Below the pieces are notes generated by a model, which was given only the letters and a program-made list of their open reading frames with translations, did no database searches and was not told the DNA's origin. Positions 1-64,000 of a stretch of DNA of 64,000 nt are shown here, one piece after another. The stretch is from Bdellovibrionales bacterium CG10_big_fil_rev_8_21_14_0_10_45_34. GTDB lineage: Bacteria > Bdellovibrionota > Bdellovibrionia > Bdellovibrionales > 1-14-0-10-45-34. The stretch's first letter is position 1; the number at the start of each line of letters is the position of its first letter. The translations under genes and the position numbers were made by a program. Where the stretch lies: contig PEZS01000009.1 of NCBI GenBank assembly GCA_002778785.1, forward strand, positions 38,105 to 102,104, written 5' to 3'.

Positions 1-22
1 ACTGAGTGTAATAAGGTCTACA

Positions 23-1381
23 GTGGCACAACTGATGTATCTGACTGCCTGTCATACATCGACGCGATCGACGAGTCAGCTTAGACTTATCGTCGCGTTC
101 CAATTTTTTCTTACGCTTACCCCAGCCAATTCCTATGCCGACATTACCAAGGCCAAATCGGATGCTAGCGAATACGTGGTTGTTGAACAAGGCACTACTA
201 AAGTTCTGAGCATTCCCTTGAAAGGCGCAATCGTCCTTGAGAAAAAGGGAATCATAAAACTGAAAGATCTTGGCGGCTCACGCATAAGAATTTACGCACA
301 AAAGCCAGGTGTCGTCTCACTCACTTCGGAAACCGCAAAGACAGTGGTCTACGTACTTGATCACAGTCACTGGAACCTTTATCAGGCGCTACAAGATGAA
401 TTCAAAAAACAGAAAGGACTAAAAATCGAGCACGACAGTGACTCACCAGCAATTGGTGGAGAATTCTTAAGGTTCAAGGACTTTCTCAATTTGCAAAATC
501 AATTTAAGCGGCACAAAGCCTACTTTGAAATACATGCGCAAATTTGGCCATTTATTCGAACTCAGTTCCTTGATGAACTCAAAAAGTTCCTGTCGAAAGA
601 GGGGCTAAGCCCGAATGCTATCTCTGAGTCAGCCCCTTTTACTTATCAAATAGGAGAAGAATCGAAGAAGGAGTCTAAGAGAACAGAGCTAGCAAAACGA
701 GGAGGACTAAAGATAGAAGAAAATGAAGCTCTCATTGATCTCAAACCTCTTGTTGAAGTTCACATCCTCGTCGCAGAAGTTAAACGGAAGTTCTTTCAAA
801 AACTGGGCATTCAATGGCCTGACAGCTACGCAGCCCAAGTGCTACCCGAAACGAAGTGGGACCTAACAGCACTCTCTGTCAATTTGCAGGCACTCGAAGA
901 GAATGGCGTAGGTCAACTCTTGGCGTCCCCAAAGTTAAGGTGCCGAAGTGGCGGCGAAGCTAACTTTTTCGCCGGGGGCGAAATACCTATTCGCGTAGTG
1001 GGTTTTCGAAGGCAAGAGGTGGTCTGGAAGAAATATGGTGTGAACCTAAAAACATCTCCCCGCGCTGACACGAGCGGGAAGATGAGTATAAAACTAATTG
1101 CAGAGATATCAAACCTTGATCTAAGCCAAAGCGTCGATGGCATCCCCGGTTTACTAACAAATAGAGTAGAGAGTCAGTTTGATTTAGCAGGACCGCGAAC
1201 AATCGCTTTATCGGGCCTGTTTCGAAGTGATTTGGGCGAGTCGACCTCTGGCGTACCGTTCCTGACAAAGATCCCAATAATTGGAAAACTCTTTTCATCT
1301 CAGGACTACAGGAACAACGAATCTGAACTTGTGTTCTTGGTGCATCCGAAAGTGGTTGGCAGTGACGAACATAACTTCTGA
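23..1381 (+). CDS. Tad/Flp pilus-type outer-membrane secretin (CpaC/RcpA-like)
   Basis: A 452-residue protein whose C-terminal half (about residues 245-445) has the secretin fold signature: VHILVAEVKRKFFQKLGI, a GVGQLLASPKL stretch, AGGEIPI, and near the end GVPFLTKIPIIGKLF followed by a hydrophobic strand (ELVFLVHP). Secretins form the outer-membrane channel of type II secretion, type IV and Tad pili; the adjoining CpaF-type ATPase argues for a Tad/Flp system. The N-terminal region has a hydrophobic segment (about 20-38) consistent with a signal peptide. The start is GTG at 23 with AAGG six bases upstream; an in-frame ATG at 35 is an alternative. The gene before it is outside the window. Confidence 0.85.
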   Translation: MAQLMYLTACHTSTRSTSQLRLIVAFQFFLTLTPANSYADITKAKSDASEYVVVEQGTTKVLSIPLKGAIVLEKKGIIKLKDLGGSRIRIYAQKPGVVSLTSETAKTVVYVLDHSHWNLYQALQDEFKKQKGLKIEHDSDSPAIGGEFLRFKDFLNLQNQFKRHKAYFEIHAQIWPFIRTQFLDELKKFLSKEGLSPNAISESAPFTYQIGEESKKESKRTELAKRGGLKIEENEALIDLKPLVEVHILVAEVKRKFFQKLGIQWPDSYAAQVLPETKWDLTALSVNLQALEENGVGQLLASPKLRCRSGGEANFFAGGEIPIRVVGFRRQEVVWKKYGVNLKTSPRADTSGKMSIKLIAEISNLDLSQSVDGIPGLLTNRVESQFDLAGPRTIALSGLFRSDLGESTSGVPFLTKIPIIGKLFSSQDYRNNESELVFLVHPKVVGSDEHNF

Positions 1382-2468
1382 ACAAGTTCAAATTGTTGAT
1401 TCGTGTGTAAAAAGCATACTTGATCAACTGCACGAAGAAGGCAAAACTTTCTCTAACTTTACGACTGAGGACTTCTTTCATCAAACGTACAGAGAGTTTT
1501 CGAATTTGGGCGAACAAGTTCAAAAGCGTGTCTCCTGCGAATTCCTCGGCTACGGCCCCTTAGAAAATCTCTTGGCTGACCCGATGGTTACGGAGATTTT
1601 TCTGGCCGGCGCGGATTGTATTCACTACGAAAAGAGTGGGAAAGTACTTCGATACCTCCACGATCAGTTTCGATCTCCGACAACTTACAGTCTCTTCTGC
1701 CAAAAGATATTTAGCGAAATCGGGGTTGAGCCCACCCTTGAACGGCCAGTTATCTGTGCAAACTGGGGAGTTCATCGAATCCATATCGTAGCACCACCTG
1801 TAACGGAAAATTTCCAGTTTTCAATTCGGCTTCACAGAATGAGTTCCATATCACTGACGGAATTGGCAAACATTGGCTCTGTGGCTGCGGATCAACGGCA
1901 CCTACTGGAGCGCGCCCTAGGAAATCGAGATAACATCCTCATTTTTGGCAGCACAGGATCGGGAAAGACCACCCTCGTTCGCGCCTTTCTTCAATCCCTC
2001 CCAGAGAATGAGCGCATTGTTATTGCAGAAGACACACCAGAGCTGCAAACACCTAACCCGGTGAGCATTAGTATGATGACGAGGCATTCATTCGAGACGG
2101 GGGAACAGATTTCACTCTCGCAGCTAGTACGAGAGTCGCTCAGGATGAGGCCAGATAGAATCGTTTTAGGAGAAGTTAGAGGACCCGAAGCGAAAGACCT
2201 CGTTTTGGCGTTGTCATCGGGGCACACAGGAAGCTTCGGCACAATTCACGCAAGGACCGCTCGCGAGGCCCTCGCCAGGCTGGAGGTGTTCGTGCAAATG
2301 GGAGCCCCACAATGGGACAAGGCGACAGTACGCCGACTCATTTTTGACTCAGTAAATCTCGTTGTGGGCTTGGAGCGTAGTAAAGATGGAAAGAGAAGGG
2401 TTTGCTCGATTAATCGGTTAAGCTCGCTTGAAGAATTTGGCATCACGCTTGATTCTGAGGCCATTTAA
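1362..2468 (+). CDS. cpaF: CpaF/TadA-type pilus assembly ATPase
   Basis: Hexameric secretion ATPase expected to power Tad/Flp pilus assembly at the inner membrane. Visible motifs: Walker A GSTGSGKTT at about residue 196, Asp box VIAEDTPEL, Walker B-type RIVLGEVRGPEA and the His box GHTGSFGTIHA. I start it at GTG 1362 (368 residues), which overlaps the end of the secretin gene by 20 bases; the frame stays open upstream to a TTG at 1281, but that would overlap the secretin coding sequence by 100 bases and adds non-conserved residues. No TadB/TadC genes follow; the next genes run in the opposite direction, so the pilus cluster ends here. Confidence 0.9.
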   Translation: MTNITSEQVQIVDSCVKSILDQLHEEGKTFSNFTTEDFFHQTYREFSNLGEQVQKRVSCEFLGYGPLENLLADPMVTEIFLAGADCIHYEKSGKVLRYLHDQFRSPTTYSLFCQKIFSEIGVEPTLERPVICANWGVHRIHIVAPPVTENFQFSIRLHRMSSISLTELANIGSVAADQRHLLERALGNRDNILIFGSTGSGKTTLVRAFLQSLPENERIVIAEDTPELQTPNPVSISMMTRHSFETGEQISLSQLVRESLRMRPDRIVLGEVRGPEAKDLVLALSSGHTGSFGTIHARTAREALARLEVFVQMGAPQWDKATVRRLIFDSVNLVVGLERSKDGKRRVCSINRLSSLEEFGITLDSEAI

Positions 2469-2542
2469 AACTTTTCAACTGGTACCTAATTCCAAATCAA
2501 AACTCTAGGAAACTATCTAAAACTTCTTAGCTTAACCAAATT

Positions 2543-3007
2543 CTAGGCTACCTTGACATCATTAGTATCGAGTTCGGGTGAAATGTATTTAAGATTTAAT
2601 ACAGACTCTTTTTCAAGTAGCCTTACGGTTTCAATGAGCTTCATATCGGCTGTAAACAGCTCACCTGGAGTCGGATCCGTTAGAGCCATCACCTCTTGAA
2701 GTGCTTTTACTCTGAGATGTGGCAGATGCTGGGTAAACTTTTTAAAAATCGCTTCATCTTTGTTTTTCAAAAAAGTTGCCAGCAGTTTTTCAGGCATTCG
2801 ATTGGCAACTTCAAAAAGAGGATCTGAGCTCCACGCCACAATCTTTTCTACGCTTAACATTTTTATTCGAACCAGATTGGCAGTGACTGGATCTTCATTC
2901 TCTATACTTTTAAGTAAACTCTCTTGTTTTGGGGGAGCGCATGTTTCAACAACGTTAAGTAACTGTTGAAATCCACCCGGCTTTCGAAATCTTGCTAACA
3001 GTGACAC
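2543..3007 (-). CDS. stand-alone FliG-like (middle/C-terminal domain) protein
   Basis: A 154-residue protein that resembles the middle and C-terminal part of the flagellar switch protein FliG: a GGFQQLLNVVETC repeat-like start, then ENEDPVTANLVRIKM, and LATFLKNKDEAIFKKFTQHLP, which matches the helical 'LREKFLKNMSKRAAEML'-type segment of FliG. Full FliG is about 330-350 residues, so this is at most half. It has a GTG start at 3007 with AGGGGG upstream and follows a Ser/Thr-rich hypothetical gene after a 33-base gap, so the two are probably cotranscribed. A role in the motor or in a FliG-like scaffold is inference; no other fliG is in the window. Confidence 0.55.
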   Translation of the reverse strand: MSLLARFRKPGGFQQLLNVVETCAPPKQESLLKSIENEDPVTANLVRIKMLSVEKIVAWSSDPLFEVANRMPEKLLATFLKNKDEAIFKKFTQHLPHLRVKALQEVMALTDPTPGELFTADMKLIETVRLLEKESVLNLKYISPELDTNDVKVA

Positions 3008-3040
3008 TTGAAACCCCCTAGTAGCTGGATGAGCGAGCGT

Positions 3041-3520
3041 TTACAACACTACCTCTTCTGTTATCGGAGAGTATTCAGTTAGATTTGATGATTCTCTGCT
3101 TACTTGCAAAGCATCATTCCCGCGTTGAGACTCCATTTGCTCAAGAGGCCCATCCGCAGCTCTGGCTTCAACTAATTCTGTTTTTTCACCAGCAGAGATA
3201 TTTAAAGACTCATTTGATGCCGAGGTTGGAATCTCCGCAGACAATAGGCCCGTCGAAATACTCGTTGCGGGTTTTGAAAATTGGCCAGGACTATAAATGC
3301 CACCCACTTTGTCTCGCTCCGACGTAGGAAGTGGGTTACCAAGCAGAGAGTGATTGCCGCCCAATTCAAATGCTTTTTGAGAAAACGAGAGTCTAGCCGA
3401 AGGGCTAGCAACCGGTTGCCCAAAACTGGGAACACCCGATCGAAGCAGCTTTTCTTGTGCCATATCAACATTTGTAATTCTTGAGTTACTAGGAAGAATT
3501 CCGCTTATCTTTTGCATCAC
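3041..3520 (-). CDS. hypothetical protein, Ser/Thr-rich, probably disordered
   Basis: A 159-residue protein I do not recognise. It is rich in Ser, Gly, Pro and Glu, has no hydrophobic segment or signal peptide, and no obvious catalytic motif, so it looks largely disordered. ATG start at 3520 preceded by a strong GGAGG ribosome-binding site. It sits immediately upstream of the FliG-like gene, and the region before it carries a sequence resembling a sigma-28 flagellar promoter (3556-3583). A flagellar-regulon role is a guess from position only. Confidence 0.6.
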   Translation of the reverse strand: MMQKISGILPSNSRITNVDMAQEKLLRSGVPSFGQPVASPSARLSFSQKAFELGGNHSLLGNPLPTSERDKVGGIYSPGQFSKPATSISTGLLSAEIPTSASNESLNISAGEKTELVEARAADGPLEQMESQRGNDALQVSRESSNLTEYSPITEEVVL

Positions 3521-3555
3521 GAACCTCCATGTCCGAGTGAAAGAGCGCTACTACT

Positions 3556-3583
3556 TTGTCGGTTGTCTCAAAATGAAACTTAA
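3556..3583 (-). promoter_or_regulatory. possible sigma-28 (FliA) promoter
   Basis: On the minus strand TTAAGTTT (3583-3576), a 12-base spacer, then ACCGACAA (3563-3556). The flagellar sigma-28 consensus is TAAAGTTT, 11 bases, GCCGATAA, so there is one mismatch in the -35, two in the -10 and one extra spacer base. It lies about 35 bases upstream of the gene at 3520. Weak by sequence alone; supported only by the FliG-like gene that follows. Confidence 0.3.
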
Positions 3584-3707
3584 GCTTCGCCGTCTAGCTT
3601 CACCAGCGCTGACGAAGCAAAGGAGGTTACTCGAAGAATTCATTCGGATTTGACCAAAGGCTATATGTGACGACGTCACTCTAGCATGTCCCTAATGGCC
3701 AAAGTCC

Positions 3708-5501
3708 CTAGTCTGTGCCGAGAGGTCTTTTTACAGAAATGTGAAGATCTAACAATTGCTCGCGAGGCACAGCCGAAGGGGAGTCTGACATCATACATGT
3801 AGCCTTTGCTGTTTTCGGAAATGCAATGACGTCTCGTATGGCTGTCGCCCCAGAAAGAATCATAGCCAATCGATCGGCTCCCCATGCCGCCCCGCCATGG
3901 GGAGGAGTTCCGTACTCAAGGGCTTCTAAAAAGAAGCCAAACTTTTGTTCAGCCTCTTCGCGGCTTAAGCCCAGGCAATCGAACATCGCCGACTGAACAG
4001 AACTCTGGTGAATACGAACGCTGCCGCCAAGTATTTCGTACCCGTTGCAAACTAAGTCATAGGCTTTAGCTTTGAGATGGCCAAATTCTTCGTTTCGACC
4101 TTCGACAAGGGCTTGCTTCGACTCCTCCGTCGGAGATGTAAAAGGGTGATGTCTTGCGACCCATCGTTTATCTTCTGCGGAGTATTCTAACAGCGGAAAC
4201 TCCGTAACCCAAAGGAAGCGATCACTCGATTTATCGATAACACCTTGTTCTTGAGCCAGTTTCAATCGAAGACCACCGAGCACATTGCAAGCGAGCTCCC
4301 ACTCATCAGAAACCAAAAGAACCAAGTCGCCTTTTTTTGCCCCGAGCACCTCAAATAGATCTTTGAAGTCCGACTCACTGAAAAACTTAGATATGGAACT
4401 CTGTATGCCTTTTTCGGTATCCCATTTGATCCATACTAGCCCTTTTGCTCCCTGCGATTTTGCGAAGTCCGTCAGCTTATCGATTTGAGCTCGCGCAACC
4501 GAACCCAAACCCGGAACGCTAAGCGCTTTAATAACACCGCCCGCAGCGAGCACGTCATCAAAAACCTTAAATCCCTTTGACCCGCCCCACTCATTAATAG
4601 TTCGAAGAGGCCAATCAAGTCTCAGATCAGGTTTGTCAGATCCGTAATTGTCGACAGCCTCAAAGTAAGTCATCCGCGGGATCTCTTTGATTTCAACACC
4701 CTTAAATTTCTTCCAGATACCTTTTAGCAATTTTTCATTGAGCGCCATGATATCTTCTGTATCAACAAAGCTCATCTCAATATCGATCTGGCTGAACTCT
4801 GGTTGGCGATCCGCTCTTAAGTCTTCATCTCTAAAACAGCGTGCGAGCTGAAAGTAACGATCAAACCCGCTGATCATGAGAATTTGCTTCAGCGTTTGCG
4901 GACTCTGCGGAAGTGCATAGAAAGAGCCAGGGTGTACCCTCGAGGGCACCAAGTAGTCTCTCGCTCCCTCAGGTGTGCTTTTGTACAAAATAGGAGTTTC
5001 TATTTCAATGAATCCTTCGTTTGACAAAAAGTTTCTCACAAATTGGTAGAGCTCATGCCTTAAGATCAAACTGGATTGAAGCTTTTCACTGCGCAAATCT
5101 AAGTAACGGTATTTAAGACGAAGGTTCTCGTTAACGTTTTCATCATCAACCAGAAATGGTGGCGTCTTTGCCTCAGAGAGAATTTCGCCATCTATAACAT
5201 GAAGCTCAACTTCGCCCGTTGTGAGATTTTTGTTTTCAGAACCCTCAGGCCTTTTTGCAACCCTAGCTCGAACGGCAACAACAAATTCACCGCGCAGTTT
5301 TTTGGCAAACTCTAAGTTTGGCTCTGACGGATTAAAAGTCAGCTGCACAAGACCCGTCCTGTCTCTGAGGTCACAAAAGATTAGTCCTCCGTGATCTCGA
5401 CGAGAATGGACCCAGCCCATAACAACAACTGTTTGCCCATCTGCATGTGAGCCAAGTTCGCCGCACATGTGAGTTCTTTTAATTGAAGCAACGAATTTCA
5501 T
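3708..5501 (-). CDS. aspS: aspartate--tRNA ligase
   Basis: Charges tRNA(Asp) with aspartate in the cytoplasm. At 597 residues it has the bacterial-type size, including the GAD insertion domain (about residues 290-420). An N-terminal OB-fold anticodon-binding domain carries WVHSRRDHGGLIF. Class II motif 1 is near ETPIL (168), the amino-acid-binding QSPQ at 199-202, motif 2 at FRDEDLRADRQPEFSQID (223-240) and motif 3 at GAAWGADRLAMILSG (about 536). The start is ATG 5501; the ribosome-binding site is weak (AGAAAG). hisS lies 37 bases upstream on the same strand, a common aspS/hisS pairing. I cannot tell from sequence alone whether it is discriminating or also charges tRNA(Asn). Confidence 0.97.
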   Translation of the reverse strand: MKFVASIKRTHMCGELGSHADGQTVVVMGWVHSRRDHGGLIFCDLRDRTGLVQLTFNPSEPNLEFAKKLRGEFVVAVRARVAKRPEGSENKNLTTGEVELHVIDGEILSEAKTPPFLVDDENVNENLRLKYRYLDLRSEKLQSSLILRHELYQFVRNFLSNEGFIEIETPILYKSTPEGARDYLVPSRVHPGSFYALPQSPQTLKQILMISGFDRYFQLARCFRDEDLRADRQPEFSQIDIEMSFVDTEDIMALNEKLLKGIWKKFKGVEIKEIPRMTYFEAVDNYGSDKPDLRLDWPLRTINEWGGSKGFKVFDDVLAAGGVIKALSVPGLGSVARAQIDKLTDFAKSQGAKGLVWIKWDTEKGIQSSISKFFSESDFKDLFEVLGAKKGDLVLLVSDEWELACNVLGGLRLKLAQEQGVIDKSSDRFLWVTEFPLLEYSAEDKRWVARHHPFTSPTEESKQALVEGRNEEFGHLKAKAYDLVCNGYEILGGSVRIHQSSVQSAMFDCLGLSREEAEQKFGFFLEALEYGTPPHGGAAWGADRLAMILSGATAIRDVIAFPKTAKATCMMSDSPSAVPREQLLDLHISVKRPLGTD

Positions 5502-5538
5502 ATTTGGTTCTTTCTAGGGCCTGATAAAATCAGCCCCC

Positions 5539-6810
5539 TCAAAGTTTGAGTTTTTTACTAATTTCGCTGGCAATTTCAGTTTTATCGCCAACAGGTACTT
5601 CTATTTGATCGCCCGAGGCGAAATCTTTCAGAATGAGCTTGCCCTCTTGCCACTCTCTTTCACCAAGAATAACAACGTAACGAGCTCCCGCTTTATCCGC
5701 CTTTTTTATCTGCGACTTAAACGACCTCATCTCATGATCAATGGTCACCTGCAAACCACGCTTAAGAAGTCCCCAATAGATCTCTGTCGCTGTGTCTCTC
5801 AGAGGTTCATCGGCGCAGAGTACAAAAACATCTGTTTTGTCTGAAAACTTTTCGGTATTTGTAGCCTGATAGGCAATGACCAGTCTTTCTAAGCCGCCAG
5901 CAAATCCAACAGAGGCTGTGGGGTTTGCTCCCAAGTCTTCAAATAGCCCGTCGTAACGGCCTCCGCCACCCAGGGCTGATTGCGACCCTAAGTGAGAGCT
6001 CTTAACTTCAAACGCGGTACTGTTGTAATAATCAAGACCACGGACGATTTTAGGGTTTACCTTAAACTGCGTATCCATGTTCTTAAGATGGCGCTTTACC
6101 TGCTCAAAATGATTTAAGCACTGCTCGCAGAGGTACTGAAGCATGGTTGGCAGTGTTTCACTGAGCTTTTGGCTGCCTTCGTCTTTTTGATCAAAAATGC
6201 GCATGGGCGCTGAATCTATTCTTGGGCGGAAGTTTTCTGGCACTTGCGCTATTTTTTCTTGCAAAGCTTTTTTTAGCTCGCCTTCGTAAGCTTGCCGACA
6301 CTCTTGGCACCCCACGCTAGAAATTTCCACTTCACAATTTAAAAGACCGATTTCTCTATAGAGCAAACTTTGAAGTGCGATAACTTCTGCGTCAGAGAAA
6401 GCGGAGCTCGTGTTAAGATGTTCGATGCCATACTGATGAAACTGACGCTGTCTCCCTTTTTGGGGTCGCTCGTACCTAAACATGGGGCCAATGTAGAAAA
6501 GCTTCACTTCGTGCCCTGGTTGAATGAGTCCATTTTCAATCGCCGCCCTAACAACGGGAGCCGTCCCCTCAGGTCTCATCGTTACAGAGTCACCTCCGCG
6601 ATCCATGAAGGTGTACATTTCTTTGTTAACAATGTCCGATGTCTCACCCACTCCTCGAAGAAATAAATCCGTCGACTCCAAGATGGGAGTTCTTATTTCG
6701 CGATAACCGGCGCGTGTGTAGACTTGGCGAATTATTTGTTCGATATGACTCCACACCGCCATATCTTGACCAAAAACATCGTGCATTCCTCGAACAGACT
6801 TAATTTTCAA
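5539..6810 (-). CDS. hisS: histidine--tRNA ligase
   Basis: Class II synthetase that attaches histidine to tRNA(His). Diagnostic motifs: SVRGMHDVFG at the N-terminus, motif 2 RPEGTAPVVRA and FYIGPMFRYERPQ, the histidine-A loops LDYYNSTAFEV and GGGGRYDGL, and motif 3 ASVGFAGGLERL, followed by a C-terminal anticodon-binding domain. I start it at TTG 6810 (423 residues, the usual family length) because AGGG lies eight bases upstream. The reading frame is open for 24 more codons to 6882, but those residues are not HisRS-like and the region is divergent intergenic DNA. It is cotranscribed with aspS. Confidence 0.96.
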   Translation of the reverse strand: MKIKSVRGMHDVFGQDMAVWSHIEQIIRQVYTRAGYREIRTPILESTDLFLRGVGETSDIVNKEMYTFMDRGGDSVTMRPEGTAPVVRAAIENGLIQPGHEVKLFYIGPMFRYERPQKGRQRQFHQYGIEHLNTSSAFSDAEVIALQSLLYREIGLLNCEVEISSVGCQECRQAYEGELKKALQEKIAQVPENFRPRIDSAPMRIFDQKDEGSQKLSETLPTMLQYLCEQCLNHFEQVKRHLKNMDTQFKVNPKIVRGLDYYNSTAFEVKSSHLGSQSALGGGGRYDGLFEDLGANPTASVGFAGGLERLVIAYQATNTEKFSDKTDVFVLCADEPLRDTATEIYWGLLKRGLQVTIDHEMRSFKSQIKKADKAGARYVVILGEREWQEGKLILKDFASGDQIEVPVGDKTEIASEISKKLKL

Positions 6811-7020
6811 TACGTTCACCCTATCGACAATGTTTTGTTGTAAGTAACAACTCCGGCTGCATATAAAGACTTCCCTTCGCAATCAATGACGACTCGCAAA
6901 CAAAGGTGCACTTTGATCCGGAGGGCTGTACATTCCGCTGCAGCTAGGTGCTGAATAATTTGACACGCACTGACACAAACGTCAAAGTGGTTCAGATAAG
7001 ATGGTGACGAGGAGTGACAG

Positions 7021-7326
7021 ATGCCAAAGATAGAACTCAAAGAATCGACGAACCTTAAAGCGAGCGAAGCCTTTTCGAAAATACGAGGGGTTCTGGAGTC
7101 AGATCCTGACCTCAAAAAATTGGATTCGACTTATCAGTGCCGTTTCGACGAGGCAGCACTTTCTGGTGTCGCAGAGGGTAAGAAATTTAAGGCCAAACTC
7201 AGCGTGAGTGAGGGTGGTCCAAGCACCCAAATCCTGTTGCTGGTAGATCTTCCGTTACTATTTGCCCCCTTTAAGTCTTTGGTAGAAAGTACCCTCAAGA
7301 AAAAGTTAGCTAAGGCTCTCTCGTAG
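7021..7326 (+). CDS. polyhydroxyalkanoic acid system-type small protein
   Basis: A 101-residue cytoplasmic protein with the pattern of the PHA_gran_rgn family (PHA-granule-associated 'polyhydroxyalkanoic acid system' proteins): an N-terminal MPKIELKES opening, a helix (ASEAFSKIRGVLE), beta-strands (ALSGVAEGKKFKAKLSV) and a C-terminal LLFAPFKSLVESTLKKKLAKAL, where family members have 'FKxxIExxIxxxL'. Assignment is by remembered family pattern. Strong GAGGAG site six bases before ATG. No PHA synthase is nearby, and family members occur in bacteria that do not make PHA. It precedes the sigma factor by 24 bases and may share its transcript. Confidence 0.6.
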   Translation: MPKIELKESTNLKASEAFSKIRGVLESDPDLKKLDSTYQCRFDEAALSGVAEGKKFKAKLSVSEGGPSTQILLLVDLPLLFAPFKSLVESTLKKKLAKALS

Positions 7327-7350
7327 AACTCGCAGGCGGGAATAGGGAAC

Positions 7351-8535
7351 TTGAAGACCAAAACTAAGAAATCGGTAAATACTAAGCCCGCTAAGTCCGG
7401 ACGCTCGAAAACAAAGAAGTCGGAAAAGGGTCAAAGTGTGCGGCGATCCAGCCCACAGGTAGAAATTCTCGACGATACGGATAGCCGCTCGAATAACCCT
7501 AAAGCGATTAACTCTTCAGTAGTCGCACCCGAAAGGTCGCCAATCAGGCAGTCGGAACCCTTTGAAAACTCCGACGAAGACACTGACTCTCTACTCATTG
7601 AAGTTGATGATCAGGGGAGCAAAGATGATTCGATTGTGGCGTCCAGCGACGATGATATAATCGATGTGTCGGCAAAATCTAACCAGCAGCTGCCTGCGAT
7701 TATTTCGGGGCCTGTTTCGACAGTCGACGCTCTCACCGCGTATTTGAATGAGATAAGAAAGTATCCACTGTTAACTCCCGAAGAGGAGCACGAACTCGCT
7801 ATTAAGTATGCCGAGAAAGGCGACCAGGCGGCGGCTCAGCGCCTTGTAACAAGTAACCTACGTTTCGTTGTGAAGATTGCAGCTGAATACTCGCGCTTTG
7901 GTGCAAAGATGATTGACCTTGTTCAAGAAGGAAATGTCGGACTCATGCACGCAGTGAAGGAGTTTAACCCATATAAAGGTGTGAGGCTCATTACCTACGC
8001 CGTGTGGTGGATTCGGGGATATATTAGAGAGTATTTGTTAAAGCAACATTCTATGGTTCGTATAGGGACCACTCACAATCAGAAGAAGCTGTTTTATAAT
8101 CTGCACCAAGAAGAAAAAAAGATGGAGGCTTTAGGAATGGAGCCTACCACCGCTTTGTTGAGCTCTCGTTTGGGAGTGCCAGAAAGAGATGTCGAGATGA
8201 TGCAGCAGCGACTTGGCGGCAAAGACATCAGTCTCGACCAGCCGGTCGATGAAGACAGCGGCACTCTACTTAAAGACCTACAAACTTCGTCGATGGAAGA
8301 ATCTGTAGATGTACAGCTCGAGAAGTACGAACAAATTGAAATTTTAAATCAAATGATCGAGAAGCTTCGGCCCACCTTAAACGAAAAAGAAATCTTAATA
8401 CTGGATCGCCGAATACTATCTGACGAGCCTCAAACTCTTCAAGAAATCGGAGATGCTGTGGGCATAACTCGCGAGCGTGCAAGACAACTTGAAGCCCGTA
8501 TTCTCAAGCGCCTTAAAGAGTCGATGGAAGGTTAG
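7351..8535 (+). CDS. rpoH: RNA polymerase sigma factor, RpoH (sigma-32) type
   Basis: Sigma-70 family factor. Regions 1.2-2 begin near DALTAYLNEIRKYPLLTPEEE (about residue 125); region 2 contains NLRFVVKIAAEYSRFGAKMIDLVQEGNVGLMHAV and the -10-recognition YAVWWIRGYIREYLL; NQKKLFYNLH matches the RpoH box; region 4.2 is LQEIGDAVGITRERARQLEARILKRL. These features favour the heat-shock sigma-32 group over RpoD. The first 120 or so residues are an extra Lys/Ser-rich then acidic low-complexity segment that typical 280-300-residue RpoH proteins lack. The TTG start at 7351 is preceded by purine-rich sequence; no better start exists before the conserved domain. The targets cannot be seen here. Confidence 0.85.
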   Translation: MKTKTKKSVNTKPAKSGRSKTKKSEKGQSVRRSSPQVEILDDTDSRSNNPKAINSSVVAPERSPIRQSEPFENSDEDTDSLLIEVDDQGSKDDSIVASSDDDIIDVSAKSNQQLPAIISGPVSTVDALTAYLNEIRKYPLLTPEEEHELAIKYAEKGDQAAAQRLVTSNLRFVVKIAAEYSRFGAKMIDLVQEGNVGLMHAVKEFNPYKGVRLITYAVWWIRGYIREYLLKQHSMVRIGTTHNQKKLFYNLHQEEKKMEALGMEPTTALLSSRLGVPERDVEMMQQRLGGKDISLDQPVDEDSGTLLKDLQTSSMEESVDVQLEKYEQIEILNQMIEKLRPTLNEKEILILDRRILSDEPQTLQEIGDAVGITRERARQLEARILKRLKESMEG

Positions 8536-8686
8536 CTAGGCATGGGCCTATCTATCCATGTGCGTTTGGCGGGGAATCAGAACTGCACAATCTTAGACTT
8601 CTTTGCTTTTCGTGCAATGGCCGCAAGTGGCTGACTAAAAAGATCTTGGATACTAATTTTGTTGAAACCCGTATCATACTGCCATT

Positions 8687-8986
8687 CTATGCAGATTTCT
8701 TTGATGCAAACTTAGCAAGGATTTCATTAATAAGAGTCTGGTAGCCCTTTCCACTTCGAGATGCTGCCTTTCGGATTTTTTCTAAAACATCTGGGTCAAT
8801 GCGAATAGCTATGAGCTGCCTATGGGAAGTGCCCAACGGAGGCCTGCCAACCCGCTTCATTCGGCTTAACTGCCCATCTGAAAGCTCATGAATATCTGAA
8901 TAATCGATCTCATCGTCCGAAATATGCTTTACGCTCTTTTTTGTTTGCTTGCCTTGCACTGATGATACGGATTTTCGTCGTGCCAT
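8687..8986 (-). CDS. brnA: BrnA-type antitoxin
   Basis: Antitoxin of a type II BrnT/BrnA system: an N-terminal basic region, an acidic linker (ISDDEIDYSDIHELSD), then a ribbon-helix-helix-like C-terminus (HRQLIAIRIDPDVLEKIRKAASRSGKGYQTLINEILAKF) that should dimerise and bind the operator. I place the start at ATG 8986 because AAGGAG lies eight bases upstream; an ATG at 8992 would leave only two bases of spacing. That ribosome-binding site lies within the brnT coding sequence, and the two reading frames overlap by 77 bases, so antitoxin translation is nested in the toxin message. Confidence 0.85.
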   Translation of the reverse strand: MARRKSVSSVQGKQTKKSVKHISDDEIDYSDIHELSDGQLSRMKRVGRPPLGTSHRQLIAIRIDPDVLEKIRKAASRSGKGYQTLINEILAKFASKKSA

Positions 8987-9194
8987 CTTCATTTCTCCTT
9001 AATGTGTAAGCAACAAGAAGGATTCTGTCCTTCAGTGATGCTCCGATACGCAAATACCGAGGTTCAAATTCTGAGTGACTAATGTCAGGACCATCCAACG
9101 CTTCTGAATCAAAAAACACGGCAGAAGCCTCTTCAAAACTGATGTCATGCTTTTTAAGATTGCTACGTGCCTTTCGGGCATCCCACTCAAACAT
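8910..9194 (-). CDS. brnT: BrnT-type ribonuclease toxin
   Basis: A 94-residue toxin of the BrnT family, RelE-fold ribonucleases neutralised by BrnA. The N-terminus FEWDARKARSNLKKHDISFEEASAVFFD is the family hallmark; RILLVAYTLRRN and IRIISARQANKKERKAYF carry the conserved Arg/Lys active-site region. The ATG at 9194 is preceded by an AT-rich stretch containing the 8-base palindrome GTATATAC, a plausible core for the BrnA operator, and by little ribosome-binding sequence, so it may be translated from a very short leader. The toxin-first order is normal for this family. Confidence 0.88.
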   Translation of the reverse strand: MFEWDARKARSNLKKHDISFEEASAVFFDSEALDGPDISHSEFEPRYLRIGASLKDRILLVAYTLRRNEDGTTKIRIISARQANKKERKAYFGR

Positions 9195-9409
9195 ACTTAT
9201 GTATATACTAAATTAAAGAGCAAAGAAAGTCCACTCCACTTTTACAAATTGTGCCACAAAGGGAATATAAGAAGACTAGGATCCAAAACAGCCCCCAAAG
9301 TGTGTTAGTTTGAAGAAACTTTAGAATGAAGATTCTATCAGAAGTGAATTCAAATCGTGCGGTTGGAGGATTTTTATAATACGAGGTTTACCTCATGAAT
9401 ATTTCAGAA

Positions 9410-9523
9410 GGAGAAGCAATTGTTCCTTCAAATGCGAGTTCGGATTGGTGCAGTGCTCGCCCCTCGCGAGCGCTGCTGCCGAACGTATGTTCGAGTATTT
9501 TAAGGAACTATTGCTTCTTCTCC
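9410..9523. other. 114-nt nested stem-loop, candidate structured RNA or palindromic element
   Basis: Five successive inverted-repeat pairs close on one another: 9410-9420 with 9510-9523 (3-base bulge), 9422-9428 (GTTCCTT) with 9502-9508, 9430-9435 with 9495-9500 (one G-T pair), 9438-9443 (GTTCGG) with 9479-9484, and 9450-9460 with 9466-9476 around a 5-base loop. A TATAAT hexamer lies at 9375-9380 and a 12-base palindrome (GAGG TTTA CCTC) at 9383-9394 just before the hairpin; I see no good -35. There is no U-tract on either strand. It lies between divergent brnT and the 3' end of fliA, so it could be an independent ncRNA on the plus strand, or a fliA 3'-UTR structure. No protein-like frame runs through it. 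Confidence 0.5.
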
Positions 9524-9560
9524 GGTAGAATGCCACAGATGCGGCATATTCAATCACAGG

Positions 9561-10343
9561 TTAGGAGGCGATGTCACCGGCGTCGAGCGACTGCGCCAAC
9601 TTCACTCTCAGTCTCGACACCGCTTGAGCATGAAGCTGTGAGACGCGGCTTTCGGTCACGCGCAAGACTTTACCAATTTCTTTAAGATTCAAATCTTCAT
9701 AATAGTACAACGAGAGCACTAACCTTTGCTTTTCAGGAAGATCTTGAATCGACCGCATAACAATTTTTTTGATGTGCTTCACATTGAGCTGATTGTGCGG
9801 GTTCGACAACTTGCAGCTTTCTAGTAAATTCAAAATTGATTTCTTGTCGACGTTGCTAAAGGTAGAAGAATCATCAATAGAAAGTAGACTTACCGGACGA
9901 ACTTGATTGAGCAAGTCGTGAAAGTCTTCCATTGATACACCGAGCCTGTTAGCAATCTCCTCTTCTGTGGGAGTTCTATTAAGATCTTGCTCAAGGCGGG
10001 CTATTGTTCGATCGAGAAGCTTGGATTTGTCACGAACGCTTCGAGGCACCCAGTCTTGGGAGCGCAGTTCATCGAGAATCGCACCACGTATCCGAAACTC
10101 TGCGTATGTTTTAAACGTGTTGTCTCTTGATGGATCATACTTTTCGATCGCATCCATAAGACCAATGACACCGCTTGAGATCAAATCGTCGAGCTCGATA
10201 TTGGGTGGCAATCTGATGGCGATTTTTTGAGCAATAAACTTTATCAATGGTGCGTACTCAAGAATCAATTTGTCTTTTTGATCCCGAGTCAGTTTGCTCG
10301 GATCCTCTTTGTATTTCCTGAGTAGTGCGCTACTCTTTGACAT
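9561..10343 (-). CDS. fliA: flagellar sigma factor sigma-28
   Basis: 260-residue FliA/WhiG-type sigma factor that directs late flagellar transcription. Region 2: LIKFIAQKIAIRLPPNIELDDLISSGVIGLMDAIEKYDPSRDNTF then KTYAEFRIRGAILDELRSQDWVPRSVR; region 3: ARLEQDLNRTPTEEEIANRLG; region 4: LPEKQRLVLSLYYYEDLNLKEIGKVLRVTESRVSQLHAQAV. It is last in the fliL-to-fliA run and is separated from flhG by 127 bases, a gap large enough for its own promoter; that gap contains the inverted repeat GAAGCA/TGCTTC (10399-10415). The start ATG 10343 follows AAGGGG. No anti-sigma FlgM is in the window. Confidence 0.96.
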   Translation of the reverse strand: MSKSSALLRKYKEDPSKLTRDQKDKLILEYAPLIKFIAQKIAIRLPPNIELDDLISSGVIGLMDAIEKYDPSRDNTFKTYAEFRIRGAILDELRSQDWVPRSVRDKSKLLDRTIARLEQDLNRTPTEEEIANRLGVSMEDFHDLLNQVRPVSLLSIDDSSTFSNVDKKSILNLLESCKLSNPHNQLNVKHIKKIVMRSIQDLPEKQRLVLSLYYYEDLNLKEIGKVLRVTESRVSQLHAQAVSRLRVKLAQSLDAGDIAS

Positions 10344-10470
10344 ATATACCCACCCCTTCCATAGAGTGTAACAAATCGTGTGTTCGCCTTACAGTCCTGA
10401 AGCATATCTTGCTTCAATCATTTACTTAGGTAGAGTCCCCGCTTTCGCCTTACGTTTGTCCAGAAACAAC

Positions 10471-11277
10471 TCAAGCTACTCCCACTAGTCTTTCCCAGAA
10501 GAAGCTCAGTCCGCCCGGGAGCATGTGCTGATCAGAGCTTGGCTCCATATCTCGTTCGATATACTTCAGCACGGGCAAACAAGATTCGAACGTAAAGAGT
10601 GCGGGCTTTTGTAGCCTTACAGCTTCTTTAATCTTGGCGTCCACCGGAATGCAGCCAACATAATCTAGGGAAACGTCGAGGAATTCATTTGAGACTTTCA
10701 AAAGCCTTTCGAAAACTCTCAATCCCTCTGCTAGACCTTGAACCATGTTAACTAATACCGAGAACTTGCGAACCCGACTTTTCTGCGAAAGAACCTTAAT
10801 GAGCGCATAGGCATCAGTCAAACTAGCTGGATCTGGCGTCAAGGTTACAACAACCTGTTGAACCAACGAGTTGAGGTACAGCACATGGTTCGATAATCCC
10901 GGAGAAGTGTCCACCAGAAGAACATCGTACTTTCTCGGCAAGTGAGACACTTGAGACAGCAACATATAGCGATCTTCTGCATTGAGGTTTTGAAGTTCGC
11001 TTATACCATTTCCGCCTGGGATGAGATCTACACCCGGATATACGTTTACTACTGTATCGCTTAAGCTCATCGTGCCTGATAGAACATCATAGATAGAATG
11101 GCTAAGGTGTCTGCCGAAAAAAAGGTCTATATTTGCCATACCCAAGTCGCCATCTAAAATCAGCACACTCTTATCTTGAGCAGCAAGATACATAGCTAGC
11201 TGGGCCGTGAAAGTTGTTTTACCAACTCCCCCTTTACCTGACGTGATCGATATTGTCTTCATTCTCTCGTGCCTCAT
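10471..11277 (-). CDS. flhG: MinD-like flagellar number regulator ATPase
   Basis: 268-residue ParA/MinD-family ATPase; FlhG (FleN/YlxH) pairs with FlhF to set the number and place of flagella. The deviant Walker A is SGKGGVGKTTFTAQLA near the N-terminus; Walker A' LILDGDLGMANIDLFFG and Walker B LLVDTSPGLSNHVLYL follow. The start ATG at 11277 is fixed by AAGGAG seven bases upstream; an internal ATG five codons later gives the more usual MKTISI start. It overlaps flhF by 44 bases, so the two are translationally linked. The C-terminus lacks a clear amphipathic membrane helix, but I cannot judge this firmly. Confidence 0.93.
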   Translation of the reverse strand: MRHERMKTISITSGKGGVGKTTFTAQLAMYLAAQDKSVLILDGDLGMANIDLFFGRHLSHSIYDVLSGTMSLSDTVVNVYPGVDLIPGGNGISELQNLNAEDRYMLLSQVSHLPRKYDVLLVDTSPGLSNHVLYLNSLVQQVVVTLTPDPASLTDAYALIKVLSQKSRVRKFSVLVNMVQGLAEGLRVFERLLKVSNEFLDVSLDYVGCIPVDAKIKEAVRLQKPALFTFESCLPVLKYIERDMEPSSDQHMLPGGLSFFWERLVGVA

Positions 11278-12910
11278 CTAAAAACTCCTTAGTATATCTC
11301 GATGATAGATTTAAAATCAGATCGACTATTCTTTCTGAGGTTGCAGGTTCCCAATCTTCTGGAACTTTCACACCGGTTGAAAAGCTGTGCAGAGGCAAGT
11401 TATGCGCTTTGCAAACACTCACTAGTACTCCGGGCTCGATACAAAGATCCAAATGCGTAACGATGATGTCTGTTGGGCTAAAGCGGCCGTACTTTTCGCA
11501 CGCCTGATCCAAGTATCTCTTTGATGATGTGGCAGACACCACAAGATGCCTTTTTACCGTTGGACTTGTGCGCTCAAAGCGCAGCAGGTCTTTTAACACT
11601 CGGTATTCATCGAGTGTTCGCACCGAATTAGATGCCGTGTCGACGAGGAGCACATCTAGATCACTCCAAGCGGATACCAGTCTGGTTAAGTCATCAAGAG
11701 ATTGCACTGTAGCGAACCTAGCCCCCATTATTTGGCTGTAGATCTTGAGCTGCTCCGCAGCGCCAACTCTCTGGGTGTCCGAACTGAGAATGCCCACTTT
11801 CAGCGAATGCTTCAGTGAGAGATTCATTGCGTATTTGACGAGCGCAGTCGTTTTGCCCTGACTCGCAGGGCCGACAAAAAAGTGCACTCTTCCGTCGAGT
11901 GAATCATCGACCACTTTCAAAGAATCCAATAGCTCGGTGGCCACCCATGATTCGATGATTCCTTTGTGGTTCCACTGTCTTTCAGCAATTTGATTTTTAA
12001 ACTTGGCTATCAGTTTTTGAACTTCATCCGTCGGCACTCCACCCTCTTCAAGCTGGATCGACATCAACTCGAGGGCTCGTGTCACTTCTCGGCGACGACC
12101 GCTTGTTCTGTCCGTCGGAACATGGGTTAAGGCTTCAATCAAGCCCCGTAGCTGGTTGATTTCCTCTCTAAGTGCAACAACGTCTGTCGATGCAGAGGCA
12201 CTCCCTCGAGCGACATCGGTCAACGACGGCAAAGAAGGACGTTCATCAAATGCATTTAGGGCAGACTTCACGGCCTCGCTGACTCTGGGATTTGCTCCAG
12301 TGATTGGGCGAGCGTTTAAGCCAATCTCTTGCGCCACCTCTTCGGGTGGCTTCGCTTTTTGTGTCAGTGAGTTTGAAACTTTGCTGCCAATAGCATCGAT
12401 CATTTCCGTCACAGTTCGCCCTCTACCTTTGAGAGTGACGAAATCTGCTACTCCCATGTCATTGGCATACGCAGGCTCCTGCGGGTCGTCCTCTATATCA
12501 ATATACCTTTCACTACGAATTTGATCCCAATCCCGCGCGGCAACACGAACAGGAGGCGCCGCTGGTGCGGGCTTCGAGGATCGCTTTTGCATTTCATCAA
12601 TTATGACGCTCTCTACACTCGGCGGAATAAACCTTCTAACCGACTTTTCGATAAACTCCCGTTGTGATTTAGCTGATTTTGAACGCAGCTCCACCTGCTT
12701 TGCCGGAGCCAACCGTGCCTCAGCCGCTTGCTTTTGCCTTAACTTTCCTTCTGATATGGCGGCTGTTACTTCGATGCTATTTTTGCCAAGTAGTCCGTAG
12801 CTGCTTTTGTGATCCTTGGCGGAGAGTATGATCGCTTCTGGGCCAAGCTGCTGCTTAACCATTTCAAGCGCTTCCTTCATAGTTGATGCTTCGAATTTTT
12901 TAACCAACAT
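11234..12910 (-). CDS. flhF: flagellar-placement SRP-type GTPase
   Basis: 558-residue FlhF: an N-terminal B domain (MLVKKFEASTMKEALEMVKQQLGPEAIILSAKD), a long variable linker, then NG domains. The G domain has P-loop GPASQGKTT where the family usually has GPTGVGKTT, a well-conserved SSDTQRVGAAEQLKIYSQIMG, VDTASNS in place of DTAGRS-type G3, and THLD in place of the G4 TKLD. So the fold is clear but three nucleotide-contact motifs deviate. It overlaps the end of flhA by 11 bases and the start of flhG by 44. FlhF normally recruits the first flagellar components to the cell pole. Confidence 0.93.
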   Translation of the reverse strand: MLVKKFEASTMKEALEMVKQQLGPEAIILSAKDHKSSYGLLGKNSIEVTAAISEGKLRQKQAAEARLAPAKQVELRSKSAKSQREFIEKSVRRFIPPSVESVIIDEMQKRSSKPAPAAPPVRVAARDWDQIRSERYIDIEDDPQEPAYANDMGVADFVTLKGRGRTVTEMIDAIGSKVSNSLTQKAKPPEEVAQEIGLNARPITGANPRVSEAVKSALNAFDERPSLPSLTDVARGSASASTDVVALREEINQLRGLIEALTHVPTDRTSGRRREVTRALELMSIQLEEGGVPTDEVQKLIAKFKNQIAERQWNHKGIIESWVATELLDSLKVVDDSLDGRVHFFVGPASQGKTTALVKYAMNLSLKHSLKVGILSSDTQRVGAAEQLKIYSQIMGARFATVQSLDDLTRLVSAWSDLDVLLVDTASNSVRTLDEYRVLKDLLRFERTSPTVKRHLVVSATSSKRYLDQACEKYGRFSPTDIIVTHLDLCIEPGVLVSVCKAHNLPLHSFSTGVKVPEDWEPATSERIVDLILNLSSRYTKEFLDEARENEDNIDHVR

Positions 12911-14996
12911 GTCTTATCTCCACTCTGCTAACCGAAACTACACTCGCGTCCGACAACAGTTCACCATGAGAAAGAACCACTAACTGAGGAATAAACTTTT
13001 CAACCAGCTTCTGCACATGCCGACGTACTGTTGGTGTCGTTAGCAGAATGGGTTGTGCTGCTATATCTGGATTTTCTTCAATAATGCGAGAAATCTCAGT
13101 AATCACCGTTTGAGCTTGGCGAGGATCCATAACGAGTTGAACGCCCTGGTCGGTTTGAAGTAACGATCCGGCAATCAAATCTTCTAAGTATGGGTCAAGC
13201 GTAATGACAGGAACTCTTCCGTCTTCGTTTGTGTACTTCTTGGTAAGGCGTGGAGCCAGTCTTCGGCGAACCGCCTCAGTGAGATTTTCAACATCTTTAC
13301 CCTTTGGGGCTTCATCAGCCAGAGTTTCAAATATTGTCAGAAGATCTCTAATGCTAACTTGTTCACGTAGAAGTTTTTGCAAAACTCTTACAACAGCTCC
13401 TAGCGGCAATAGATCTGGCACCAACTCTTCCACGAGCTTAGGATGCGTCTTCTTAAAACTTTCTATCAGCTGAGAGGCCTCTTGTCGCCCGATCAGTTCA
13501 TGGGCGTGAGTTCTGATGATCTCCGTCAAATGCGTTGCCATTACAGTTGGAAGATCTACAACCGTGTACCCTGCAATTTCTGCCTCTTCCTTTTGAGCCT
13601 GCGCTATCCACAATGCATCTAATCCGAACGCTGGCTCTTTTGTTTTAATACCTTTTACTGCTCGGGTTACATCACCCGGATCCATCGCAAGCAATTGCTC
13701 TGGTTGAAGCTTACCGCCACCCACTTCGACACCTTTTATGAGGAATCGGTATTCTCCTGGATCTAACTGTAGGTTGTCTCTTATGTGAACGCTCGGAACA
13801 ATAATGCCTAGATCGAGAGCGAATTGTTTTCTGATGCTGACAATTCTTTCTAAAAGATCGCCAGAGCCGTTTGATTCGACGACATTTATGAGCCCATAAC
13901 CGACCTCGAGCTCAAGCATATCTAATGGAAGTAAGCTCTCTATGTTTTCTTTCTGAGGTTTCATGTCCTCGTCATGCTTTTTCTTTCGTTCATCATCCAC
14001 TTTCTCTTGCTGGAACTTCGCAATGAACCACCCGATTCCACCTATTATAAAAGAGAATGTTAAAAATGGTCCGGTAGGTAGTCCCGGCACGAACCCTAAG
14101 AACATGAGTATTCCGGAAACAATAAACGCTGCCTTTGGATTAAGAAACAGCTGTGTTGCCATGTCTGAGCCGATGTTCTTGCCCGAGGAATTTCGAGTTA
14201 TGATGGCGCCAGCTGCAGTAGATACTATCAGAGCTGGTATTTGAGATACGAGACCGTCACCTATTGTTAATTTTGTGTAATACTCTGCTGCCGCTGATAC
14301 ATCTAAGCCCTTTTGCAAAACACCAATTATCAGGCCGCCAATAATATTGACTATGGTGATGATGATGCCCGCTATGGCATCTCCTCGAACAAACTTACTG
14401 GCACCGTCCATCGCTCCATAAAAGTCAGCTTCAAGTTCAATTTCTTTTCGCCGATTGCGGGCCTCTGACTCGTTAATGAGCCCAGCGTTTAGATCTGCAT
14501 CGATCGACATCTGTTTGCCGGGCATGGCATCTAGTGTAAATCTTGCGGCCACTTCTGCGACGCGGCCTGAACCTTTTGTAATAACAACGAAGTTAATAAC
14601 AACAAGAATAATAAATACGACCAAGCCAATAGCATAGTTATTCCCTACCACAAAATTCCCGAAGGCTTCTATCACGGCCCCTGCTGATGCGGGTCCCTGA
14701 TGCCCCTCTGAAAGGATGACTCGAGTAGAAGCCACGTTGAGAGAAAGCCTAAATAAGGTGGTAACTAGCAATAGACTCGGGAAAACACTGAACTCCAAAG
14801 TTTTTTCTGTATAAATTGCTACAAGTAGAATCAAAAGACTTAGCGCAAACGATAATGTTAAAAATAAATCCAACATTACTGGCGGTAGCGGAATAATCAT
14901 TACAGTGAGGACGACAATCAGCCCCGCGGCCACAATGAGATCTGTATTCTTAGAGAATCTGTGGAATGTTCTCAAAAAATTATAAATCTCTTGCAC
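12900..14996 (-). CDS. flhA: flagellar export gate protein FlhA
   Basis: 698-residue core component of the flagellar type III export gate. The first half has about eight membrane segments and the family signature around NFVVITKGSGRVAEVAARFTLDAMPGKQMSIDADLN; the second half, from about residue 360, is the soluble domain that forms the nonameric ring and receives substrate-chaperone complexes. Length is typical. It begins at the base where flhB ends and overlaps flhF by 11 bases. Confidence 0.98.
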   Translation of the reverse strand: MQEIYNFLRTFHRFSKNTDLIVAAGLIVVLTVMIIPLPPVMLDLFLTLSFALSLLILLVAIYTEKTLEFSVFPSLLLVTTLFRLSLNVASTRVILSEGHQGPASAGAVIEAFGNFVVGNNYAIGLVVFIILVVINFVVITKGSGRVAEVAARFTLDAMPGKQMSIDADLNAGLINESEARNRRKEIELEADFYGAMDGASKFVRGDAIAGIIITIVNIIGGLIIGVLQKGLDVSAAAEYYTKLTIGDGLVSQIPALIVSTAAGAIITRNSSGKNIGSDMATQLFLNPKAAFIVSGILMFLGFVPGLPTGPFLTFSFIIGGIGWFIAKFQQEKVDDERKKKHDEDMKPQKENIESLLPLDMLELEVGYGLINVVESNGSGDLLERIVSIRKQFALDLGIIVPSVHIRDNLQLDPGEYRFLIKGVEVGGGKLQPEQLLAMDPGDVTRAVKGIKTKEPAFGLDALWIAQAQKEEAEIAGYTVVDLPTVMATHLTEIIRTHAHELIGRQEASQLIESFKKTHPKLVEELVPDLLPLGAVVRVLQKLLREQVSIRDLLTIFETLADEAPKGKDVENLTEAVRRRLAPRLTKKYTNEDGRVPVITLDPYLEDLIAGSLLQTDQGVQLVMDPRQAQTVITEISRIIEENPDIAAQPILLTTPTVRRHVQKLVEKFIPQLVVLSHGELLSDASVVSVSRVEIRHVG

Positions 14997-16081
14997 TATC
15001 TAGCCTCACTGTGTGGGTTTTTCTGTTTGAGTCTATATACGAAAGCAAGAACCTCTGCGACTGCTTGAAACAGATCTCGAGGTATGACTTCACCAATCTT
15101 CATTGTCTTAAATATCGTCCGTGCGAGCGGTTTATTTTCAATAATGGGTATACTGTGTTCTTTTGCGAGCTTCTTAATTCGCTCAGCCACTAGCTCTGCA
15201 CCCTTTGCAAGTAATTTGGGCGCGGGCATTGTAGCATCATACTTTATGGCGACGGCAATATGAGTCGGGTTTGTAATTATAACGTCAGCCTTAGGCACAT
15301 CATCCATCATTCTCTTCTGTGCCATTTCTCGTTGTACTCGCCGAACGCGTGCCTTCACGAGCGGATCACCTTCGCGATTTTTGAACTCTTCTTTAATCTC
15401 TTGCTTTGTCATCATCATTTTCTTTTCAAGCTCCCACTTCTGAAAGCCGTAATCAAGAAGGGCAAGAAATGAGATTCCCAAAACGAGAGCAAAAACAAGG
15501 CGGAAGGATATGGTTCCAAAATAATCCAGCAGATCTTGAACAGACAAAAAACTCAAAAAAGGCAAACTTTCTTTCTCTTTTGAAAGCACAAGATACATAA
15601 CTGATAGTATAAATACGATCTTGGCAATCGCCTTAGCTCCCTCGAAAACAGCTTTCAAACTAACAATGCGTTTAACACCGTTGAGTGGGTTGAGGTGTTC
15701 AAGGTCAAACTTAAGCGCATCTTCCTTCCGTATAAAACCAACTTGTAATACGGACGAAGCAAACCCCATCAGGCCACAAAGAAGGATTAGCGGAAAAGCC
15801 ATTGCGGCGCCAGTCGATGCCGAGAAAACCATGGCATCTTGAATGCCCTTGAAATCATCCCACTTTTGAATTGCGGTAGAATAGTTATAGGTAAATAACT
15901 CGTGGAGTTGTTTCAGCAAGTATCCGGAGGAGAGCCATAGAGCTACGAGTATTCCGAAGACCAATAGAACAGAGGCAAGCTCGCGCGTCTGTGCGATCTG
16001 GCCTTTCTTTCGAAAATCTTCTCGTCGCTGGGCCGTCGCCTCTTCCGTGCGCTCATCCGACCCTTTCTCTTCTCCCGCCAC
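14996..16081 (-). CDS. flhB: flagellar export substrate-switch protein FlhB
   Basis: 361-residue export-gate protein with an N-terminal KGSDERTEEATAQRREDFRKKGQ opening, four membrane segments and a C-terminal cytoplasmic domain containing the autocleavage motif NPTH (in ADVIITNPTHIAVAIKYD). Cleavage between N and P switches export from rod/hook to filament substrates. Eleven bases follow the end of fliR and its stop overlaps the first base of flhA's start region. Confidence 0.98.
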   Translation of the reverse strand: MAGEEKGSDERTEEATAQRREDFRKKGQIAQTRELASVLLVFGILVALWLSSGYLLKQLHELFTYNYSTAIQKWDDFKGIQDAMVFSASTGAAMAFPLILLCGLMGFASSVLQVGFIRKEDALKFDLEHLNPLNGVKRIVSLKAVFEGAKAIAKIVFILSVMYLVLSKEKESLPFLSFLSVQDLLDYFGTISFRLVFALVLGISFLALLDYGFQKWELEKKMMMTKQEIKEEFKNREGDPLVKARVRRVQREMAQKRMMDDVPKADVIITNPTHIAVAIKYDATMPAPKLLAKGAELVAERIKKLAKEHSIPIIENKPLARTIFKTMKIGEVIPRDLFQAVAEVLAFVYRLKQKNPHSEAR

Positions 16082-16092
16082 TCTCTACTCCT

Positions 16093-16887
16093 TCAAAGAG
16101 ACCGCATTAAACTAAAAAAAACACCGCTCGTATCTCTCAACACTTCCCCTAGTGAAGTCACCATTAGAGGAAGAATGAGAATTAAAATTAAGAGACCCGC
16201 CAAAATGTTTACAGACAAACTCGTAATGAGAATGTTTATTTGCGGAATCGCTCTGTTCGTAATTGCTAGGCCCACGTTCAGCACGAAGATTGATGCCATT
16301 ATCGGGGCTGCCATCTTGACAGCAGAAGCAAGTAGACCACCTATCGACTGCATGATTTGTGTTGCGCCTAAAGTATTTAGCCCCACGTCAGTAACTGGCA
16401 TGACATCAAAACTTTCGAAGAACCCCTTAAGAAAGAGGTGATGACCGCCGAGTGCTAAAAAAAGCAAGGAGCCGAGAATTACATAGAACTGGCCCATCGC
16501 TCCGGCTCCTCCAGAGAATATTGGATTAAAGAGCTGCTCACTGCTAAGTCCCATACTCACGCTCACCATCTCACCCGCCATCGAGATGACAAAAAAGAAA
16601 AGCCGTGCTGTAAAGCCTAAGACAACCCCCACGAGAGCCTCTTTAAGCGTAAGAAAGATCAATGCCTCATCGAACCGAAGTCCCGGATTAACCGCGCTAG
16701 AATACAACACGCCAAAACTGCAAATAGTCATTGTGAGACCAAAAAGAATTTTTGTGCGGGCGCCAACTTGCTCCCCACCGAAGATAGGCCAGGTAGCCAA
16801 GAAGCAAGAAATTCTCACTAGTAAAAGCAGGAAGAAAGCCATTTCGGCTTCAGAGAATTTGTATATTTCAAAGGCTTGATTCGCCAC
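16093..16887 (-). CDS. fliR: flagellar export protein FliR
   Basis: 264-residue, multi-pass inner-membrane protein of the FliP5-FliQ4-FliR1 export-channel complex. Typical family segments are visible: FFLLLVRISCFLATWPIFGGEQVGARTKI near the start, GEMVSVSMGLSSEQLFNPIFSGG centrally, and GLAITNRAIPQINILITSLSVNILAGLLILIL toward the end. Eight bases after fliQ and 11 before flhB. Confidence 0.97.
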   Translation of the reverse strand: MANQAFEIYKFSEAEMAFFLLLLVRISCFLATWPIFGGEQVGARTKILFGLTMTICSFGVLYSSAVNPGLRFDEALIFLTLKEALVGVVLGFTARLFFFVISMAGEMVSVSMGLSSEQLFNPIFSGGAGAMGQFYVILGSLLFLALGGHHLFLKGFFESFDVMPVTDVGLNTLGATQIMQSIGGLLASAVKMAAPIMASIFVLNVGLAITNRAIPQINILITSLSVNILAGLLILILILPLMVTSLGEVLRDTSGVFFSLMRSL

Positions 16888-16895
16888 CCTTACTC

Positions 16896-17168
16896 CTATT
16901 GTCTAACTAAATCCACCATGCCGAGAAAGAGATCTTGTGTGAACGACTTCAAAACGTCGAGCATCCAAGGCCCCATCAAGATGAGCACAAGCGCAACAAC
17001 AAGTATCTTTGGTATAAATGTGAGAGTCGCTTCGTTAATTTGGGTTACCGCCTGCATAACACTCACACCCAAGCCTATAATAAGGGCTGCAGCCAGCATA
17101 GGCCCCGCCACCAAAGTTGCCGTTTTCATAGCCTGAGTACCAAGCTCTATTATCATCGTCTCGTCCAA
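16896..17168 (-). CDS. fliQ: flagellar export protein FliQ
   Basis: Small two-helix membrane component of the export channel, 90 residues when started at TTG 17168, which matches the family size of about 89. That start is fixed by AAGGAG seven bases upstream; the frame is open for 18 more codons to 17222, but those bases lie inside fliP. The sequence IIELGTQAMKTATLVAGPMLAAALIIGLGVSVMQAVTQINEATLTFIPK is characteristic. Confidence 0.96.
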   Translation of the reverse strand: MDETMIIELGTQAMKTATLVAGPMLAAALIIGLGVSVMQAVTQINEATLTFIPKILVVALVLILMGPWMLDVLKSFTQDLFLGMVDLVRQ

Positions 17169-17179
17169 AAGTTTTCTCC

Positions 17180-17920
17180 TTAACCGAAACTCTTCACCAT
17201 TGATCCGACGATCAACGACCAACCATCCACCAAAACAAACAACATGATCTTGAACGGAAGTGACACCACAACCGGAGGCAACATCATCATACCCATGGCC
17301 ATTAAAACACTTGCGACAACCATATCTATGACAAGAAACGGGAGGTAAATAATGAATCCAATCTGAAACGCTGTTTTCAGCTCAGATATTACGAATGCCG
17401 GAATGAGAACTGTCGTGGAAACATCGGCTCTCGTCTTTGGCGCTGGCGACTTCGAAAGCCCGATAAATAATTGAAGATCTTGGTCACGCGTTTGTCGGAA
17501 CATGAAAGACCGAAGTGGTTTTCCAGCGGCGTCTAGCGCCGCCTCTTGCCCCAGAGAGCCGGCGAGGTAGGGCTGGAGAGCTTCTTTATTAATTGTTTCA
17601 AAAACAGGTGCCATTATGAAAAATGAGAGAAAAAGTGCTAACCCTATCAGAAGTTGATTGGGTGGCATTTGCTGAACGCCCATGGCCTGACGCAGAAACG
17701 AGAACACAACTATAATTCTCGTAAAGCTCGTCATCATTATTAGTATAGCGGGCGCGAGAGCAAGAATGGTTAATACGGTAAGAATTTTAATTACATTTAC
17801 AACTTCATTGGGATCACTAGTGTTTTGAAAACCGAGGTTAACCGAAGGAATTGTCATACCCTGAGCCGCAGCTGAAACAGGCAAAAGGAGTAAAGCTAAG
17901 AGAGTCAGTCGTTTTATCAA
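17180..17920 (-). CDS. fliP: flagellar export protein FliP
   Basis: 246-residue FliP with a cleavable signal peptide (MIKRLTLLALLLLPVSAAAQG) and the family core: LAPAILIMMTSFTRIIVVFSFLRQAMGVQQMPPNQLLIGLALFLSFFIM, and near the C-terminus MVVASVLMAMGMMMLPPVVVSLPFKIMLFVLVDGW. Five copies form the export channel with FliQ and FliR. Its start overlaps the fliO stop by four bases. Confidence 0.98.
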   Translation of the reverse strand: MIKRLTLLALLLLPVSAAAQGMTIPSVNLGFQNTSDPNEVVNVIKILTVLTILALAPAILIMMTSFTRIIVVFSFLRQAMGVQQMPPNQLLIGLALFLSFFIMAPVFETINKEALQPYLAGSLGQEAALDAAGKPLRSFMFRQTRDQDLQLFIGLSKSPAPKTRADVSTTVLIPAFVISELKTAFQIGFIIYLPFLVIDMVVASVLMAMGMMMLPPVVVSLPFKIMLFVLVDGWSLIVGSMVKSFG

Positions 17921-18702
17921 GAGAGTTTCCTCAAAGTGCGAAATCTCTCCTTAAGAACATCTTTAAGTCCGCTCATTTGAAAGTCCTCCGAATCAGCATC
18001 TTGCAGCCCTTGATTCTGAGCTTTGATGAGTTGTTTGTTGAATGCAGCTTCTGGCTTCTCAGAATCCAGTTCTTCTTCAAAAAGGGTGACTGATTTGATG
18101 AGGTTAATCTGACGATCAGTTACCCCAACAAGCATCGACTCTCCGGCTACTGAAACCAGAATCATACTTTTTTTAGGGCCCAAGTGGTGCTGGCTGATGA
18201 CTTTAATGGTGCTTTCTTTAAGCGAGAGCCTGGATTTACCTTTGTATTGTCTGACAAATACTATTGTACCTAAAATCAAACATCCCAGTATTCCAATGGT
18301 TACTAATAGTTTCGGCCATCCACTCTCGACTACCTTAGCGGGAGCGCCGGGCGATTTGAATACGGGAATCTTAGCCTCGTCAGTAGTTGCGAGCACAATT
18401 TTTGACTCCTCTTCTTGCGCACCAATCAATGCTCCCTCGTCAATGACCTTTGCAACTTGGGGAGGTGGCGAAACTTCTATTTCTGTATTTTTGACTGGCG
18501 GCAACTGCGAAGTTTCCATAACTGATTTTATCTCAGTGGCGACCTTTGTAGAAACCTGGGTCTTTGCCGTCGATTTCTCGGGTTGAAACGCGGCAAGAAC
18601 CTCTGAATCCGAGCCGTGAGCATCATTTTCAAGATTGGTATTTGCCTGTAATGAGCTGCAACTCAGTGCGAGCAGAATAGTTATTAGAGACAAAAGTTTC
18701 AT
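17917..18702 (-). CDS. fliO: FliO-like flagellar assembly protein
   Basis: 261-residue protein in the fliO position between fliN and fliP. It has an N-terminal signal-like segment (LLSLITILLALSCSSLQA), a long variable periplasmic part, one membrane helix (about 130-152, LLVTIGILGCLILGTIVFV) and a cytoplasmic tail with ISQHHLGPKKSMILVSVAGESMLVGVTDRQINLI, the part conserved in FliO. FliO helps assemble the FliP ring. It is longer than most FliO proteins because of the N-terminal extension. Confidence 0.85.
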   Translation of the reverse strand: MKLLSLITILLALSCSSLQANTNLENDAHGSDSEVLAAFQPEKSTAKTQVSTKVATEIKSVMETSQLPPVKNTEIEVSPPPQVAKVIDEGALIGAQEEESKIVLATTDEAKIPVFKSPGAPAKVVESGWPKLLVTIGILGCLILGTIVFVRQYKGKSRLSLKESTIKVISQHHLGPKKSMILVSVAGESMLVGVTDRQINLIKSVTLFEEELDSEKPEAAFNKQLIKAQNQGLQDADSEDFQMSGLKDVLKERFRTLRKLS

Positions 18703-18757
18703 GCCGACTCCATTCAGCTTAAGATTCTAAGTTAGTTGATCTAACTGCTTGATCTAA

Positions 18758-19126
18758 TTATTTTAGCTGCTCAACTCTCTCTTTAGGCGAAATGACATCT
18801 GTCAGTCGCACGCCAAATTTTTCGTTGACGACGACGCATTCCCCTTTAGCAACCAGCTTGTCGTTTACCAAAATTTCCATCGGCTCTCCGGCGAGTTTGG
18901 TAAGCTCAATGACGCTTCCCTGGCCTAGATTCAGCAAATCACGAACAACCATTTTCGTGCGGCCCAGTTCAACTGTTACACGAAGCGGGATGTCCATTAT
19001 CATATCTATGTTCGTGTCTTTTGTTTTAGCAGCCGACCTTTCAGCCGCAGCATCAAGTTCTTTTGCTTCGTGCTCTGCCACTTCTTCTAGGCCTTCCACA
19101 ACTTTCGCCGCACCCTCTTCAGCCAT
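18758..19126 (-). CDS. fliN: flagellar motor switch protein FliN
   Basis: 122-residue FliN with the C-terminal SpoA domain: MDIPLRVTVELGRTKMVVRDLLNLGQGSVIELTKLAGEPMEILVNDKLVAKGECVVVNEKFGVRLTDV. It forms the lower C-ring with FliM. ATG 19126 follows GGGAGG. A 55-base AT-rich gap with two copies of TTGATCTAA separates it from fliO, the widest gap in the core of the operon. Confidence 0.97.
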   Translation of the reverse strand: MAEEGAAKVVEGLEEVAEHEAKELDAAAERSAAKTKDTNIDMIMDIPLRVTVELGRTKMVVRDLLNLGQGSVIELTKLAGEPMEILVNDKLVAKGECVVVNEKFGVRLTDVISPKERVEQLK

Positions 19127-19135
19127 AAATCCTCC

Positions 19136-20134
19136 CTAGTCCTCTATCTTGCGAATTAATTGAACTGCAGTATTTCCGTGACTTACCCCGTAGTAACACT
19201 TGAAGCGAGTAACACCCTCTACCAGCACCTGGAGCTCACCACTTACATCTTGGCCAAGCGGTACGACATCCCCTACTTTGAAATTCATGAGATCCTTCAT
19301 AGTGATGTTTGTTTCGCCAAGGTTCACAAGTATATCTAGCTCTGTGTCGAGCAATTGTTCTTTTATTGTCGAAGCCCACATTCTCTTATCCGTTTGGTCA
19401 GACTCGACTTGAAACCCCGTAGAGAGTTTTTGCTTTATGGGTTCGATAGTTGAATATGGAAGAACCAGGGTGATTGTTCCATTAGCGCTCTCTAACTCGA
19501 CGTCAAACGTCGATGCAATCACCACATCTGTAGGTGGCACAATACCCACAAACTGTGGATTGACCTCGGTCCTCACAAAGCTGCAGTCAATTTTGTAAAC
19601 AGAGGCCCAAGCAGATTCTAAATCTTGAATGGCAAGTTCAACAACTTTTCTCACAATAGAGAGTTCAATAGGTGTGAACTCCTTGCCTTCAATTTTAGTA
19701 TATGGGCGATCGTTTCCACCAAAGAAGTTATCTATTAATGCATAGGCCAATTTGCTTTCTATTACAAAAAGTGACGAGCCTCTTAAACCGTTGTATCTCA
19801 ATACGCTCATGCAAGTAGGCATTGGTAACGTATTGATGAACTCTCCAAACTTCAAAAAGTCCGTGCTGGCATGATTCAAACTGGCAATTCTTCTTAGTGC
19901 TGAAGATAGTGAAATTCGAAAAGAGCGCATAAAGCGCTCATAGATAACGTCAAGCTGAGGCAGGCGACCACGGATGATGCGATCTTGGCTGGTAAGATCA
20001 TATACGACGACTCCCTTATCGGGAGTGGTGGTAACGCCCCCGGCGCTATCGTCACTGGCGCCGCCGGAGCTGTCGCCTTCGGACACTGCGGCCAGGAGTG
20101 CATCTACTTCGCTCTGCGAGAGAACCTGATTCAT
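19136..20134 (-). CDS. fliM: flagellar motor switch protein FliM
   Basis: 332-residue C-ring protein. The N-terminal CheY-binding peptide is LSQSEVDALLAAV; a CheC-like middle domain and a C-terminal SpoA domain (NLGETNITMKDLMNFKVGDVVPLGQDVSGELQVLVEGVTRFKCYYG) follow. A Gly/Ser-rich linker (GDSSGGASDDSAGG) after the peptide is longer than usual. AAAGGAA precedes the ATG. Nine bases before fliN and 30 after fliL. Confidence 0.97.
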   Translation of the reverse strand: MNQVLSQSEVDALLAAVSEGDSSGGASDDSAGGVTTTPDKGVVVYDLTSQDRIIRGRLPQLDVIYERFMRSFRISLSSALRRIASLNHASTDFLKFGEFINTLPMPTCMSVLRYNGLRGSSLFVIESKLAYALIDNFFGGNDRPYTKIEGKEFTPIELSIVRKVVELAIQDLESAWASVYKIDCSFVRTEVNPQFVGIVPPTDVVIASTFDVELESANGTITLVLPYSTIEPIKQKLSTGFQVESDQTDKRMWASTIKEQLLDTELDILVNLGETNITMKDLMNFKVGDVVPLGQDVSGELQVLVEGVTRFKCYYGVSHGNTAVQLIRKIED

Positions 20135-20164
20135 TCAGTTCCTTTCCCCTTCGATTCCAAGTAA

Positions 20165-20710
20165 TTAATTGAAAATGAACTCCGTAAAGTAGACCCTTTT
20201 AATTTTTCCACGGCTTAAGAATGAATTGATCGTTTCTGCTATTTCTTCTCGCAGTCGATCTTTGCCTTCTCTTTCACTCAAATCATTGAAGGACTTTGTA
20301 GAGAGCATAATAAGAATCATGTCGCGTATTTGTGGTTTACGTTTTTCAATCTCTTCTTGGACCTCGGCGTTTGATATTTCAAGCTCCATGTTTACTTTAA
20401 GTAACTTTGATCCCCTGCTTCCTGCGAGATTTACAACGAAGGTTTCAAGCGGAACCAAAGAGCCGATGAAATCCATATCAGATTCCTTTTCTTCGGCCTG
20501 AGCTTGCTTTTCACCCTCAATCACCTGATCAATGGTCGCTTTTTGGTCTTCTTTCTTTTTGTTTAAAAATAACATGACACCAACTCCGCCTATGGCCAGC
20601 ATATTGAAAATCAACAACGCAATGAATAGAGTCGGTTTTTGTGCTGGCGCCGCTGGAGCGTCGGCAACTGCTCCCTTTTCTTCTGCTGCATTACTCTTTT
20701 CTTCTGCCAC
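20165..20710 (-). CDS. fliL: flagellar basal-body protein FliL
   Basis: 181-residue single-pass membrane protein that surrounds the stator units. N-terminal Ala/Pro/Lys-rich tail, a membrane helix (TLFIALLIFNMLAIGGVGVMLFL), then the periplasmic FliL domain (VPLETFVVNLAGSRGSKLLKVNMELEI ... FNDLSEREGKDRLREEIAETINSFL) ending FTEFIFN. I start it at GTG 20710, five bases after AAGGAG; the frame remains open to 20827 but the extra residues are basic and unrelated to FliL. First gene of the flagellar operon, behind a sigma-54-type promoter. Confidence 0.94.
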   Translation of the reverse strand: MAEEKSNAAEEKGAVADAPAAPAQKPTLFIALLIFNMLAIGGVGVMLFLNKKKEDQKATIDQVIEGEKQAQAEEKESDMDFIGSLVPLETFVVNLAGSRGSKLLKVNMELEISNAEVQEEIEKRKPQIRDMILIMLSTKSFNDLSEREGKDRLREEIAETINSFLSRGKIKRVYFTEFIFN

Positions 20711-20753
20711 GAGCACTCCTTTTGGTCTGTGGTATGACCTCAACCACTTAATA

Positions 20754-20769
20754 AGCAAGCGCAGTGCCA
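20754..20769 (-). promoter_or_regulatory. sigma-54 (RpoN) promoter of the fliL operon
   Basis: On the minus strand TGGCAC (20769-20764), five bases, TTGCT (20758-20754): an essentially perfect match to the -24/-12 consensus TGGCAC-N5-TTGCW. Transcription would start near 20743, about 33 bases before the fliL GTG. Sigma-54 control of middle flagellar operons is established in several proteobacteria. The activator is not in this window. Confidence 0.75.
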
Positions 20770-20857
20770 CACGGACTTCAGTCTGAATGCGAACGAAGTT
20801 TTGACGACTGTGAGTGGTGAAATGCAATTCAATAGATCTAGAGCGAATTGCTTTGTT

Positions 20858-20884
20858 AAAAAAAAACGGCCCTCGTAAGGGCCG
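20858..20884 (-). terminator. Rho-independent terminator after the SPOR gene
   Basis: Perfect 7-base stem CGGCCCT/AGGGCCG (20867-20873 with 20878-20884) around a 4-base loop; on the minus strand the stem is followed by a run of nine U (the A-run at 20858-20866). It ends transcripts from the SPOR-domain gene and isolates the fliL operon promoter. Confidence 0.9.
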
Positions 20885-20952
20885 ACATATTTTTGGGCTT
20901 TTGCTGGCAACTGTTCGTCAAGGTATTGACGACAAACAAGTTTGTTTTGCGG

Positions 20953-21675
20953 CTACTTCACAATTTCTTTAATGAAGCCAGATTTCACAGCACCATTGTT
21001 AGTGAGGCTCACCAACTTGTCAGATGCAGCTTTTTTATCGGCAAATAGACCTATGTTGACCCTATACCAGTCTTCTCCATTAACTTTTGCAGCAATATAA
21101 AAAGCGTTATGACCTTTTGACTTCCAGTCTTCTGCAACTTTCTTAGCTGTGTCTTCTGCTTTGTGTGACGAAATCTGAATTGTCCATTTTCCGACTGCGG
21201 CGGCTGCAACATCTTGTGGCAAAGCATTTGGAAGCCGATTGGGCTCGGTCGGCTTAATTTCCTCAGGCGTCTTACCTTTAGCTATTCTGTCTGCGACGTT
21301 CTGAATTTTATCTAGCTTTGGCTTTGCTTCCTCTACCATCTTAGAGGTGTCGGCCTCTAAAAAGTCATGCTCGCCACTTCGAGCCAAGGGCTCCGATGGC
21401 TGTTCAAATTCCTTGGCCAGTCTCTCGATGTCTTCATGAGTCAGTATCTCATCAGGACTGACTTTCTGAATATCCTGGGACGGCACTGAAGCTAGATCTC
21501 TCTCAGTACCCACGCCATGCCCATCTGTACCGTGCTCCATTGCAGCCATTCTGTGTTGACTATCACTAAACTGTTTTCCAACAAAAGTGCCGATTGAAAA
21601 CGACAACAATGAAATAAAGAAAACTAGCACCAATTTGATTAACGTGTCGGTTTTAGAACCCCCCGATTGCCCCAT
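20953..21675 (-). CDS. SPOR-domain membrane protein
   Basis: 240-residue protein: short cytoplasmic start, a single membrane helix (about residues 13-32, IKLVLVFFISLLSFSIGTFV), an acidic/Pro-rich periplasmic linker and a C-terminal SPOR domain (about 165-240, GKWTIQISSHKAEDTAKKVAEDWKSKGHNAFYIAAKVNGEDWYRVNIG). SPOR domains bind denuded peptidoglycan glycans at division sites; a cell-division or envelope role is therefore likely but the partner is unknown. It has its own terminator before the fliL operon. Confidence 0.88.
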   Translation of the reverse strand: MGQSGGSKTDTLIKLVLVFFISLLSFSIGTFVGKQFSDSQHRMAAMEHGTDGHGVGTERDLASVPSQDIQKVSPDEILTHEDIERLAKEFEQPSEPLARSGEHDFLEADTSKMVEEAKPKLDKIQNVADRIAKGKTPEEIKPTEPNRLPNALPQDVAAAAVGKWTIQISSHKAEDTAKKVAEDWKSKGHNAFYIAAKVNGEDWYRVNIGLFADKKAASDKLVSLTNNGAVKSGFIKEIVK

Positions 21676-21755
21676 CCTTTAAACTCCTTCCAAGAACCAC
21701 AATTAAATGTTACTCAGAAGCGACGTATCGGTCAAAAACAAACCCGGAGTGTCCT

Positions 21756-22550
21756 GTGTCTGATCCTCTTAGAAAGCGTCTTGCCGTTGCTATCGAGGCA
21801 TGTCAACTTGCTGACGCAGTTCTCCTTAAACATTTCAATAGGTTGAAGGAAGTTAAGCATAAACCTGATGCTGGCTTAGTGACTGAAGCCGACGTTGAAA
21901 GTGAACAAACAGTCCAGTCTTTTCTCAAAAAGCATTACCCCCACGATGCATTTGTAGGCGAAGAATCCGGACTTCAGTCTGGCGCAGATGCAACAAGTGG
22001 CCGCTGGATTTGCGACCCTCTTGATGGGACCACCAATTACGTAAACGGCTTTGACTACTTTGGAGTGTCACTCGCTTATGTTGAGGGCAAAGAAACTCTA
22101 CTAGGCGTGACGACTATTCCGAGGATGGGTCGAACATTTCATGCTACCAAAGGTGGGGGCTCCTTTCTGAACGGCGAGAGAATCTCGGTACGAATGACGA
22201 AAAGTCGCCTCTCTGAATGCTTTCTTGCAACCGGGTTTTCTTACTCCGTCGGACCTATACTTTCAAAACAGATGAAACTCTTTGAAACAATGGTGAGATC
22301 CACAACTGCGGTAAGACGTCCAGGGGCTGCATGTTTAGATTTGGCATTTGTTTCGGCAGGTGTATTTGACGGTTTTTGGGAATACGATCTGCAACCTTGG
22401 GATTTGGTGGCCGGAGAACTTCTCGTAAGAGAGGCTGGTGGTCTCACTTGTAACGAGCGCGGCCAACCCTACAGCATCGATAGCACAGGCGTGATCGCAG
22501 GAAGCCCCAAAATCTTTGAAGAACTCAAAGGCCGAATCCTAGAGAACTAA
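21756..22550 (+). CDS. suhB: inositol monophosphatase family protein (SuhB-like)
   Basis: 264-residue metal-dependent phosphatase. The metal site is built by GEESG (about 68-72) and WICDPLDGTTNYVNGF (DPLDGTT), with the C-terminal metal-binding WDLVAGELLVREAGG. Family members hydrolyse inositol-1-phosphate and, as SuhB, can also act in rRNA transcription. GTG start with GGAG six bases upstream. It is convergent with the exonuclease gene. Confidence 0.92.
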   Translation: MSDPLRKRLAVAIEACQLADAVLLKHFNRLKEVKHKPDAGLVTEADVESEQTVQSFLKKHYPHDAFVGEESGLQSGADATSGRWICDPLDGTTNYVNGFDYFGVSLAYVEGKETLLGVTTIPRMGRTFHATKGGGSFLNGERISVRMTKSRLSECFLATGFSYSVGPILSKQMKLFETMVRSTTAVRRPGAACLDLAFVSAGVFDGFWEYDLQPWDLVAGELLVREAGGLTCNERGQPYSIDSTGVIAGSPKIFEELKGRILEN

Positions 22551-22589
22551 CATCCGGCCGCAAAAAAATGATTTCGCCGAAATGCTCCC

Positions 22590-22658
22590 TAGGAGCTATT
22601 GCCATTTTTCTTAAATTACTGCAGAAAAACGCAACAAAACGATTTGCAACAGCCCCTA
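22590..22658. repeat. nested palindromic element, copy 1
   Basis: Outer arms TAGGAGCTATTGC (22590-22602) and GCAACAGCCCCTA (22646-22658) are inverted repeats with two mismatches; an inner pair TTTTTCT/AGAAAAA (22605-22611 with 22623-22629) nests within. The outer arms closely match the perfect palindrome at 31272-31317, so this looks like a dispersed repeat family. It lies between the convergent suhB and exonuclease genes and covers the stop codon of the latter. Confidence 0.45.
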
Positions 22659-23489
22659 AACGCCGCGAATTCGCGACAAATAATATCGCTTAGGACGTGC
22701 CGTAGGGTCAGGCTGTGGGTCGACACATGCGATAAAATCTCCATCGGGATTTCTGACAACACCCTGACAAATCTTAATTTTTTCTTCGGGGTAAGTTTTG
22801 CCGCCGTAAAGAAATCGAAAGGTCGACTTCTGGTTGATCGAATCTATGAGAGACGAAAACCAATGTTCTGATTTTCTATAGTATTCCAAACTGTACCTGC
22901 GCCAGCTGAGGTCTTTACCCATGAGCTCCATCACTTTTTCAAGCGTGCAGTCGTGAGAGAGCCTACTAAAACATTCAAGCAGAAGACCCAAGCACGCTTT
23001 AGAGTCATCGAGAGCTCGGTGCGCGTCTCCCTTATGAAGATTTAGAAACTCAACCAAAGTTTGCAAACGATGATTCGGAGCTCCGCTAATCAAAGTACGA
23101 GAAAGTAACGACGAACACAAAACGCGATTCTGCGGAAGTCTGTATCCGAGTCTTTCAATATCATACGCAAGAAAACCCAAATCAAAGGGTGCATGGTGGG
23201 CCACCAAAACGGCCTCGCCTATAAAACTCAAAAAACTTGGTAAAACAGTTTCCATAGTCGGTGCATCCGAAACCATTTCATTTGTGATACGGTGAATAGA
23301 TATAATAAAATCGCCCATGGGCTCGCGGGGTTTTATTAGCGACTGAAACTCGCCAATGATCTCTCCGTTCTTCCACTTGACGGCAGCAAGCTCCACTATG
23401 TCGTTTCCCACCGGGAAGGCGCCACTCGTCTCGGTATCAAAGCTCACTATCTCAAGGTTTTTTAAACCGGCGCTTAAAATCTGTTCCAT
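22656..23489 (-). CDS. DnaQ-like 3'-5' exonuclease with a WYL-like C-terminal region
   Basis: DEDDh-family exonuclease: motif I SFDTETSG (D, E), motif II NHAPFD-type VAHHAPFDLGFL (D), motif III GDAHRALDDSKA (H, D). This is the proofreading/epsilon fold. After the nuclease domain, about 90 residues end with FRFLYGGKTYPEEKIKI ... PKRYYLSRIRGV, resembling a WYL domain; that part is my inference. I start it at ATG 23489 (277 residues), just before the conserved EIVSFDTETSG; an upstream TTG at 23567 is possible and neither site has a good ribosome-binding site. Confidence 0.82.
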   Translation of the reverse strand: MEQILSAGLKNLEIVSFDTETSGAFPVGNDIVELAAVKWKNGEIIGEFQSLIKPREPMGDFIISIHRITNEMVSDAPTMETVLPSFLSFIGEAVLVAHHAPFDLGFLAYDIERLGYRLPQNRVLCSSLLSRTLISGAPNHRLQTLVEFLNLHKGDAHRALDDSKACLGLLLECFSRLSHDCTLEKVMELMGKDLSWRRYSLEYYRKSEHWFSSLIDSINQKSTFRFLYGGKTYPEEKIKICQGVVRNPDGDFIACVDPQPDPTARPKRYYLSRIRGV

Positions 23490-23638
23490 GCAAACTGCTT
23501 TCTTATCACTAAAAATGGTAGACAGACCAAATTGAATAGTTTTGAAGAACGAGTGACCATAGTCCAAATCTGGAGCGGCGTCAAAAGGTGAGAGAATCCC
23601 TAACCCAGCAGAGAATTGGGGGACACTTTGATAAAAGC

Positions 23639-24514
23639 CTAGTTCTTCTTTTTATTGCTGAGGGTCTTCACAAAATTGTCGTAAACTGAAGTGTCTGTTT
23701 CTTTTTTCTCGAAGAGAGTTTCTAGCTCACGAGGTTTTCTTTGTCCTTCAATAGTGGGCTTTTGCTTGATTTGAAATTTAATAAATCCCCTCGGACGACT
23801 ACCTTTAGAGATGCTTGTCGCTCGCGCCACAACCGTCTCGCCGAGCACACTGGCCGATTTGTGTTCGAGCCCAGCTTCGATATTTGACTTAATGAGGTCT
23901 CTTCTTTGATCGGCCACTTTTTTGGCAGTCAACGGATTTTGATCTATCACGGATTGGGTAAAAATAAAGGATTCAATATTTATGTTTGCATCCTCTACGC
24001 CCGTGGTAAGAAGTTTAATTTTTTCCATCATCTGAACAAACTGCTTGGATGGGTCTGCTGTGCCCGGTTCAAAGAGATATTTGTCGTCTATCTGAAACTG
24101 AATCCTGTCAGATTCCACTTGAACGTCGCCCGCCAGTTCTCCTAGTTGATTGGCAATCTCGGCCAATACAATCTTACGTGAACCCATTGCGAACAGATTG
24201 GGAGTGAAGTCTGCCGGCTCCATAAACGACTGAACCACTTGAAGAGGCTCATTTACTAGATCTAGAAACAACTTTTCTAAGGTGAGCTCTGCTCCGTAGC
24301 TAGTAAAGGTATTCTGAATCATGCTTGGCCCTGAGAAATAAGAAGCAACGTTCTTTTTCACTTCTGGAGTTTGATTAAGAAGCCACATTACTAGAAAGAA
24401 TGCCATCATTGCCGTCATAAAGTCAGCGAATGCCACCTTCCAAGCGCCACCATGATGACCGCCTCCGGAAACCGTAATTTTTTTAATGACTATCATTGGC
24501 TTCTTATCAGCCAC
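23639..24514 (-). CDS. motB: flagellar motor stator protein MotB
   Basis: 291-residue stator subunit. The N-terminus KKITVSGGGHHGGAWKVAFADFMTAMMAFFLVMWLLN is the MotB plug/membrane helix, with the proton-carrying Asp in AFADFMTAMM. The C-terminal part (about 140-250) occupies the place of the OmpA-like peptidoglycan-binding domain, but I cannot find the usual GHTD or conserved Arg-Ala helix, so it is divergent. It follows motA by 20 bases. Confidence 0.9.
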   Translation of the reverse strand: MADKKPMIVIKKITVSGGGHHGGAWKVAFADFMTAMMAFFLVMWLLNQTPEVKKNVASYFSGPSMIQNTFTSYGAELTLEKLFLDLVNEPLQVVQSFMEPADFTPNLFAMGSRKIVLAEIANQLGELAGDVQVESDRIQFQIDDKYLFEPGTADPSKQFVQMMEKIKLLTTGVEDANINIESFIFTQSVIDQNPLTAKKVADQRRDLIKSNIEAGLEHKSASVLGETVVARATSISKGSRPRGFIKFQIKQKPTIEGQRKPRELETLFEKKETDTSVYDNFVKTLSNKKKN

Positions 24515-24534
24515 TGATTTTCCTTTCGCTTAAA

Positions 24535-25395
24535 TTATGCAGCCTTCTTTTCTTTTAGGGCCTTGTCCATTTCATCAAAACTAGGGCGCTGATCAGGAAA
24601 AATTGATCTTCGCGCATATTCCACACATACCAGCGGAGGGTTACCGCGCTGAAGAGCCACAAGCGCCACTTTGATGCATCTCAAATAACGGCCATCTGCT
24701 TCAATGTTACGGCCTATTTTTCCGGCAAGTGGCGAAAAGAATCCGTAGGCAGCCATAACCCCCATAAACGTACCAACAAGTGCGGCCGCAACGGAATGAC
24801 CAATGACTTCTGTGCCCTGATCCAGTTTACCCATCGTGATCACAACGCCCAAAACCGCAGCTACGATTCCTAAGCCCGGCATCGCGTCTGCAGTGTTTGC
24901 CACAATGTGCTGAGCATCGTGTTCTTCTTCGTGGCCTGTTTTGATATCCAAATCCAACAAGTCATCGACATCGTACTGGGTGAGATCTGCACTTAACGTA
25001 ATCTTCATCGTGTCACACAACAAATGAACAGCATGATGATTTTTCAAAAAACTCGGATACGCTTTAAAAATCTCTGAACCCTGGGGCTCCTCAATGTGTT
25101 TCTCTACCCCTTGAGGGCCATCTTTTCGAAAAGTTTGAAACAACCTATAGAGAAGCTGCAAGAGATCGAGGTACTCTTTTGAAGAAGGGCCTGAGCTCCC
25201 AACCATAGCGCGAATAGAATACTTAACACTTGCCTTAAGTGATGACATAGGAGCTTGAATAATCGCCGCACCGAGCGCAGCACCGAAAATGATCATCACC
25301 TCAGTAGGTTGCATGATCACACGCATGTTTCCGCCGTGGAGAATGAATCCACCGAAAACCATTACCAAAACCACAATCAACCCGACGGCACCCAT
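24535..25395 (-). CDS. motA: flagellar motor stator protein MotA
   Basis: Four-helix stator subunit that couples ion flow to torque. Typical segments: FGGFILHGGNMRVIMQPTEVMIIFGAALGA, the cytoplasmic loop, GLGIVAAVLGVVITMGKLDQ, and VAAALVGTFMGVMAAYGFFSPLAGKI. I start at ATG 25395 (286 residues) because AGGAG lies five bases upstream; a GTG at 25422 adds nine residues and is also compatible with the family. A sequence resembling a sigma-28 promoter lies at 25453-25479. Confidence 0.96.
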   Translation of the reverse strand: MGAVGLIVVLVMVFGGFILHGGNMRVIMQPTEVMIIFGAALGAAIIQAPMSSLKASVKYSIRAMVGSSGPSSKEYLDLLQLLYRLFQTFRKDGPQGVEKHIEEPQGSEIFKAYPSFLKNHHAVHLLCDTMKITLSADLTQYDVDDLLDLDIKTGHEEEHDAQHIVANTADAMPGLGIVAAVLGVVITMGKLDQGTEVIGHSVAAALVGTFMGVMAAYGFFSPLAGKIGRNIEADGRYLRCIKVALVALQRGNPPLVCVEYARRSIFPDQRPSFDEMDKALKEKKAA

Positions 25396-25452
25396 AGCCA
25401 CTCCTACTTTTGTTACATTCACTCTTTCGGAATTTTTGCGCCTTACATAGAG

Positions 25453-25479
25453 TTCGCGGCACTCATTCGACTCAGGTTA
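25453..25479 (-). promoter_or_regulatory. possible sigma-28 promoter of motAB
   Basis: Minus strand TAACCTGA (25479-25472), 11-base spacer, GCCGCGAA (25460-25453). Against TAAAGTTT-N11-GCCGATAA the spacing is exact, the -10 has two mismatches, and the -35 keeps only TAA and one T. motAB is a classical FliA-dependent operon elsewhere, which is the main support. Confidence 0.35.
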
Positions 25480-25635
25480 CAAACGATGGTCTGTGAATCC
25501 ACTTGACCAACTCGACCAATAGACAGGCCCAGACCAGTGCCTGCGACAATTTTTAGGTGCGACGCATCCGAAAAAGGTACTAGGCACTCGTGCGAGTCTT
25601 GACCGATCGAAAAGTGACCTCACATTAAGACTAGT

Positions 25636-28068
25636 ATGAAAAAAACTATTGCCGTTCTACCGATTAAAAATACTGTTCTCTTCCCGACGGTCACTATGCC
25701 TTTGGCTGTGGGGCGGCCTCGTAGCGTTGCCTCCCTATTGAAGGCCCACTCTGAAAACAATCAAATTGTCATAGTTACTCAGCAAAACCTCGATGTAGTA
25801 GAACCAGAGCTTTCTGATCTCTACAAAGTTGGCACACTGTGCAAAATTGACGGTGTACATGGCAGTGAAGAGAACGGTTATCAAATTGTTGTGACTGGCC
25901 TATCGCGCTTTCAGATTGAAGATTATTTGTTTGAAGATGGGCATCATCGAGTTGCAGGAGCCGAAATCATCGAGCCGGAAATTGTGGAAGACCCCAGAAG
26001 AGAGGCTCTTTTTCAGGCACTCAAGGCACTTTCAAAAGAGATTCTCTCTTTAATTCCAGGGATGAAGTCTTCTATAGGACAAATGGTCGAAGGAATCAAC
26101 GATCCTAAATACCTCACCCATTTAGCGTCGACATACCTCAATATACCCATTGAAGAGAAACAAAAAATCTTAGAAAATATCGACCTCATTTCACGAATGG
26201 AAAAACTGCTGGAGCACCTGCGAAATGAGCGAGAAGTGCTCAATGTCAAAAAGGACGTTCAGGAAAAAATCACAGAAAGATTTTCAAAAGCTCAGCGGGA
26301 TGCGATTCTAAGAGAGCAAATGCGAGCTATTAAAGAGGAGTTGGGGGATCAAGGGGGCGGCGCCTCTGAGGGCTATCGTGAAAAAATAGAAAAAGCTAAG
26401 ATGCCAAAAGAAGCCTATAAGCAGGCGCAAGATGAACTGAATCGTTTTGAGCAACTTTCTCCGCACTCACCAGATTACCATGTGGTACGAAACTATTTAG
26501 ATTGGATGTTAAGCCTTCCTTGGAATATCAAAACAACAGACCGTATCGACATAGTTCATGCCGAAAATGTTTTAAACGAGGAACACTACGGACTTGAAAA
26601 AATTAAACAAAGAATTCTTCAGCATTTGGCAGTTGCCAGACTGAAAAAAGACCTAAAAGGTTCGATTCTTTTATTTGTTGGCCCGCCTGGGGTGGGAAAG
26701 ACGAGTCTTGGTCAGAGCATTGCTCATGCACTCGAGAGAAATTTTGTTCGCCTGAGCTTGGGAGGAGTTCGAGATGAAAGTGAAATCCGTGGACACAGAC
26801 GCACGTATATAGGATCTATGCCTGGCAGAATTGTTCAAAGTCTTAAACGTGCTGGTTCGCGAAATCCTGTAATGATGCTGGATGAAGTCGACAAACTGGG
26901 CGCAGGCTTTCATGGCGACCCTTCAAGCGCGTTGCTTGAGGTGCTCGATCCTGAACAGAATAATACGTTTGTGGATCATTATCTAGACGTGCCCTTTGAT
27001 TTGTCTGATGTGTTGTTTATAGCAACCGCCAACCGCCTCGATACAATACCTGCTCCGCTGCTTGATCGCATGGAGATTATTGAACTCGCAAGCTACACAC
27101 TGAGTGAAAAAGTGGGAATTGCTAAAAAGTATTTAATACCAAAACAGTATAAAGAGAACGGCCTTCAGAATGATGACTTGATTATCCCAGATGTAATTCT
27201 TGAGCAAATCGCTGAAGGCTACACGCGAGAGGCGGGAGTGAGAGAGTTACAGCGACAAATCGGTGCTATCGGGCGCTGGGCTGCAGAGAAGATTGTTCGG
27301 AGTGAGATACAAACTGAAAGTCAAAAAAGTTTGGATCAAGAGTCTTCGGCGGCCAATCCCCTTACTGAAGGGAGCCCTCGTAAAGGGGCAAAGGTACAAC
27401 TTGATGGACCTTCTTTGGTGGAAGCCCTTGGTTCGAGAAAATATTATCCTGATGTAGCTCTAGAGTCTCCCCCTTACGGAGTTGTTACCGGCATTGCGTG
27501 GACTCCTATGGGCGGAGATGTGTTGTTTGTTGAAACACACCAAATGCCAGGCTCAGGTAAAATCACAATTACTGGTCAGCTTGGCGATGTGATGAAAGAA
27601 AGCGCTCAAATTGCGATGAGTCTTGCAAGATCGCAGGCTTCGATTCTGAATCCGAGTATTGATTTTGAAAAAAATGACTTTCATATCCATGTGCCGTCGG
27701 GCGCTATTGGGAAGGACGGACCATCTGCGGGCGTCACTCTTACAACAGCATTGATTTCTCTGCTTCTGAAGAAGGAAGTAAATCCAAAACTTTCTATGAC
27801 TGGAGAGATCACTCTACGTCGAGCCGTGCTTCCTGTTGGCGGAATTAAAGAGAAAGTGTTAGCTGCCCATAGAGCTGGCATTGAAGAGATAATCCTTCCT
27901 AAGCGAAATGAAGTTGATCTTGAAAAGCTCCCAGCTGAAGTGAAGTCTGGGATCAAGTTTCACTTTGCAGAGACGCTCGACGATGTTTTAAAGGTGGCTC
28001 TCGATCTGCCGCCTTTTTCCATGATTCAACATATGCAAAACGGTTTAAGTAAACATAGATGTGATTAG
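25636..28068 (+). CDS. lon: ATP-dependent protease Lon
   Basis: 810-residue cytoplasmic AAA+ protease. N-terminal substrate-binding LAN domain (IAVLPIKNTVLFPTVTMPLAVGR), Walker A GPPGVGKTS, Walker B VMMLDEVDKLG, and a C-terminal Ser-Lys protease domain with the catalytic Ser in KDGPSAG and Lys in GGIKEKVLAAHRAG. A Ser/Gln/Glu-rich insertion of about 30 residues (near SQKSLDQESSAANPL) separates the ATPase and protease domains. The upstream region carries TTGACC at 25599-25604 and a short inverted repeat ACTCG/CGAGT (25586-25597); the ribosome-binding site is weak (AAGA). Confidence 0.98.
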   Translation: MKKTIAVLPIKNTVLFPTVTMPLAVGRPRSVASLLKAHSENNQIVIVTQQNLDVVEPELSDLYKVGTLCKIDGVHGSEENGYQIVVTGLSRFQIEDYLFEDGHHRVAGAEIIEPEIVEDPRREALFQALKALSKEILSLIPGMKSSIGQMVEGINDPKYLTHLASTYLNIPIEEKQKILENIDLISRMEKLLEHLRNEREVLNVKKDVQEKITERFSKAQRDAILREQMRAIKEELGDQGGGASEGYREKIEKAKMPKEAYKQAQDELNRFEQLSPHSPDYHVVRNYLDWMLSLPWNIKTTDRIDIVHAENVLNEEHYGLEKIKQRILQHLAVARLKKDLKGSILLFVGPPGVGKTSLGQSIAHALERNFVRLSLGGVRDESEIRGHRRTYIGSMPGRIVQSLKRAGSRNPVMMLDEVDKLGAGFHGDPSSALLEVLDPEQNNTFVDHYLDVPFDLSDVLFIATANRLDTIPAPLLDRMEIIELASYTLSEKVGIAKKYLIPKQYKENGLQNDDLIIPDVILEQIAEGYTREAGVRELQRQIGAIGRWAAEKIVRSEIQTESQKSLDQESSAANPLTEGSPRKGAKVQLDGPSLVEALGSRKYYPDVALESPPYGVVTGIAWTPMGGDVLFVETHQMPGSGKITITGQLGDVMKESAQIAMSLARSQASILNPSIDFEKNDFHIHVPSGAIGKDGPSAGVTLTTALISLLLKKEVNPKLSMTGEITLRRAVLPVGGIKEKVLAAHRAGIEEIILPKRNEVDLEKLPAEVKSGIKFHFAETLDDVLKVALDLPPFSMIQHMQNGLSKHRCD

Positions 28069-28532
28069 AGCTGTTTAAGACGCACGAGTTCGCGGCGGGA
28101 TTCGTCGAGGGCCGCTTTATAATTAAACATTTGCGCCTGTTGAGTCTCGATGACTTTCTGTAACGACTGTAGACGAGTTTCAAAGGCCCGCACCATTTGA
28201 TTCTGCCGATCAATTAAAGATGCCACATCATCCTGATGAACAGCGCGTTCTGTGATTCGCCCCGAGAGCTGGGCATATTTTGTTCTCATTTCATCCGTAA
28301 CATGGTCGATCTTAGCCTCAAGCTGCCCTAGTCGGGACTGATGTCTTTCCATCTTCAGTTGAAGCGTCTTTACGTGGTCTTGAATACGGGCGGCAGATGA
28401 AGAAATCAAATCTTCAATGCGTCTAATCTCCGATCGATCTAAACCCCGATCCTGCTTAAGAGGAACTTCAACGATGGATGGCGTCTCCGAATTGGGTGAA
28501 GAAAAAAATCGTGGATCAAACTCTCGTCTCAT
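28065..28532 (-). CDS. coiled-coil protein of unknown function
   Basis: 155-residue soluble protein, unrecognised. From about residue 40 to the end it is one long, charged heptad-like helix (SEIRRIEDLISSSAARIQDHV ... LQSLQKVIETQQAQMF), so a coiled coil is likely. ATG 28532 follows GGGAG by five bases; an upstream ATG at 28565 lacks such a site. Its 3' end overlaps lon's 3' end by four bases, tail to tail. Confidence 0.7.
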   Translation of the reverse strand: MRREFDPRFFSSPNSETPSIVEVPLKQDRGLDRSEIRRIEDLISSSAARIQDHVKTLQLKMERHQSRLGQLEAKIDHVTDEMRTKYAQLSGRITERAVHQDDVASLIDRQNQMVRAFETRLQSLQKVIETQQAQMFNYKAALDESRRELVRLKQL

Positions 28533-28633
28533 AATAACTCCCAGATACATCTCCCTGTATCTCACTTCTATTGGATCATAAATTCGACAATTCTTCTAGA
28601 CGTATGTAGGTTAAAAAATCTATTCTGAAATGG

Positions 28634-29626
28634 ATGAAGACTGCGCATGATTTTGCTCGCTATCTACTCACAAAGGATCCCCAGTCGGATGCCGTAAGGC
28701 TGACTCTCTACCATTACCTAAAAAATGTTGGCCACTCAGGTACATTGATCGATGAGGCGTTCATCGAAGGTTTCTTTCGTACGTGTTTATCGTTTGAATA
28801 TTGGCGCGGAAATTGTGAAGAGCTTATGACAAAGGTCCAGCTTGAGTTAACAGAGTCCATGAGCTTCGCTGACTATGCGGTAATAGAACCCGAGCAAGTC
28901 CTAAGGGTTCAAAAAGACAATGACAGAAGAAACCTTATCAAAAACTGGTTAGATAAACGCGCGGAAGGATTTTCATACCGATACGACTTATTAAGCAAGG
29001 GCTTTCAAAACGAAGGCAATGTCACGATGGCTTTTGTACAGAATAAGGCGGGTGGTATCACTGTTTTCCAGTTTAATGAGTGGTTTTCAATAGCCTCAGA
29101 TGGTCAACTAAGCCCTCTATGGCGAGACTTCAATCTAGAGTACGGTGCCAACGGCTTCATTCTGCCTGGTAGACCCTTTAGAATCTGGGTGCGCGATCAT
29201 GTAGTTGCAGTGGTGCAGTTTTTGGGTGAAGAAAAAATACAAAGTTGTCGTGTCACGCGTGGGTATACTTTTAACAAGAATAACAACCAAAGTTTTGAAA
29301 CAGCGCGGCCCCTAGAAGAGTCTCCTGAATTGTTTTATCGGATTAAAGCCTTAGAAAGGCCCTTTTTGCCTCTTTCAAGCGATCCGCTTTACCAGAACCT
29401 TGTGCTCCTGTTGGAAGAAGCCATTCTCAAAGCCCAGACTCCGTCTAAAGAGTCTATCGCCATAGCATGTAATGCCTTCAATCGTGGCCAGAGTCTGTTT
29501 GATTTTGTCTACCCAGATGACAAAGTACTGTATCTGCTGTTAAGAGATCTTTCGTTCACAATTGAACGAATGACTGGAGAGCTCTCAAAATGGCAGGACA
29601 AACCATTAGACTCAATCGATTTATAG
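28634..29626 (+). CDS. hypothetical protein, cytoplasmic
   Basis: 330-residue protein with no signal peptide or membrane segment and no motif I recognise. The sequence is well mixed, with many aromatic and charged residues, as in a globular protein (for example FQFNEWFSIASDGQLSPLWRDFNLEYGANG). The weak ribosome-binding region is TGAAATGG. Its last 37 bases overlap the pseudouridine synthase gene, so the two are probably cotranscribed and coupled. Confidence 0.7.
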   Translation: MKTAHDFARYLLTKDPQSDAVRLTLYHYLKNVGHSGTLIDEAFIEGFFRTCLSFEYWRGNCEELMTKVQLELTESMSFADYAVIEPEQVLRVQKDNDRRNLIKNWLDKRAEGFSYRYDLLSKGFQNEGNVTMAFVQNKAGGITVFQFNEWFSIASDGQLSPLWRDFNLEYGANGFILPGRPFRIWVRDHVVAVVQFLGEEKIQSCRVTRGYTFNKNNNQSFETARPLEESPELFYRIKALERPFLPLSSDPLYQNLVLLLEEAILKAQTPSKESIAIACNAFNRGQSLFDFVYPDDKVLYLLLRDLSFTIERMTGELSKWQDKPLDSIDL

Positions 29627-30408
29627 CACAAGCCGGGGTTTGCTCGCGCCGGAAGGCCGACTTTCATATCGACTCCGGTGACGTTAAAGTTAATGGCCAA
29701 AAAGTTTACGAACTAGGGGTCAAAGTAGATCCCGATCGAGACAGAGTGGAGTTTCAAGGCAAACACATTCAGGTCAACTCTGAGAAACTGTATTTGGCTT
29801 TCTACAAACCACGGCATGTTGTTACCACTCTCCATGATCCCGAAGACCGACCGTGCATCGGCGATTACCTTAAAAAAATGAAAACCAGGGTTTACCCTGT
29901 AGGTCGCTTGGACTGGGATTCAGAGGGCCTTTTGATTCTAACGAACGACGGAGATTATTCGGAAAGAGTTCTTAGCCCTAAAGGAGCAGTTCCGAAAACC
30001 TATAAAGTCAAAATTAGCCAGTCCCTTACCGAAAACCAAATCGGTAAACTACAAAGAGGCGTTTCGATCGAAGGCGGCGGTAGAGTGCGCGTTGATACTA
30101 TCCGCCGGTTAAAGCCTCCTAAAGGCGATACAAAAGTCGGACGCTCCATGAGCACTGATGCCCAGTGGGTAGAGGTAATTATTTCTGAGGGCAAGAATCG
30201 ACAAATTAGAAAAATGTTTGAAAAGTTGCGAATTGACGTTCAAAAACTCCAACGAGTTGCAATTGGCAGACTTAAAATCGGCACTCTTAAACCCGGAGAA
30301 CTTCGTCCCCTTAACGAGCGACAGGTTCGGATGTCACTTCAAGGCTTAGAAGAACAACCCCAACGTCATTTCAGAAAAACAAAAATTCAACGAAGAACAC
30401 GCAAATGA
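29590..30408 (+). CDS. rluB: RsuA/RluB-family pseudouridine synthase
   Basis: 272 residues: an N-terminal S4 RNA-binding domain (RLNRFIAQAGVCSRRKADFHIDSG), then the catalytic domain with YPVGRLDWDSEGLLILTND, where the Asp attacks uridine, and SEGKNRQIRKMFE. The family modifies rRNA; RluB acts on 23S rRNA (U2605 in E. coli), but RluE, RluF and RsuA are close relatives, so the exact site is not certain. The C-terminal tail is basic. The start lies inside the upstream gene. Confidence 0.88.
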   Translation: MAGQTIRLNRFIAQAGVCSRRKADFHIDSGDVKVNGQKVYELGVKVDPDRDRVEFQGKHIQVNSEKLYLAFYKPRHVVTTLHDPEDRPCIGDYLKKMKTRVYPVGRLDWDSEGLLILTNDGDYSERVLSPKGAVPKTYKVKISQSLTENQIGKLQRGVSIEGGGRVRVDTIRRLKPPKGDTKVGRSMSTDAQWVEVIISEGKNRQIRKMFEKLRIDVQKLQRVAIGRLKIGTLKPGELRPLNERQVRMSLQGLEEQPQRHFRKTKIQRRTRK

Positions 30409-30449
30409 AAGCTTCGAAGGTTTATCGCGCTCGAAATTATTATTGCTAA

Positions 30450-31235
30450 CTAATTCCCTAAGGTTCGCTTAATAAGTTCAGCCTCTTCTTGCATTTTCTC
30501 CGATCCACCTTGAGCCCCACTGCCTCCGCTGGGACTTAATGCTTCAGTAGCACTGCTGCCAGGTACCCCCAAAGGAGCATCTTGCATCGGTTTTGCTGAT
30601 GAAACTCGAGAGTCTAACTTCGTGCGCTTTTGGCGCTGAGCCTCATCGTATTCGCGTAAATAACGCCTGTACTCGTCATCAAACTCTCGCTGGCGAAACT
30701 GCATATCACTGTCAAAATCTCTTTGTTTCACGCGTAAGTCAGACTCGAAATTGCCTCGGTCTTCACGTTCCTGACTAAAAAAGTTTCTTCTTTCGGAGTC
30801 TTGCTCACTAAAGAAATCTTGCCTCTCTTTTGAATCATGCTTTTCAGAAAGAAAAGCTTCGCGCTTTTTTCGTAGAGCCACTAAATAGTCTTCCCTACGC
30901 TTTTTTTCAGCCTTAGTGTACTCGGCTCGCACCCGCTCCACACTTTTTCGCAGACTCTCGCGCGCCCGTCGCATCTGGGTTTGAAATCGGCTACGAATCC
31001 TTTGGGGCGCAGTGCTGTGGTCGTCATCCATCATTTTGAGCACAAAAGCGAGCTCGTCGTTTTCTTTTTTGATTGTGTCTGGGATCTCATTTCTCAGCTC
31101 ACCCAAATAACTTCTATCGTCTTGGAGGGAGACATCTTTAAGATCATCAGCCGAAGGTTTTTTTGTCGATGAAACACATCCAGCGACTCCTGCAACCATA
31201 AGACCCAATAAAACCCAACATTTTATTTGCAGCAT
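30450..31235 (-). CDS. lipoprotein with long charged repeat region
   Basis: 261-residue putative lipoprotein: signal with lipobox VAGC (cleavage before Cys at about residue 20). Residues 75-215 are an almost continuous Arg/Glu/Asp/Gln-rich helix that includes a degenerate 11-13-residue repeat (FFSEQDSERRN, FFSQEREDRGN, FESDLRVKQRD, FDSDMQFRQRE, FDDEYRRYLRE). The tail is Gly/Ser/Pro-rich. Start ATG 31235 follows GAGGTGAGA; an in-frame ATG seven codons earlier is less likely. No family recognised. Confidence 0.7.
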   Translation of the reverse strand: MLQIKCWVLLGLMVAGVAGCVSSTKKPSADDLKDVSLQDDRSYLGELRNEIPDTIKKENDELAFVLKMMDDDHSTAPQRIRSRFQTQMRRARESLRKSVERVRAEYTKAEKKRREDYLVALRKKREAFLSEKHDSKERQDFFSEQDSERRNFFSQEREDRGNFESDLRVKQRDFDSDMQFRQREFDDEYRRYLREYDEAQRQKRTKLDSRVSSAKPMQDAPLGVPGSSATEALSPSGGSGAQGGSEKMQEEAELIKRTLGN

Positions 31236-31271
31236 TCTCACCTCGCTCACCGGCATGTACTAGTTCAACTA

Positions 31272-31317
31272 CTAGGGGCTATTGCCGTTTCGTTAACGAA
31301 ATAGCAATAGCCCCTAG
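31272..31317. repeat. 46-nt perfect double palindrome (copy 2)
   Basis: Arms CTAGGGGCTATTGC (31272-31285) and its exact reverse complement (31304-31317) flank an inner 14-base palindrome TTTCGTTAACGAAA (31288-31301). The only unpaired bases are CG and TA between arm and core. It lies in the divergent region between the lipoprotein gene and the HAMP-protein gene. There is no U-tract, so it is not a standard terminator. The arms match the element at 22590-22658. Confidence 0.65.
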
Positions 31318-31565
31318 ATACAGAAGAAGACAATCTGCAGTTTGTGTCAAAGGATGGCGCCTCCTCAAAATTCTCTCTGGCGCACTATGCAACTTGCGGT
31401 TGGGAAAAACTTCTGGCAATGCCAACTGCGCAACAATCTCGATTGATTGTTTGTCTCAGCCATTGGCCAAGGCCAGGTCTTTTTTGCCGACAGACAAAAG
31501 CAAAGAGTTCTTTCAGATTGTGGGCTTTCTGTTTCACTCGAGCACCAAGGGTTTAAACTATACCA
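31318..31565. other. intergenic stretch, no convincing gene
   Basis: No strong start, ribosome-binding site or long frame. One plus-strand frame reads MAPPQNSLWRT... from ATG 31354, stops at TGA 31444, then continues open as 50 codons (31447-31599, VSAIGQGQVFFADRQKQRV...) that look more protein-like than random, overlapping the next gene. This could be a decayed small gene interrupted by the stop, but I do not call it. Confidence 0.3.
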
Positions 31566-32198
31566 ATGTGGGCCGCACACAAATATCTCTACGGTTTAGG
31601 AGCAAATTTTAAACTTCCGAGAGCTTCTATTATCCAACGCAAGTTTCAGTGGAGATACACACTCTATTTACTAGGGGCAGTGTTCTGGTCTCTGTCGATC
31701 GGCATAGGCATTGCTTTTTATTTTATCAATCAAAACTATGAGATCTTTCGAGGTCTTGCCGAGCAGCTCGCGCCTAACCTCTTGCCCAATATAGACCGCG
31801 AATACAATTTGGTGAGATGGGTCTTAGTGGTTCTCATTCCTTCGGTAACCGGATTGTATTTTTATCTAGGTTGGAGATTTACCCAAAAACTCATCGCTCC
31901 TGTCATTCTGCTAGAGGCACATGTACGAAGGTTGAGCCGAGGCGATTTGTCGCAGCCACCTTTGAGAGTGCGCCATGATGATGAGTTTCATGAACTTGTC
32001 GATAGCTACAATTATATGTACCGCTCACTACAGTCTCAAACGCAACTAGATTTAGAACTCCTTACGTCACTTCCCGCCCAAGCTATTAGTCAATCAGCTT
32101 ATAGCCAGTGGGTACAACATATAGAGACGAAGAAAAAACAAGTTAGTGGCCTCTCCTCTGCGCCTTCTGCAGATCGCGATCTACGTCGCGTTTCTTAA
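31566..32198 (+). CDS. two-TM protein with a HAMP domain
   Basis: 210-residue membrane protein: helix 1 about 32-53 (TLYLLGAVFWSLSIGIGIAFYFI), a short extracytoplasmic loop, helix 2 about 84-104 (WVLVVLIPSVTGLYFYLGW), then a HAMP linker (LIAPVILLEAHVRRLSRGDLSQPPLRVRHDDEFHELVDSYNYMYRSL). It has neither kinase, cyclase nor chemoreceptor signalling domain after the HAMP, only a 50-residue tail. The ATG at 31566 is the only start in frame before the first helix; its ribosome-binding site (AAGGG, 12 bases away) is weak. The 3' end overlaps smpB's 3' end by 56 bases. Confidence 0.72.
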   Translation: MWAAHKYLYGLGANFKLPRASIIQRKFQWRYTLYLLGAVFWSLSIGIGIAFYFINQNYEIFRGLAEQLAPNLLPNIDREYNLVRWVLVVLIPSVTGLYFYLGWRFTQKLIAPVILLEAHVRRLSRGDLSQPPLRVRHDDEFHELVDSYNYMYRSLQSQTQLDLELLTSLPAQAISQSAYSQWVQHIETKKKQVSGLSSAPSADRDLRRVS

Positions 32199-32589
32199 TC
32201 GCCTCGCGTTTATCATGTTTTTTCTTACCCTTAACAACCGCCACCTCCACCTTGACTCGAGGACCTTTGAAGTAAATTTTTGCAGGGATCAAAGTAACCC
32301 CTTTCTCTCGAATCATGCCAAATAACCGATCAATTTGCTCTCTGTGCATAAGCAGTCGGCGTCGCCTTTCAGGTGCATGGTTATTATAACTGCTCGCTTG
32401 AAACGGGCTTATATGAACTCCTATTAAGTACATCTCTCCACGATGAATATCTATGTAAGAGTCTTTTAGCTGACAATGACCTCCCCTTAGACTTTTTACT
32501 TCGCTCCCGGTAAGCTCTATGCCCGCCTCCAGTCTTTCAAGGACTTCAAAATCGAACCTAGCTTTTCGATTGTCTGAGATTATCTTCAA
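32143..32589 (-). CDS. smpB: SsrA-binding protein SmpB
   Basis: 148-residue partner of tmRNA in ribosome rescue. Characteristic SDNRKARFDFEVLERLEAGIELTGSEVKSLRGG, then KDSYI and the basic C-terminal tail KKHDKREAIKKRDVDRDLQKAQRR that occupies the mRNA channel. Its first bases overlap the stop of the outer-membrane protein gene upstream (4 bases). The tmRNA gene is not in the window. Confidence 0.97.
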   Translation of the reverse strand: MKIISDNRKARFDFEVLERLEAGIELTGSEVKSLRGGHCQLKDSYIDIHRGEMYLIGVHISPFQASSYNNHAPERRRRLLMHREQIDRLFGMIREKGVTLIPAKIYFKGPRVKVEVAVVKGKKKHDKREAIKKRDVDRDLQKAQRRGH

Positions 32590-33902
32590 AGAGACTTCCC
32601 TTCTAAAGCGCTTGTCACAGCCAAAGAAAAAATATGATTCAAGCCGCCAACATCAAAACCAGGATAGCCAATATAATTTGGGTTCGCTTTATCGATGCGG
32701 CGATTATTCAGAATCTGCAATTGATAACCGAAAGAGATTTGTGCGCCTTCTAGATAACTTGTTAGTTGCCCAAGAGCGGACCTTGCTCCGACAGAAGCGA
32801 TATGTTTGTCTGTGTCGACGACGTTCACCGGTCCGGTGAGATCGGTCTCAACAAAGCTCGGATGAAACCCATAACCAAAAAAGGCGGCGTTTTTATCATC
32901 GATGTTTAAAGTGTAGCTCGCTTTGTAATTGAGCACATCCTTATATCGAGTTTCGTAGCGATACTGAGTATACGTATTGGCGGGCGTTTCAAACTCTACT
33001 AACACCCAAGGACTCTCAAATCGGGACCACCTTTCGTGTTCGACGAGCAAATCCAAAGAGTGATTTGCCAACCTGATTCCGACTCCGGCTTCAACCGTCT
33101 GCGGTCTAAAGAAAGTAGTCTGAGTGCCGCGAAAGTCGACAGGAATGTTTGCTGGTGCGACTCGGTTATTAACATCTAGTTTCACCTCTCCCCTTTTTTC
33201 TGCGCGAAAGACAAGGCTTGTCGAAAAGTGAGAATTCCATTGAGCATTTGCTCCGACATGAGGCGCAAGCGCAGGCCGCGCTACTGTAGTTTGCTGAATA
33301 TTTGTAGAATCGGGGGATACGGGAAATCTCGAATCCACGGTCGAGGCATAAACCAAGTAAAGATCTGCTGATACACCAAAAGAAAATCTCTCATCGAACT
33401 TTCGGCTTACTGTCAAAAGAAGATTGTATTGATCGGGCGAGTCTGATTGATATGCATACTGAGGTGTTGCGGGCTCCACTGAGTTCATCGAAACAACTTT
33501 ATCAAGTGGAGAGCTCATCATTGCAGTCAAGCCCCAATCGTTAGCTCCCAAGCTTATACCCATGTTGAACCAAGTGCTCGTGGAGTTAGGGTCGAAGCTT
33601 CCATACTGGTTGCTTGAGGCTCCATAGGTTGTAGATTCTCTAAGAACATTGTCTATCGATCGGAAATCTGACTGAGAACGGGAGATTCCAACACCCCACT
33701 GAACTCCGCTCACTTCAGCCCCGAGTGCAGGATTTACATAGACAGAAAACACGTCGTTGACCCTTGTTGAAATCGAATTCTGTGTGGCAATTCCAATTCC
33801 CGAGGTGCCAAAATTTGAAAATCCGTCTGCTAATAAAAGGGCGGGAGTAATTTGAAGCATCAAAAACCAAAGTGTTTTTCTATATTCTCTCAACCTTCTC
33901 AC
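32586..33902 (-). CDS. outer-membrane beta-barrel protein, FadL/OmpP1-like
   Basis: 438 residues with an N-terminal signal peptide (LWFLMLQITPALLLADG), then FGTSGIGIATQNSISTRVNDVFSVYVNPALGAE, which matches the FadL-family start where an Asn-Pro-Ala motif follows the hatch. Alternating hydrophobic strands continue to the end (GLNHIFSLAVTSAL). FadL proteins move hydrophobic substrates across the outer membrane. Family membership is by pattern and is not certain; it may be a more general porin-like barrel. Confidence 0.65.
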   Translation of the reverse strand: MRRLREYRKTLWFLMLQITPALLLADGFSNFGTSGIGIATQNSISTRVNDVFSVYVNPALGAEVSGVQWGVGISRSQSDFRSIDNVLRESTTYGASSNQYGSFDPNSTSTWFNMGISLGANDWGLTAMMSSPLDKVVSMNSVEPATPQYAYQSDSPDQYNLLLTVSRKFDERFSFGVSADLYLVYASTVDSRFPVSPDSTNIQQTTVARPALAPHVGANAQWNSHFSTSLVFRAEKRGEVKLDVNNRVAPANIPVDFRGTQTTFFRPQTVEAGVGIRLANHSLDLLVEHERWSRFESPWVLVEFETPANTYTQYRYETRYKDVLNYKASYTLNIDDKNAAFFGYGFHPSFVETDLTGPVNVVDTDKHIASVGARSALGQLTSYLEGAQISFGYQLQILNNRRIDKANPNYIGYPGFDVGGLNHIFSLAVTSALEGKSL

Positions 33903-33925
33903 AAACTCCTCTTTCAGATCTGGCC

Positions 33926-34756
33926 CTAGAGTGCGGCCTTACGCATTAGGCGCCCAAACAATTCCACATATTGCTGCCAAGATAGCTCTTCAGCTCTCGC
34001 ATTATCATTAATTTTCATTTGGTCAAAACAGATTGTGAGGTCTTCGGGTGGTGCCATTTGAGCCAGGTTGCTCGACAGCTTCTTTCTTCTTTGAGAAAAT
34101 GCCTGTTTGACAAACCTCAGATAGCGCTTTCGTTCTTCAACTCTTAGTTCAGTTGCTACTTTCTTTTGAAACCTGAGCACTCGGCTAGCCACTCTCGGCG
34201 GCGGATAGAAATCTTTGGGCCCTGCCTCGCACACCTTTGAAATTGTCCAAAATGTTTGTGAAATCACAGAGAGCAAGGAATAGTCATCGCTTCGAGCTCG
34301 TCCTGTGATCTTTGCGGCTACTTCTTTTTGAAACATCAGTACCATCTCGTTAATCGCACAATCCTCTACACTCAAGTCAACGACGAGGCTTGCGGCGATC
34401 TGATAGGGTAAGTTACTCACTAGCACAGAGCGGTCAACTTTCGACCAATCAAACCTTAGGGCATCTGCTTGAATAACGTCGAGCCCCTCTGCCTGCCAAA
34501 ATGTTACCCAGTCGCGATCCATTTCGATCAGCAATAAGGTTCGATCGAGCTTTACGAGCTCCTCAGTGAGTGCGCCAAGTCCCGGCCCTATCTCTATAAC
34601 CTGCCCTTCAAGAGTTGGGCGGTCTAATTTTGCGGCGGCAATGATCTTGGCAACAATCTGCTGGTTGACGAGAAAGTTTTGTCCCAGCTTCTTGTTGGGA
34701 TTTCTCTTAAGTTCACCCAATCTCGCCAGTAGCTTTTGAACACTGTACTCTGCCAT
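33926..34756 (-). CDS. rsmA: 16S rRNA dimethyladenosine transferase
   Basis: KsgA/RsmA dimethylates A1518 and A1519 of 16S rRNA using S-adenosylmethionine. Motifs: KKLGQNFLVNQ, SAM-binding VIEIGPGLGALTEEL, acidic LLIEMDRD, catalytic NLPYQIA, and FYPPPRVASRVLRF. I start it at ATG 34756 (276 residues), after GAGAGGAA and 17 bases beyond the tsaD stop; the frame is open to 34828 inside tsaD. Cotranscribed with tsaD. Confidence 0.96.
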   Translation of the reverse strand: MAEYSVQKLLARLGELKRNPNKKLGQNFLVNQQIVAKIIAAAKLDRPTLEGQVIEIGPGLGALTEELVKLDRTLLLIEMDRDWVTFWQAEGLDVIQADALRFDWSKVDRSVLVSNLPYQIAASLVVDLSVEDCAINEMVLMFQKEVAAKITGRARSDDYSLLSVISQTFWTISKVCEAGPKDFYPPPRVASRVLRFQKKVATELRVEERKRYLRFVKQAFSQRRKKLSSNLAQMAPPEDLTICFDQMKINDNARAEELSWQQYVELFGRLMRKAAL

Positions 34757-34773
34757 AGTAGGCGTTTCCTCTC

Positions 34774-35817
34774 CTAGGAACGAGGCGGTTTCTGTTGAAA
34801 TGATACAGAAGGGTTTGGTGTCAGCCATTGATCGGACTTCTGTCCTTGTCTCAACCTCAACAAACCTGCCAAAGCGATCATCGCAGCATTGTCAGTGCAG
34901 TAGCGCAGTGGAGGAATCCTTAGCTTTACCTTTCGAGAGTCGGCCCAAACCTGCGCTTTTTGGCGAAGTCTTGAGTTCGCGCTTACCCCTCCGCTGATGG
35001 CCACTCGCTGTATATTTAGCTGCCGCTGAGCTTCATCTAGCTTATAAAGAAGAGAGTCGCAAATAGCCTCTTGGTAGTCTGCTGCTAGATTCGCCAATTC
35101 TGCTAATTTCTCTGTGTGCTCCATGGAACGATAAACATTCAGGGCCGAGGTTTTTAATCCAGAGAAGCTAAAATCTAAGTCACCGCTCGATGTCATCGCT
35201 GTTGCAAACCTGAACTTTCCCTTTCTGCCTTTTTTTGCTAACTCGTCTACCAGCGGTCCCCCTGGGAATCCAAGTCCAATTGTCTTTGCAAACTTGTCAA
35301 AGGCTTCACCTGCAGCGTCATCTCGAGTTCGCCCCATCTCAATATAGTTGTCGTGAGAAAGCACATGAAAAAGTTGAGTGTGCCCACCGCTCACAACAAG
35401 CGCAAGGTACGGATAATGAAAGTCTCTATCTAAAGAGAGCTCCCTATCATGAAGCAAAGGAGCAACAATATGACCTTCAATATGATTTGTACCAATAAAC
35501 GGCTTATCAAACGCCATTGCTAGAACTTTTGCCGTTACTACGCCTACGAGGAGAGAGCCTAATAAACCTGGCTCGCTTGTAACGGCGATGCCATCGATAT
35601 CTCGAGTGGTAAGTTCATTTTCTTGAAGAATATTTTCTAAGAGAGGGAGCAAATTTTCTGTGTGTTCGCGACCTGCGATCTCCGGCACAATCCCGCCAAA
35701 AACATTGTGCGATTTGTCTTGCCCCAGTACTGAGCACGCAATGACATATCCATCTTCGCGAACGAGTGCTACCGATGAGTCGTCACAACTCGTTTCGATT
35801 CCAAGATAGACTTTCAT
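34774..35817 (-). CDS. tsaD: tRNA N6-adenosine threonylcarbamoyltransferase
   Basis: 347-residue Kae1/TsaD that adds the t6A modification at position 37 of ANN-decoding tRNAs together with TsaB/TsaE. Signature sequences: LGIETSCDDSSVALV, metal-binding NHIEGHIVAPLL (two His), LVVSGGHTQLFHV, and AISGGVSANSRLR, CTDNAAMIA near the end. Length is normal. ATG 35817. Confidence 0.97.
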   Translation of the reverse strand: MKVYLGIETSCDDSSVALVREDGYVIACSVLGQDKSHNVFGGIVPEIAGREHTENLLPLLENILQENELTTRDIDGIAVTSEPGLLGSLLVGVVTAKVLAMAFDKPFIGTNHIEGHIVAPLLHDRELSLDRDFHYPYLALVVSGGHTQLFHVLSHDNYIEMGRTRDDAAGEAFDKFAKTIGLGFPGGPLVDELAKKGRKGKFRFATAMTSSGDLDFSFSGLKTSALNVYRSMEHTEKLAELANLAADYQEAICDSLLYKLDEAQRQLNIQRVAISGGVSANSRLRQKAQVWADSRKVKLRIPPLRYCTDNAAMIALAGLLRLRQGQKSDQWLTPNPSVSFQQKPPRS

Positions 35818-35887
35818 TCGACGTTCCTAGTTTTATTAGTGCGCTTGAGCGATTCGAGCAAGAATGCTCTTTGTAAATCTCAACCAA

Positions 35888-36565
35888 CTATTTCATCTGG
35901 TTTAGTCTGTACGCAGCTTTTTTTCCCGCACGTGATTTACTCGCCTTTTGTTTTACTTCTTGGTAAAAAGCTTTGGCCTCAACCTTCATTCCAAGCTCCT
36001 GAAAACACACCCCAATTTTATAGGTCGCCTCGGACCACAGTTCATCTTTGGGATAAGTCTCTCTAAATTTTTGGTAACTAGTGATCGCCTTCTTCCATTC
36101 TTTGCCCCGAAATAAAGACTCGCTTTCTTTCCAAAGTGAACCGCTACTCGATTTCTCAGCAGCCGCTTGCACACTGGATGACGCCGGCGCACCCGACTCT
36201 AGCTTGCCAAGTCTTTCTTCAAACAATTTCATTTGTTCTATGAGGCGATCTAATTTTTCAGCCGTTGAATCGACTTCTTTATTTTCTTGTAGGCTGAGAA
36301 GCTTATGGTCTAACTCTTCAATTCTGCCGTTAAGCTGCCGAACCGACTCCTCGAGGCCAATGTATTCAGCTTGCTGTTCGGCTTGCTTTTTTTGAGCCTG
36401 ACTTACTTGTTCGCTATATTGTCTTTTTTGATCTGCCTCACCAATTTCGTCTCGAGTCTTTAGGCAACCTGTAACACCCACGCCAAGCAATGCAACTAGG
36501 ATCGAAGGCTTAAGACTGCGGGCCAATGGGCGTTTGACGAATTTGTTCGCGCGAAAAGTTTTCAT
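35888..36565 (-). CDS. cpoB: CpoB/YbgF-like lipoprotein with coiled coil and TPR
   Basis: 225 residues: N-terminal signal with lipobox VTGC, a coiled-coil segment (about 55-120, EESVRQLNGRIEELDHKLLSLQ), and a C-terminal TPR-like region (LWKESESLFRGKEWKKAITSYQKFRETYPKDELWSEATYKIGVCFQELG). This is the YbgF/CpoB layout; the family works with Tol-Pal and peptidoglycan synthesis during constriction, and pal is two genes upstream. Overlaps the DUF4398-like gene by four bases. Confidence 0.82.
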   Translation of the reverse strand: MKTFRANKFVKRPLARSLKPSILVALLGVGVTGCLKTRDEIGEADQKRQYSEQVSQAQKKQAEQQAEYIGLEESVRQLNGRIEELDHKLLSLQENKEVDSTAEKLDRLIEQMKLFEERLGKLESGAPASSSVQAAAEKSSSGSLWKESESLFRGKEWKKAITSYQKFRETYPKDELWSEATYKIGVCFQELGMKVEAKAFYQEVKQKASKSRAGKKAAYRLNQMK

Positions 36566-36870
36566 TGTTCGTATTCTCCTGATTGAGCGCTCTCAATTCT
36601 TGATAAGACCTGAGCCCTCTCCGAAAGCTGCTTGGCTTGTAGAAAGTGCTGCTTAGCCTCTTCATAGCGATAATTTCTAAATGAGGTTTCGCCTTTACGA
36701 AAGTGATCTTCGGCTTTCACCCAAATATGAGGCGCCCAACGCGATGCATTGCTAGCTTGGGCCGCCCAGACGGCTTCGCGAGAAAGGGTGTATTCAAGCA
36801 AAGGGGGTCTATGTGAGCAAGCCCCCATAATAAGAATTATGGGGAAAATAAGCAGGCCTCTAAATTTCAT
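36562..36870 (-). CDS. small lipoprotein, DUF4398-like
   Basis: 102 residues with a lipobox (IMGAC) near residue 17, then a helical region (AVWAAQASNASRWAPHIWVKAEDHFRKGETSFRNYRYEEAKQHFLQAKQLSERAQ) with the Ala-rich pattern of the DUF4398 family. It lies between pal and the CpoB-like gene in the same direction (14 bases after pal), suggesting a shared periplasmic or outer-membrane role. ATG start; no catalytic motif. Confidence 0.75.
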   Translation of the reverse strand: MKFRGLLIFPIILIMGACSHRPPLLEYTLSREAVWAAQASNASRWAPHIWVKAEDHFRKGETSFRNYRYEEAKQHFLQAKQLSERAQVLSRIESAQSGEYEQ

Positions 36871-36884
36871 AGGCCCACCGTAGT

Positions 36885-37367
36885 CTAGTTTGTAGAAAGT
36901 GGAACAAAGTTCGCACGGCGATTCTTAGCAAAGTCAGAATCAGAATCACCCATTACCAAGGGCTTTTCTTCGCCGTAGCTTATGATCGTCATTTGCTTTG
37001 CTGGGACGCCCAAGCTAACAAGATAGGCTTTCGCTGCTTTTGCACGCCTTTCACCCAAAGCTAAATTGTATTCAATAGATCCTCGCTCGTCACAATGTCC
37101 TTCGATCTGAACGGTTACAGCCGCTCTAGCCTTTATCCAGTCGGCGTTCTGACTCAACTTCGATTTTGCATCGGAACTCAAATCCGCTGTGTCATAATCA
37201 AAATTAACTGTGTGAAGGCCGTCAATTTTGCCACTGTCGCTACCTGCGGCTTCAAAGTTCATCGCCTGAGAAGCGACATCTCCGTCTTCGCCTTCGTCTT
37301 TCTTTTTCTTTGAACAAGAAACTATAAATGAAGCTGCCAAAACCAATGTCACGAGCGTTCTGATCAT
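36885..37367 (-). CDS. pal: peptidoglycan-associated lipoprotein Pal
   Basis: 160-residue outer-membrane lipoprotein: lipobox (FIVSC), a charged linker, and an OmpA-like domain with VNFDYDTADLSSDAKSKL, IEGHCDERGSIEYNLALGERRAKAAKAYL and ISYGEEKPL. These residues bind diaminopimelate in peptidoglycan. Pal helps outer-membrane constriction together with Tol; the tol genes themselves are not in this cluster. First gene of a three-gene unit with the DUF4398-like and CpoB-like genes, divergent from the large metallopeptidase gene. Confidence 0.95.
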   Translation of the reverse strand: MIRTLVTLVLAASFIVSCSKKKKDEGEDGDVASQAMNFEAAGSDSGKIDGLHTVNFDYDTADLSSDAKSKLSQNADWIKARAAVTVQIEGHCDERGSIEYNLALGERRAKAAKAYLVSLGVPAKQMTIISYGEEKPLVMGDSDSDFAKNRRANFVPLSTN

Positions 37368-37475
37368 ATGATGTCTCCTTTAAAATGATCCCGGGGTTTT
37401 TTAAAACAACAGCATCAAGTGTAGAGTGTCTTCATACTTTGTCAAACTTTTGGTTGGATGCCGTCAAGGAGCGTG

Positions 37476-40400
37476 ATGGAATATTTAACATCCAAGATGA
37501 ATTTCACTCGTCCTTTCTTTTTTGTCGGTTTGGTGTTTCTAGCGGTTGGGAGGCTTACACAACTTGGGCACAGCCAAACTTTACGAAAAACCGATACCGC
37601 TTGGAAAACGTTGAGCAGCGATCATTTTGAAATCATTTTTGATGAAAAAAATGAGACTGTCGCTCGGAAGTATCTTTCATCTGCTGAAATCAGCTACCAG
37701 AAACTACAGGGTATATTTTCTGAACGCCCTGAAAAAACAATTATTCTCATTGACGACAACACAGATCTTGCCAACGGACTGGCGACGCCTATCCCTGAGC
37801 CGATGATCGTAATATACCCAACTTTGCCATACCTCTCTGACAGCATCTCTCAGTACGGCGATTGGAGCGATGAACTTATTCTTCATGAGTATGTTCATAT
37901 TCTCAACTTTGAGCCCGCAAACAGCTTTTGGGCCCCCGTTCGTTTTATTTTTGGAAATATAATTAGACCGAATATTCTTCTTCCTCGGTGGTACCTCGAG
38001 GGCTTGGCCGTCAGCCTTGAAAGCCGGCTCACACACTTCGGCCGACTTCGTTCCACTCACTTTCAGAGCTGGCTGAGAGCTCATTATCTACAAGAAAGCT
38101 CGGATCTCCTGACGTGGGGCGAGATCAATGACACAACCAATCCCAAGTGGCCCAAAGGCGCCAGACCCTATTTTTGGGGCGCGCACTTCTGGAACCGGCT
38201 CATAGATCATAAAGGGATAGAGATCGTCGAGTTGCTCAACCAGCGATATTCTCGAAGAGTGCCATTTTTTTTAGAAGGGCCCATTAGGGACGCCACAGAT
38301 CAAAGCCTTAAAGACCTACTCCTAGCGACTGAGTCAGACCTTAAGGCCAAAGTTGCTGCGCAAACTTCGGTACTTCGCACTGTGCCGAGTCCAACTCCCT
38401 TAGAAAATGCAGAGTGGTTTGATACCGTTCACCGTGATTCGTCCGAAGTAAAATATCTTGCCCTAAGTCTAGACAGCCTGACACTTGTCATTATTCGATC
38501 AACACTTCACAACGACGACGAGATCATCGTTGTTCGCCGACCAACTAGTTTGGACTCTTTTCTTGATCAAAAAATCAGCATATTGGGTTCGGCAAAGAAT
38601 ATTCAACGATGCAGTTTCGAAGCAACTCAGGAAGATCTCGTATGCGACGGACTTGAACGCTTTGAACGCAAGGAGCTAAGATTTGATCTTTTCCGCTGGA
38701 ATATTACTCAGCGATCAAAAACTCGTCTCACTCACGGAATGCGATTATCTCAACCCTTCTATTCTGCTTTCGAAGACAGAATTTATGCGGTCCAGAGCGA
38801 AGCAAACCGCACCCGACTCATTAGTATCGCCCGCAATGGCGCTAATCCCCTTGTTCATTTTGAGGCCCCTCCGGGAACTCGGATTAGTCATCCCAGCGCT
38901 GATGAGGCCCAAATTGTGTTTTCTCTCAATGATTCGCCAGCACGTGGTGATCAGATCTATACCCTAGAGCGAGGTCACCAAAACCCTGAGCTACTAGTTA
39001 ATAAACCGTTTTCGCACAGTTTCAATGGTAGCCCAGATAAAGGCGTTTTTGTCTCTGCCCACTCTGGTGTCGCTAATCTGTATCTTCGAGATCAAAAGAA
39101 GGTTTCAGTCGCTCTCACACATTCGTTAACTTCTATCAATAGCGGCATTCTTGATGATTCACGCCAAGAAGTTTGGGTGTCCGAACTGACCAAAGAAGGT
39201 TACAGGCTTAAGAACTATCCGGCGCTACAATTAAAAAGTCTGCCAGCGATATCTAATTCTGAAATGTATATCTCAGATACAAATGACTTTTCCATTCAAG
39301 AGATAAAGGCCAACCAAGTTTTAAAGCCAACTGTTTTATCATCAAACCCCAGTGCGTCTGGATCTTCTGAAAAACCGAGAGAAGTAGAAGCCAGCGCCTC
39401 GTCAAATAACGAAGCAAACAGAGTCAACGATTACCAGGGGCTTTCTTATTTAGCCCCTAAGTTTTGGATCCCTTTTTTCTCGTTTATTCAACAAGGCTAC
39501 TTAGTTCAAGCGCTGGTGTTTAACAAAGATCCTGTTGGTCATCATTCCTACAATGCTTATGGTGGGTATGACTCTCTGAGTAAGAAAATGAGTTGGGGTT
39601 TTTCCTACGTTAACGAACAAACTCCTGCGCAGCTTTTGGTTACTTTTGCTGACCAATACAATTATCTTTTCGGATTCGACGTCGTTTCAAACACAAGTTA
39701 TGCCGAAGGATCCGCGCGTTTTTTCTTACCTGGCCTCTCTGAGAGTTGGAGCTCTAGCTTCGGTGGCGTAAGATCTCGGTTTGAAATTCCTTCAATCGGA
39801 GAAGAAACACAAGCCGGGTTCGTCGGCCAAATAGCTTACTCAGATGTTTCCCAAAAAGCTTATCAAATTTCTCCAGAAAAGGGGGGCGCCTTTAGTGTCC
39901 GCTCGAGTCACTACTTACCGTCGTGGGGGTCTCTCAGTTATACGGATGTACTTTTCTCCGGCACAAAATATCTTTCTTTCTTTTTACCAGAAAGACATGC
40001 TATCGAGTTCAAAATTAAAGGATACATTTCGCCCCAAAATCGAAATATTTATCTCGGCACTAGGTCTGCCGGCGGGCCCTTTTCGCTGAGCCTTATTCAG
40101 CCTCAATTTGTCGTGCGTGGGTACGCTCCGGGGGCGTTTCTTGGCTGGACGACTCTTACGGGAGGAATGGAATACCACTTTCCCATCTCAAAAATTTATA
40201 GTGGGGGTTCTTCGCCTTGGTTCAAAAAAAATCTTCACGGAGCCTTTATCGCCGATGCTGTTTCCGTTGAGGGCGCCTATTTTGATAAAAACAGAAGATC
40301 TGCTCGCAGGCGATACTTGGGTTCTATTTCTTATGGAGCCGGCGCAGAAGTGCACCTCGATACGACGATATTTTATCACGTACCTGCGACTTTTACTTTT

Positions 40401-40478
40401 GGTGGCTACTATGGATTCACCACCGAAGCTTACGGAGGCACGAATCTTTATTTAGGAATGAACGTACCTATTTTCTGA
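37476..40478 (+). CDS. putative exported zinc metallopeptidase with beta-propeller-like and beta-barrel regions
   Basis: 1000-residue exported protein. After a signal-like segment (FFFVGLVFLAVG), a peptidase-MA-like domain contains the zinc motif HEYVH (about residues 137-141) with a likely third ligand Glu in WYLEGLAVSLESR 34 residues later. Residues about 300-610 have repeats ending in strand-like blocks (GDQIYTLERG, ANLYLRDQKK), like TolB/WD40 propellers. The last 350 residues alternate like an outer-membrane barrel and end GTNLYLGMNVPIF. I use ATG 37476 (AAGGAG four bases upstream); an in-frame ATG at 37458 is possible. No known family matches the whole. Confidence 0.72.
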   Translation: MEYLTSKMNFTRPFFFVGLVFLAVGRLTQLGHSQTLRKTDTAWKTLSSDHFEIIFDEKNETVARKYLSSAEISYQKLQGIFSERPEKTIILIDDNTDLANGLATPIPEPMIVIYPTLPYLSDSISQYGDWSDELILHEYVHILNFEPANSFWAPVRFIFGNIIRPNILLPRWYLEGLAVSLESRLTHFGRLRSTHFQSWLRAHYLQESSDLLTWGEINDTTNPKWPKGARPYFWGAHFWNRLIDHKGIEIVELLNQRYSRRVPFFLEGPIRDATDQSLKDLLLATESDLKAKVAAQTSVLRTVPSPTPLENAEWFDTVHRDSSEVKYLALSLDSLTLVIIRSTLHNDDEIIVVRRPTSLDSFLDQKISILGSAKNIQRCSFEATQEDLVCDGLERFERKELRFDLFRWNITQRSKTRLTHGMRLSQPFYSAFEDRIYAVQSEANRTRLISIARNGANPLVHFEAPPGTRISHPSADEAQIVFSLNDSPARGDQIYTLERGHQNPELLVNKPFSHSFNGSPDKGVFVSAHSGVANLYLRDQKKVSVALTHSLTSINSGILDDSRQEVWVSELTKEGYRLKNYPALQLKSLPAISNSEMYISDTNDFSIQEIKANQVLKPTVLSSNPSASGSSEKPREVEASASSNNEANRVNDYQGLSYLAPKFWIPFFSFIQQGYLVQALVFNKDPVGHHSYNAYGGYDSLSKKMSWGFSYVNEQTPAQLLVTFADQYNYLFGFDVVSNTSYAEGSARFFLPGLSESWSSSFGGVRSRFEIPSIGEETQAGFVGQIAYSDVSQKAYQISPEKGGAFSVRSSHYLPSWGSLSYTDVLFSGTKYLSFFLPERHAIEFKIKGYISPQNRNIYLGTRSAGGPFSLSLIQPQFVVRGYAPGAFLGWTTLTGGMEYHFPISKIYSGGSSPWFKKNLHGAFIADAVSVEGAYFDKNRRSARRRYLGSISYGAGAEVHLDTTIFYHVPATFTFGGYYGFTTEAYGGTNLYLGMNVPIF

Positions 40479-40490
40479 GATTTAGTTCCC

Positions 40491-41015
40491 TTAGCGTGAA
40501 GCGACGTCGACAAAAATTTGACGTTTGATCGACTGGCCTTCTAACTCATAGTCGATTTCTATAAGATTTCGACCTTCTATAATTGGGAAGTAGTCCGTCA
40601 CAAAGTTATCACCGGGCCTTGAAAACACAGTCGCCTCTCTCTCGCGACTCTTGTTTTGCACACGAACGATGGACGATGCGGTGGCATTTTCATTAATTTT
40701 TTCGTCAGAGGTTTTAGCCACCTTCTTCGGGGTAGAGCCTTTACAAATTGAGCCCAGTATCCTTACCTGGCTGGAGTCCTTCAATCTATAGACGTCTTGG
40801 CTGCATCTTAAATAGACGGTTTCTATTCGCTTTTTCTTAACTGGATCCGGCTCTGTTACGCTCGCGAGCGTGCGCTCAATGAGGGATTCTTTTTTTGTTG
40901 GAGAAGTTTCTACTGGCTCCCAAATGAGCGAAAGTGTTGTTAGGGTTCCCAGAACAAAAACCGCCCCTGGCAATACCCATCGAGATTTCCTTTTGAGTCG
41001 CTTGGCTCTTGTCAT
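40491..41015 (-). CDS. hypothetical single-pass membrane protein
   Basis: 174 residues: a basic N-terminus (TRAKRLKRKSRW), one membrane helix (WVLPGAVFVLGTLTTLSLIW), then a periplasmic region with two Cys (YLRCSQDVY, SICKG) and a C-terminal strand-rich part (DYFPIIEGRNLIEIDYELEGQ). ATG 41015 follows AAGGA by six bases; an ATG seven codons earlier is weaker. No family recognised. Confidence 0.65.
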   Translation of the reverse strand: MTRAKRLKRKSRWVLPGAVFVLGTLTTLSLIWEPVETSPTKKESLIERTLASVTEPDPVKKKRIETVYLRCSQDVYRLKDSSQVRILGSICKGSTPKKVAKTSDEKINENATASSIVRVQNKSREREATVFSRPGDNFVTDYFPIIEGRNLIEIDYELEGQSIKRQIFVDVASR

Positions 41016-41163
41016 CGAGGTTCCTTCAACGTCCATTTATTCCAACGCCACTATCTTAACGCTTTGGCCTTGTGTCTTTGGCCACACACATACCGTGTCG
41101 GGATTTTGGCGCTCAGACTTAAGTTGTGTCATTTTGTTACAGTACCTTCTGCTTGCTTACGGG

Positions 41164-41184
41164 TCTTGACTTCTCCCGTCAAGA
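41164..41184. promoter_or_regulatory. inverted repeat at a possible promoter
   Basis: TCTTGAC (41164-41170), seven bases, GTCAAGA (41178-41184): perfect 7-base arms. The left arm contains TTGACT (41166-41171), which with an 18-base spacer meets TTTACT (41190-41195), a weak -10. A second inverted repeat CGAATT/AATTCG follows. It could be an operator over the promoter of the gene at 41213. Confidence 0.3.
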
Positions 41185-41212
41185 TCGAATTTACTGAATT
41201 CGAGGGGGACGC

Positions 41213-41719
41213 ATGTCTGGAGTCGAGTGGATTCGCGAACTAGTGCAGGCTGAACAGCAGATGGAAGAGTCTGGCGTCGTCGATATTGACTCCGGAATGG
41301 ACCCAAATCATCTGCTAGTGCATGAAACTCTGCGCTTTCTCAAAGAGCTAAAAAGTGAGCTTCTAGATAGCTCTTCTGTATTTAACCAAATCCGTGGTGC
41401 GGCACTTGGGGGCATCAAAGTTTACTCGATTGCCCGGACAGATGCAGATTTTATGCTTTTTAGAAATGGCACAAAACTCATTTTTTCAGCACGCGCTCCT
41501 GGACAAATCAGTATTCGGATTCAGTCTGGCACTGGAGCCAGCCAACCGCTTCCGACCCTTGGAATGCGAGATGGCCCGGATAGAGACTCAGAAGACCTCA
41601 TTCAGGCGCAGTGGGGGGCGTTTGGAGAAGTGGTATGGACTTATCAAAACCTGGTGGTAAGTACGCCGTATTTGGTTCGCTACTATATGACACGATTCAT
41701 TAAAGAGAGCTCCAAGTAG
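41213..41719 (+). CDS. hypothetical protein
   Basis: 168-residue soluble protein with no signal or membrane segment. It has an acidic N-terminal part, a central region (IRGAALGGIKVYSIARTDADFMLFRNGTKLIFSARAPGQISIRIQ) that looks like a small beta domain, and an aromatic C-terminus. ATG follows GAGGGGG. Not recognised; it precedes the kinase/pssA/asd operon by 74 bases. Confidence 0.68.
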   Translation: MSGVEWIRELVQAEQQMEESGVVDIDSGMDPNHLLVHETLRFLKELKSELLDSSSVFNQIRGAALGGIKVYSIARTDADFMLFRNGTKLIFSARAPGQISIRIQSGTGASQPLPTLGMRDGPDRDSEDLIQAQWGAFGEVVWTYQNLVVSTPYLVRYYMTRFIKESSK

Positions 41720-41793
41720 CGAAACTAACCTAAACCGCCAGTCTGAACCCTCGCTCCGCTTGCCTCAAACTTAGCCTTCACCTATACGAAATC

Positions 41794-42435
41794 ATGGACT
41801 CCATCACGACCAAGCAACGCAGTGACCTACATCTCTCACGAAAGCTCTACCACTTCAGCGGTGTAGTTTTGATCATTTCACTTTTTAACACTCTGGACCG
41901 GCAATCATCTCTGCTGGCCATGGGGGCGACGATTCTTTTGGTGGTTCCCCTTGATTACTGGCGACTTCATTCGAAGGTTCTCAAACAGAGAATAGTGAAG
42001 TGGTTTGGCCCCGTGATGCGAAACGAGGAACTCTCTACTTTTTCCGCCATGTCATATTTACTCTTTGGTGTTCTGATCACTATCTATATTTTTCCACCTC
42101 AGGTAGCTACCTTAGCCCTTTGGCTACTCGCCGTCGGAGATCCAGCTAGCGGAATTGTTGGCGTCCTTTACGGTAAAGACAAGATTCTTGGTTCTAAAAC
42201 TCTTCAGGGGTTCCTTGGTGGTTTTTTTGCCTGTATGGTTGTCGGGGCAATCTATTACTGGAGTACTGGAATCCTCATAGACCGGTTGGTTCTCGCTTCG
42301 ATTTTGACAGCATTGGTGGGCGCCACTGCAGAGCTCCTACCGCTAGGACGAATAGACGATAATTTTTCGTTTCCCATTCTGGCCGCAAGTGGTGTTTGGA
42401 TGATTTTTTATTTATTTGGAGGATTTGGTGGTTGA
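41794..42435 (+). CDS. CTP-dependent dolichol/diacylglycerol kinase-like membrane protein
   Basis: 213-residue, multi-pass membrane protein of the SEC59/VTE5/DGK1 superfamily. Signatures: SRKLYHFSGVVLI at the start, LWLLAVGDPASGIVGVLYGKDKILGSKTLQGFLGG in the middle and AELLPLGRIDDNFSFPI near the end (conserved Glu and DDN). The family transfers phosphate from CTP to lipid alcohols such as diacylglycerol or phytol; the substrate here is unknown. It overlaps pssA by eight bases, which fits phospholipid metabolism. Confidence 0.8.
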   Translation: MDSITTKQRSDLHLSRKLYHFSGVVLIISLFNTLDRQSSLLAMGATILLVVPLDYWRLHSKVLKQRIVKWFGPVMRNEELSTFSAMSYLLFGVLITIYIFPPQVATLALWLLAVGDPASGIVGVLYGKDKILGSKTLQGFLGGFFACMVVGAIYYWSTGILIDRLVLASILTALVGATAELLPLGRIDDNFSFPILAASGVWMIFYLFGGFGG

Positions 42436-43261
42436 ATTAGACACTTCGACGAACGACCGAGTTCAGAGAAGAATTGCGCGAAACCGTCGCCTCGTCGAGC
42501 GTCTTCATAGGCGTTTCTCTGTAAACATCTACGTGCTTCCCAACCTCGTAACTACCTGCAATCTTTTTTTTGGTTATTTTGCGATAATTTATTCGATCAA
42601 AGGACAATTCGAGTACGCAGCCTATGCGATCGTCGCCGCAGCACTTTTTGACCTGTTAGATGGCCGAGTAGCGCGTTGGACTAACTCAGAGAGCCGATTT
42701 GGCGCCGAGTACGACTCATTGTCAGACGTGGTGAGCTTTGGTGTGGCACCGAGCCTACTTATGTTTTTATGGGCACTACATCCTTTTGGAAGACTGGGTT
42801 GGCTTGCCTCGTTTTTCTTTGTGGCGTGTGGTGCTTTGAGACTCGCCCGTTTTAACGTGCAATCCGTATCAGTAGAGAAAAAGGACTTTCAAGGACTTCC
42901 CATTCCTATGGCAGCAGGTATCGTCGCCGGATCCTACTTGGCATTTCTTGATTTGGGTTGGAATGGGCAAAAGCACTGGGCACTACTAGGCATGACCTAC
43001 CTCCTCGGTTTCGTCATGGTGAGTAATTTTAGATACAGAAGTTTTAAGGATATCGATTTTCGTAAAAGAATGCCCTTCTGGTACTTGATTACTGGAGTAT
43101 CGATACTCGCAGTCGTTGCCTATCGACCAGAAGTCATGTTGTTTGTACTTTTCTTATCGTATGCGATACTCGGCGCTATCTTCGGTGTGCTCGGATCGGG
43201 CAAAAGGCGCAGAGAAAGAATGGAACGACTTGAAAGAGAAGCTTCAAAGGTGAACAAATGA
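42428..43261 (+). CDS. pssA: CDP-diacylglycerol--serine O-phosphatidyltransferase
   Basis: 277-residue membrane enzyme that makes phosphatidylserine, precursor of phosphatidylethanolamine. The CDP-alcohol phosphotransferase motif DGRVAR...GAEYDSLSD is present with all four Asp, followed by VSFGVAPS. The start is GTG 42428, five bases after GGAGG; a TTG at 42416 is possible. The protein ends basic (GSGKRRRERMERLERE). Overlaps asd by four bases. Confidence 0.93.
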   Translation: MVELDTSTNDRVQRRIARNRRLVERLHRRFSVNIYVLPNLVTTCNLFFGYFAIIYSIKGQFEYAAYAIVAAALFDLLDGRVARWTNSESRFGAEYDSLSDVVSFGVAPSLLMFLWALHPFGRLGWLASFFFVACGALRLARFNVQSVSVEKKDFQGLPIPMAAGIVAGSYLAFLDLGWNGQKHWALLGMTYLLGFVMVSNFRYRSFKDIDFRKRMPFWYLITGVSILAVVAYRPEVMLFVLFLSYAILGAIFGVLGSGKRRRERMERLEREASKVNK

Positions 43262-44271
43262 AACATTCAATATGTGTCGGAATCGTTGGTGCTACTGGAA
43301 TCGTTGGTCAAGAGTTCCTAAAACTCCTCAGAGAGCGAAAGGTTCCCACAGAAGAATTGAGACTCTTTGCGAGTCCTGGGTCTGCTGGCACACATGTCGT
43401 TTTTAGAGACGAAAAAATTCCGCTTAAGGCGCTGTCTGACGGTTGTTTTGAGGGGTTAGACGTGGTGTTTTTTTCCTCTGGGGACGACATCAGCACACAA
43501 TACGCGCCAGCCGCGGCGTCAGCGGGCGCCATCGTCATAGACAATTCTGCCGCCTTTAGAATGAATCCAGAATTCCCTTTGGTTGTACCGGAGATTAACG
43601 GCCATATCATTGATCTTAAGAAGCGCGGTCAAATTATTGCTAATCCCAATTGTTCAACCATTCAGCTCGTACTTGCTCTTTGGCCTCTAGAGAAAAACCT
43701 GGGAATAGAGCGAATACACGTCGCGACCTACCAAAGTGTTTCGGGCGCAGGAAGAGATGGAATCGAAGAGCTCAAAAGCAGTACTTTATCGATACTCAAT
43801 AACGGTACAGCGGCTTCTAAGGTGTTTCCGCACACAATCGCCTTTACAAACATTCCTCAAATTGGAGGAATTGGGCCGGATGGTTTTTGCACAGAAGAAC
43901 TCAAGATCATGAGGGAATCTCAGAAAATTTTGAATCGCGAAGACCTTCTCATTTCCGCTTTTACAGTGAGAACCCCGACAATGAATGGTCACTCAGAAGT
44001 AGCGTGGGTTCAACTTAAGAAGGACGCCTCTTTGGAAGCGATTCGGCAAATGCTCTCTTCTGCTCCGGGGTTAAAAGTCGTGGATTCACCGGAACTGAGC
44101 TCGTATCCAGTTTGCTCTGAAGTTTCCGGGCAGGATCCTGTTTTCATTGGGCGAATCCACAAAGACATTGCTGACTCTAAAACTCTTATTATGTGGATCG
44201 TGGCAGACAACCTGAGAAAAGGGGCCGCGCTGAATGGGCTTCAGATCGCGCAACTTTTCTTCAAGCAGTAA
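43258..44271 (+). CDS. asd: aspartate-semialdehyde dehydrogenase
   Basis: 337 residues; reduces aspartyl phosphate with NADPH for lysine, diaminopimelate, methionine and threonine synthesis. NADP-binding GIVGATGIVGQEFLKLL, catalytic Cys in NPNCSTIQ, SVSGAGRDGIEEL, and RTPTMNGHSEVAW near the active-site His. The context with pssA is an envelope-precursor operon. Confidence 0.96.
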   Translation: MKHSICVGIVGATGIVGQEFLKLLRERKVPTEELRLFASPGSAGTHVVFRDEKIPLKALSDGCFEGLDVVFFSSGDDISTQYAPAAASAGAIVIDNSAAFRMNPEFPLVVPEINGHIIDLKKRGQIIANPNCSTIQLVLALWPLEKNLGIERIHVATYQSVSGAGRDGIEELKSSTLSILNNGTAASKVFPHTIAFTNIPQIGGIGPDGFCTEELKIMRESQKILNREDLLISAFTVRTPTMNGHSEVAWVQLKKDASLEAIRQMLSSAPGLKVVDSPELSSYPVCSEVSGQDPVFIGRIHKDIADSKTLIMWIVADNLRKGAALNGLQIAQLFFKQ

Positions 44272-44373
44272 GAGAGTTCATCTGGAATGTCGGTCATACC
44301 TTAAGCATTCTTGACGTGACGCTTCCGGTAAATCTGTCATGTTTTAAGAAAGCCGTGCTACGCTTTTAATGAG

Positions 44374-46794
44374 ATGTTCCACAATTCTAATTTGAATACT
44401 GCTTGCGTAAGAAACGTAACGACTGACTCATTTAAATTTGCCGCTAATGTGAGTTATTCATTGAAATACTCAACCGCGGTGTTTTGCCTACTTTTCTTTG
44501 GCACCGTCTCAGTATCGGCGACAATATCTAACGTGGTGATTGGGGGGGCTTCATCTGTTTACGGTGGCAACTCGATCATTGAAGTTTACGGTGGCGTTGC
44601 CGGAAGCGTTGCCGCTTGCGGGGCGGCGGTATGCAACAACTGCTTAGACACTCCTGGATCCGGACCGACTTCTTGCAATACGGCACGAATCAACCCCGAC
44701 GGCTTGGTCACAATCACATTTATATCTGATTCAAAAGCTGGCACGGCGCTCGCGCAGTACACACCGGCGTCGTCTTCTTCCGCTCAAAATCTTAACACAG
44801 TGGTAAACAGTTACGCTGTCAACAACACAGCGGCAGTTTCGTTTTATTGGTCAGAACTTTGCAACAAAGCAGGGCTCTCTACTGACTGCGTGACCGCTAC
44901 GAGCGACTCTATATTTTCTGCAACTCACGTTGTGAAAATCGGCATTGACGAAAATAGTGATGCAACTCTTGATGACTCTCTCCAGCTACACTTTCGAATA
45001 GTCAGAGGGTTTTGCGATGTTTACGGTTCTACATCCGGTACATTGTGTACTAGTGGATCCGAGAGAGGCATATCGTCCTTTCAAATTCTAGCGGGAGATT
45101 CAAAAGGTTATCTCGGCCCCATCGTAGGATCTCCCCAGCTAGGCATGTCGGTTGATAGTGTGTCCCTCGAAAGAATACGAGCTTATTTCGTTAAAGTTCC
45201 GGCAGGGGCAACGGCAAATGCCTGCTCAACGTACTTTCCGGCACTTGTAAATTCAGCAGAGTTCAGAGATATCGCTATAATTGTCGAAAATGGTGTTGTT
45301 AACTTCGAAGACTCAAGAATTAACGATCTCAGTAATGGCGAAAGCTATTTGTTTAGATTGGCCCTAGTTGATCGAGCCGGTAACATAGGTCAGTTCACTT
45401 CTACTTGTGCTGAAGCAAGCCACCTTATTACGCCAGATATCGTGTATGGATTGTTGGGTGAAGAAGTCGACTGCTTTATCACAACCGCATCATATGGAAG
45501 TCCTTTAGCAATCGAAGTTCAGACTTTTCGCAAGTTTCGCGACGAGATACTTCATCAATCTGAATTTGGAAAGACTCTAACGAAATTCTATTATGAGAAC
45601 TCTCCACCTTTTGCAGCCTGGATATCAGAGAGTGAGACTCGAAGAGGTTTTTCAAGAATTTTGCTTTACCCCGCTCTTGTTTTTGCAAAATTGGCTCTTT
45701 CAGTAGGGTTTCTCAACTTATTTTTGGTATCACTTGTTGCCGCACTGTTTCTTATGTTCGGAATTAGCTATTTAAAACCACGCTTCGGGATTCGAAGGGA
45801 GCTTGAGCATCAACACACAGCTTCCCCGGCCAGGGCAATGAAGCCACAATGGCCAGCTCATCTTTGGACAAGCTTTCTTCTAGTTGGGCTTGTGGTTGGC
45901 TTACTGCTGTTCTCGTTTCATAGTTATTCGCAAGAAGAAGGGCCGCCCAAAGAGGCGCCTTATTACACCCCAGACGAAACAGAAAATGAGACATCCCAAT
46001 CTTTAGATGTAGAGTCCCAGGCCGAAGCAATTCGTCTTCAGGGCGATGAAGAGAATGCCTCCAGAGCCACCAATAAGCGAAGTGCACTTGATAAACAAAA
46101 AGAGCAGGTCGCGGATCAAAACCAATATCGAAAACGCACGATCCTTTCAAAACCAATTCGTATCACAAAAGAAGGTAAATACATTTACACCTCAGAGAGG
46201 TCCTCTGAGACTCAGGGATACTCTTTGAAATTTGGTAGCTTTAATCCACCAAACCTAACTAACCCGTCCACAGGGGTGAGCTATGGAACAATTTACGGAT
46301 CAGAATCAAAGGTTTTAGGTTTTTTGGAGTATGAAAACCTTTTTTTTAAAGATGCAGGTCGATTCGGTCTTCATACCAGCTTGGGCGCCACTTACGCCTC
46401 GGGGCAAGGCTATTTTAGAAATGGGCAGCCGGCTCAGGAGATGTACAGTTTTATAGTTATACCGGTGAGCATTGGTGCAATTTACAAACTACAGTTTTCG
46501 GATTCAGCAGTGTTTGTTCCTTACGGCCTTGGGGGCGGAAGTTACTTTGGTTTTATAGAAACTCGAGACGACGGAGCCAGGCCACGTATAGGGGGCGCAT
46601 TTGGTTTTTACTTCGGCGGCGGAATTCAGTTGGGTTTGAACTGGATAAGCAAAACCAATTCCGATAGTCTTGAGCGCGAGTATGGTGTCAACTCTATCAA
46701 TCTAGTTGTTGAATTCAGATCAATTAATTCTCTTCGTACAGAATACGACTTTTCGGATAGTTTTTTGCTTGGCGGAATCTCGGCGACTTTTTGA
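44374..46794 (+). CDS. exported CFIxTAxYGS-domain protein fused to a beta-barrel-like domain
   Basis: 806 residues in two halves. Half 1: signal-like segment (about 30-50), Cys-rich Ser/Gly ectodomain, then CFITTASYGS at 367 with the usual follow-on (EVQTFRKFRDEIL...YYENSPPFAAWI) and a membrane segment (about 429-465), as in many proteins with this motif. Half 2: residues 489-520 start with an in-frame Met (ATG 45838) and look like a second signal peptide ending SYSQ, then a charged linker and a C-terminal outer-membrane barrel (about 590-806, ending GGISATF). No stop or frameshift separates the halves. The start has a weak ribosome-binding site. Confidence 0.68.
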   Translation: MFHNSNLNTACVRNVTTDSFKFAANVSYSLKYSTAVFCLLFFGTVSVSATISNVVIGGASSVYGGNSIIEVYGGVAGSVAACGAAVCNNCLDTPGSGPTSCNTARINPDGLVTITFISDSKAGTALAQYTPASSSSAQNLNTVVNSYAVNNTAAVSFYWSELCNKAGLSTDCVTATSDSIFSATHVVKIGIDENSDATLDDSLQLHFRIVRGFCDVYGSTSGTLCTSGSERGISSFQILAGDSKGYLGPIVGSPQLGMSVDSVSLERIRAYFVKVPAGATANACSTYFPALVNSAEFRDIAIIVENGVVNFEDSRINDLSNGESYLFRLALVDRAGNIGQFTSTCAEASHLITPDIVYGLLGEEVDCFITTASYGSPLAIEVQTFRKFRDEILHQSEFGKTLTKFYYENSPPFAAWISESETRRGFSRILLYPALVFAKLALSVGFLNLFLVSLVAALFLMFGISYLKPRFGIRRELEHQHTASPARAMKPQWPAHLWTSFLLVGLVVGLLLFSFHSYSQEEGPPKEAPYYTPDETENETSQSLDVESQAEAIRLQGDEENASRATNKRSALDKQKEQVADQNQYRKRTILSKPIRITKEGKYIYTSERSSETQGYSLKFGSFNPPNLTNPSTGVSYGTIYGSESKVLGFLEYENLFFKDAGRFGLHTSLGATYASGQGYFRNGQPAQEMYSFIVIPVSIGAIYKLQFSDSAVFVPYGLGGGSYFGFIETRDDGARPRIGGAFGFYFGGGIQLGLNWISKTNSDSLEREYGVNSINLVVEFRSINSLRTEYDFSDSFLLGGISATF

Positions 46795-46890
46795 TGCACG
46801 AAAGCCAATCAGTCATTAAGTGCCTTTGAGTCTGGTCGATTGGAAGTATGGTTGCTCACGCGGCTAGCTAAGTTTTCTTATTTACCTCGC

Positions 46891-46906
46891 TGGAACTCGA
46901 CTTGCG
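46891..46906 (+). promoter_or_regulatory. weak sigma-54-like promoter
   Basis: TGGAAC (46891-46896), five bases, TTGCG (46902-46906). The invariant GG and GC are correctly spaced by ten bases, but there is one mismatch in each element. It would transcribe the glycoside-hydrolase-like gene at 47058 with a leader of about 140 bases. Otherwise the 263-base gap 46795-47057 shows only a small GGAG/CTCC hairpin near 46940. Confidence 0.25.
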
Positions 46907-47057
46907 GACAACCCGAGCGTTCAGTCATTTACTCAGGAGTTTTTCTCCACTAGAGGGCGTCCCGAGAATGAGAAAATTTTACTTAGATAGCCAAAAAGTC
47001 CTGCGGTAGCCACTGTGATCGTATAGCGTGCATTTTCAAAAGCGAGGGGATCAACCA

Positions 47058-49979
47058 GTGCTAGTTAGTTTATGCTATAGAACTTTAGGTATTTCATTTG
47101 GTTGGTTTGCCCTGTCTTGGATCTCAGCTCTCATTTTTTCTCTCACGAACACTGCGACGCTAGGAGCCTCTGAAAAAACTCGGAAGGTTGCGGAGCAAAC
47201 GGCTAGATACTCTCCTAGATTGGCGCCGCGACCTAGCCAGGTGGCAAGGCAAGTGAGAGTGGTGGCAGCAGCACCGACCGGCGTCGAGACGGGATCGAGT
47301 GAGGCCTCTACGGGCGGGCCCAACTACTACTTTCACGGTAGTGAAGAATCCTTTTTGCAAGCGATTTTGCGTGAGTCCGCAAGCGAGACAGACTTAAATT
47401 TTTGGCAGTGGAACTGGTATCTCAATAGGGCCCACGGCATTCAAGGGCCAGCACCAGAGACCGTCGGCTCAAACTATTCTCTAGCCATTCAGCCTATGGA
47501 GCTCATTGCATGGTGGCGTTCGGTCGAGCAATACCTGAGGATTCAATTTGATTCGAGGCAATCTGACCTGCCTGCCGAGAATAGTCCTCAAGATTTTTTC
47601 TGTAAGTCAGGCGATCAAAAAAAGTTTCGCCTATGGTGGAACCAGTTCCCGAGATTTACCTATCACTCAGAGTACTCTAAAGCCCAAGCAGTGAACGCTA
47701 ATGTTGTGACGGTTGCGATAGGGGCGGCAGATGAAGGAAGAGGTCCGCTGTTTCGACAGCTTTCAATGAATGATAGCAATGCGGACCGCCAGAGAATGCG
47801 ACAAAACGGCATCAAACAACTCGCATGGATCGAAGGGCAAGGCCAGGCAAGAACATTTATCTCCGCCATCAACAAACTGAGGCAGCCCGTTTTTTTGGAG
47901 ACCGATTTGCGCACACAATACCAAATTGATCCATTTACGTCGGCAGCAAAAATTCTTGCTCATCATTGGAACTGGAGATCTCACGGACCAGACGTCAACT
48001 CGGGAGCAAATACAATTGCTTGGGTGGGGCTACATTCCTACGTTAATAACGAGCCTTGGCTTGGCCCTTGGGGTGCACAAGGCGAGAGGTTTCCGATGCG
48101 CACTCCAACTTACCCAGATGGGCGCCCCGCCGTGGGTTACCTTAAAAGTGAGTACGACCCGACAAGTGCGATATTTTACGACGCCAACGCCGGAAAAGAC
48201 GTTAATGGCGAAATTTATCTTGAATACGAATTTAGTGAAAAATTGATCACAGGATATCACCCCTTGAAACATCGCGACGGAAGAACCGTCTATGTTGGAG
48301 ATATCAGCTTTAACAAAGACATGGCATCATCTTGGTGGCTCGAGTATAACCTCAGTGCGGTTAAATATTTTCTTAACTCCTCTTTGGATGGATTTTGGAT
48401 CGACAACCATTCTGGCTGGGACTTTCTTTCCAATCGACCCGTCTCAAAAGCCTTCGGAGACTGGTCGGTGCACGGTTTTAAAAAGTTTATTCTCGACAAG
48501 ACGGCCTTGCAGTTTGGTGAAGTAGATATCCGATCCTACCTCAAACGGAAGTTTGAGCAGCTCAATCCAAACGACGACTCTGCAAATACTGACTCGTCGA
48601 CTTGGAGTGATCCGAAATGGCTAGAAGATGAAGTGTGGATGGCTTTCTTATCTTACAAAATTCAGGTCGCGAAAGAAAATGCGCAAAAACTTTTTGACGG
48701 AATCAAAGAGAGCGCACAGGCGGCTGGCAAAGATCGCGATGACATTTATGTGGGTGCTAATGATATTCCAACAATCACCTATGGCGCACTTGACGGGAGC
48801 GAATTTGACATGGTGAACACCGAGTACAATCCTGGATGGTCACTCGATACCGGGGCCGTGGGACGTGGGCTGCCTCCCAACGGGGGAGCCGGAGGATTTT
48901 ACGCACTGGCAACTAATTTGTCGAAAAGTCGCCACGCGGTTGTTTGGTATTATCTCGATGGAGAGTATTACTCGAAGTACGTTCTTCGGCCGGGCTTAGG
49001 AGAACTACTTGGTTATGAGGCCCTCGCGAACAACGTGATTCTCAACACGGGCGAATCTTCTCCTCGAATAGCTGGAACAGATCAGTCTTCAAAAACAATC
49101 AATGATGTGATCCAAAAAATGGCGCCGTATTTTGAAAATCGCGAACGGCGATCTTCGTTGGCGGTAGTTTTTTCTTCAGATACTCAAGTCAGCCAAGTGA
49201 CTCCCGGAGGCCCCGCCTATTTTGATCGCCAGCCCAACGGGCTTGGTTATTACGGATGGGTAAGGGCCCTCGAGAAGCTTAACGTTCCTTACACTGGCCT
49301 TCACGATTCCAAGCTAAACCGAGACGGCCTCGCTGACATAAAGACTTTGATCCTGCCTCACGTACTTTCCATTTCAGATATGGCCCTTAATAATGGGATT
49401 CTTCCGTTTTTAGACTCTGGCGGCACCCTAGTAATTACAGGCGCCGATTCCGGCAAACGTCACTCATCAGATCGACTGTTTCAAAGCAGAGACAATGCGG
49501 TATTGGCTCAGCTGAAAAACCGACAGAGCTTGGGCCAAGTAGTCTTCGTAGAAGAAAACCTTGGTCTTAATTACTATCTTGATTCTAGCAACATCGAGAA
49601 GTTGAGCGCTATTCAAGAGATTTTAAAGAAGCTTGAAATTACAGGCGGCTATGTTCGGGAGCTAAATGTTAGCGGATTCAACGGGCCCATCCACACTGTG
49701 TTACATGGCGATAGCTGTGCTCAAAAACTATTTCTAGACATCGTTAACATCAATTTTGAGCTTGAGAGTGATACATTAAACCCCAGCAGCGGAGGCAATG
49801 TGGCGATAAAACTTCCACAGTCGCTCGTTGGCAAGAATCTCGAGGTAGATTTCTTCGACTCTGAGCTTGGCTCTCAGTTCGGGGTAAATTATCTGTTTGA
49901 TCAAAAGCAGAATCTCATTGTTCGAGTGCCTGCTTTCAGAAAGTTCGGCTCTTTGCGAATTCAACATGCGCCGAATTAA
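47058..49979 (+). CDS. exported glycoside-hydrolase-like protein
   Basis: 973 residues. The first 40 form a signal-like segment (FGWFALSWISALIFSLTNTATLGA). Residues about 280-630 resemble a TIM-barrel carbohydrate enzyme: FLNSSLDGFWIDNHSGWDF, with an acidic pair, and DGSEFDMVNTEYNPGW. Residues about 690-860 look like a GATase/beta-galactosidase-type domain (LAVVFSSDTQV ... IKTLILPHVLSISDMALNNGILPFLDSGGTLVITG). A small beta domain ends it. The GTG start is fixed by AGGGGA seven bases upstream; a GTG at 47028 has none. I cannot name a GH family. Confidence 0.65.
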   Translation: MLVSLCYRTLGISFGWFALSWISALIFSLTNTATLGASEKTRKVAEQTARYSPRLAPRPSQVARQVRVVAAAPTGVETGSSEASTGGPNYYFHGSEESFLQAILRESASETDLNFWQWNWYLNRAHGIQGPAPETVGSNYSLAIQPMELIAWWRSVEQYLRIQFDSRQSDLPAENSPQDFFCKSGDQKKFRLWWNQFPRFTYHSEYSKAQAVNANVVTVAIGAADEGRGPLFRQLSMNDSNADRQRMRQNGIKQLAWIEGQGQARTFISAINKLRQPVFLETDLRTQYQIDPFTSAAKILAHHWNWRSHGPDVNSGANTIAWVGLHSYVNNEPWLGPWGAQGERFPMRTPTYPDGRPAVGYLKSEYDPTSAIFYDANAGKDVNGEIYLEYEFSEKLITGYHPLKHRDGRTVYVGDISFNKDMASSWWLEYNLSAVKYFLNSSLDGFWIDNHSGWDFLSNRPVSKAFGDWSVHGFKKFILDKTALQFGEVDIRSYLKRKFEQLNPNDDSANTDSSTWSDPKWLEDEVWMAFLSYKIQVAKENAQKLFDGIKESAQAAGKDRDDIYVGANDIPTITYGALDGSEFDMVNTEYNPGWSLDTGAVGRGLPPNGGAGGFYALATNLSKSRHAVVWYYLDGEYYSKYVLRPGLGELLGYEALANNVILNTGESSPRIAGTDQSSKTINDVIQKMAPYFENRERRSSLAVVFSSDTQVSQVTPGGPAYFDRQPNGLGYYGWVRALEKLNVPYTGLHDSKLNRDGLADIKTLILPHVLSISDMALNNGILPFLDSGGTLVITGADSGKRHSSDRLFQSRDNAVLAQLKNRQSLGQVVFVEENLGLNYYLDSSNIEKLSAIQEILKKLEITGGYVRELNVSGFNGPIHTVLHGDSCAQKLFLDIVNINFELESDTLNPSSGGNVAIKLPQSLVGKNLEVDFFDSELGSQFGVNYLFDQKQNLIVRVPAFRKFGSLRIQHAPN

Positions 49980-50082
49980 CCGGAGGAACTTGTTTGTTTT
50001 GTGTGCTGGCTCTTAGAAACATTGGATCAATTGAGAATCAGGTTAAACGAAGTTTTGTGGTGAGTATTTGCTCTCGAAAGGC

Positions 50083-50106
50083 TGCCAGGGGCGAGAACCC
50101 CTGGCA
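50083..50106. terminator. strong hairpin, probable bidirectional terminator
   Basis: Perfect 9-base stem TGCCAGGGG/CCCCTGGCA around a 6-base loop, between convergent genes ending at 49979 and 50120. On the plus strand it is followed only by ATTCATAT and on the minus by a short TTT, so U-tracts are weak. Confidence 0.5.
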
Positions 50107-50119
50107 ATTCATATAGTCA

Positions 50120-51259
50120 CTATCTGCGTTTGATCTTCTGATTGACCTCAAGCTTTAGCTTTTCAATCTCTACGCCTTGGTTGCCTACAGAGGCGCGTAA
50201 TCTACTTGAGACCGACCCTTGCAACTTGACTCTGTAGTCTGCATTCTCGAGCGGCTTTCTTAACTCTAGCCTTGAAAGATCAATAGCTATTTCAGTGCGG
50301 TTGCCTCTTAGACTCTGCTCCACAGAACTTATGGGGAGCAGTCCTTCAAAGAGCGTAGTATTAGGACCAAACTTTGAATGCTCAAGTTTGAGTTCCAAAT
50401 CCATAATTGGAGCTAGCTCTGTTGCGGCAACAGTGAACTTCAGTAGGTAGCCATCAATTGTTAGATCTTGGATCCCGGCGAATGGCTCAACCAGCTCGGA
50501 CTTCGCATGAACACTGATATCGAATTCAGCAACTATCAGTTTGGATCGACCGTCTTGACTCATCTGCTCGCTCACTCTCTTGCTCTCGATCAAGAGGTGT
50601 TCGCTTTGGCTTCTGGCATTGGAGACAAGGGTTCCGTTTTCAAGCTTCAGCGCCAGCCTTTCAGCTAGTGCACCAGCCAGCAACGACTTCTGAGCATTCA
50701 CCGAGATTCGAGCCTGCACAGTGTAGTCCACTCTTTCGCCTACAGGAACACGAACTGTTCGAGTGCACGCGTAAGCCTCTCTTCTATAGCGGGCCACGTT
50801 CTCGCAAACCTGCCTCGGAATATTTCGGCAAATGTATTCGTTTTGACAAAACCTGCGCGGAACTGAACTACAAATTTGTCTAGGTACATTGTTACAAACG
50901 GTTTCATTACGACACTGGGTTCCTGGACGATTTGGACATACCCGCACTTGGCGACATTGCCTTTGGTACTCTGTCCGGCACACTCTCTCTGGGCGATTGT
51001 AGCAGCGCTGCTCATAGCCGCACTGATTGTCGTACTCTGTCCTACATACCCTTTCGTAGTGGTCGAATACATCACGATAGCAGGTATCCGCGACTTGGCG
51101 CTCCTCGTAAATAGTACTGGTCTTTTGCCCATCTAGCACAACCTGCTGAGACAAATTACTATCTGTTATTTGAACAACGGCTTGATCTGCCGCTTGCGAA
51201 ACTGATGTTGCCAATAAACTCAGACAACAAAGCGCTTTTAGTATCCCTTTTGCTTTCAT
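50120..51259 (-). CDS. exported Cys-rich repeat protein, function unknown
   Basis: 379 residues with a signal peptide (CCLSLLATSVSQAADQ). Residues about 58-165 contain 14 Cys spaced 6-10 residues apart in a repeated pattern such as ERVCRTEYDNQC, ERVCRTEYQRQC, PRQICSSVPRRFC and PRQVCEN; the rest (about 175-379) is a Cys-free, strand-like domain. The paired Cys suggest disulphide-linked modules in the periplasm or outside. ATG 51259 follows GGGGGAG. A sigma-54-like promoter lies 40-60 bases upstream. I do not recognise the family. Confidence 0.72.
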   Translation of the reverse strand: MKAKGILKALCCLSLLATSVSQAADQAVVQITDSNLSQQVVLDGQKTSTIYEERQVADTCYRDVFDHYERVCRTEYDNQCGYEQRCYNRPERVCRTEYQRQCRQVRVCPNRPGTQCRNETVCNNVPRQICSSVPRRFCQNEYICRNIPRQVCENVARYRREAYACTRTVRVPVGERVDYTVQARISVNAQKSLLAGALAERLALKLENGTLVSNARSQSEHLLIESKRVSEQMSQDGRSKLIVAEFDISVHAKSELVEPFAGIQDLTIDGYLLKFTVAATELAPIMDLELKLEHSKFGPNTTLFEGLLPISSVEQSLRGNRTEIAIDLSRLELRKPLENADYRVKLQGSVSSRLRASVGNQGVEIEKLKLEVNQKIKRR

Positions 51260-51301
51260 GGCTCCCCCTGTGGTGACGAAATGTTACCCGCAACTAAACA
51301 A

Positions 51302-51317
51302 AGCAATCTCGATGCCG
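51302..51317 (-). promoter_or_regulatory. possible sigma-54 promoter of the Cys-rich gene
   Basis: Minus strand CGGCAT (51317-51312), five bases, TTGCT (51306-51302). Only the first base of the -24 box and a tolerated T depart from TGGCAC-N5-TTGCW. The distance to the start codon (about 32 bases after the inferred start site) is nearly the same as for the fliL promoter. Nothing else stands out in 51260-51466. Confidence 0.45.
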
Positions 51318-51466
51318 AGCCACTTGGGGGCAAAATGGCCCAGGACTCAACCGCGCCGCTAAGCCCCCTTCGAACCTGTAAGTCAGCACCCTCTATTTGG
51401 GCGTTCCCCAAGGAGCCCCTTCATCGCAAGTGATGGACACACCAAAAGCTAGGCCAACCGGGAGTG

Positions 51467-51523
51467 CTTACCGCGTGCATTCAAGCGTGCGCACACGGGG
51501 AAGTTCTTACCGCGTGCACTCAA
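51467..51523. repeat. 39-base-spaced duplication of the 3' end of the next gene
   Basis: CTTACCGCGTGCATTCAA (51467-51484) and CTTACCGCGTGCACTCAA (51506-51523) differ at one base. Read on the minus strand, the right copy holds the last codons of the gene (IRTVECTR stop) and the left copy reads VRTLECTR followed by a stop, so it is a spare copy of the gene's tail beyond its true stop codon. Confidence 0.6.
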
Positions 51524-52031
51524 CAGTTCGAATAATCACTGGCTCTTCAGCATTTGGAACAAAAATCACACCTTTGACCGCCGTCTTTTCAGAATTAGTG
51601 GAAACCTGCATCTCATAGCTTATTTCTGGAAACTCCTGGGGCTGATCTTCCTGCAAAACTGTCACAATTTTTTTTGTAAGTTTATTATCTGTACAGCTGT
51701 CGGTGATCTTTATCTCCAAAATGCCGGCATCGCCAATCGGCAAAGTCCTTGGTGGAGTGTTGGGGTAAAAATGAGTAAGGAGCTTGGTCATAGGGTCATC
51801 ATCTTCGTCTTCGTGGTCTACCGTAATCACATAATTGTAACCGCCGAGTGATCCAACTTTCACTTGCTCAACTTCCCCAAAATCAACGTCTTCTGCCTCT
51901 GTACCTTCATCGAAAATCTGAACCGACTGCGTGCACGTGGCGTAGACGCCAGTTTTGAGCACAGGACAGTTGTCTTCGCTAGCCAAAGCAGCCAATGGAG
52001 CCATCGCAAACAACAATGCATACGTTTTCAT
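51507..52031 (-). CDS. small exported protein, function unknown
   Basis: 174 residues with a clear signal peptide (KTYALLFAMAPLAALASEDN) and a mature, acidic, strand-rich domain (VKVGSLGGYNYVITVDHEDEDDD) with Cys at both ends (NCPVL, ATCTQ, DSCTD, VECTR), possibly disulphide-bonded. ATG 52031 follows AAGGGG by five bases; an ATG 12 codons earlier is less likely. No family recognised. Confidence 0.68.
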   Translation of the reverse strand: MKTYALLFAMAPLAALASEDNCPVLKTGVYATCTQSVQIFDEGTEAEDVDFGEVEQVKVGSLGGYNYVITVDHEDEDDDPMTKLLTHFYPNTPPRTLPIGDAGILEIKITDSCTDNKLTKKIVTVLQEDQPQEFPEISYEMQVSTNSEKTAVKGVIFVPNAEEPVIIRTVECTR

Positions 52032-52477
52032 TTTTTCCCCTTTTCTTGTGTAAAGTGGCGATCCCACCTAGACCTATTAGTTGTGTCGACTTGTAACAGC
52101 CTTTAACGACACTCACACGCCCCATTGGGACAATGAAAAAATTACACATGAGCTTCCCAAGTGCTATTGAGCCTCACCCTGTTTTTGGTGTCGGTAAAGT
52201 TTTGGCTGATTTGTTCGTGGTCATGTTCTGAAACCATCACTTCCGAGGCTTTGTTTCGACTTCGGGAAGTTTTTTCTTGTCGGAAAGGGCCACCTGATAA
52301 ATCAGATTCCCCGCTTGGGTTTCGGGTGGTTTGAACGTATCCGAATTGGATAGCTGCAAACTCGGAGGTTTCTTTTCTATCATTCGCGTTGTGGCCGGCC
52401 GAATATCCGCATTCTAATTTTGGTAGACTTACGAATAGCCCGCGCTTTCACAGCCAAGCAACTGCCGTTAAATATTA
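52032..52477. other. 445-base gap without a convincing gene
   Basis: Nearest thing to a gene is a 32-codon plus-strand frame at 52133-52231 (MKKLHMSFPSAIEPHPVFGVG...), then frames with several stops. It might be the remains of an inserted gene, but I find no motif, repeat or ribosome-binding site to support that. The promoter of the gene at 52031 must lie in its first 100 bases. Confidence 0.3.
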
Positions 52478-52852
52478 CTAATTAGGACTATGAAGTGCGA
52501 TTTGATTGCCTTCTGTATCGATAAATCTGGCAATCCGTCCAAATTCACCTATGGAAAATTTCTCCATTGTTACTTTTCCTCCGGCTTCAACAACCCGAGC
52601 TAGAGGTTCCGATAGATCCTTTCCGCCATTAAGATAAATTACCGGTCCCTTTACGCTTACTTCATACAAGGGGGCATGTGCTTCAACAAGACAACCAGAA
52701 GCTACACCCGGACCAAATGGAAAAAACGCGCGTTTATTCCCGTCAGGGCCTTCCATTTCTTGAAGCTCAATTTTCAATACTGTTTGATAAAAGCTTTTAG
52801 CTCTTTTTAAATCTTTAACGGGGATATCAAACCAGACAATCGTGTTTTCCAT
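52478..52852 (-). CDS. VOC (glyoxalase/bleomycin-resistance) family protein
   Basis: 124-residue vicinal-oxygen-chelate fold protein: IVWFDIPVKDLKRAKSFYQTVLKIELQEM at the N-terminus, VIYLNGGKDLSEPLARVVEAGGKVTMEKFSIGEFGRIARFIDTEGNQIALHS at the C-terminus (paired beta-alpha-beta modules, with a Glu near the end as metal ligand). The substrate is unknown. ATG with AAGGAG seven bases upstream and a TATAAT on the minus strand (52881-52876). It is divergent from an HxlR regulator that probably controls it. Confidence 0.85.
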   Translation of the reverse strand: MENTIVWFDIPVKDLKRAKSFYQTVLKIELQEMEGPDGNKRAFFPFGPGVASGCLVEAHAPLYEVSVKGPVIYLNGGKDLSEPLARVVEAGGKVTMEKFSIGEFGRIARFIDTEGNQIALHSPN

Positions 52853-52890
52853 ACTGAATCTCCTTGTAGAATAAAATTATACTTTTAATT

Positions 52891-52929
52891 TGCAAGTATA
52901 AGCTATCAGAAAACTTGCATTATGCAAGT
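52891..52929. promoter_or_regulatory. HxlR-type operator sites
   Basis: TGCAAGT occurs at 52891-52897 and 52923-52929 and in reverse at 52913-52919, the latter two making a perfect palindrome ACTTGCA-TTA-TGCAAGT. A second inverted repeat TATACTT/AAGTATA spans 52878-52900 and overlaps the minus-strand -10. Repressor binding here would block both divergent promoters. Confidence 0.6.
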
Positions 52930-52943
52930 AAAAATTATATAAT
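52915..52943 (+). promoter_or_regulatory. hxlR promoter (probable leaderless transcript)
   Basis: TTGCAT (52915-52920), a 17-base spacer and TATAAT (52938-52943) form a strong sigma-70-type promoter. The start site would fall at about 52950, which is the A of the hxlR ATG, and no ribosome-binding site is present, so translation is probably leaderless. The -35 lies within the palindromic operator. Confidence 0.55.
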
Positions 52944-52949
52944 ATCAAA

Positions 52950-53360
52950 ATGAAGCATAAAACACGATCCAGCTGCCCTATTTGCTTTAGCTTGGAGCTT
53001 TTTGGAGACAAGTGGAGTCTTCTTATTTTAAGGGACATCATTTTATTTGATAAAAAACACTATCATGAGTTTATGGATTCGTCTGAGGGCATATCGACGA
53101 ATATCCTTGCTGATCGCTTGCAAAAACTTGAATGTGCCGGACTCATTAAAAAAAAACAGAATGAAGAGAATCAAAAAAAGTTTATCTATGCCCCGACAGA
53201 CGAAGCCCTTGATCTCCTTCCATTGCTGATAGAAATGACTTTATGGGGTGTAAAACATAATCCTGAAATAGATGCCAGTCAGGCCCCTCCGGAGTTTATC
53301 AAGAAAATGATAAAAGACAGGAAGAGGTTTATTAAAAATATTCGGATAAAATTTAAATAA
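52950..53360 (+). CDS. HxlR-family transcriptional regulator
   Basis: 136-residue winged-helix regulator. The HxlR hallmark is at the N-terminus: SSCPICFSLELFGDKWSLLILRDIILFDKKHYHEFMDSSEGISTNILADRLQKLECAGLIKK, with a redox/aldehyde-sensing Cys (CPI) before the helix-turn-helix. It is divergent from the VOC gene. The pair is markedly AT-rich compared with its neighbours, suggesting acquisition by transfer. Confidence 0.9.
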   Translation: MKHKTRSSCPICFSLELFGDKWSLLILRDIILFDKKHYHEFMDSSEGISTNILADRLQKLECAGLIKKKQNEENQKKFIYAPTDEALDLLPLLIEMTLWGVKHNPEIDASQAPPEFIKKMIKDRKRFIKNIRIKFK

Positions 53361-53484
53361 TAAATAAATTTATAAGATCTGCCAATTAACCACTACTCCG
53401 ACGGTCACCCCGAGATCGTAAAGACAAAGGCTACGAAGTGCGTGTCGATGTGGCCGGCAAAGCTTCTCGGCGGGTGGTTAGACC

Positions 53485-53718
53485 TACCAGCGCTATCGCC
53501 GAGAGGACTCGGTCCTCTACAAGATCGTTCAAGAAAATCTGGAAACCTTTCTGAGGCTTGTCCATGAGGAGTGCGGAAGACCGCTGCCGGTCATCTACAC
53601 TCTCAAGAAACCCTATGACGATGGCCCCTCGGCCATCTCTATGACCAAGCTTGAGCTTCTTGCACGACTGGCCGCAATCATTCCACGGCCCAAAGTTCAT
53701 TTCGCCAGCGCATGTTAA
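53485..53718 (+). pseudogene. decayed IS91-family transposase fragment
   Basis: The frame 53485-53718 begins after a stop and reads YQRYRREDSVLYKIVQENLETFL, which matches the zinc-binding N-terminal domain of IS91/IS801-type transposases, then after CGRPLP jumps to KKPYDDGPSAISMTKLELLARLAAIIPRPKVHF, which matches the much later 'WxDGTxxxxFxPLxFxxxLAALVPRPR' segment near the catalytic domain. About 200 residues, including the Cys-rich domain, are therefore missing. No start codon or full catalytic Tyr region remains. The surrounding DNA (about 53400-53830) appears more GC-rich than the hxlR region and holds no other gene. Confidence 0.8.
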
Positions 53719-53845
53719 GTTCACGCGATATCGTTTCCCCAAAATCTAAGAGCCAGCTCCAAAGTCCAGGTGAAACAGCTTTTGTAAATCTCCAAGGCTC
53801 TTCGTAATACTTTCGTTGGGCCTTTCCTAGAAGCTCTCATTACGT

Positions 53846-54943
53846 TCAGTACAGAGTTTCTATTGTTTCTGAAATACCCTGCAAAAAGACCAAGTCATCA
53901 CTTGGCAATGCGTTTCTAGCGACATTTAACTTCTCTAAATGCGGGTGAACTTTAAAAAGTGATCTATCAAACGCCTGCAAATGGTTATTAGAAAGATTGA
54001 GAGCCTTTAGCCGAGGGTTATTTTGCAAAGTTTCACTCTGAAAAGCTCTAAGATGGTTTTGGCTTATATAAAACCCTAAAAGTTCGGTTAGTGGAGCGAA
54101 GGTCTTTGGATTCAAGCGCTGAAAGGCATTGTTACTGAGATTCAGTTTATATAATTTGGAGTTAAACCTAAATTGATTCTCTGAAAGATGCGAAAGTCCA
54201 ATTTCGCCTAAATAGAGCTCACCGAGAGAAACCAATTCGTAAAAAACTTCTTGCGCCAAAAAAAGACCTCTATTCCCTGTCAAATTAAGTATTTTCAGCC
54301 GCTTTAAGTCCTTAAAAGCTAACCTTTCAATAAATACCATGTCATTGTACTCGAGATAGAGGGTTTCCAATCCCGTAAGGCCTCGTAAGTCTTCCTTACC
54401 CAAAACCTTTAAACCAAGAGATCCAAGATTGAGCACTTTGATAGTTTCAAGGTCTTCAAAAGTAATAGCATCTTCTGCTTTACCTAGAGCGCGCACAATG
54501 ACATTAATAATTTTTTCGTTGCGGCCCTCTAACGGGCTCCGGATCGCATCTTTTTGTTCTCGAAGCCGGCTCTCACGCATTGAGTTCTCTTGGGCAACTC
54601 GGCTTCTTTTTGCTCTGTCTTGGTCTTGGTCGATCTGCTTTAACTCTTGCGCAACAAGAAGCACCAGCTCATCTTCGGTAATCCCTTCACTTTCTGCTTT
54701 CAATACAAGATGGCGCCAGCTTCTGTTGAGCACTAGCATTTGCCAGCGACGTGATGCTAGATGAACATTTTCATCTAGTCGACACCAGCTACTAATCGCA
54801 TTTTGTAAAAATAAGCTCGGGGGGACGCTAGGCACGAAAAGGTCACACTGGTTTTCAGTACCGAAAGATCTCATCGGCAAGCCCGCTAGCGACACAGAGA
54901 ACACCAAAAGTATCGGCCTCAAAATTAACCCTAAGCGAATCAA
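53846..54943 (-). CDS. exported leucine-rich-repeat protein
   Basis: 365 residues: signal-like start (GLILRPILLVFSVSLAGLPMRSFG), a charged helical region (about 60-160), then about eight LRR units (LKVLGKEDLRGLTGLETLYLEYNDMVFIERLAFKDLKRLKILNLTGN, LYKLNLSNNAFQRL, LKALNLSNNHLQAF, LEKLNVARNALP). The TTG start at 54943 follows GAGG. LRR domains bind proteins or glycans; the ligand is unknown. It follows the shorter LRR gene by 16 bases on the same strand, so the two probably belong to the same operon. Confidence 0.8.
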   Translation of the reverse strand: MIRLGLILRPILLVFSVSLAGLPMRSFGTENQCDLFVPSVPPSLFLQNAISSWCRLDENVHLASRRWQMLVLNRSWRHLVLKAESEGITEDELVLLVAQELKQIDQDQDRAKRSRVAQENSMRESRLREQKDAIRSPLEGRNEKIINVIVRALGKAEDAITFEDLETIKVLNLGSLGLKVLGKEDLRGLTGLETLYLEYNDMVFIERLAFKDLKRLKILNLTGNRGLFLAQEVFYELVSLGELYLGEIGLSHLSENQFRFNSKLYKLNLSNNAFQRLNPKTFAPLTELLGFYISQNHLRAFQSETLQNNPRLKALNLSNNHLQAFDRSLFKVHPHLEKLNVARNALPSDDLVFLQGISETIETLY

Positions 54944-54959
54944 CTCAACAACCTCGTTT

Positions 54960-55376
54960 TTACAAATGTAAACTCAATTTTGGAAACTGCTTCCAAACTC
55001 TCTGCCTAAAAGCCTCAATATCTTTGTATTCAAAAGGACTGCCATACAGAAAGAGGGTCTTTAGTCTACTTAGCAACTCAGACGGCATCGGTGGTAGGTG
55101 TACCATTCTGTTGTAGCTCAAATTAACAAATTCTAATCCCAGTGAATTTCGCAAGAGGCTTCCATCGAAATCAATATGTAGATTGTGATCCAGCCACAGC
55201 GTCTCCAAGCTAATCAATTCTAAAAATGCAGAGGGGTCAATTTCTTCTATATACATATTAGGCCTAACCCTTTTACTCCACTTTTCCGAAGGGCCGGTAG
55301 ATCTGCCCGATTGAGCCACATCATGGCCGAGGCTCACGCGAATGACAGACTTGGCTGAGCTGTTCAATAAAATCAT
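54960..55376 (-). CDS. short leucine-rich-repeat protein, possibly truncated
   Basis: 138 residues. The last 90 are LRR-like (FLELISLETLWLDHNLHIDFDGSLLRNSLGLEFVNLSYNRMVHLPPMPSELLSRLKTLFLYGSPFE). The first 35 or so residues come from DNA that also encodes the C-terminus of the transglutaminase/VWA protein (56-base overlap), look unnatural, and have no signal peptide. An ATG at the MYIEEIDPSAF position would give a shorter start without the overlap. This may be the surviving 3' end of a larger LRR gene. Confidence 0.55.
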   Translation of the reverse strand: MILLNSSAKSVIRVSLGHDVAQSGRSTGPSEKWSKRVRPNMYIEEIDPSAFLELISLETLWLDHNLHIDFDGSLLRNSLGLEFVNLSYNRMVHLPPMPSELLSRLKTLFLYGSPFEYKDIEAFRQRVWKQFPKLSLHL

Positions 55377-58300
55377 GCTCTAAAAAGGTCAGGTTATTCA
55401 GGGGCGTCCCACTCCAATTCTCGTAGTTGCTCAAGACGTCGTTAAAAAAAGCCAATTTTACTTCAACAGAAAGGTTTGCAGCGTGAACGGCGCTAATTAG
55501 CCTTTCGATAATTCTAACAAATCGAGGGTTTTGGACCTCTTTGTTCTTGGTGCTAACAATGGCAAGAAGGGCTCTAACTTTTTCGGTGAATCGTTGAGAC
55601 TCATACCAATTTGTATTTGGCAAAGTAAGTGCGGAAAGTCCAGATACGGTTTGAGAATCTAGCCCCTTATTGGCTGGGATTGCAAAGGCCTCATTGTCGA
55701 TCTGCGGATTAGAAGCCTCGTGAATAAACTTTTCAATTGCTGTCATATCTATGTGAGTGACCATCGAGCGTGAGTTCTCTGTGTTTGTCATTTGCATAAT
55801 TTCTTCAAGAGAACGATTTTTTTCGTCGCCAAAATGAACCAGATTAAAGAAGGCTTTCATCTCTGGCGGCAACGCCTTGAGATCTTTCGTAACTTTCTCT
55901 CTGTCAAAACTAGCCCCGCCATCAGTGATGAGGGTCATATTGATTCGCGTGAGCTTAAATCTTTGCTGGATATTATTTCCACCAGGATTGTTTTTGTAAT
56001 ACTTCAAAGCGAATCGAAAAAACTCATCAAAACAAGGCTGAAATTCGGTGCCCTCTCCAGCAGCGGTAGAGGTGTTTAAGTACTTTAGCGCTTCGACCAT
56101 AGCCTGCTCTTGCGTCTCAACAAGAACTGGCTCATAGGTCGTATCGCCAAAAGGAATCAGCACAACCACATTTAGGGGTTTGCCAAAATGATCTTTTTTT
56201 GAGAGCTCTTTATCAACAATTGCCGAAATTGCACTAGCCTGAATCCTTGCCTTCGCGCCGGCCATCGAGCCGCTAATGTCAAAAAACACAACTTGTAAAG
56301 ACCGCTCAAGCGTATCTTTATGGCCTGGAGCCTCGTGCATCTGCCTGTACCAGCGCATGTATTGTTCATCTCTTACTAGGCGGCTTAAAAGCGAAGTCGC
56401 CGCATCGGGATGCGGATCAAAATTGGGTATCCATCTGTCAAAACGGGCGATGTCATTCACGCCAGCTAGTACAAGATCTTCAGATCCGCGTTTTCTCACT
56501 TCGCTTCTAAGAAGCGATTTGAAAAACCTGACACGAAACTCCCTTTCAGTCGCCAGAAAAAAGTTAAAGTGCTTTGCAATCAAGCTAGCTTGAAGCACGC
56601 CAGCAAGATCACCTTTTATGAGTGCATCAAACATACTGTTTTGATCTTGTGATCCTAAAGTCTTTGCCTCCGGATATTTTGCTGTTAGCCACTTTCGAAT
56701 GACATCCCCTGGCAGTTGCTTCATGACTCTTTGAATCAGCTCATGTCGATGCGAACTAGGATGAGCCTGCTTTTGAAAGTCGCCAATGATCAGATCAAGC
56801 TGCGACAAAAAGTTTTTTTCTTCTGTGGTAAGAGACCTTAGCTCCGCAAGTAACTGGTAGTAAGCTCGTATGGATTTTAAAGCGCGATAAGAAACCTCTG
56901 GGTCTTTGTAAATCGAGTTCTTCGCCAAAGTGAGCATATCTTGAACAGAACCATCAGCAATGCCGTAAACTAGTTCAAAGTATTTCAGAAGTTGAGCTTT
57001 TGCTCTTGCGATATAGGGAGAGAGTATTTTGATGTGGACGGGGTCTGTGAATTTTTCCGAAATCCTGTCGAACATTGCAAGCAGCTCGCCTCGCTTGACT
57101 TTCTTTTGGTGATTTTCCAAAAGCTCTAGGACGATTTGCCGAACCAACGCCCCCTCGGCAGAGTCATAGTCTTTAGACACCTCAGAAAGTTCTTTAGGGT
57201 CTTCAAAGCGAATCGCATGGCTGCTGTTATTGCTTCTCGCTTGTCCTTCTTTATTTTCCTTCTCATTACTTGCACCTATCGAATCCTCAGCAATACCTCT
57301 TGAAACCTCCGTACCTGTTGATTCCTTATCGGCAACTGTCGAATCTTGATCGATACCAGTGGAGCTACTTTCTGAGTCTCCCAAAGCTTGAGACTGGTGA
57401 TTTTCGGCGGGGTTCTGCTCAGCGGCGATGGCATCTTCAGATTTCGCGTTCGTAGACTTCTCGTCTTTATCTTTTTTGAATTCTGTCTGACTCGGTTTTT
57501 GATCCGCCGAAACCGAGTTGCCCTTAATTCTTTTATCCGACCTCGGGCTACCGCCTTCTTGCTGACTCGATCCGCTCTCTGAGCCCTTGGCCTCAGCAGA
57601 TGAATCTTCATTTGATGAAGCCTTCTCTTGGCCCTGTTGGTTTTCGCTACCTTTGCTTTGGCCGTCATCTGACTCTTCACCAGAGTCTTGCTCTTCGCTA
57701 GAAGTGTTTTCGGAGTCTTCCGATCTTCTATCTAGCGGATCTTCTGCTTCATCAAGTTTTTCTTTTTTATCTTGGCCTTGTGGATTGTTTTTGTTGGGAG
57801 TGAAATCAAAAGGCTCCCATTTGCCATCTAAAAACACCTCGACCCACGCATGACCAGGGTCATTTATGTCGACAACATTGAAGTTTTCACCATCAATCGA
57901 CTTACTGCCCGCAACGGGATAGCCGCCGACTAATCTCGTCGGCAGCTTGAGAAAGTCTCTTATCAAAGTCGCGCCAATCAAGGCGCCTCCATCGCAGTTG
58001 AACATTTTTACTATGGCAAAAGCGAGAGCTTTGGGAACGCCTTGCGCTAGGAGGGCCTTTAGCTCTTCGTTTCGTTTTTTATAGGCGGTCTTACGTCTGC
58101 CTGATGTCGTGTTGTAAAGATAAGGTCCATCAAACTGAAACCACTCACTTAGATAACGCACTCGCTGTTTAGGATCTTTGCCCCCAAATCTTTTGGCTCT
58201 TTCTATTCCAGATAGCACATGCTGGGGCCACGCTTCTTGGGGTATCCCACTGGGGCCGGTCAAAAATCTAAGCGCCTCGGCCGATAAGCTCTGGGACCCA

Positions 58301-59340
58301 TAGGGTTCAACAAAGAGAAAGACCTTCTCTGAGAGTTTGCGACCGGCCTTAGCTCTTACGACATACTCTTCAGGTACAACTTCAATGACCTCATAATCAT
58401 CGTATTCAGCTGCGACAGGCTCCCAGTCATAAGACTTGGGAATTGCCAGCTGAGAACTTGCACCACCTTCGTTGAGTAAGAACGTCTTCTTGAAGGCATT
58501 CGTATCGCCAACCAGTTTGCTCTTTGCTCGGCGCGGCCTTCTTACCGCATAGTTCTTTTGCAAGTCGTCGGTTAAGACTTCAAACGAGGCCGTCTTCAAA
58601 ACTTTCATTGGTACTGGCGCCGTCGTGCCAATCGCGTAATTGGGCTCACTACTGCCGCCAGTTTCGCCGCCCACATCTTTATTTCGAACTTCATAATGAT
58701 CTGGGCTCTGCTCAGGGAGTCTGGCCTTTTGCGGCGGAGCTTCTTGCCCTGATGAATCCTGTCCTTCATCGACTGACTCTTCATCTTCACCGTCTACTTC
58801 AAATTTTTCTTCCTCTAAACTCTTAACAGGTTTACGGGGTGTCAAACTTTCAAGCGATTGAATCGCCTGTAGCGCCATTATCGCACCAAAGATAGCTTGG
58901 GGTGATGGGCTTTTGCTATTTAAGACCTTCACTAGCTCCTGCCGAAACTCTTTGATGTGTTGGGCCAGCTCACCTCTACTCATCCTTTCTTGATGATTGA
59001 GAACCTTTGCCAGAATAAGCTTGCTCGATCTAAGAGGCGCAAAGCTCGCTTCTAGCAGTTTTTGCACCTCGCCCATTTTGTTCATATCATTCATCGCTAT
59101 TTCAAACGGATGAGGAACGTTTTTTATTTCTGGACGAGATTCTAAACTTTCAACCCAATCTTGAATTCGCATTTGCAAAGTTTTAGTTACATGATGGTTT
59201 TGTGTTGGCTCTTTTGGAGTTTGCAAAAGACTTTCACATTGGTTGGGTGCTTTTTTCTTGGCATCCGATAGTAAATCTGTTGGCCAATGTAAGGCGACCA
59301 ACGAAAAGCCTAAAATAATAAAATTGAATGAGCGAATCAC
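55321..59340 (-). CDS. exported transglutaminase-like plus von Willebrand A protein
   Basis: 1339 residues. N-terminal signal-like segment (FNFIILGFSLVALHW), helical region, then a transglutaminase-like fold with the triad Cys449 (FNCDGGALIGATLIRDFLKLPTRLVGGY), His497 (HAWVEVF) and Asp512 (WEPFDFTP). A 200-residue Ser/Glu/Gln-rich, disordered linker (about 520-720) follows. A helical region precedes a VWA domain with the metal site DISGSM at Asp1021, running to about 1220. Such proteins in MoxR clusters act with an AAA+ partner. GTG start at 59340 after AGGA. The AAA+ gene ends nine bases upstream. Confidence 0.85.
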   Translation of the reverse strand: MIRSFNFIILGFSLVALHWPTDLLSDAKKKAPNQCESLLQTPKEPTQNHHVTKTLQMRIQDWVESLESRPEIKNVPHPFEIAMNDMNKMGEVQKLLEASFAPLRSSKLILAKVLNHQERMSRGELAQHIKEFRQELVKVLNSKSPSPQAIFGAIMALQAIQSLESLTPRKPVKSLEEEKFEVDGEDEESVDEGQDSSGQEAPPQKARLPEQSPDHYEVRNKDVGGETGGSSEPNYAIGTTAPVPMKVLKTASFEVLTDDLQKNYAVRRPRRAKSKLVGDTNAFKKTFLLNEGGASSQLAIPKSYDWEPVAAEYDDYEVIEVVPEEYVVRAKAGRKLSEKVFLFVEPYGSQSLSAEALRFLTGPSGIPQEAWPQHVLSGIERAKRFGGKDPKQRVRYLSEWFQFDGPYLYNTTSGRRKTAYKKRNEELKALLAQGVPKALAFAIVKMFNCDGGALIGATLIRDFLKLPTRLVGGYPVAGSKSIDGENFNVVDINDPGHAWVEVFLDGKWEPFDFTPNKNNPQGQDKKEKLDEAEDPLDRRSEDSENTSSEEQDSGEESDDGQSKGSENQQGQEKASSNEDSSAEAKGSESGSSQQEGGSPRSDKRIKGNSVSADQKPSQTEFKKDKDEKSTNAKSEDAIAAEQNPAENHQSQALGDSESSSTGIDQDSTVADKESTGTEVSRGIAEDSIGASNEKENKEGQARSNNSSHAIRFEDPKELSEVSKDYDSAEGALVRQIVLELLENHQKKVKRGELLAMFDRISEKFTDPVHIKILSPYIARAKAQLLKYFELVYGIADGSVQDMLTLAKNSIYKDPEVSYRALKSIRAYYQLLAELRSLTTEEKNFLSQLDLIIGDFQKQAHPSSHRHELIQRVMKQLPGDVIRKWLTAKYPEAKTLGSQDQNSMFDALIKGDLAGVLQASLIAKHFNFFLATEREFRVRFFKSLLRSEVRKRGSEDLVLAGVNDIARFDRWIPNFDPHPDAATSLLSRLVRDEQYMRWYRQMHEAPGHKDTLERSLQVVFFDISGSMAGAKARIQASAISAIVDKELSKKDHFGKPLNVVVLIPFGDTTYEPVLVETQEQAMVEALKYLNTSTAAGEGTEFQPCFDEFFRFALKYYKNNPGGNNIQQRFKLTRINMTLITDGGASFDREKVTKDLKALPPEMKAFFNLVHFGDEKNRSLEEIMQMTNTENSRSMVTHIDMTAIEKFIHEASNPQIDNEAFAIPANKGLDSQTVSGLSALTLPNTNWYESQRFTEKVRALLAIVSTKNKEVQNPRFVRIIERLISAVHAANLSVEVKLAFFNDVLSNYENWSGTPLNNLTFLEHDFIEQLSQVCHSREPRP

Positions 59341-59349
59341 ATAAGCTTC

Positions 59350-62300
59350 CTAATCAATATTGGCGTTCGGGTAATGTCTCTTGACGTCTTCTTTGTTAAC
59401 ACCCGCTGCAAGAAGCCAGTTTACTCTTTCTTGCTCAGAGGTGAATAAGCTTGGGAAGATATTGGGATTTTCAAGTATCAATTGCAGGCGATTCTTTATA
59501 AATCTTTGCAAAACAGATGTTGCCACCTGCGCAATGATGTCAGCTTCTTTCTTAAGGTATTCGAGGGTTCTAATATCAAAAAGCGGCATGCGATCAAGCA
59601 GCTCTGAGTGATCTGACGCTTCTACTGAAACTTCTGGGAATCCATCACTCTTGACCGAGTATTTCAGCTGATAGAATGGGTTTGCTGTCATAAAAAGGTT
59701 TAAAAAAGCAACAATGTCGCTCATTTTAAACACAATGCCGCTGTCGACAATTTCTTCTAGCGAATCGCCATCAAAAATGCGCTTGGCAAAAACAGCTGCT
59801 GAAAGCTCTCCGCCCTGAGAAAGAATAGATAGCGCAGATCTATTGCTCTCTCCTCGGCTAGCCACAAAGTAATCTGGAGCAGCTTCGGGGTTATCCATGT
59901 GAGTGGCCCGTAGTACCTCCGACTCATCTACAAAAATTTTGTTGAGGCGAAATTGAATCTGAACGAGCATTTCATCAATACCAGGATCATCTTCTGAAAA
60001 AGAAAAAAAGCTGGTTTCATTATCAATTTTCGTCGTCAGCATTTCTTTAATGGGCACAAAGAAGAGTGGCATATTCAATTTTGCCGAACGCCCTAAATAT
60101 GCTTTCAAATAAATGTCTCTCAAGTCACTTAGTTTTAATTTGTTAAAAGCATACGCTTTTCTTTGAATGCGGTCCCATATCGGCCAAGCTGTCGAAAATT
60201 CGCCAAGGCCAATCAAAAAGTTGCTGGGAGTTGCATTGGTGGCAATCAAAAACGCCCTGACATTGCTTTTGACAAGTTCATCACCAGAAAGCACTTCTCG
60301 CTCGTTCAACAGCGAAAGCAAGGCCGTTCGCACGCCGGGGGGCGCTTTTTCAAACTCATCCAAAAGAACAAAAAAGACATCCTTCGCGGCCAAGGTACCG
60401 TCAAATTTGTATTTGTAGCCTTCGCCTCGTCTCATCGCCCCTAAATCTGGGCGCCCCACAACCTCGCCCTCTGTTGACATAGGGTGAAACTGTTTGATGT
60501 AGGCATGACCCTTTTCACTCAAGCCCGCTTTTACCAAAAGGCTAACCAATTCTTCGTTAATGGTAGCGATTTGAGCTTCTGACAAGGTGTCTAGGGCAGC
60601 ACTAATAATTAAACGTGATTTTAGTGTTTTGGCCGACCCCGGCCCACCATAAAGTGCAATGTTTTTGCCGCTCGTCACTGCCACGGTAGTCAAAATCGCT
60701 TGAAGCTCTAGTTCACTATCTAGAAACTGAGATTTAAGTTCGTTGTAAAATAATCTTAACGACTCTAAAGCCATAAGTTTGAGTTCTCGAGAACTGCCGT
60801 TTTCAAAGGCAGCTGCCATTTTGGCTCGTAGCTCATTGGCCAGATCAGAGTTTTGTTTTTCGGTTTCTAATAAAAGAGCTTCGAGCTTCTTTAGATCAAA
60901 ATTGTACGTCTTTGGATCTGACAATTTTTCGATCTCACTGTTAACGGCCGACAGAAATTCTTGCTGAAACTCTTCTAAGTCTTTTAATTGTTCTCTTTCG
61001 CCTTGGCGGAGGGCCGCTTTGTCTAAAAACTCTTTTGTTCGGCCGCTACCAACAAACCGAGGTTGAGACCGTCTTTCTGAAAGCGCCTTTTTTTGCCTTA
61101 TCAGAAAGTTTTCATACTTACGCTTAAGAATTTCGTTGAGGTTAACAAAATACTTGGCCTTAGCAGTGGATCTCCTTGCTAAAACCATTGGATGATCAGA
61201 CGCTTCCAGCTCTAAGCGCACCTCTTCGTTAGGATAAAGAACGGATCCTTTATCTGGATCAAAAATCACCTTTCGACTTTGTCCTTTTCGATTCTTGTAA
61301 GAGAAAGTCAAATTGTGCGGATCAAAAACACCAAGCGAAACTCGGTTTTTGATGTAAGGGTTTTCGGAAGCGCGCTTATTAGAATCACTACCAGATACCT
61401 CATCGTCATCTTCAAAAAGCGATAATTTATTAGAGTTAATATCCGCCGCTGCGCGAGGTTTCTTTGCAGAAGAATCATTGACCAAATGGGTGTGCAAAAT
61501 AAACGCAACCGGCAAGGCGTGTTCGTTAACAAAACTTTCTACTCCACCCTGAAGGAGAGGCACTGCCAACAGGGGCAAATCCGCCGGATGCATTGTTAAA
61601 CGCAATTTTGAGTAAGGTACTCCATCTAATAGCTGTCTTACCAAAAAAGCGGACTTCCATAGAGGCACTACTTTCGTGTGTGTGCGCGTCGAGCCCGAAA
61701 ATGGCGGATAGTACTTTGGCGGACTGTTTGTACCTTGCGCTTCTTCAATCGCTTTGTTCAATTTAGCCGTGTAAACACGGTCCATGTGAAGGCCAATCTC
61801 TAAGGCTGAACCTAGGAGCATATCATCAGGTATTTGTACTTTTTCTAAAAGAGGGCGAATCGCTGCCAAGTCAATAAGGTGAAGTTGCTTGTCGCCAGAA
61901 GAATTAACAGTTTCGATCAGAAGGTAAAGATCTCGCGCTGATGGGGTAACATTCACGACATGGATTTTAACTGCAAAACGGTCTACCATAGCCATGCGGC
62001 CGCCCACTTCGCTAGGGGGTGCTTGCGCGATAAATTCACCTTGTGTCATATTGGTGGTTGCTGCTACGGCTTGAAGCATGGTTTGCACAACCCGATTGCC
62101 GATTAGGGCCTGCCGCTCGTTAAGAATAGATAGCAATGTCATTTGTATCGAAACCGGCATTTTGTCGATTTCATCTATAAGGCCAAAAAGATTATGAGGA
62201 GCTATCAAAGCTCTCGAGTAGTCAATCTCGTAGTCCCCTTCTTCGATAAGTTTAAAAGGGTCCGGCCCACCGACAAAGTCCCTCTCACTCATTGCTTGAT

Positions 62301-63060
62301 TACACTGTTTCACAAAAACTTGAATGTCTCTTAGCCAAGCTGCCTTTTCTTCGTCTGTGGCACGCTCTCTAATTGCGGCAAGTTGTGATTCCATCAGTTT
62401 TCTGATGGCGAATGTTTTGGCACCGCCACCGGGGCCATCTAGCATAATATTCTCTTTTGCTAAAATGGCGCTGGCTGCATAAAGAAGCATGTTTTCCATT
62501 TCATAAAGAGAGCTATTGAGCGCTGTAAGACCCTTTCTTGTTTTTTCCCAGCTTTCCGCAAAGTCGTGTTCGCGTTGCGCTTCCGTCGAGACAGGATTAG
62601 AGCGTTTTAAACCTAAAATAGGTTGCCCCTGGGCAGCAGAGCGCAGGTTAGAGGCATTGCCGTACCAACTGCCGCCACGAATGACACGGTTGGAACCCTC
62701 TGTATACCCTGGGTCTTTACCGCCATGATGAGGTGAACTAACGGTTTCCCCCCGAACGTTTCCACTAAGTGCCTGAGCTTTATTGCCGATGCCTTTATCG
62801 TCGTTTCCTTTATTATCTTCGTTGCCTTCATCAGTCGAAGTTTGCTGGGGAAGTTTTGAAACTGATGATCGGCCCGATACGGCCGACTCATTTAAAAGAT
62901 TCGTACAGATTTCTTCGGAAGCAGGCGAGTCCGCTGGCTTCGCCTTATCTGTTGCCGCGGTAGAGGTCGACGAGGAAAGTGATAAAGAGAGCAACGCCCC
63001 AACAGCGACTACAAAAATTTTCAGCGACGAAAAAGACCGCCAGTATCTGTAATTCAACAA
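59350..63060 (-). CDS. exported double RavA/MoxR-type AAA+ protein
   Basis: 1236 residues. N-terminal signal-like segment (IFVVAVGALLSLSLSSSTSTA). Residues 98-152 resemble the C-terminus of SUMF1/FGE proteins (SNRVIRGGSW). AAA1: P-loop GPGGGAKT at 209-216, Walker B LIDEIDKM at 294-301, then LLSILNERQALIG. AAA2: P-loop GGPGSAKT at 805-812, Walker B VLLDEFEKA, then ALLSLLNEREVLSG and IATNATPSN. The AKT ending of both P-loops is typical of MoxR/RavA. A long charged region (about 530-790) separates them. TTG start at 63060, six bases after GGGAGG. Immediately upstream is a strong hairpin. It is next to the VWA/transglutaminase gene that would be its partner. Confidence 0.88.
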   Translation of the reverse strand: MLNYRYWRSFSSLKIFVVAVGALLSLSLSSSTSTAATDKAKPADSPASEEICTNLLNESAVSGRSSVSKLPQQTSTDEGNEDNKGNDDKGIGNKAQALSGNVRGETVSSPHHGGKDPGYTEGSNRVIRGGSWYGNASNLRSAAQGQPILGLKRSNPVSTEAQREHDFAESWEKTRKGLTALNSSLYEMENMLLYAASAILAKENIMLDGPGGGAKTFAIRKLMESQLAAIRERATDEEKAAWLRDIQVFVKQCNQAMSERDFVGGPDPFKLIEEGDYEIDYSRALIAPHNLFGLIDEIDKMPVSIQMTLLSILNERQALIGNRVVQTMLQAVAATTNMTQGEFIAQAPPSEVGGRMAMVDRFAVKIHVVNVTPSARDLYLLIETVNSSGDKQLHLIDLAAIRPLLEKVQIPDDMLLGSALEIGLHMDRVYTAKLNKAIEEAQGTNSPPKYYPPFSGSTRTHTKVVPLWKSAFLVRQLLDGVPYSKLRLTMHPADLPLLAVPLLQGGVESFVNEHALPVAFILHTHLVNDSSAKKPRAAADINSNKLSLFEDDDEVSGSDSNKRASENPYIKNRVSLGVFDPHNLTFSYKNRKGQSRKVIFDPDKGSVLYPNEEVRLELEASDHPMVLARRSTAKAKYFVNLNEILKRKYENFLIRQKKALSERRSQPRFVGSGRTKEFLDKAALRQGEREQLKDLEEFQQEFLSAVNSEIEKLSDPKTYNFDLKKLEALLLETEKQNSDLANELRAKMAAAFENGSSRELKLMALESLRLFYNELKSQFLDSELELQAILTTVAVTSGKNIALYGGPGSAKTLKSRLIISAALDTLSEAQIATINEELVSLLVKAGLSEKGHAYIKQFHPMSTEGEVVGRPDLGAMRRGEGYKYKFDGTLAAKDVFFVLLDEFEKAPPGVRTALLSLLNEREVLSGDELVKSNVRAFLIATNATPSNFLIGLGEFSTAWPIWDRIQRKAYAFNKLKLSDLRDIYLKAYLGRSAKLNMPLFFVPIKEMLTTKIDNETSFFSFSEDDPGIDEMLVQIQFRLNKIFVDESEVLRATHMDNPEAAPDYFVASRGESNRSALSILSQGGELSAAVFAKRIFDGDSLEEIVDSGIVFKMSDIVAFLNLFMTANPFYQLKYSVKSDGFPEVSVEASDHSELLDRMPLFDIRTLEYLKKEADIIAQVATSVLQRFIKNRLQLILENPNIFPSLFTSEQERVNWLLAAGVNKEDVKRHYPNANID
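62605..62769 (-). repeat. partial internal copy of the neighbouring SUMF1 gene
   Basis: Residues 98-152 of the AAA+ protein (SGNVRGETVSSPHHGGKDPG YTEG, then NRVIRGGSW) align with the SUMF1-like protein encoded 0.8 kb upstream (LSGNVWEW...SPLKGGIDPV-GTEGPNRVLRGGSW). The DNA agrees too: ACGTTTCCACTAAGT is identical at 62756-62770 and 63531-63545, and CTGCCGCCACG at 62669-62679 and 63429-63439. The copy keeps the frame but lacks about 15 bases and diverges after the RGGSW codons. Confidence 0.7.
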
Positions 63061-63073
63061 CGAAGGCCTCCCT

Positions 63074-63106
63074 GTTCGGCGCTTTGAGTATCAAAGTCAG
63101 CCGAAC
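63074..63106 (-). promoter_or_regulatory. stem-loop abutting the AAA+ gene ribosome-binding site
   Basis: Nested perfect arms GTTCGGC (63074-63080) with GCCGAAC (63100-63106), and CTTTGA (63082-63087) with TCAAAG (63091-63096) around a 3-base loop; only a 1-base and a 3-base bulge interrupt. On the minus strand the hairpin ends one base before the GGGAGG site (63072-63067). It is not followed by a U-tract. A translational switch, protein-binding site or RNA stabiliser are all possible. Confidence 0.55.
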
Positions 63107-63322
63107 TATTTGTGCTGAAAAATTGCTGACTTAGGCTCACTTAGATTGACAAGTGCGGTGTTTAACACGCCATGTTGCTAGCTTCAATTCATCGATCTTA
63201 AGGGTGTAGAACTTTCGTAGCTGTATTCTGTTTTTAGCAACTAAACGCATTGACGTCGGAAAACCCTTTTTGAAATTAGGACCTGATAATGTTCAAGGGA
63301 AAAAGAGTAAAAGGGACAAGGG

Positions 63323-64000
63323 CTACTTGGCTGTCCTCGCGAGGCGGATGCCTATATAGCTGCTGCGGTTCCCAGGACTAACGAGGTGACGGAAATCGGA
63401 GCGCAAGAAAAAAGCAGCGCAGATCCAGCTGCCGCCACGTAACACGCGGTTAGGGCCTTCTGTACCCACGGGGTCTATTCCGCCTTTAAGAGGCGAAATA
63501 CCGTCCCACGCATCCTGTATCCACTCCCACACGTTTCCACTAAGTCCATAAAATGGATTACCATCAATGAAGAGAGGTTTGAGCTGATCTATAGGAACCG
63601 TTCCATCATCGACTGAACGCCCATAGGCAGCGTATTGTTTCAATTTCTCTATATCATTTCTTTTTATCATCTCATCTATGCTGTCGCCGTCTTCAGTTTT
63701 AGCTTTTTGCATCAGGTATTCACGCTGAGCTTCTGTTATAAACGCTCTGTAACGCATTCCTTTTTTATGATCTGGAATTAGACTCTGAAGTGCAGGCTCT
63801 CCAGCTTCTGAAAGATCATTAAGAGCATCGACCCACTCTTCTGCGTCCTCATACGATACCATCTCTACAGGTCTCGTATCGCCTTTAAAATAAGAAGGAT
63901 CAGGATCAATCTGATACTTCTGCGGGAATCGCTTGTTCGCAAGTTCCGCTATGGTTTTATAAATAATCTGGGTGGTAGGAAACGCCATAATCTCAGGCAT
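63323..64000 (-). CDS. formylglycine-generating-enzyme/SUMF1-family protein (partial, runs off the window)
   Basis: 225 codons visible; the gene continues beyond the window edge. The family core is clear: PVEMVSYEDAEEWVDALND, YRAFITEAQREYLMQKA, YGLSGNVWEWIQDAWDG, GTEGPNRVLRGGSW and YIGIRLAR at the C-terminus. SUMF1-fold proteins include formylglycine-generating enzymes and many non-catalytic or ligand-binding homologues; the copper/active-site Cys pair of true FGE is not visible in this part. Codirectional with the AAA+ gene, 262 bases away. Confidence 0.85.
   Translation of the reverse strand: MPEIMAFPTTQIIYKTIAELANKRFPQKYQIDPDPSYFKGDTRPVEMVSYEDAEEWVDALNDLSEAGEPALQSLIPDHKKGMRYRAFITEAQREYLMQKAKTEDGDSIDEMIKRNDIEKLKQYAAYGRSVDDGTVPIDQLKPLFIDGNPFYGLSGNVWEWIQDAWDGISPLKGGIDPVGTEGPNRVLRGGSWICAAFFLRSDFRHLVSPGNRSSYIGIRLARTAK

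What the first reader, a model, noticed from the sequence alone, without database searches (positions are those of the whole stretch)
53846..64000. Exported MoxR/VWA/transglutaminase/LRR/SUMF1 gene block
A SUMF1-type protein, a double RavA/MoxR AAA+ ATPase, a transglutaminase-VWA fusion and two LRR proteins lie in one direction with gaps of 9-17 bases in the last four. MoxR ATPases, VWA proteins and transglutaminases are known genomic partners, but they act in the cytoplasm or at the inner membrane where ATP is available. Here the AAA+ protein, the transglutaminase/VWA protein and one LRR protein begin with hydrophobic signal-like segments. Either these are membrane anchors, or an ATPase machine is exported, for example into a prey or host cell where ATP exists. 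LRR and SUMF1-fold proteins would fit a substrate- or surface-recognition role.
Basis: partly seen in the sequence, partly recalled or inferred. Interest (0 to 1): 0.85.

Follow-up and report, generated by a model that had tools for sequence, protein, structure and literature searches.

The report
Exported, cysteine-tagged MoxR–VWA machine
A group of predatory-type bacteria (Bdellovibrionota) appears to ship a whole ATP-driven protein-remodelling machine, with swappable and partly hypermutated recognition parts that carry a shared cysteine tag, out of its own cytoplasm, which only makes sense if the machine works where ATP exists, most likely inside another cell.

Summary
The gene block is real. 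The tandem MoxR/RavA-type AAA+ protein, the TgpA-like transglutaminase–VWA protein and one LRR protein all begin with signal peptides. This is not a start-site artefact. In 29 AAA and 25 TG/VWA homologues from many families of the phylum, essentially every intact N-terminus is signal-like, while Walker A and B, TG triad and MIDAS motifs are kept. Cytoplasmic MoxR paralogues lack such signals. AAA and VWA are co-inherited (r = 0.97).

New here: (1) all parts carry a short tag just after the signal, C-x3-[LFY] (45 of 46 core proteins, background 1 of 12), in otherwise nearly cysteine-free proteins. (2) A second exported AAA family (ClpB-like plus M41 peptidase) carries the tag at its extreme C-terminus (11 of 12). 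(3) The third-component slot is interchangeable: SUMF1, beta-propeller or LRR, often in arrays. (4) This genome holds a diversity-generating retroelement that mutates exported SUMF1 genes, one an 89%-identical paralogue of the window's SUMF1.

It is a relative of the known MoxR–vWA ternary systems, but exported. Export across the inner membrane is well supported by sequence. Delivery into prey or host cytoplasm is inferred from intact ATPase sites and from single-genome tagged zeta-toxin and J-domain proteins.

The parts
63323..64000 (-). 3' part of a SUMF1/FGE-fold gene (third component), cut by the contig end
   Evidence: FGE-sulfatase E 1e-18; contig ends here; 89% identical over 706 nt to the gene at the end of contig C14
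63333..63458 (-). VR-like region of the window SUMF1, a diverged relative of the retroelement template
   Evidence: 16 of 30 template A positions and 21 of 96 others differ (p = 1e-3), so an old or decayed target, unlike the sharp pattern of the C6 and C14 targets
59350..63060 (-). exported tandem MoxR/RavA-type AAA+ ATPase, 1236 aa
   Evidence: bpMoxR, AAA_5; RavA best structural match; RavA profile hit E 8e-11
62953..63060 (-). signal peptide of the AAA protein (TTG start, GGGAGG upstream)
   Evidence: next in-frame start after it is aa 188, inside the conserved region
62893..62907 (-). cysteine tag CTNLL of the AAA protein
62620..62787 (-). fragment of a SUMF1 C-terminal tail inside the N-terminal linker of the AAA protein, probably a recombination relic
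   Evidence: about 52% identical to the upstream SUMF1 tail and 64% to a SUMF1 tail on contig C14; DNA match to the template at 62639-62726
62413..62436 (-). Walker A of AAA domain 1 (GPGGGAKT)
62161..62187 (-). Walker B of AAA domain 1 (FGLIDEIDK)
60625..60648 (-). Walker A of AAA domain 2 (GGPGSAKT)
60346..60372 (-). Walker B of AAA domain 2 (FVLLDEFEK)
55321..59340 (-). exported TgpA-like transglutaminase + VWA protein, 1339 aa
   Evidence: weak; fold
59263..59340 (-). signal peptide of the TG/VWA protein
59224..59238 (-). cysteine tag CESLL of the TG/VWA protein; this Cys is invariant in seven aligned homologues
57796..58233 (-). transglutaminase core region with triad C449 (57994-57996), H497 (57850-57852), D512 (57805-57807)
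   Evidence: C and H invariant, D at least 90% in 11 homologues
55720..56313 (-). VWA domain with MIDAS motif DISGS (56266-56280)
   Evidence: invariant residues; fold Z 15-16.5 to VWA domains
54960..55376 (-). small LRR open frame without signal or tag; start uncertain, possibly a fragment
53846..54943 (-). exported LRR protein, 365 aa, with signal (54857-54943) and tag CDLFV (54833-54847)
   Evidence: LRR_8 E 1.7e-25; the only LRR_8 gene found in this genome

Best explanation
The locus encodes an exported version of a MoxR-VWA remodelling machine. Shown by sequence: the tandem MoxR/RavA-type AAA+ protein, its TG/VWA partner and the third components (LRR here; SUMF1 in an array on another contig; propellers or SUMF1 in relatives) carry Sec-type signals followed by a shared tag, C-x3-[LFY], and AAA and VWA evolve together. 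Inferred: the signal is cleaved; the lone tag cysteine joins or sorts the parts after export (disulphide docking, a sorting step or another attachment); the parts then cross the outer membrane and act in a compartment with ATP, most likely the cytoplasm or opened cell of a prey or host. There SUMF1, propeller or LRR parts recognise a target, the VWA MIDAS holds it or relays the signal, the AAA ring remodels it with ATP, and the transglutaminase-fold domain cleaves or cross-links it. A diversity-generating retroelement mutates exported SUMF1 genes of this genome and so could broaden recognition.
For: Signals on 29 AAA (one with an uncertain start) and 25 of 25 intact TG/VWA N-termini found across the phylum. 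Cytoplasmic MoxR controls: 30 proteins, best hydrophobic score 1.84, mostly just before Walker A inside the domain, against up to 3.5 well upstream of it in the exported ones. Tag C-x3-[LFY] in 45 of 46 core proteins, background 1 of 12 (p 6e-10); strict form 36 of 49 against 1 of 86 non-lipoprotein signal proteins in a 400 kb sample of this genome. Cysteine outside the N-terminus: AAA 0.05% against 0.18% in cytoplasmic MoxR (p 3e-4) and 0.94% in proteins without signals. A second exported AAA family (ClpB-like + M41) has the tag at its C-terminus in 11 of 12 (p 2e-15); its tag NRCADLLSG recurs in the next gene with 10 of 27 bases changed and unrelated flanks. Walker motifs, TG triad and MIDAS conserved. 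Mantel r 0.97, 0 of 2000 permutations. Retroelement with A-specific changes, p 6e-14 and 3e-7. Signal-bearing, tag-ended zeta toxin with intact Walker A and J-domain protein with intact HPD, both types that need cytoplasmic ATP or partners.
Against: No experiment, and no SignalP run: signals were scored with a simple hydrophobicity and charge rule. No dedicated secretion gene was seen in the cluster, and nothing shows outer-membrane passage or entry into another cell. The lifestyle of this genome is unknown, and nearly all sampled genomes of the large genus g13 (probably Bdellovibrio itself) lack the system. The C-terminal tag is not enriched among signal proteins of this genome as a whole (4 of 99 against 2 of 138 low-Cys proteins), and the zeta and J proteins have no homologues in 97 relatives, so their tags may be chance. 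Two loci lack the tag cysteine (L089, L099).
Confidence: 0.55

Rival explanations
1. Exported but extracellular or periplasmic: the machine works in the periplasm, on the cell surface or in the medium, using ATP released from lysed cells, for example as a surface-sensing or anti-phage conflict system.
For: Same export evidence; the closest families are conflict systems, and one DGR target in Thiohalocapsa is predicted secreted (PMC10907252). LRR, SUMF1 and propeller folds suit surface recognition.
Against: Periplasm and medium normally lack ATP (established knowledge), while both ATPase sites are kept. A lipobox is rare in the set (2 of 49 core proteins). PADLOC finds no defence family in the window proteins.
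Confidence: 0.25
2. Membrane-anchored cytoplasmic machine: the hydrophobic N-termini are reverse anchors and the ATPase stays in the cytoplasm, like ordinary MoxR-VWA(DUF58)-TgpA operons.
For: MoxR, VWA and TgpA are known operon partners and normally work at the inner membrane (established knowledge); the TG domain matches TgpA.
Against: N-regions carry the positive charges and cleavage-like sites precede the cysteine in nearly all homologues; cysteine depletion and the C-terminal tag on a second signal-bearing AAA family are unexplained; SUMF1, LRR and propeller parts have the same kind of N-terminus.
Confidence: 0.12
3. Signals acquired by chance, or an assembly artefact, in one genome.
For: The gene cluster ends at a contig break.
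Against: Independent genomes across many families show the same.
Confidence: 0.02

Closest known systems
MoxR-vWA ternary conflict systems, subsystem 4 (beta-propeller containing), Kaur et al. 2020, PMC7159879
   Same: bpMoxR-type AAA, VWA protein, variable third component that can be a propeller
   Different: Here all parts carry signals and a Cys tag; the VWA protein has a TgpA-like TG domain and no C-terminal propeller was found; the paper's text has no mention of signal peptides, secreted versions or Bdellovibrio
DGR-linked MoxR ternary systems, Dore et al. 2024, PMC10907252
   Same: Retroelement mutating a C-type-lectin-type sensor near MoxR-type machinery; one target with a signal peptide
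   Different: Here the retroelement lies on another contig next to an exported ClpB-M41 AAA, and the MoxR ATPase itself is exported
MoxR-DUF58-TgpA operon (Pseudomonas TgpA, PDB 6g4h) and RavA-ViaA
   Same: RavA/MoxR AAA fold, VWA partner, TgpA-like transglutaminase fold
   Different: Those ATPases are cytoplasmic and TgpA is a membrane protein; here TG and VWA are fused and exported with a tandem AAA
Plasmodium PTEX/HSP101 and PEXEL-tagged exported proteins (works-like comparison only; PMC6550532, PMC8896661)
   Same: A signal-bearing AAA+ machine used outside the cell, and a short motif near the N-terminus of exported proteins
   Different: No homology claimed; different AAA family, motif and organism

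Membership tests
MoxR/RavA AAA+ ATPases | MoxR-type AAA+ fold with Walker A, Walker B, sensor and Arg finger | tested here: met
   Pfam bpMoxR/AAA_5, RavA Z 16.6, profile E 8e-11, invariant K/T, DE, N, DR in both modules
MoxR-vWA ternary systems (Kaur 2020), beta-propeller subsystem | bpMoxR ATPase genetically linked to a VWA protein | tested here: met
   24 loci with both, r = 0.97
MoxR-vWA ternary systems (Kaur 2020), beta-propeller subsystem | VWA protein strictly with a C-terminal beta-propeller | tested here: inconclusive
   None found: the region after the VWA in the model is about 130 residues, mostly helices, and Pfam finds no propeller
MoxR-vWA ternary systems (Kaur 2020), beta-propeller subsystem | third conserved component | tested here: met
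   propellers in L033, L034, L044, L049, L085, L092; SUMF1 in L085, L088, L090, L098 and C14; LRR in the window
MoxR-vWA ternary systems (Kaur 2020), beta-propeller subsystem | ATPase without export signal (implied by the published description, not stated as a rule) | tested here: not met
   signal-bearing throughout, by prediction only; hence filed as a relative or variant, not a plain member
TgpA-type transglutaminase | TgpA-like TG fold with Cys-His-Asp | tested here: met
   Foldseek 6g4h E 3.7e-7; triad conserved
TgpA-type transglutaminase | multi-pass membrane protein | tested here: inconclusive
   the only clear hydrophobic segment is the N-terminal signal; no topology predictor was run
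VWA with MIDAS | VWA fold and DxSxS | tested here: met
Diversity-generating retroelement | RT + Avd + template/variable repeat with adenine-specific differences | tested here: met
   RVT_1, bAvd; 19/30 A vs 1/96 other and 12/30 vs 2/96
Bacterial lipoproteins | lipobox cysteine directly after the signal | tested here: not met
   2 of 49 core proteins match a lipobox; the Cys lies mostly 2-9 residues after the predicted SPase I site

The most novel reading that the evidence does not exclude
Bdellovibrionota use a previously undescribed delivery route in which a terminal cysteine tag, C-x3-[LFY], placed after the signal peptide or at the C-terminus, marks cytoplasm-type, ATP-using machines (MoxR-VWA-TG with hypermutated sensors, ClpB-M41 unfoldase-protease, zeta kinase, J-domain protein) for transfer into prey or host cytoplasm, a bacterial counterpart of PEXEL/PTEX.
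Probability: 0.3. Interest if true: 0.97.

Novelty: new variant of a known kind. Interest (0 to 1): 0.86.

Why it matters
How predatory bacteria act inside prey is an open question, and no export signal for prey-directed proteins turned up in the papers searched here. A conserved tag that marks exported ATPase machines gives a direct handle: it predicts an exportome, can be mutated, and can be tracked. It would also extend ternary conflict systems, so far placed mostly in the cytoplasm, to a tool or weapon used outside the cell.

Tried and rejected
Start-site artefact: rejected for the window genes and by homologues. Lipoprotein: rejected. ATP/ADP translocase as a sign of an ATP-rich niche: none in this genome, but the control did not ring, so uninformative. 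PADLOC: no defence family in the window proteins. Tagged zeta and J proteins in relatives: none in 97. C-terminal tag as a genome-wide enriched feature: not shown. Literature: no paper in the library joins Bdellovibrio, MoxR and transglutaminase, and a search for MoxR, Bdellovibrio, AAA+ and secreted gave one unrelated paper. The cysteine contrast shrinks when cytoplasmic MoxR is the control (0.18%), so the 0.94% figure alone would overstate it. Profile search of the TG/VWA against PDB sequences gave only low-complexity matches.

Full report
Observation. The five frames are in the sequence on the minus strand, with the gaps described except that the start of LRR1 is uncertain and LRR1 has no signal. 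The window end is a contig end, so the SUMF1 gene is incomplete. Pfam gives bpMoxR and AAA_5 in two modules, weak TG and VWA, strong LRR_8 and FGE-sulfatase. AlphaFold models are of middling quality (mean pLDDT about 67 for both), but their cores match RavA (Z 16.6), the TgpA periplasmic domain (Foldseek E 3.7e-7) and VWA domains including the midasin MIDAS domain (Z 15-16.5).

Export. The AAA gene starts at a TTG with GGGAGG a few bases upstream; the next in-frame start after the signal is aa 188, inside the conserved region. Searching 98 relatives with the AAA and 368 genomes of the phylum with the TG/VWA profile gave 17 and 32 genomes with matches; some of the weak AAA matches are only to its SUMF1 fragment. 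In every intact case but one with an uncertain start (L050) the N-terminus has a positively charged start and a hydrophobic core, nearly always with a cleavage-like site. Thirty cytoplasmic MoxR proteins from the same order do not look like this: their best hydrophobic stretch scores at most 1.84 and mostly sits just before Walker A. AAA and VWA distances correlate at r = 0.97 over 24 loci, so they are partners.

The tag. Just after the signal, AAA, TG/VWA and third components share C-x3-[LFY]: 45 of 46 core proteins against 1 of 12 background, consensus roughly N-[KRSQ]-C-[ES]-[DNK]-[LIF]-[LFY], mostly 2-9 residues after the predicted cleavage site. The strict form occurs in 1 of 86 signal proteins of a 400 kb sample of this genome. 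In the AAA it is usually the only cysteine: 10 others in 22,105 residues, against 18 in 9,952 for cytoplasmic MoxR. A second signal-bearing AAA family, ClpB-like modules plus an M41 peptidase, has the same motif at its extreme C-terminus in 11 of 12 homologues. In this genome its tag NRCADLLSG is identical to the N-terminal tag of the next gene, although 10 of 27 bases differ and the flanks are unrelated. That pattern is what selection on a short portable motif leaves. What the cysteine does is not shown.

Third components and retroelement. The slot next to AAA/VWA is filled by WD40 or other propellers (L033, L034, L044, L049, L092), SUMF1 (L088, L090, L098), both (L085), SUMF1 fused to the AAA (L036, L038), or LRR in the window. 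Several loci have tandem arrays of them. In this genome contig C14 is an array of SUMF1 genes with signal and tag CDG[LI]M, and its right end is 89% identical to the SUMF1 at the window end, so the assembly probably broke at this repeat. Contig C6 holds a diversity-generating retroelement (RT, bAvd, template) beside an exported SUMF1 protein; the differences are almost all at template adenines in the C6 target (19/30 A, 1/96 other) and in the C14 target (12/30, 2/96). The window's SUMF1 is a diverged relative (16/30, 21/96). Retroelements tied to MoxR ternary systems are known (PMC10907252).

Mechanism. Intact Walker motifs in both AAA modules, a full TG triad and MIDAS in exported proteins imply work where ATP is available. 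In predators that is most simply the prey. Sec genes are induced during predation and are held to serve secretion of enzymes into the prey cytoplasm (PMC2797640), and an ATP transport system of Bdellovibrio has been reported (Ruby and McCabe 1986, seen here only as a citation in PMC4834554). Two single-genome proteins point the same way: a signal-bearing zeta toxin and a signal-bearing J-domain protein, each with intact motifs and a C-terminal tag. Because they lack homologues in relatives and C-tags are not enriched overall, they are hints only. Four secretins exist in this genome, so an outer-membrane route is possible but untested.

Known or new. MoxR-vWA ternary systems (PMC7159879) and their retroelement link (PMC10907252) are known, as is the MoxR-VWA-TgpA partnership (established knowledge). 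An exported MoxR, the shared cysteine tag, the C-terminally tagged ClpB-M41 family and the fused exported TG/VWA were not found in the papers searched.

Noticed in passing
L117 (G000:C6:320000-333171), 9494-9619 and 10007-12043: Diversity-generating retroelement: HRDC, bAvd, reverse transcriptase, template repeat; targets an exported SUMF1 protein in cis and a SUMF1 gene on contig C14 in trans.
   Followed up: yes
L117 2154-6455; relatives L194-L205: Signal-bearing ClpB-like AAA protein plus M41 peptidase with the cysteine tag at its C-terminus.
   Followed up: yes
L103 (G000:C14): Tandem array of exported, tagged SUMF1 genes, interrupted by what look like a toxin-antitoxin pair and a Fic-like gene (by eye, no Pfam run).
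   Followed up: partly
L193 4635-7511 and 7523-9916: Signal-bearing zeta toxin + DUF6829 protein with C-terminal tag, next to a tagged DUF6829 protein.
   Followed up: partly
L226 9760-11475: Signal-bearing J-domain protein (HPD intact) ending TCEGLLK.
   Followed up: partly
L215 15491-19456; L217 9485-10138: Two further signal-bearing, cysteine-poor proteins with a C-terminal tag-like end (DUF7932 protein; unknown 217 aa).
   Followed up: no
L183 17214-18302: Signal protein of 362 aa with a lone tag cysteine (CKWVL), no Pfam family.
   Followed up: no
window 62620-62787: SUMF1 tail fragment inside the linker of the AAA protein.
   Followed up: partly
window 50120-51259: Signal-bearing protein with a cysteine-rich repeat region, apparently unrelated to this system.
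   Followed up: no
L138 3094-4461: In relative G087 a close DGR reverse transcriptase (70% identical) sits near a SUMF1 gene with a lipobox-like N-terminus.
   Followed up: partly
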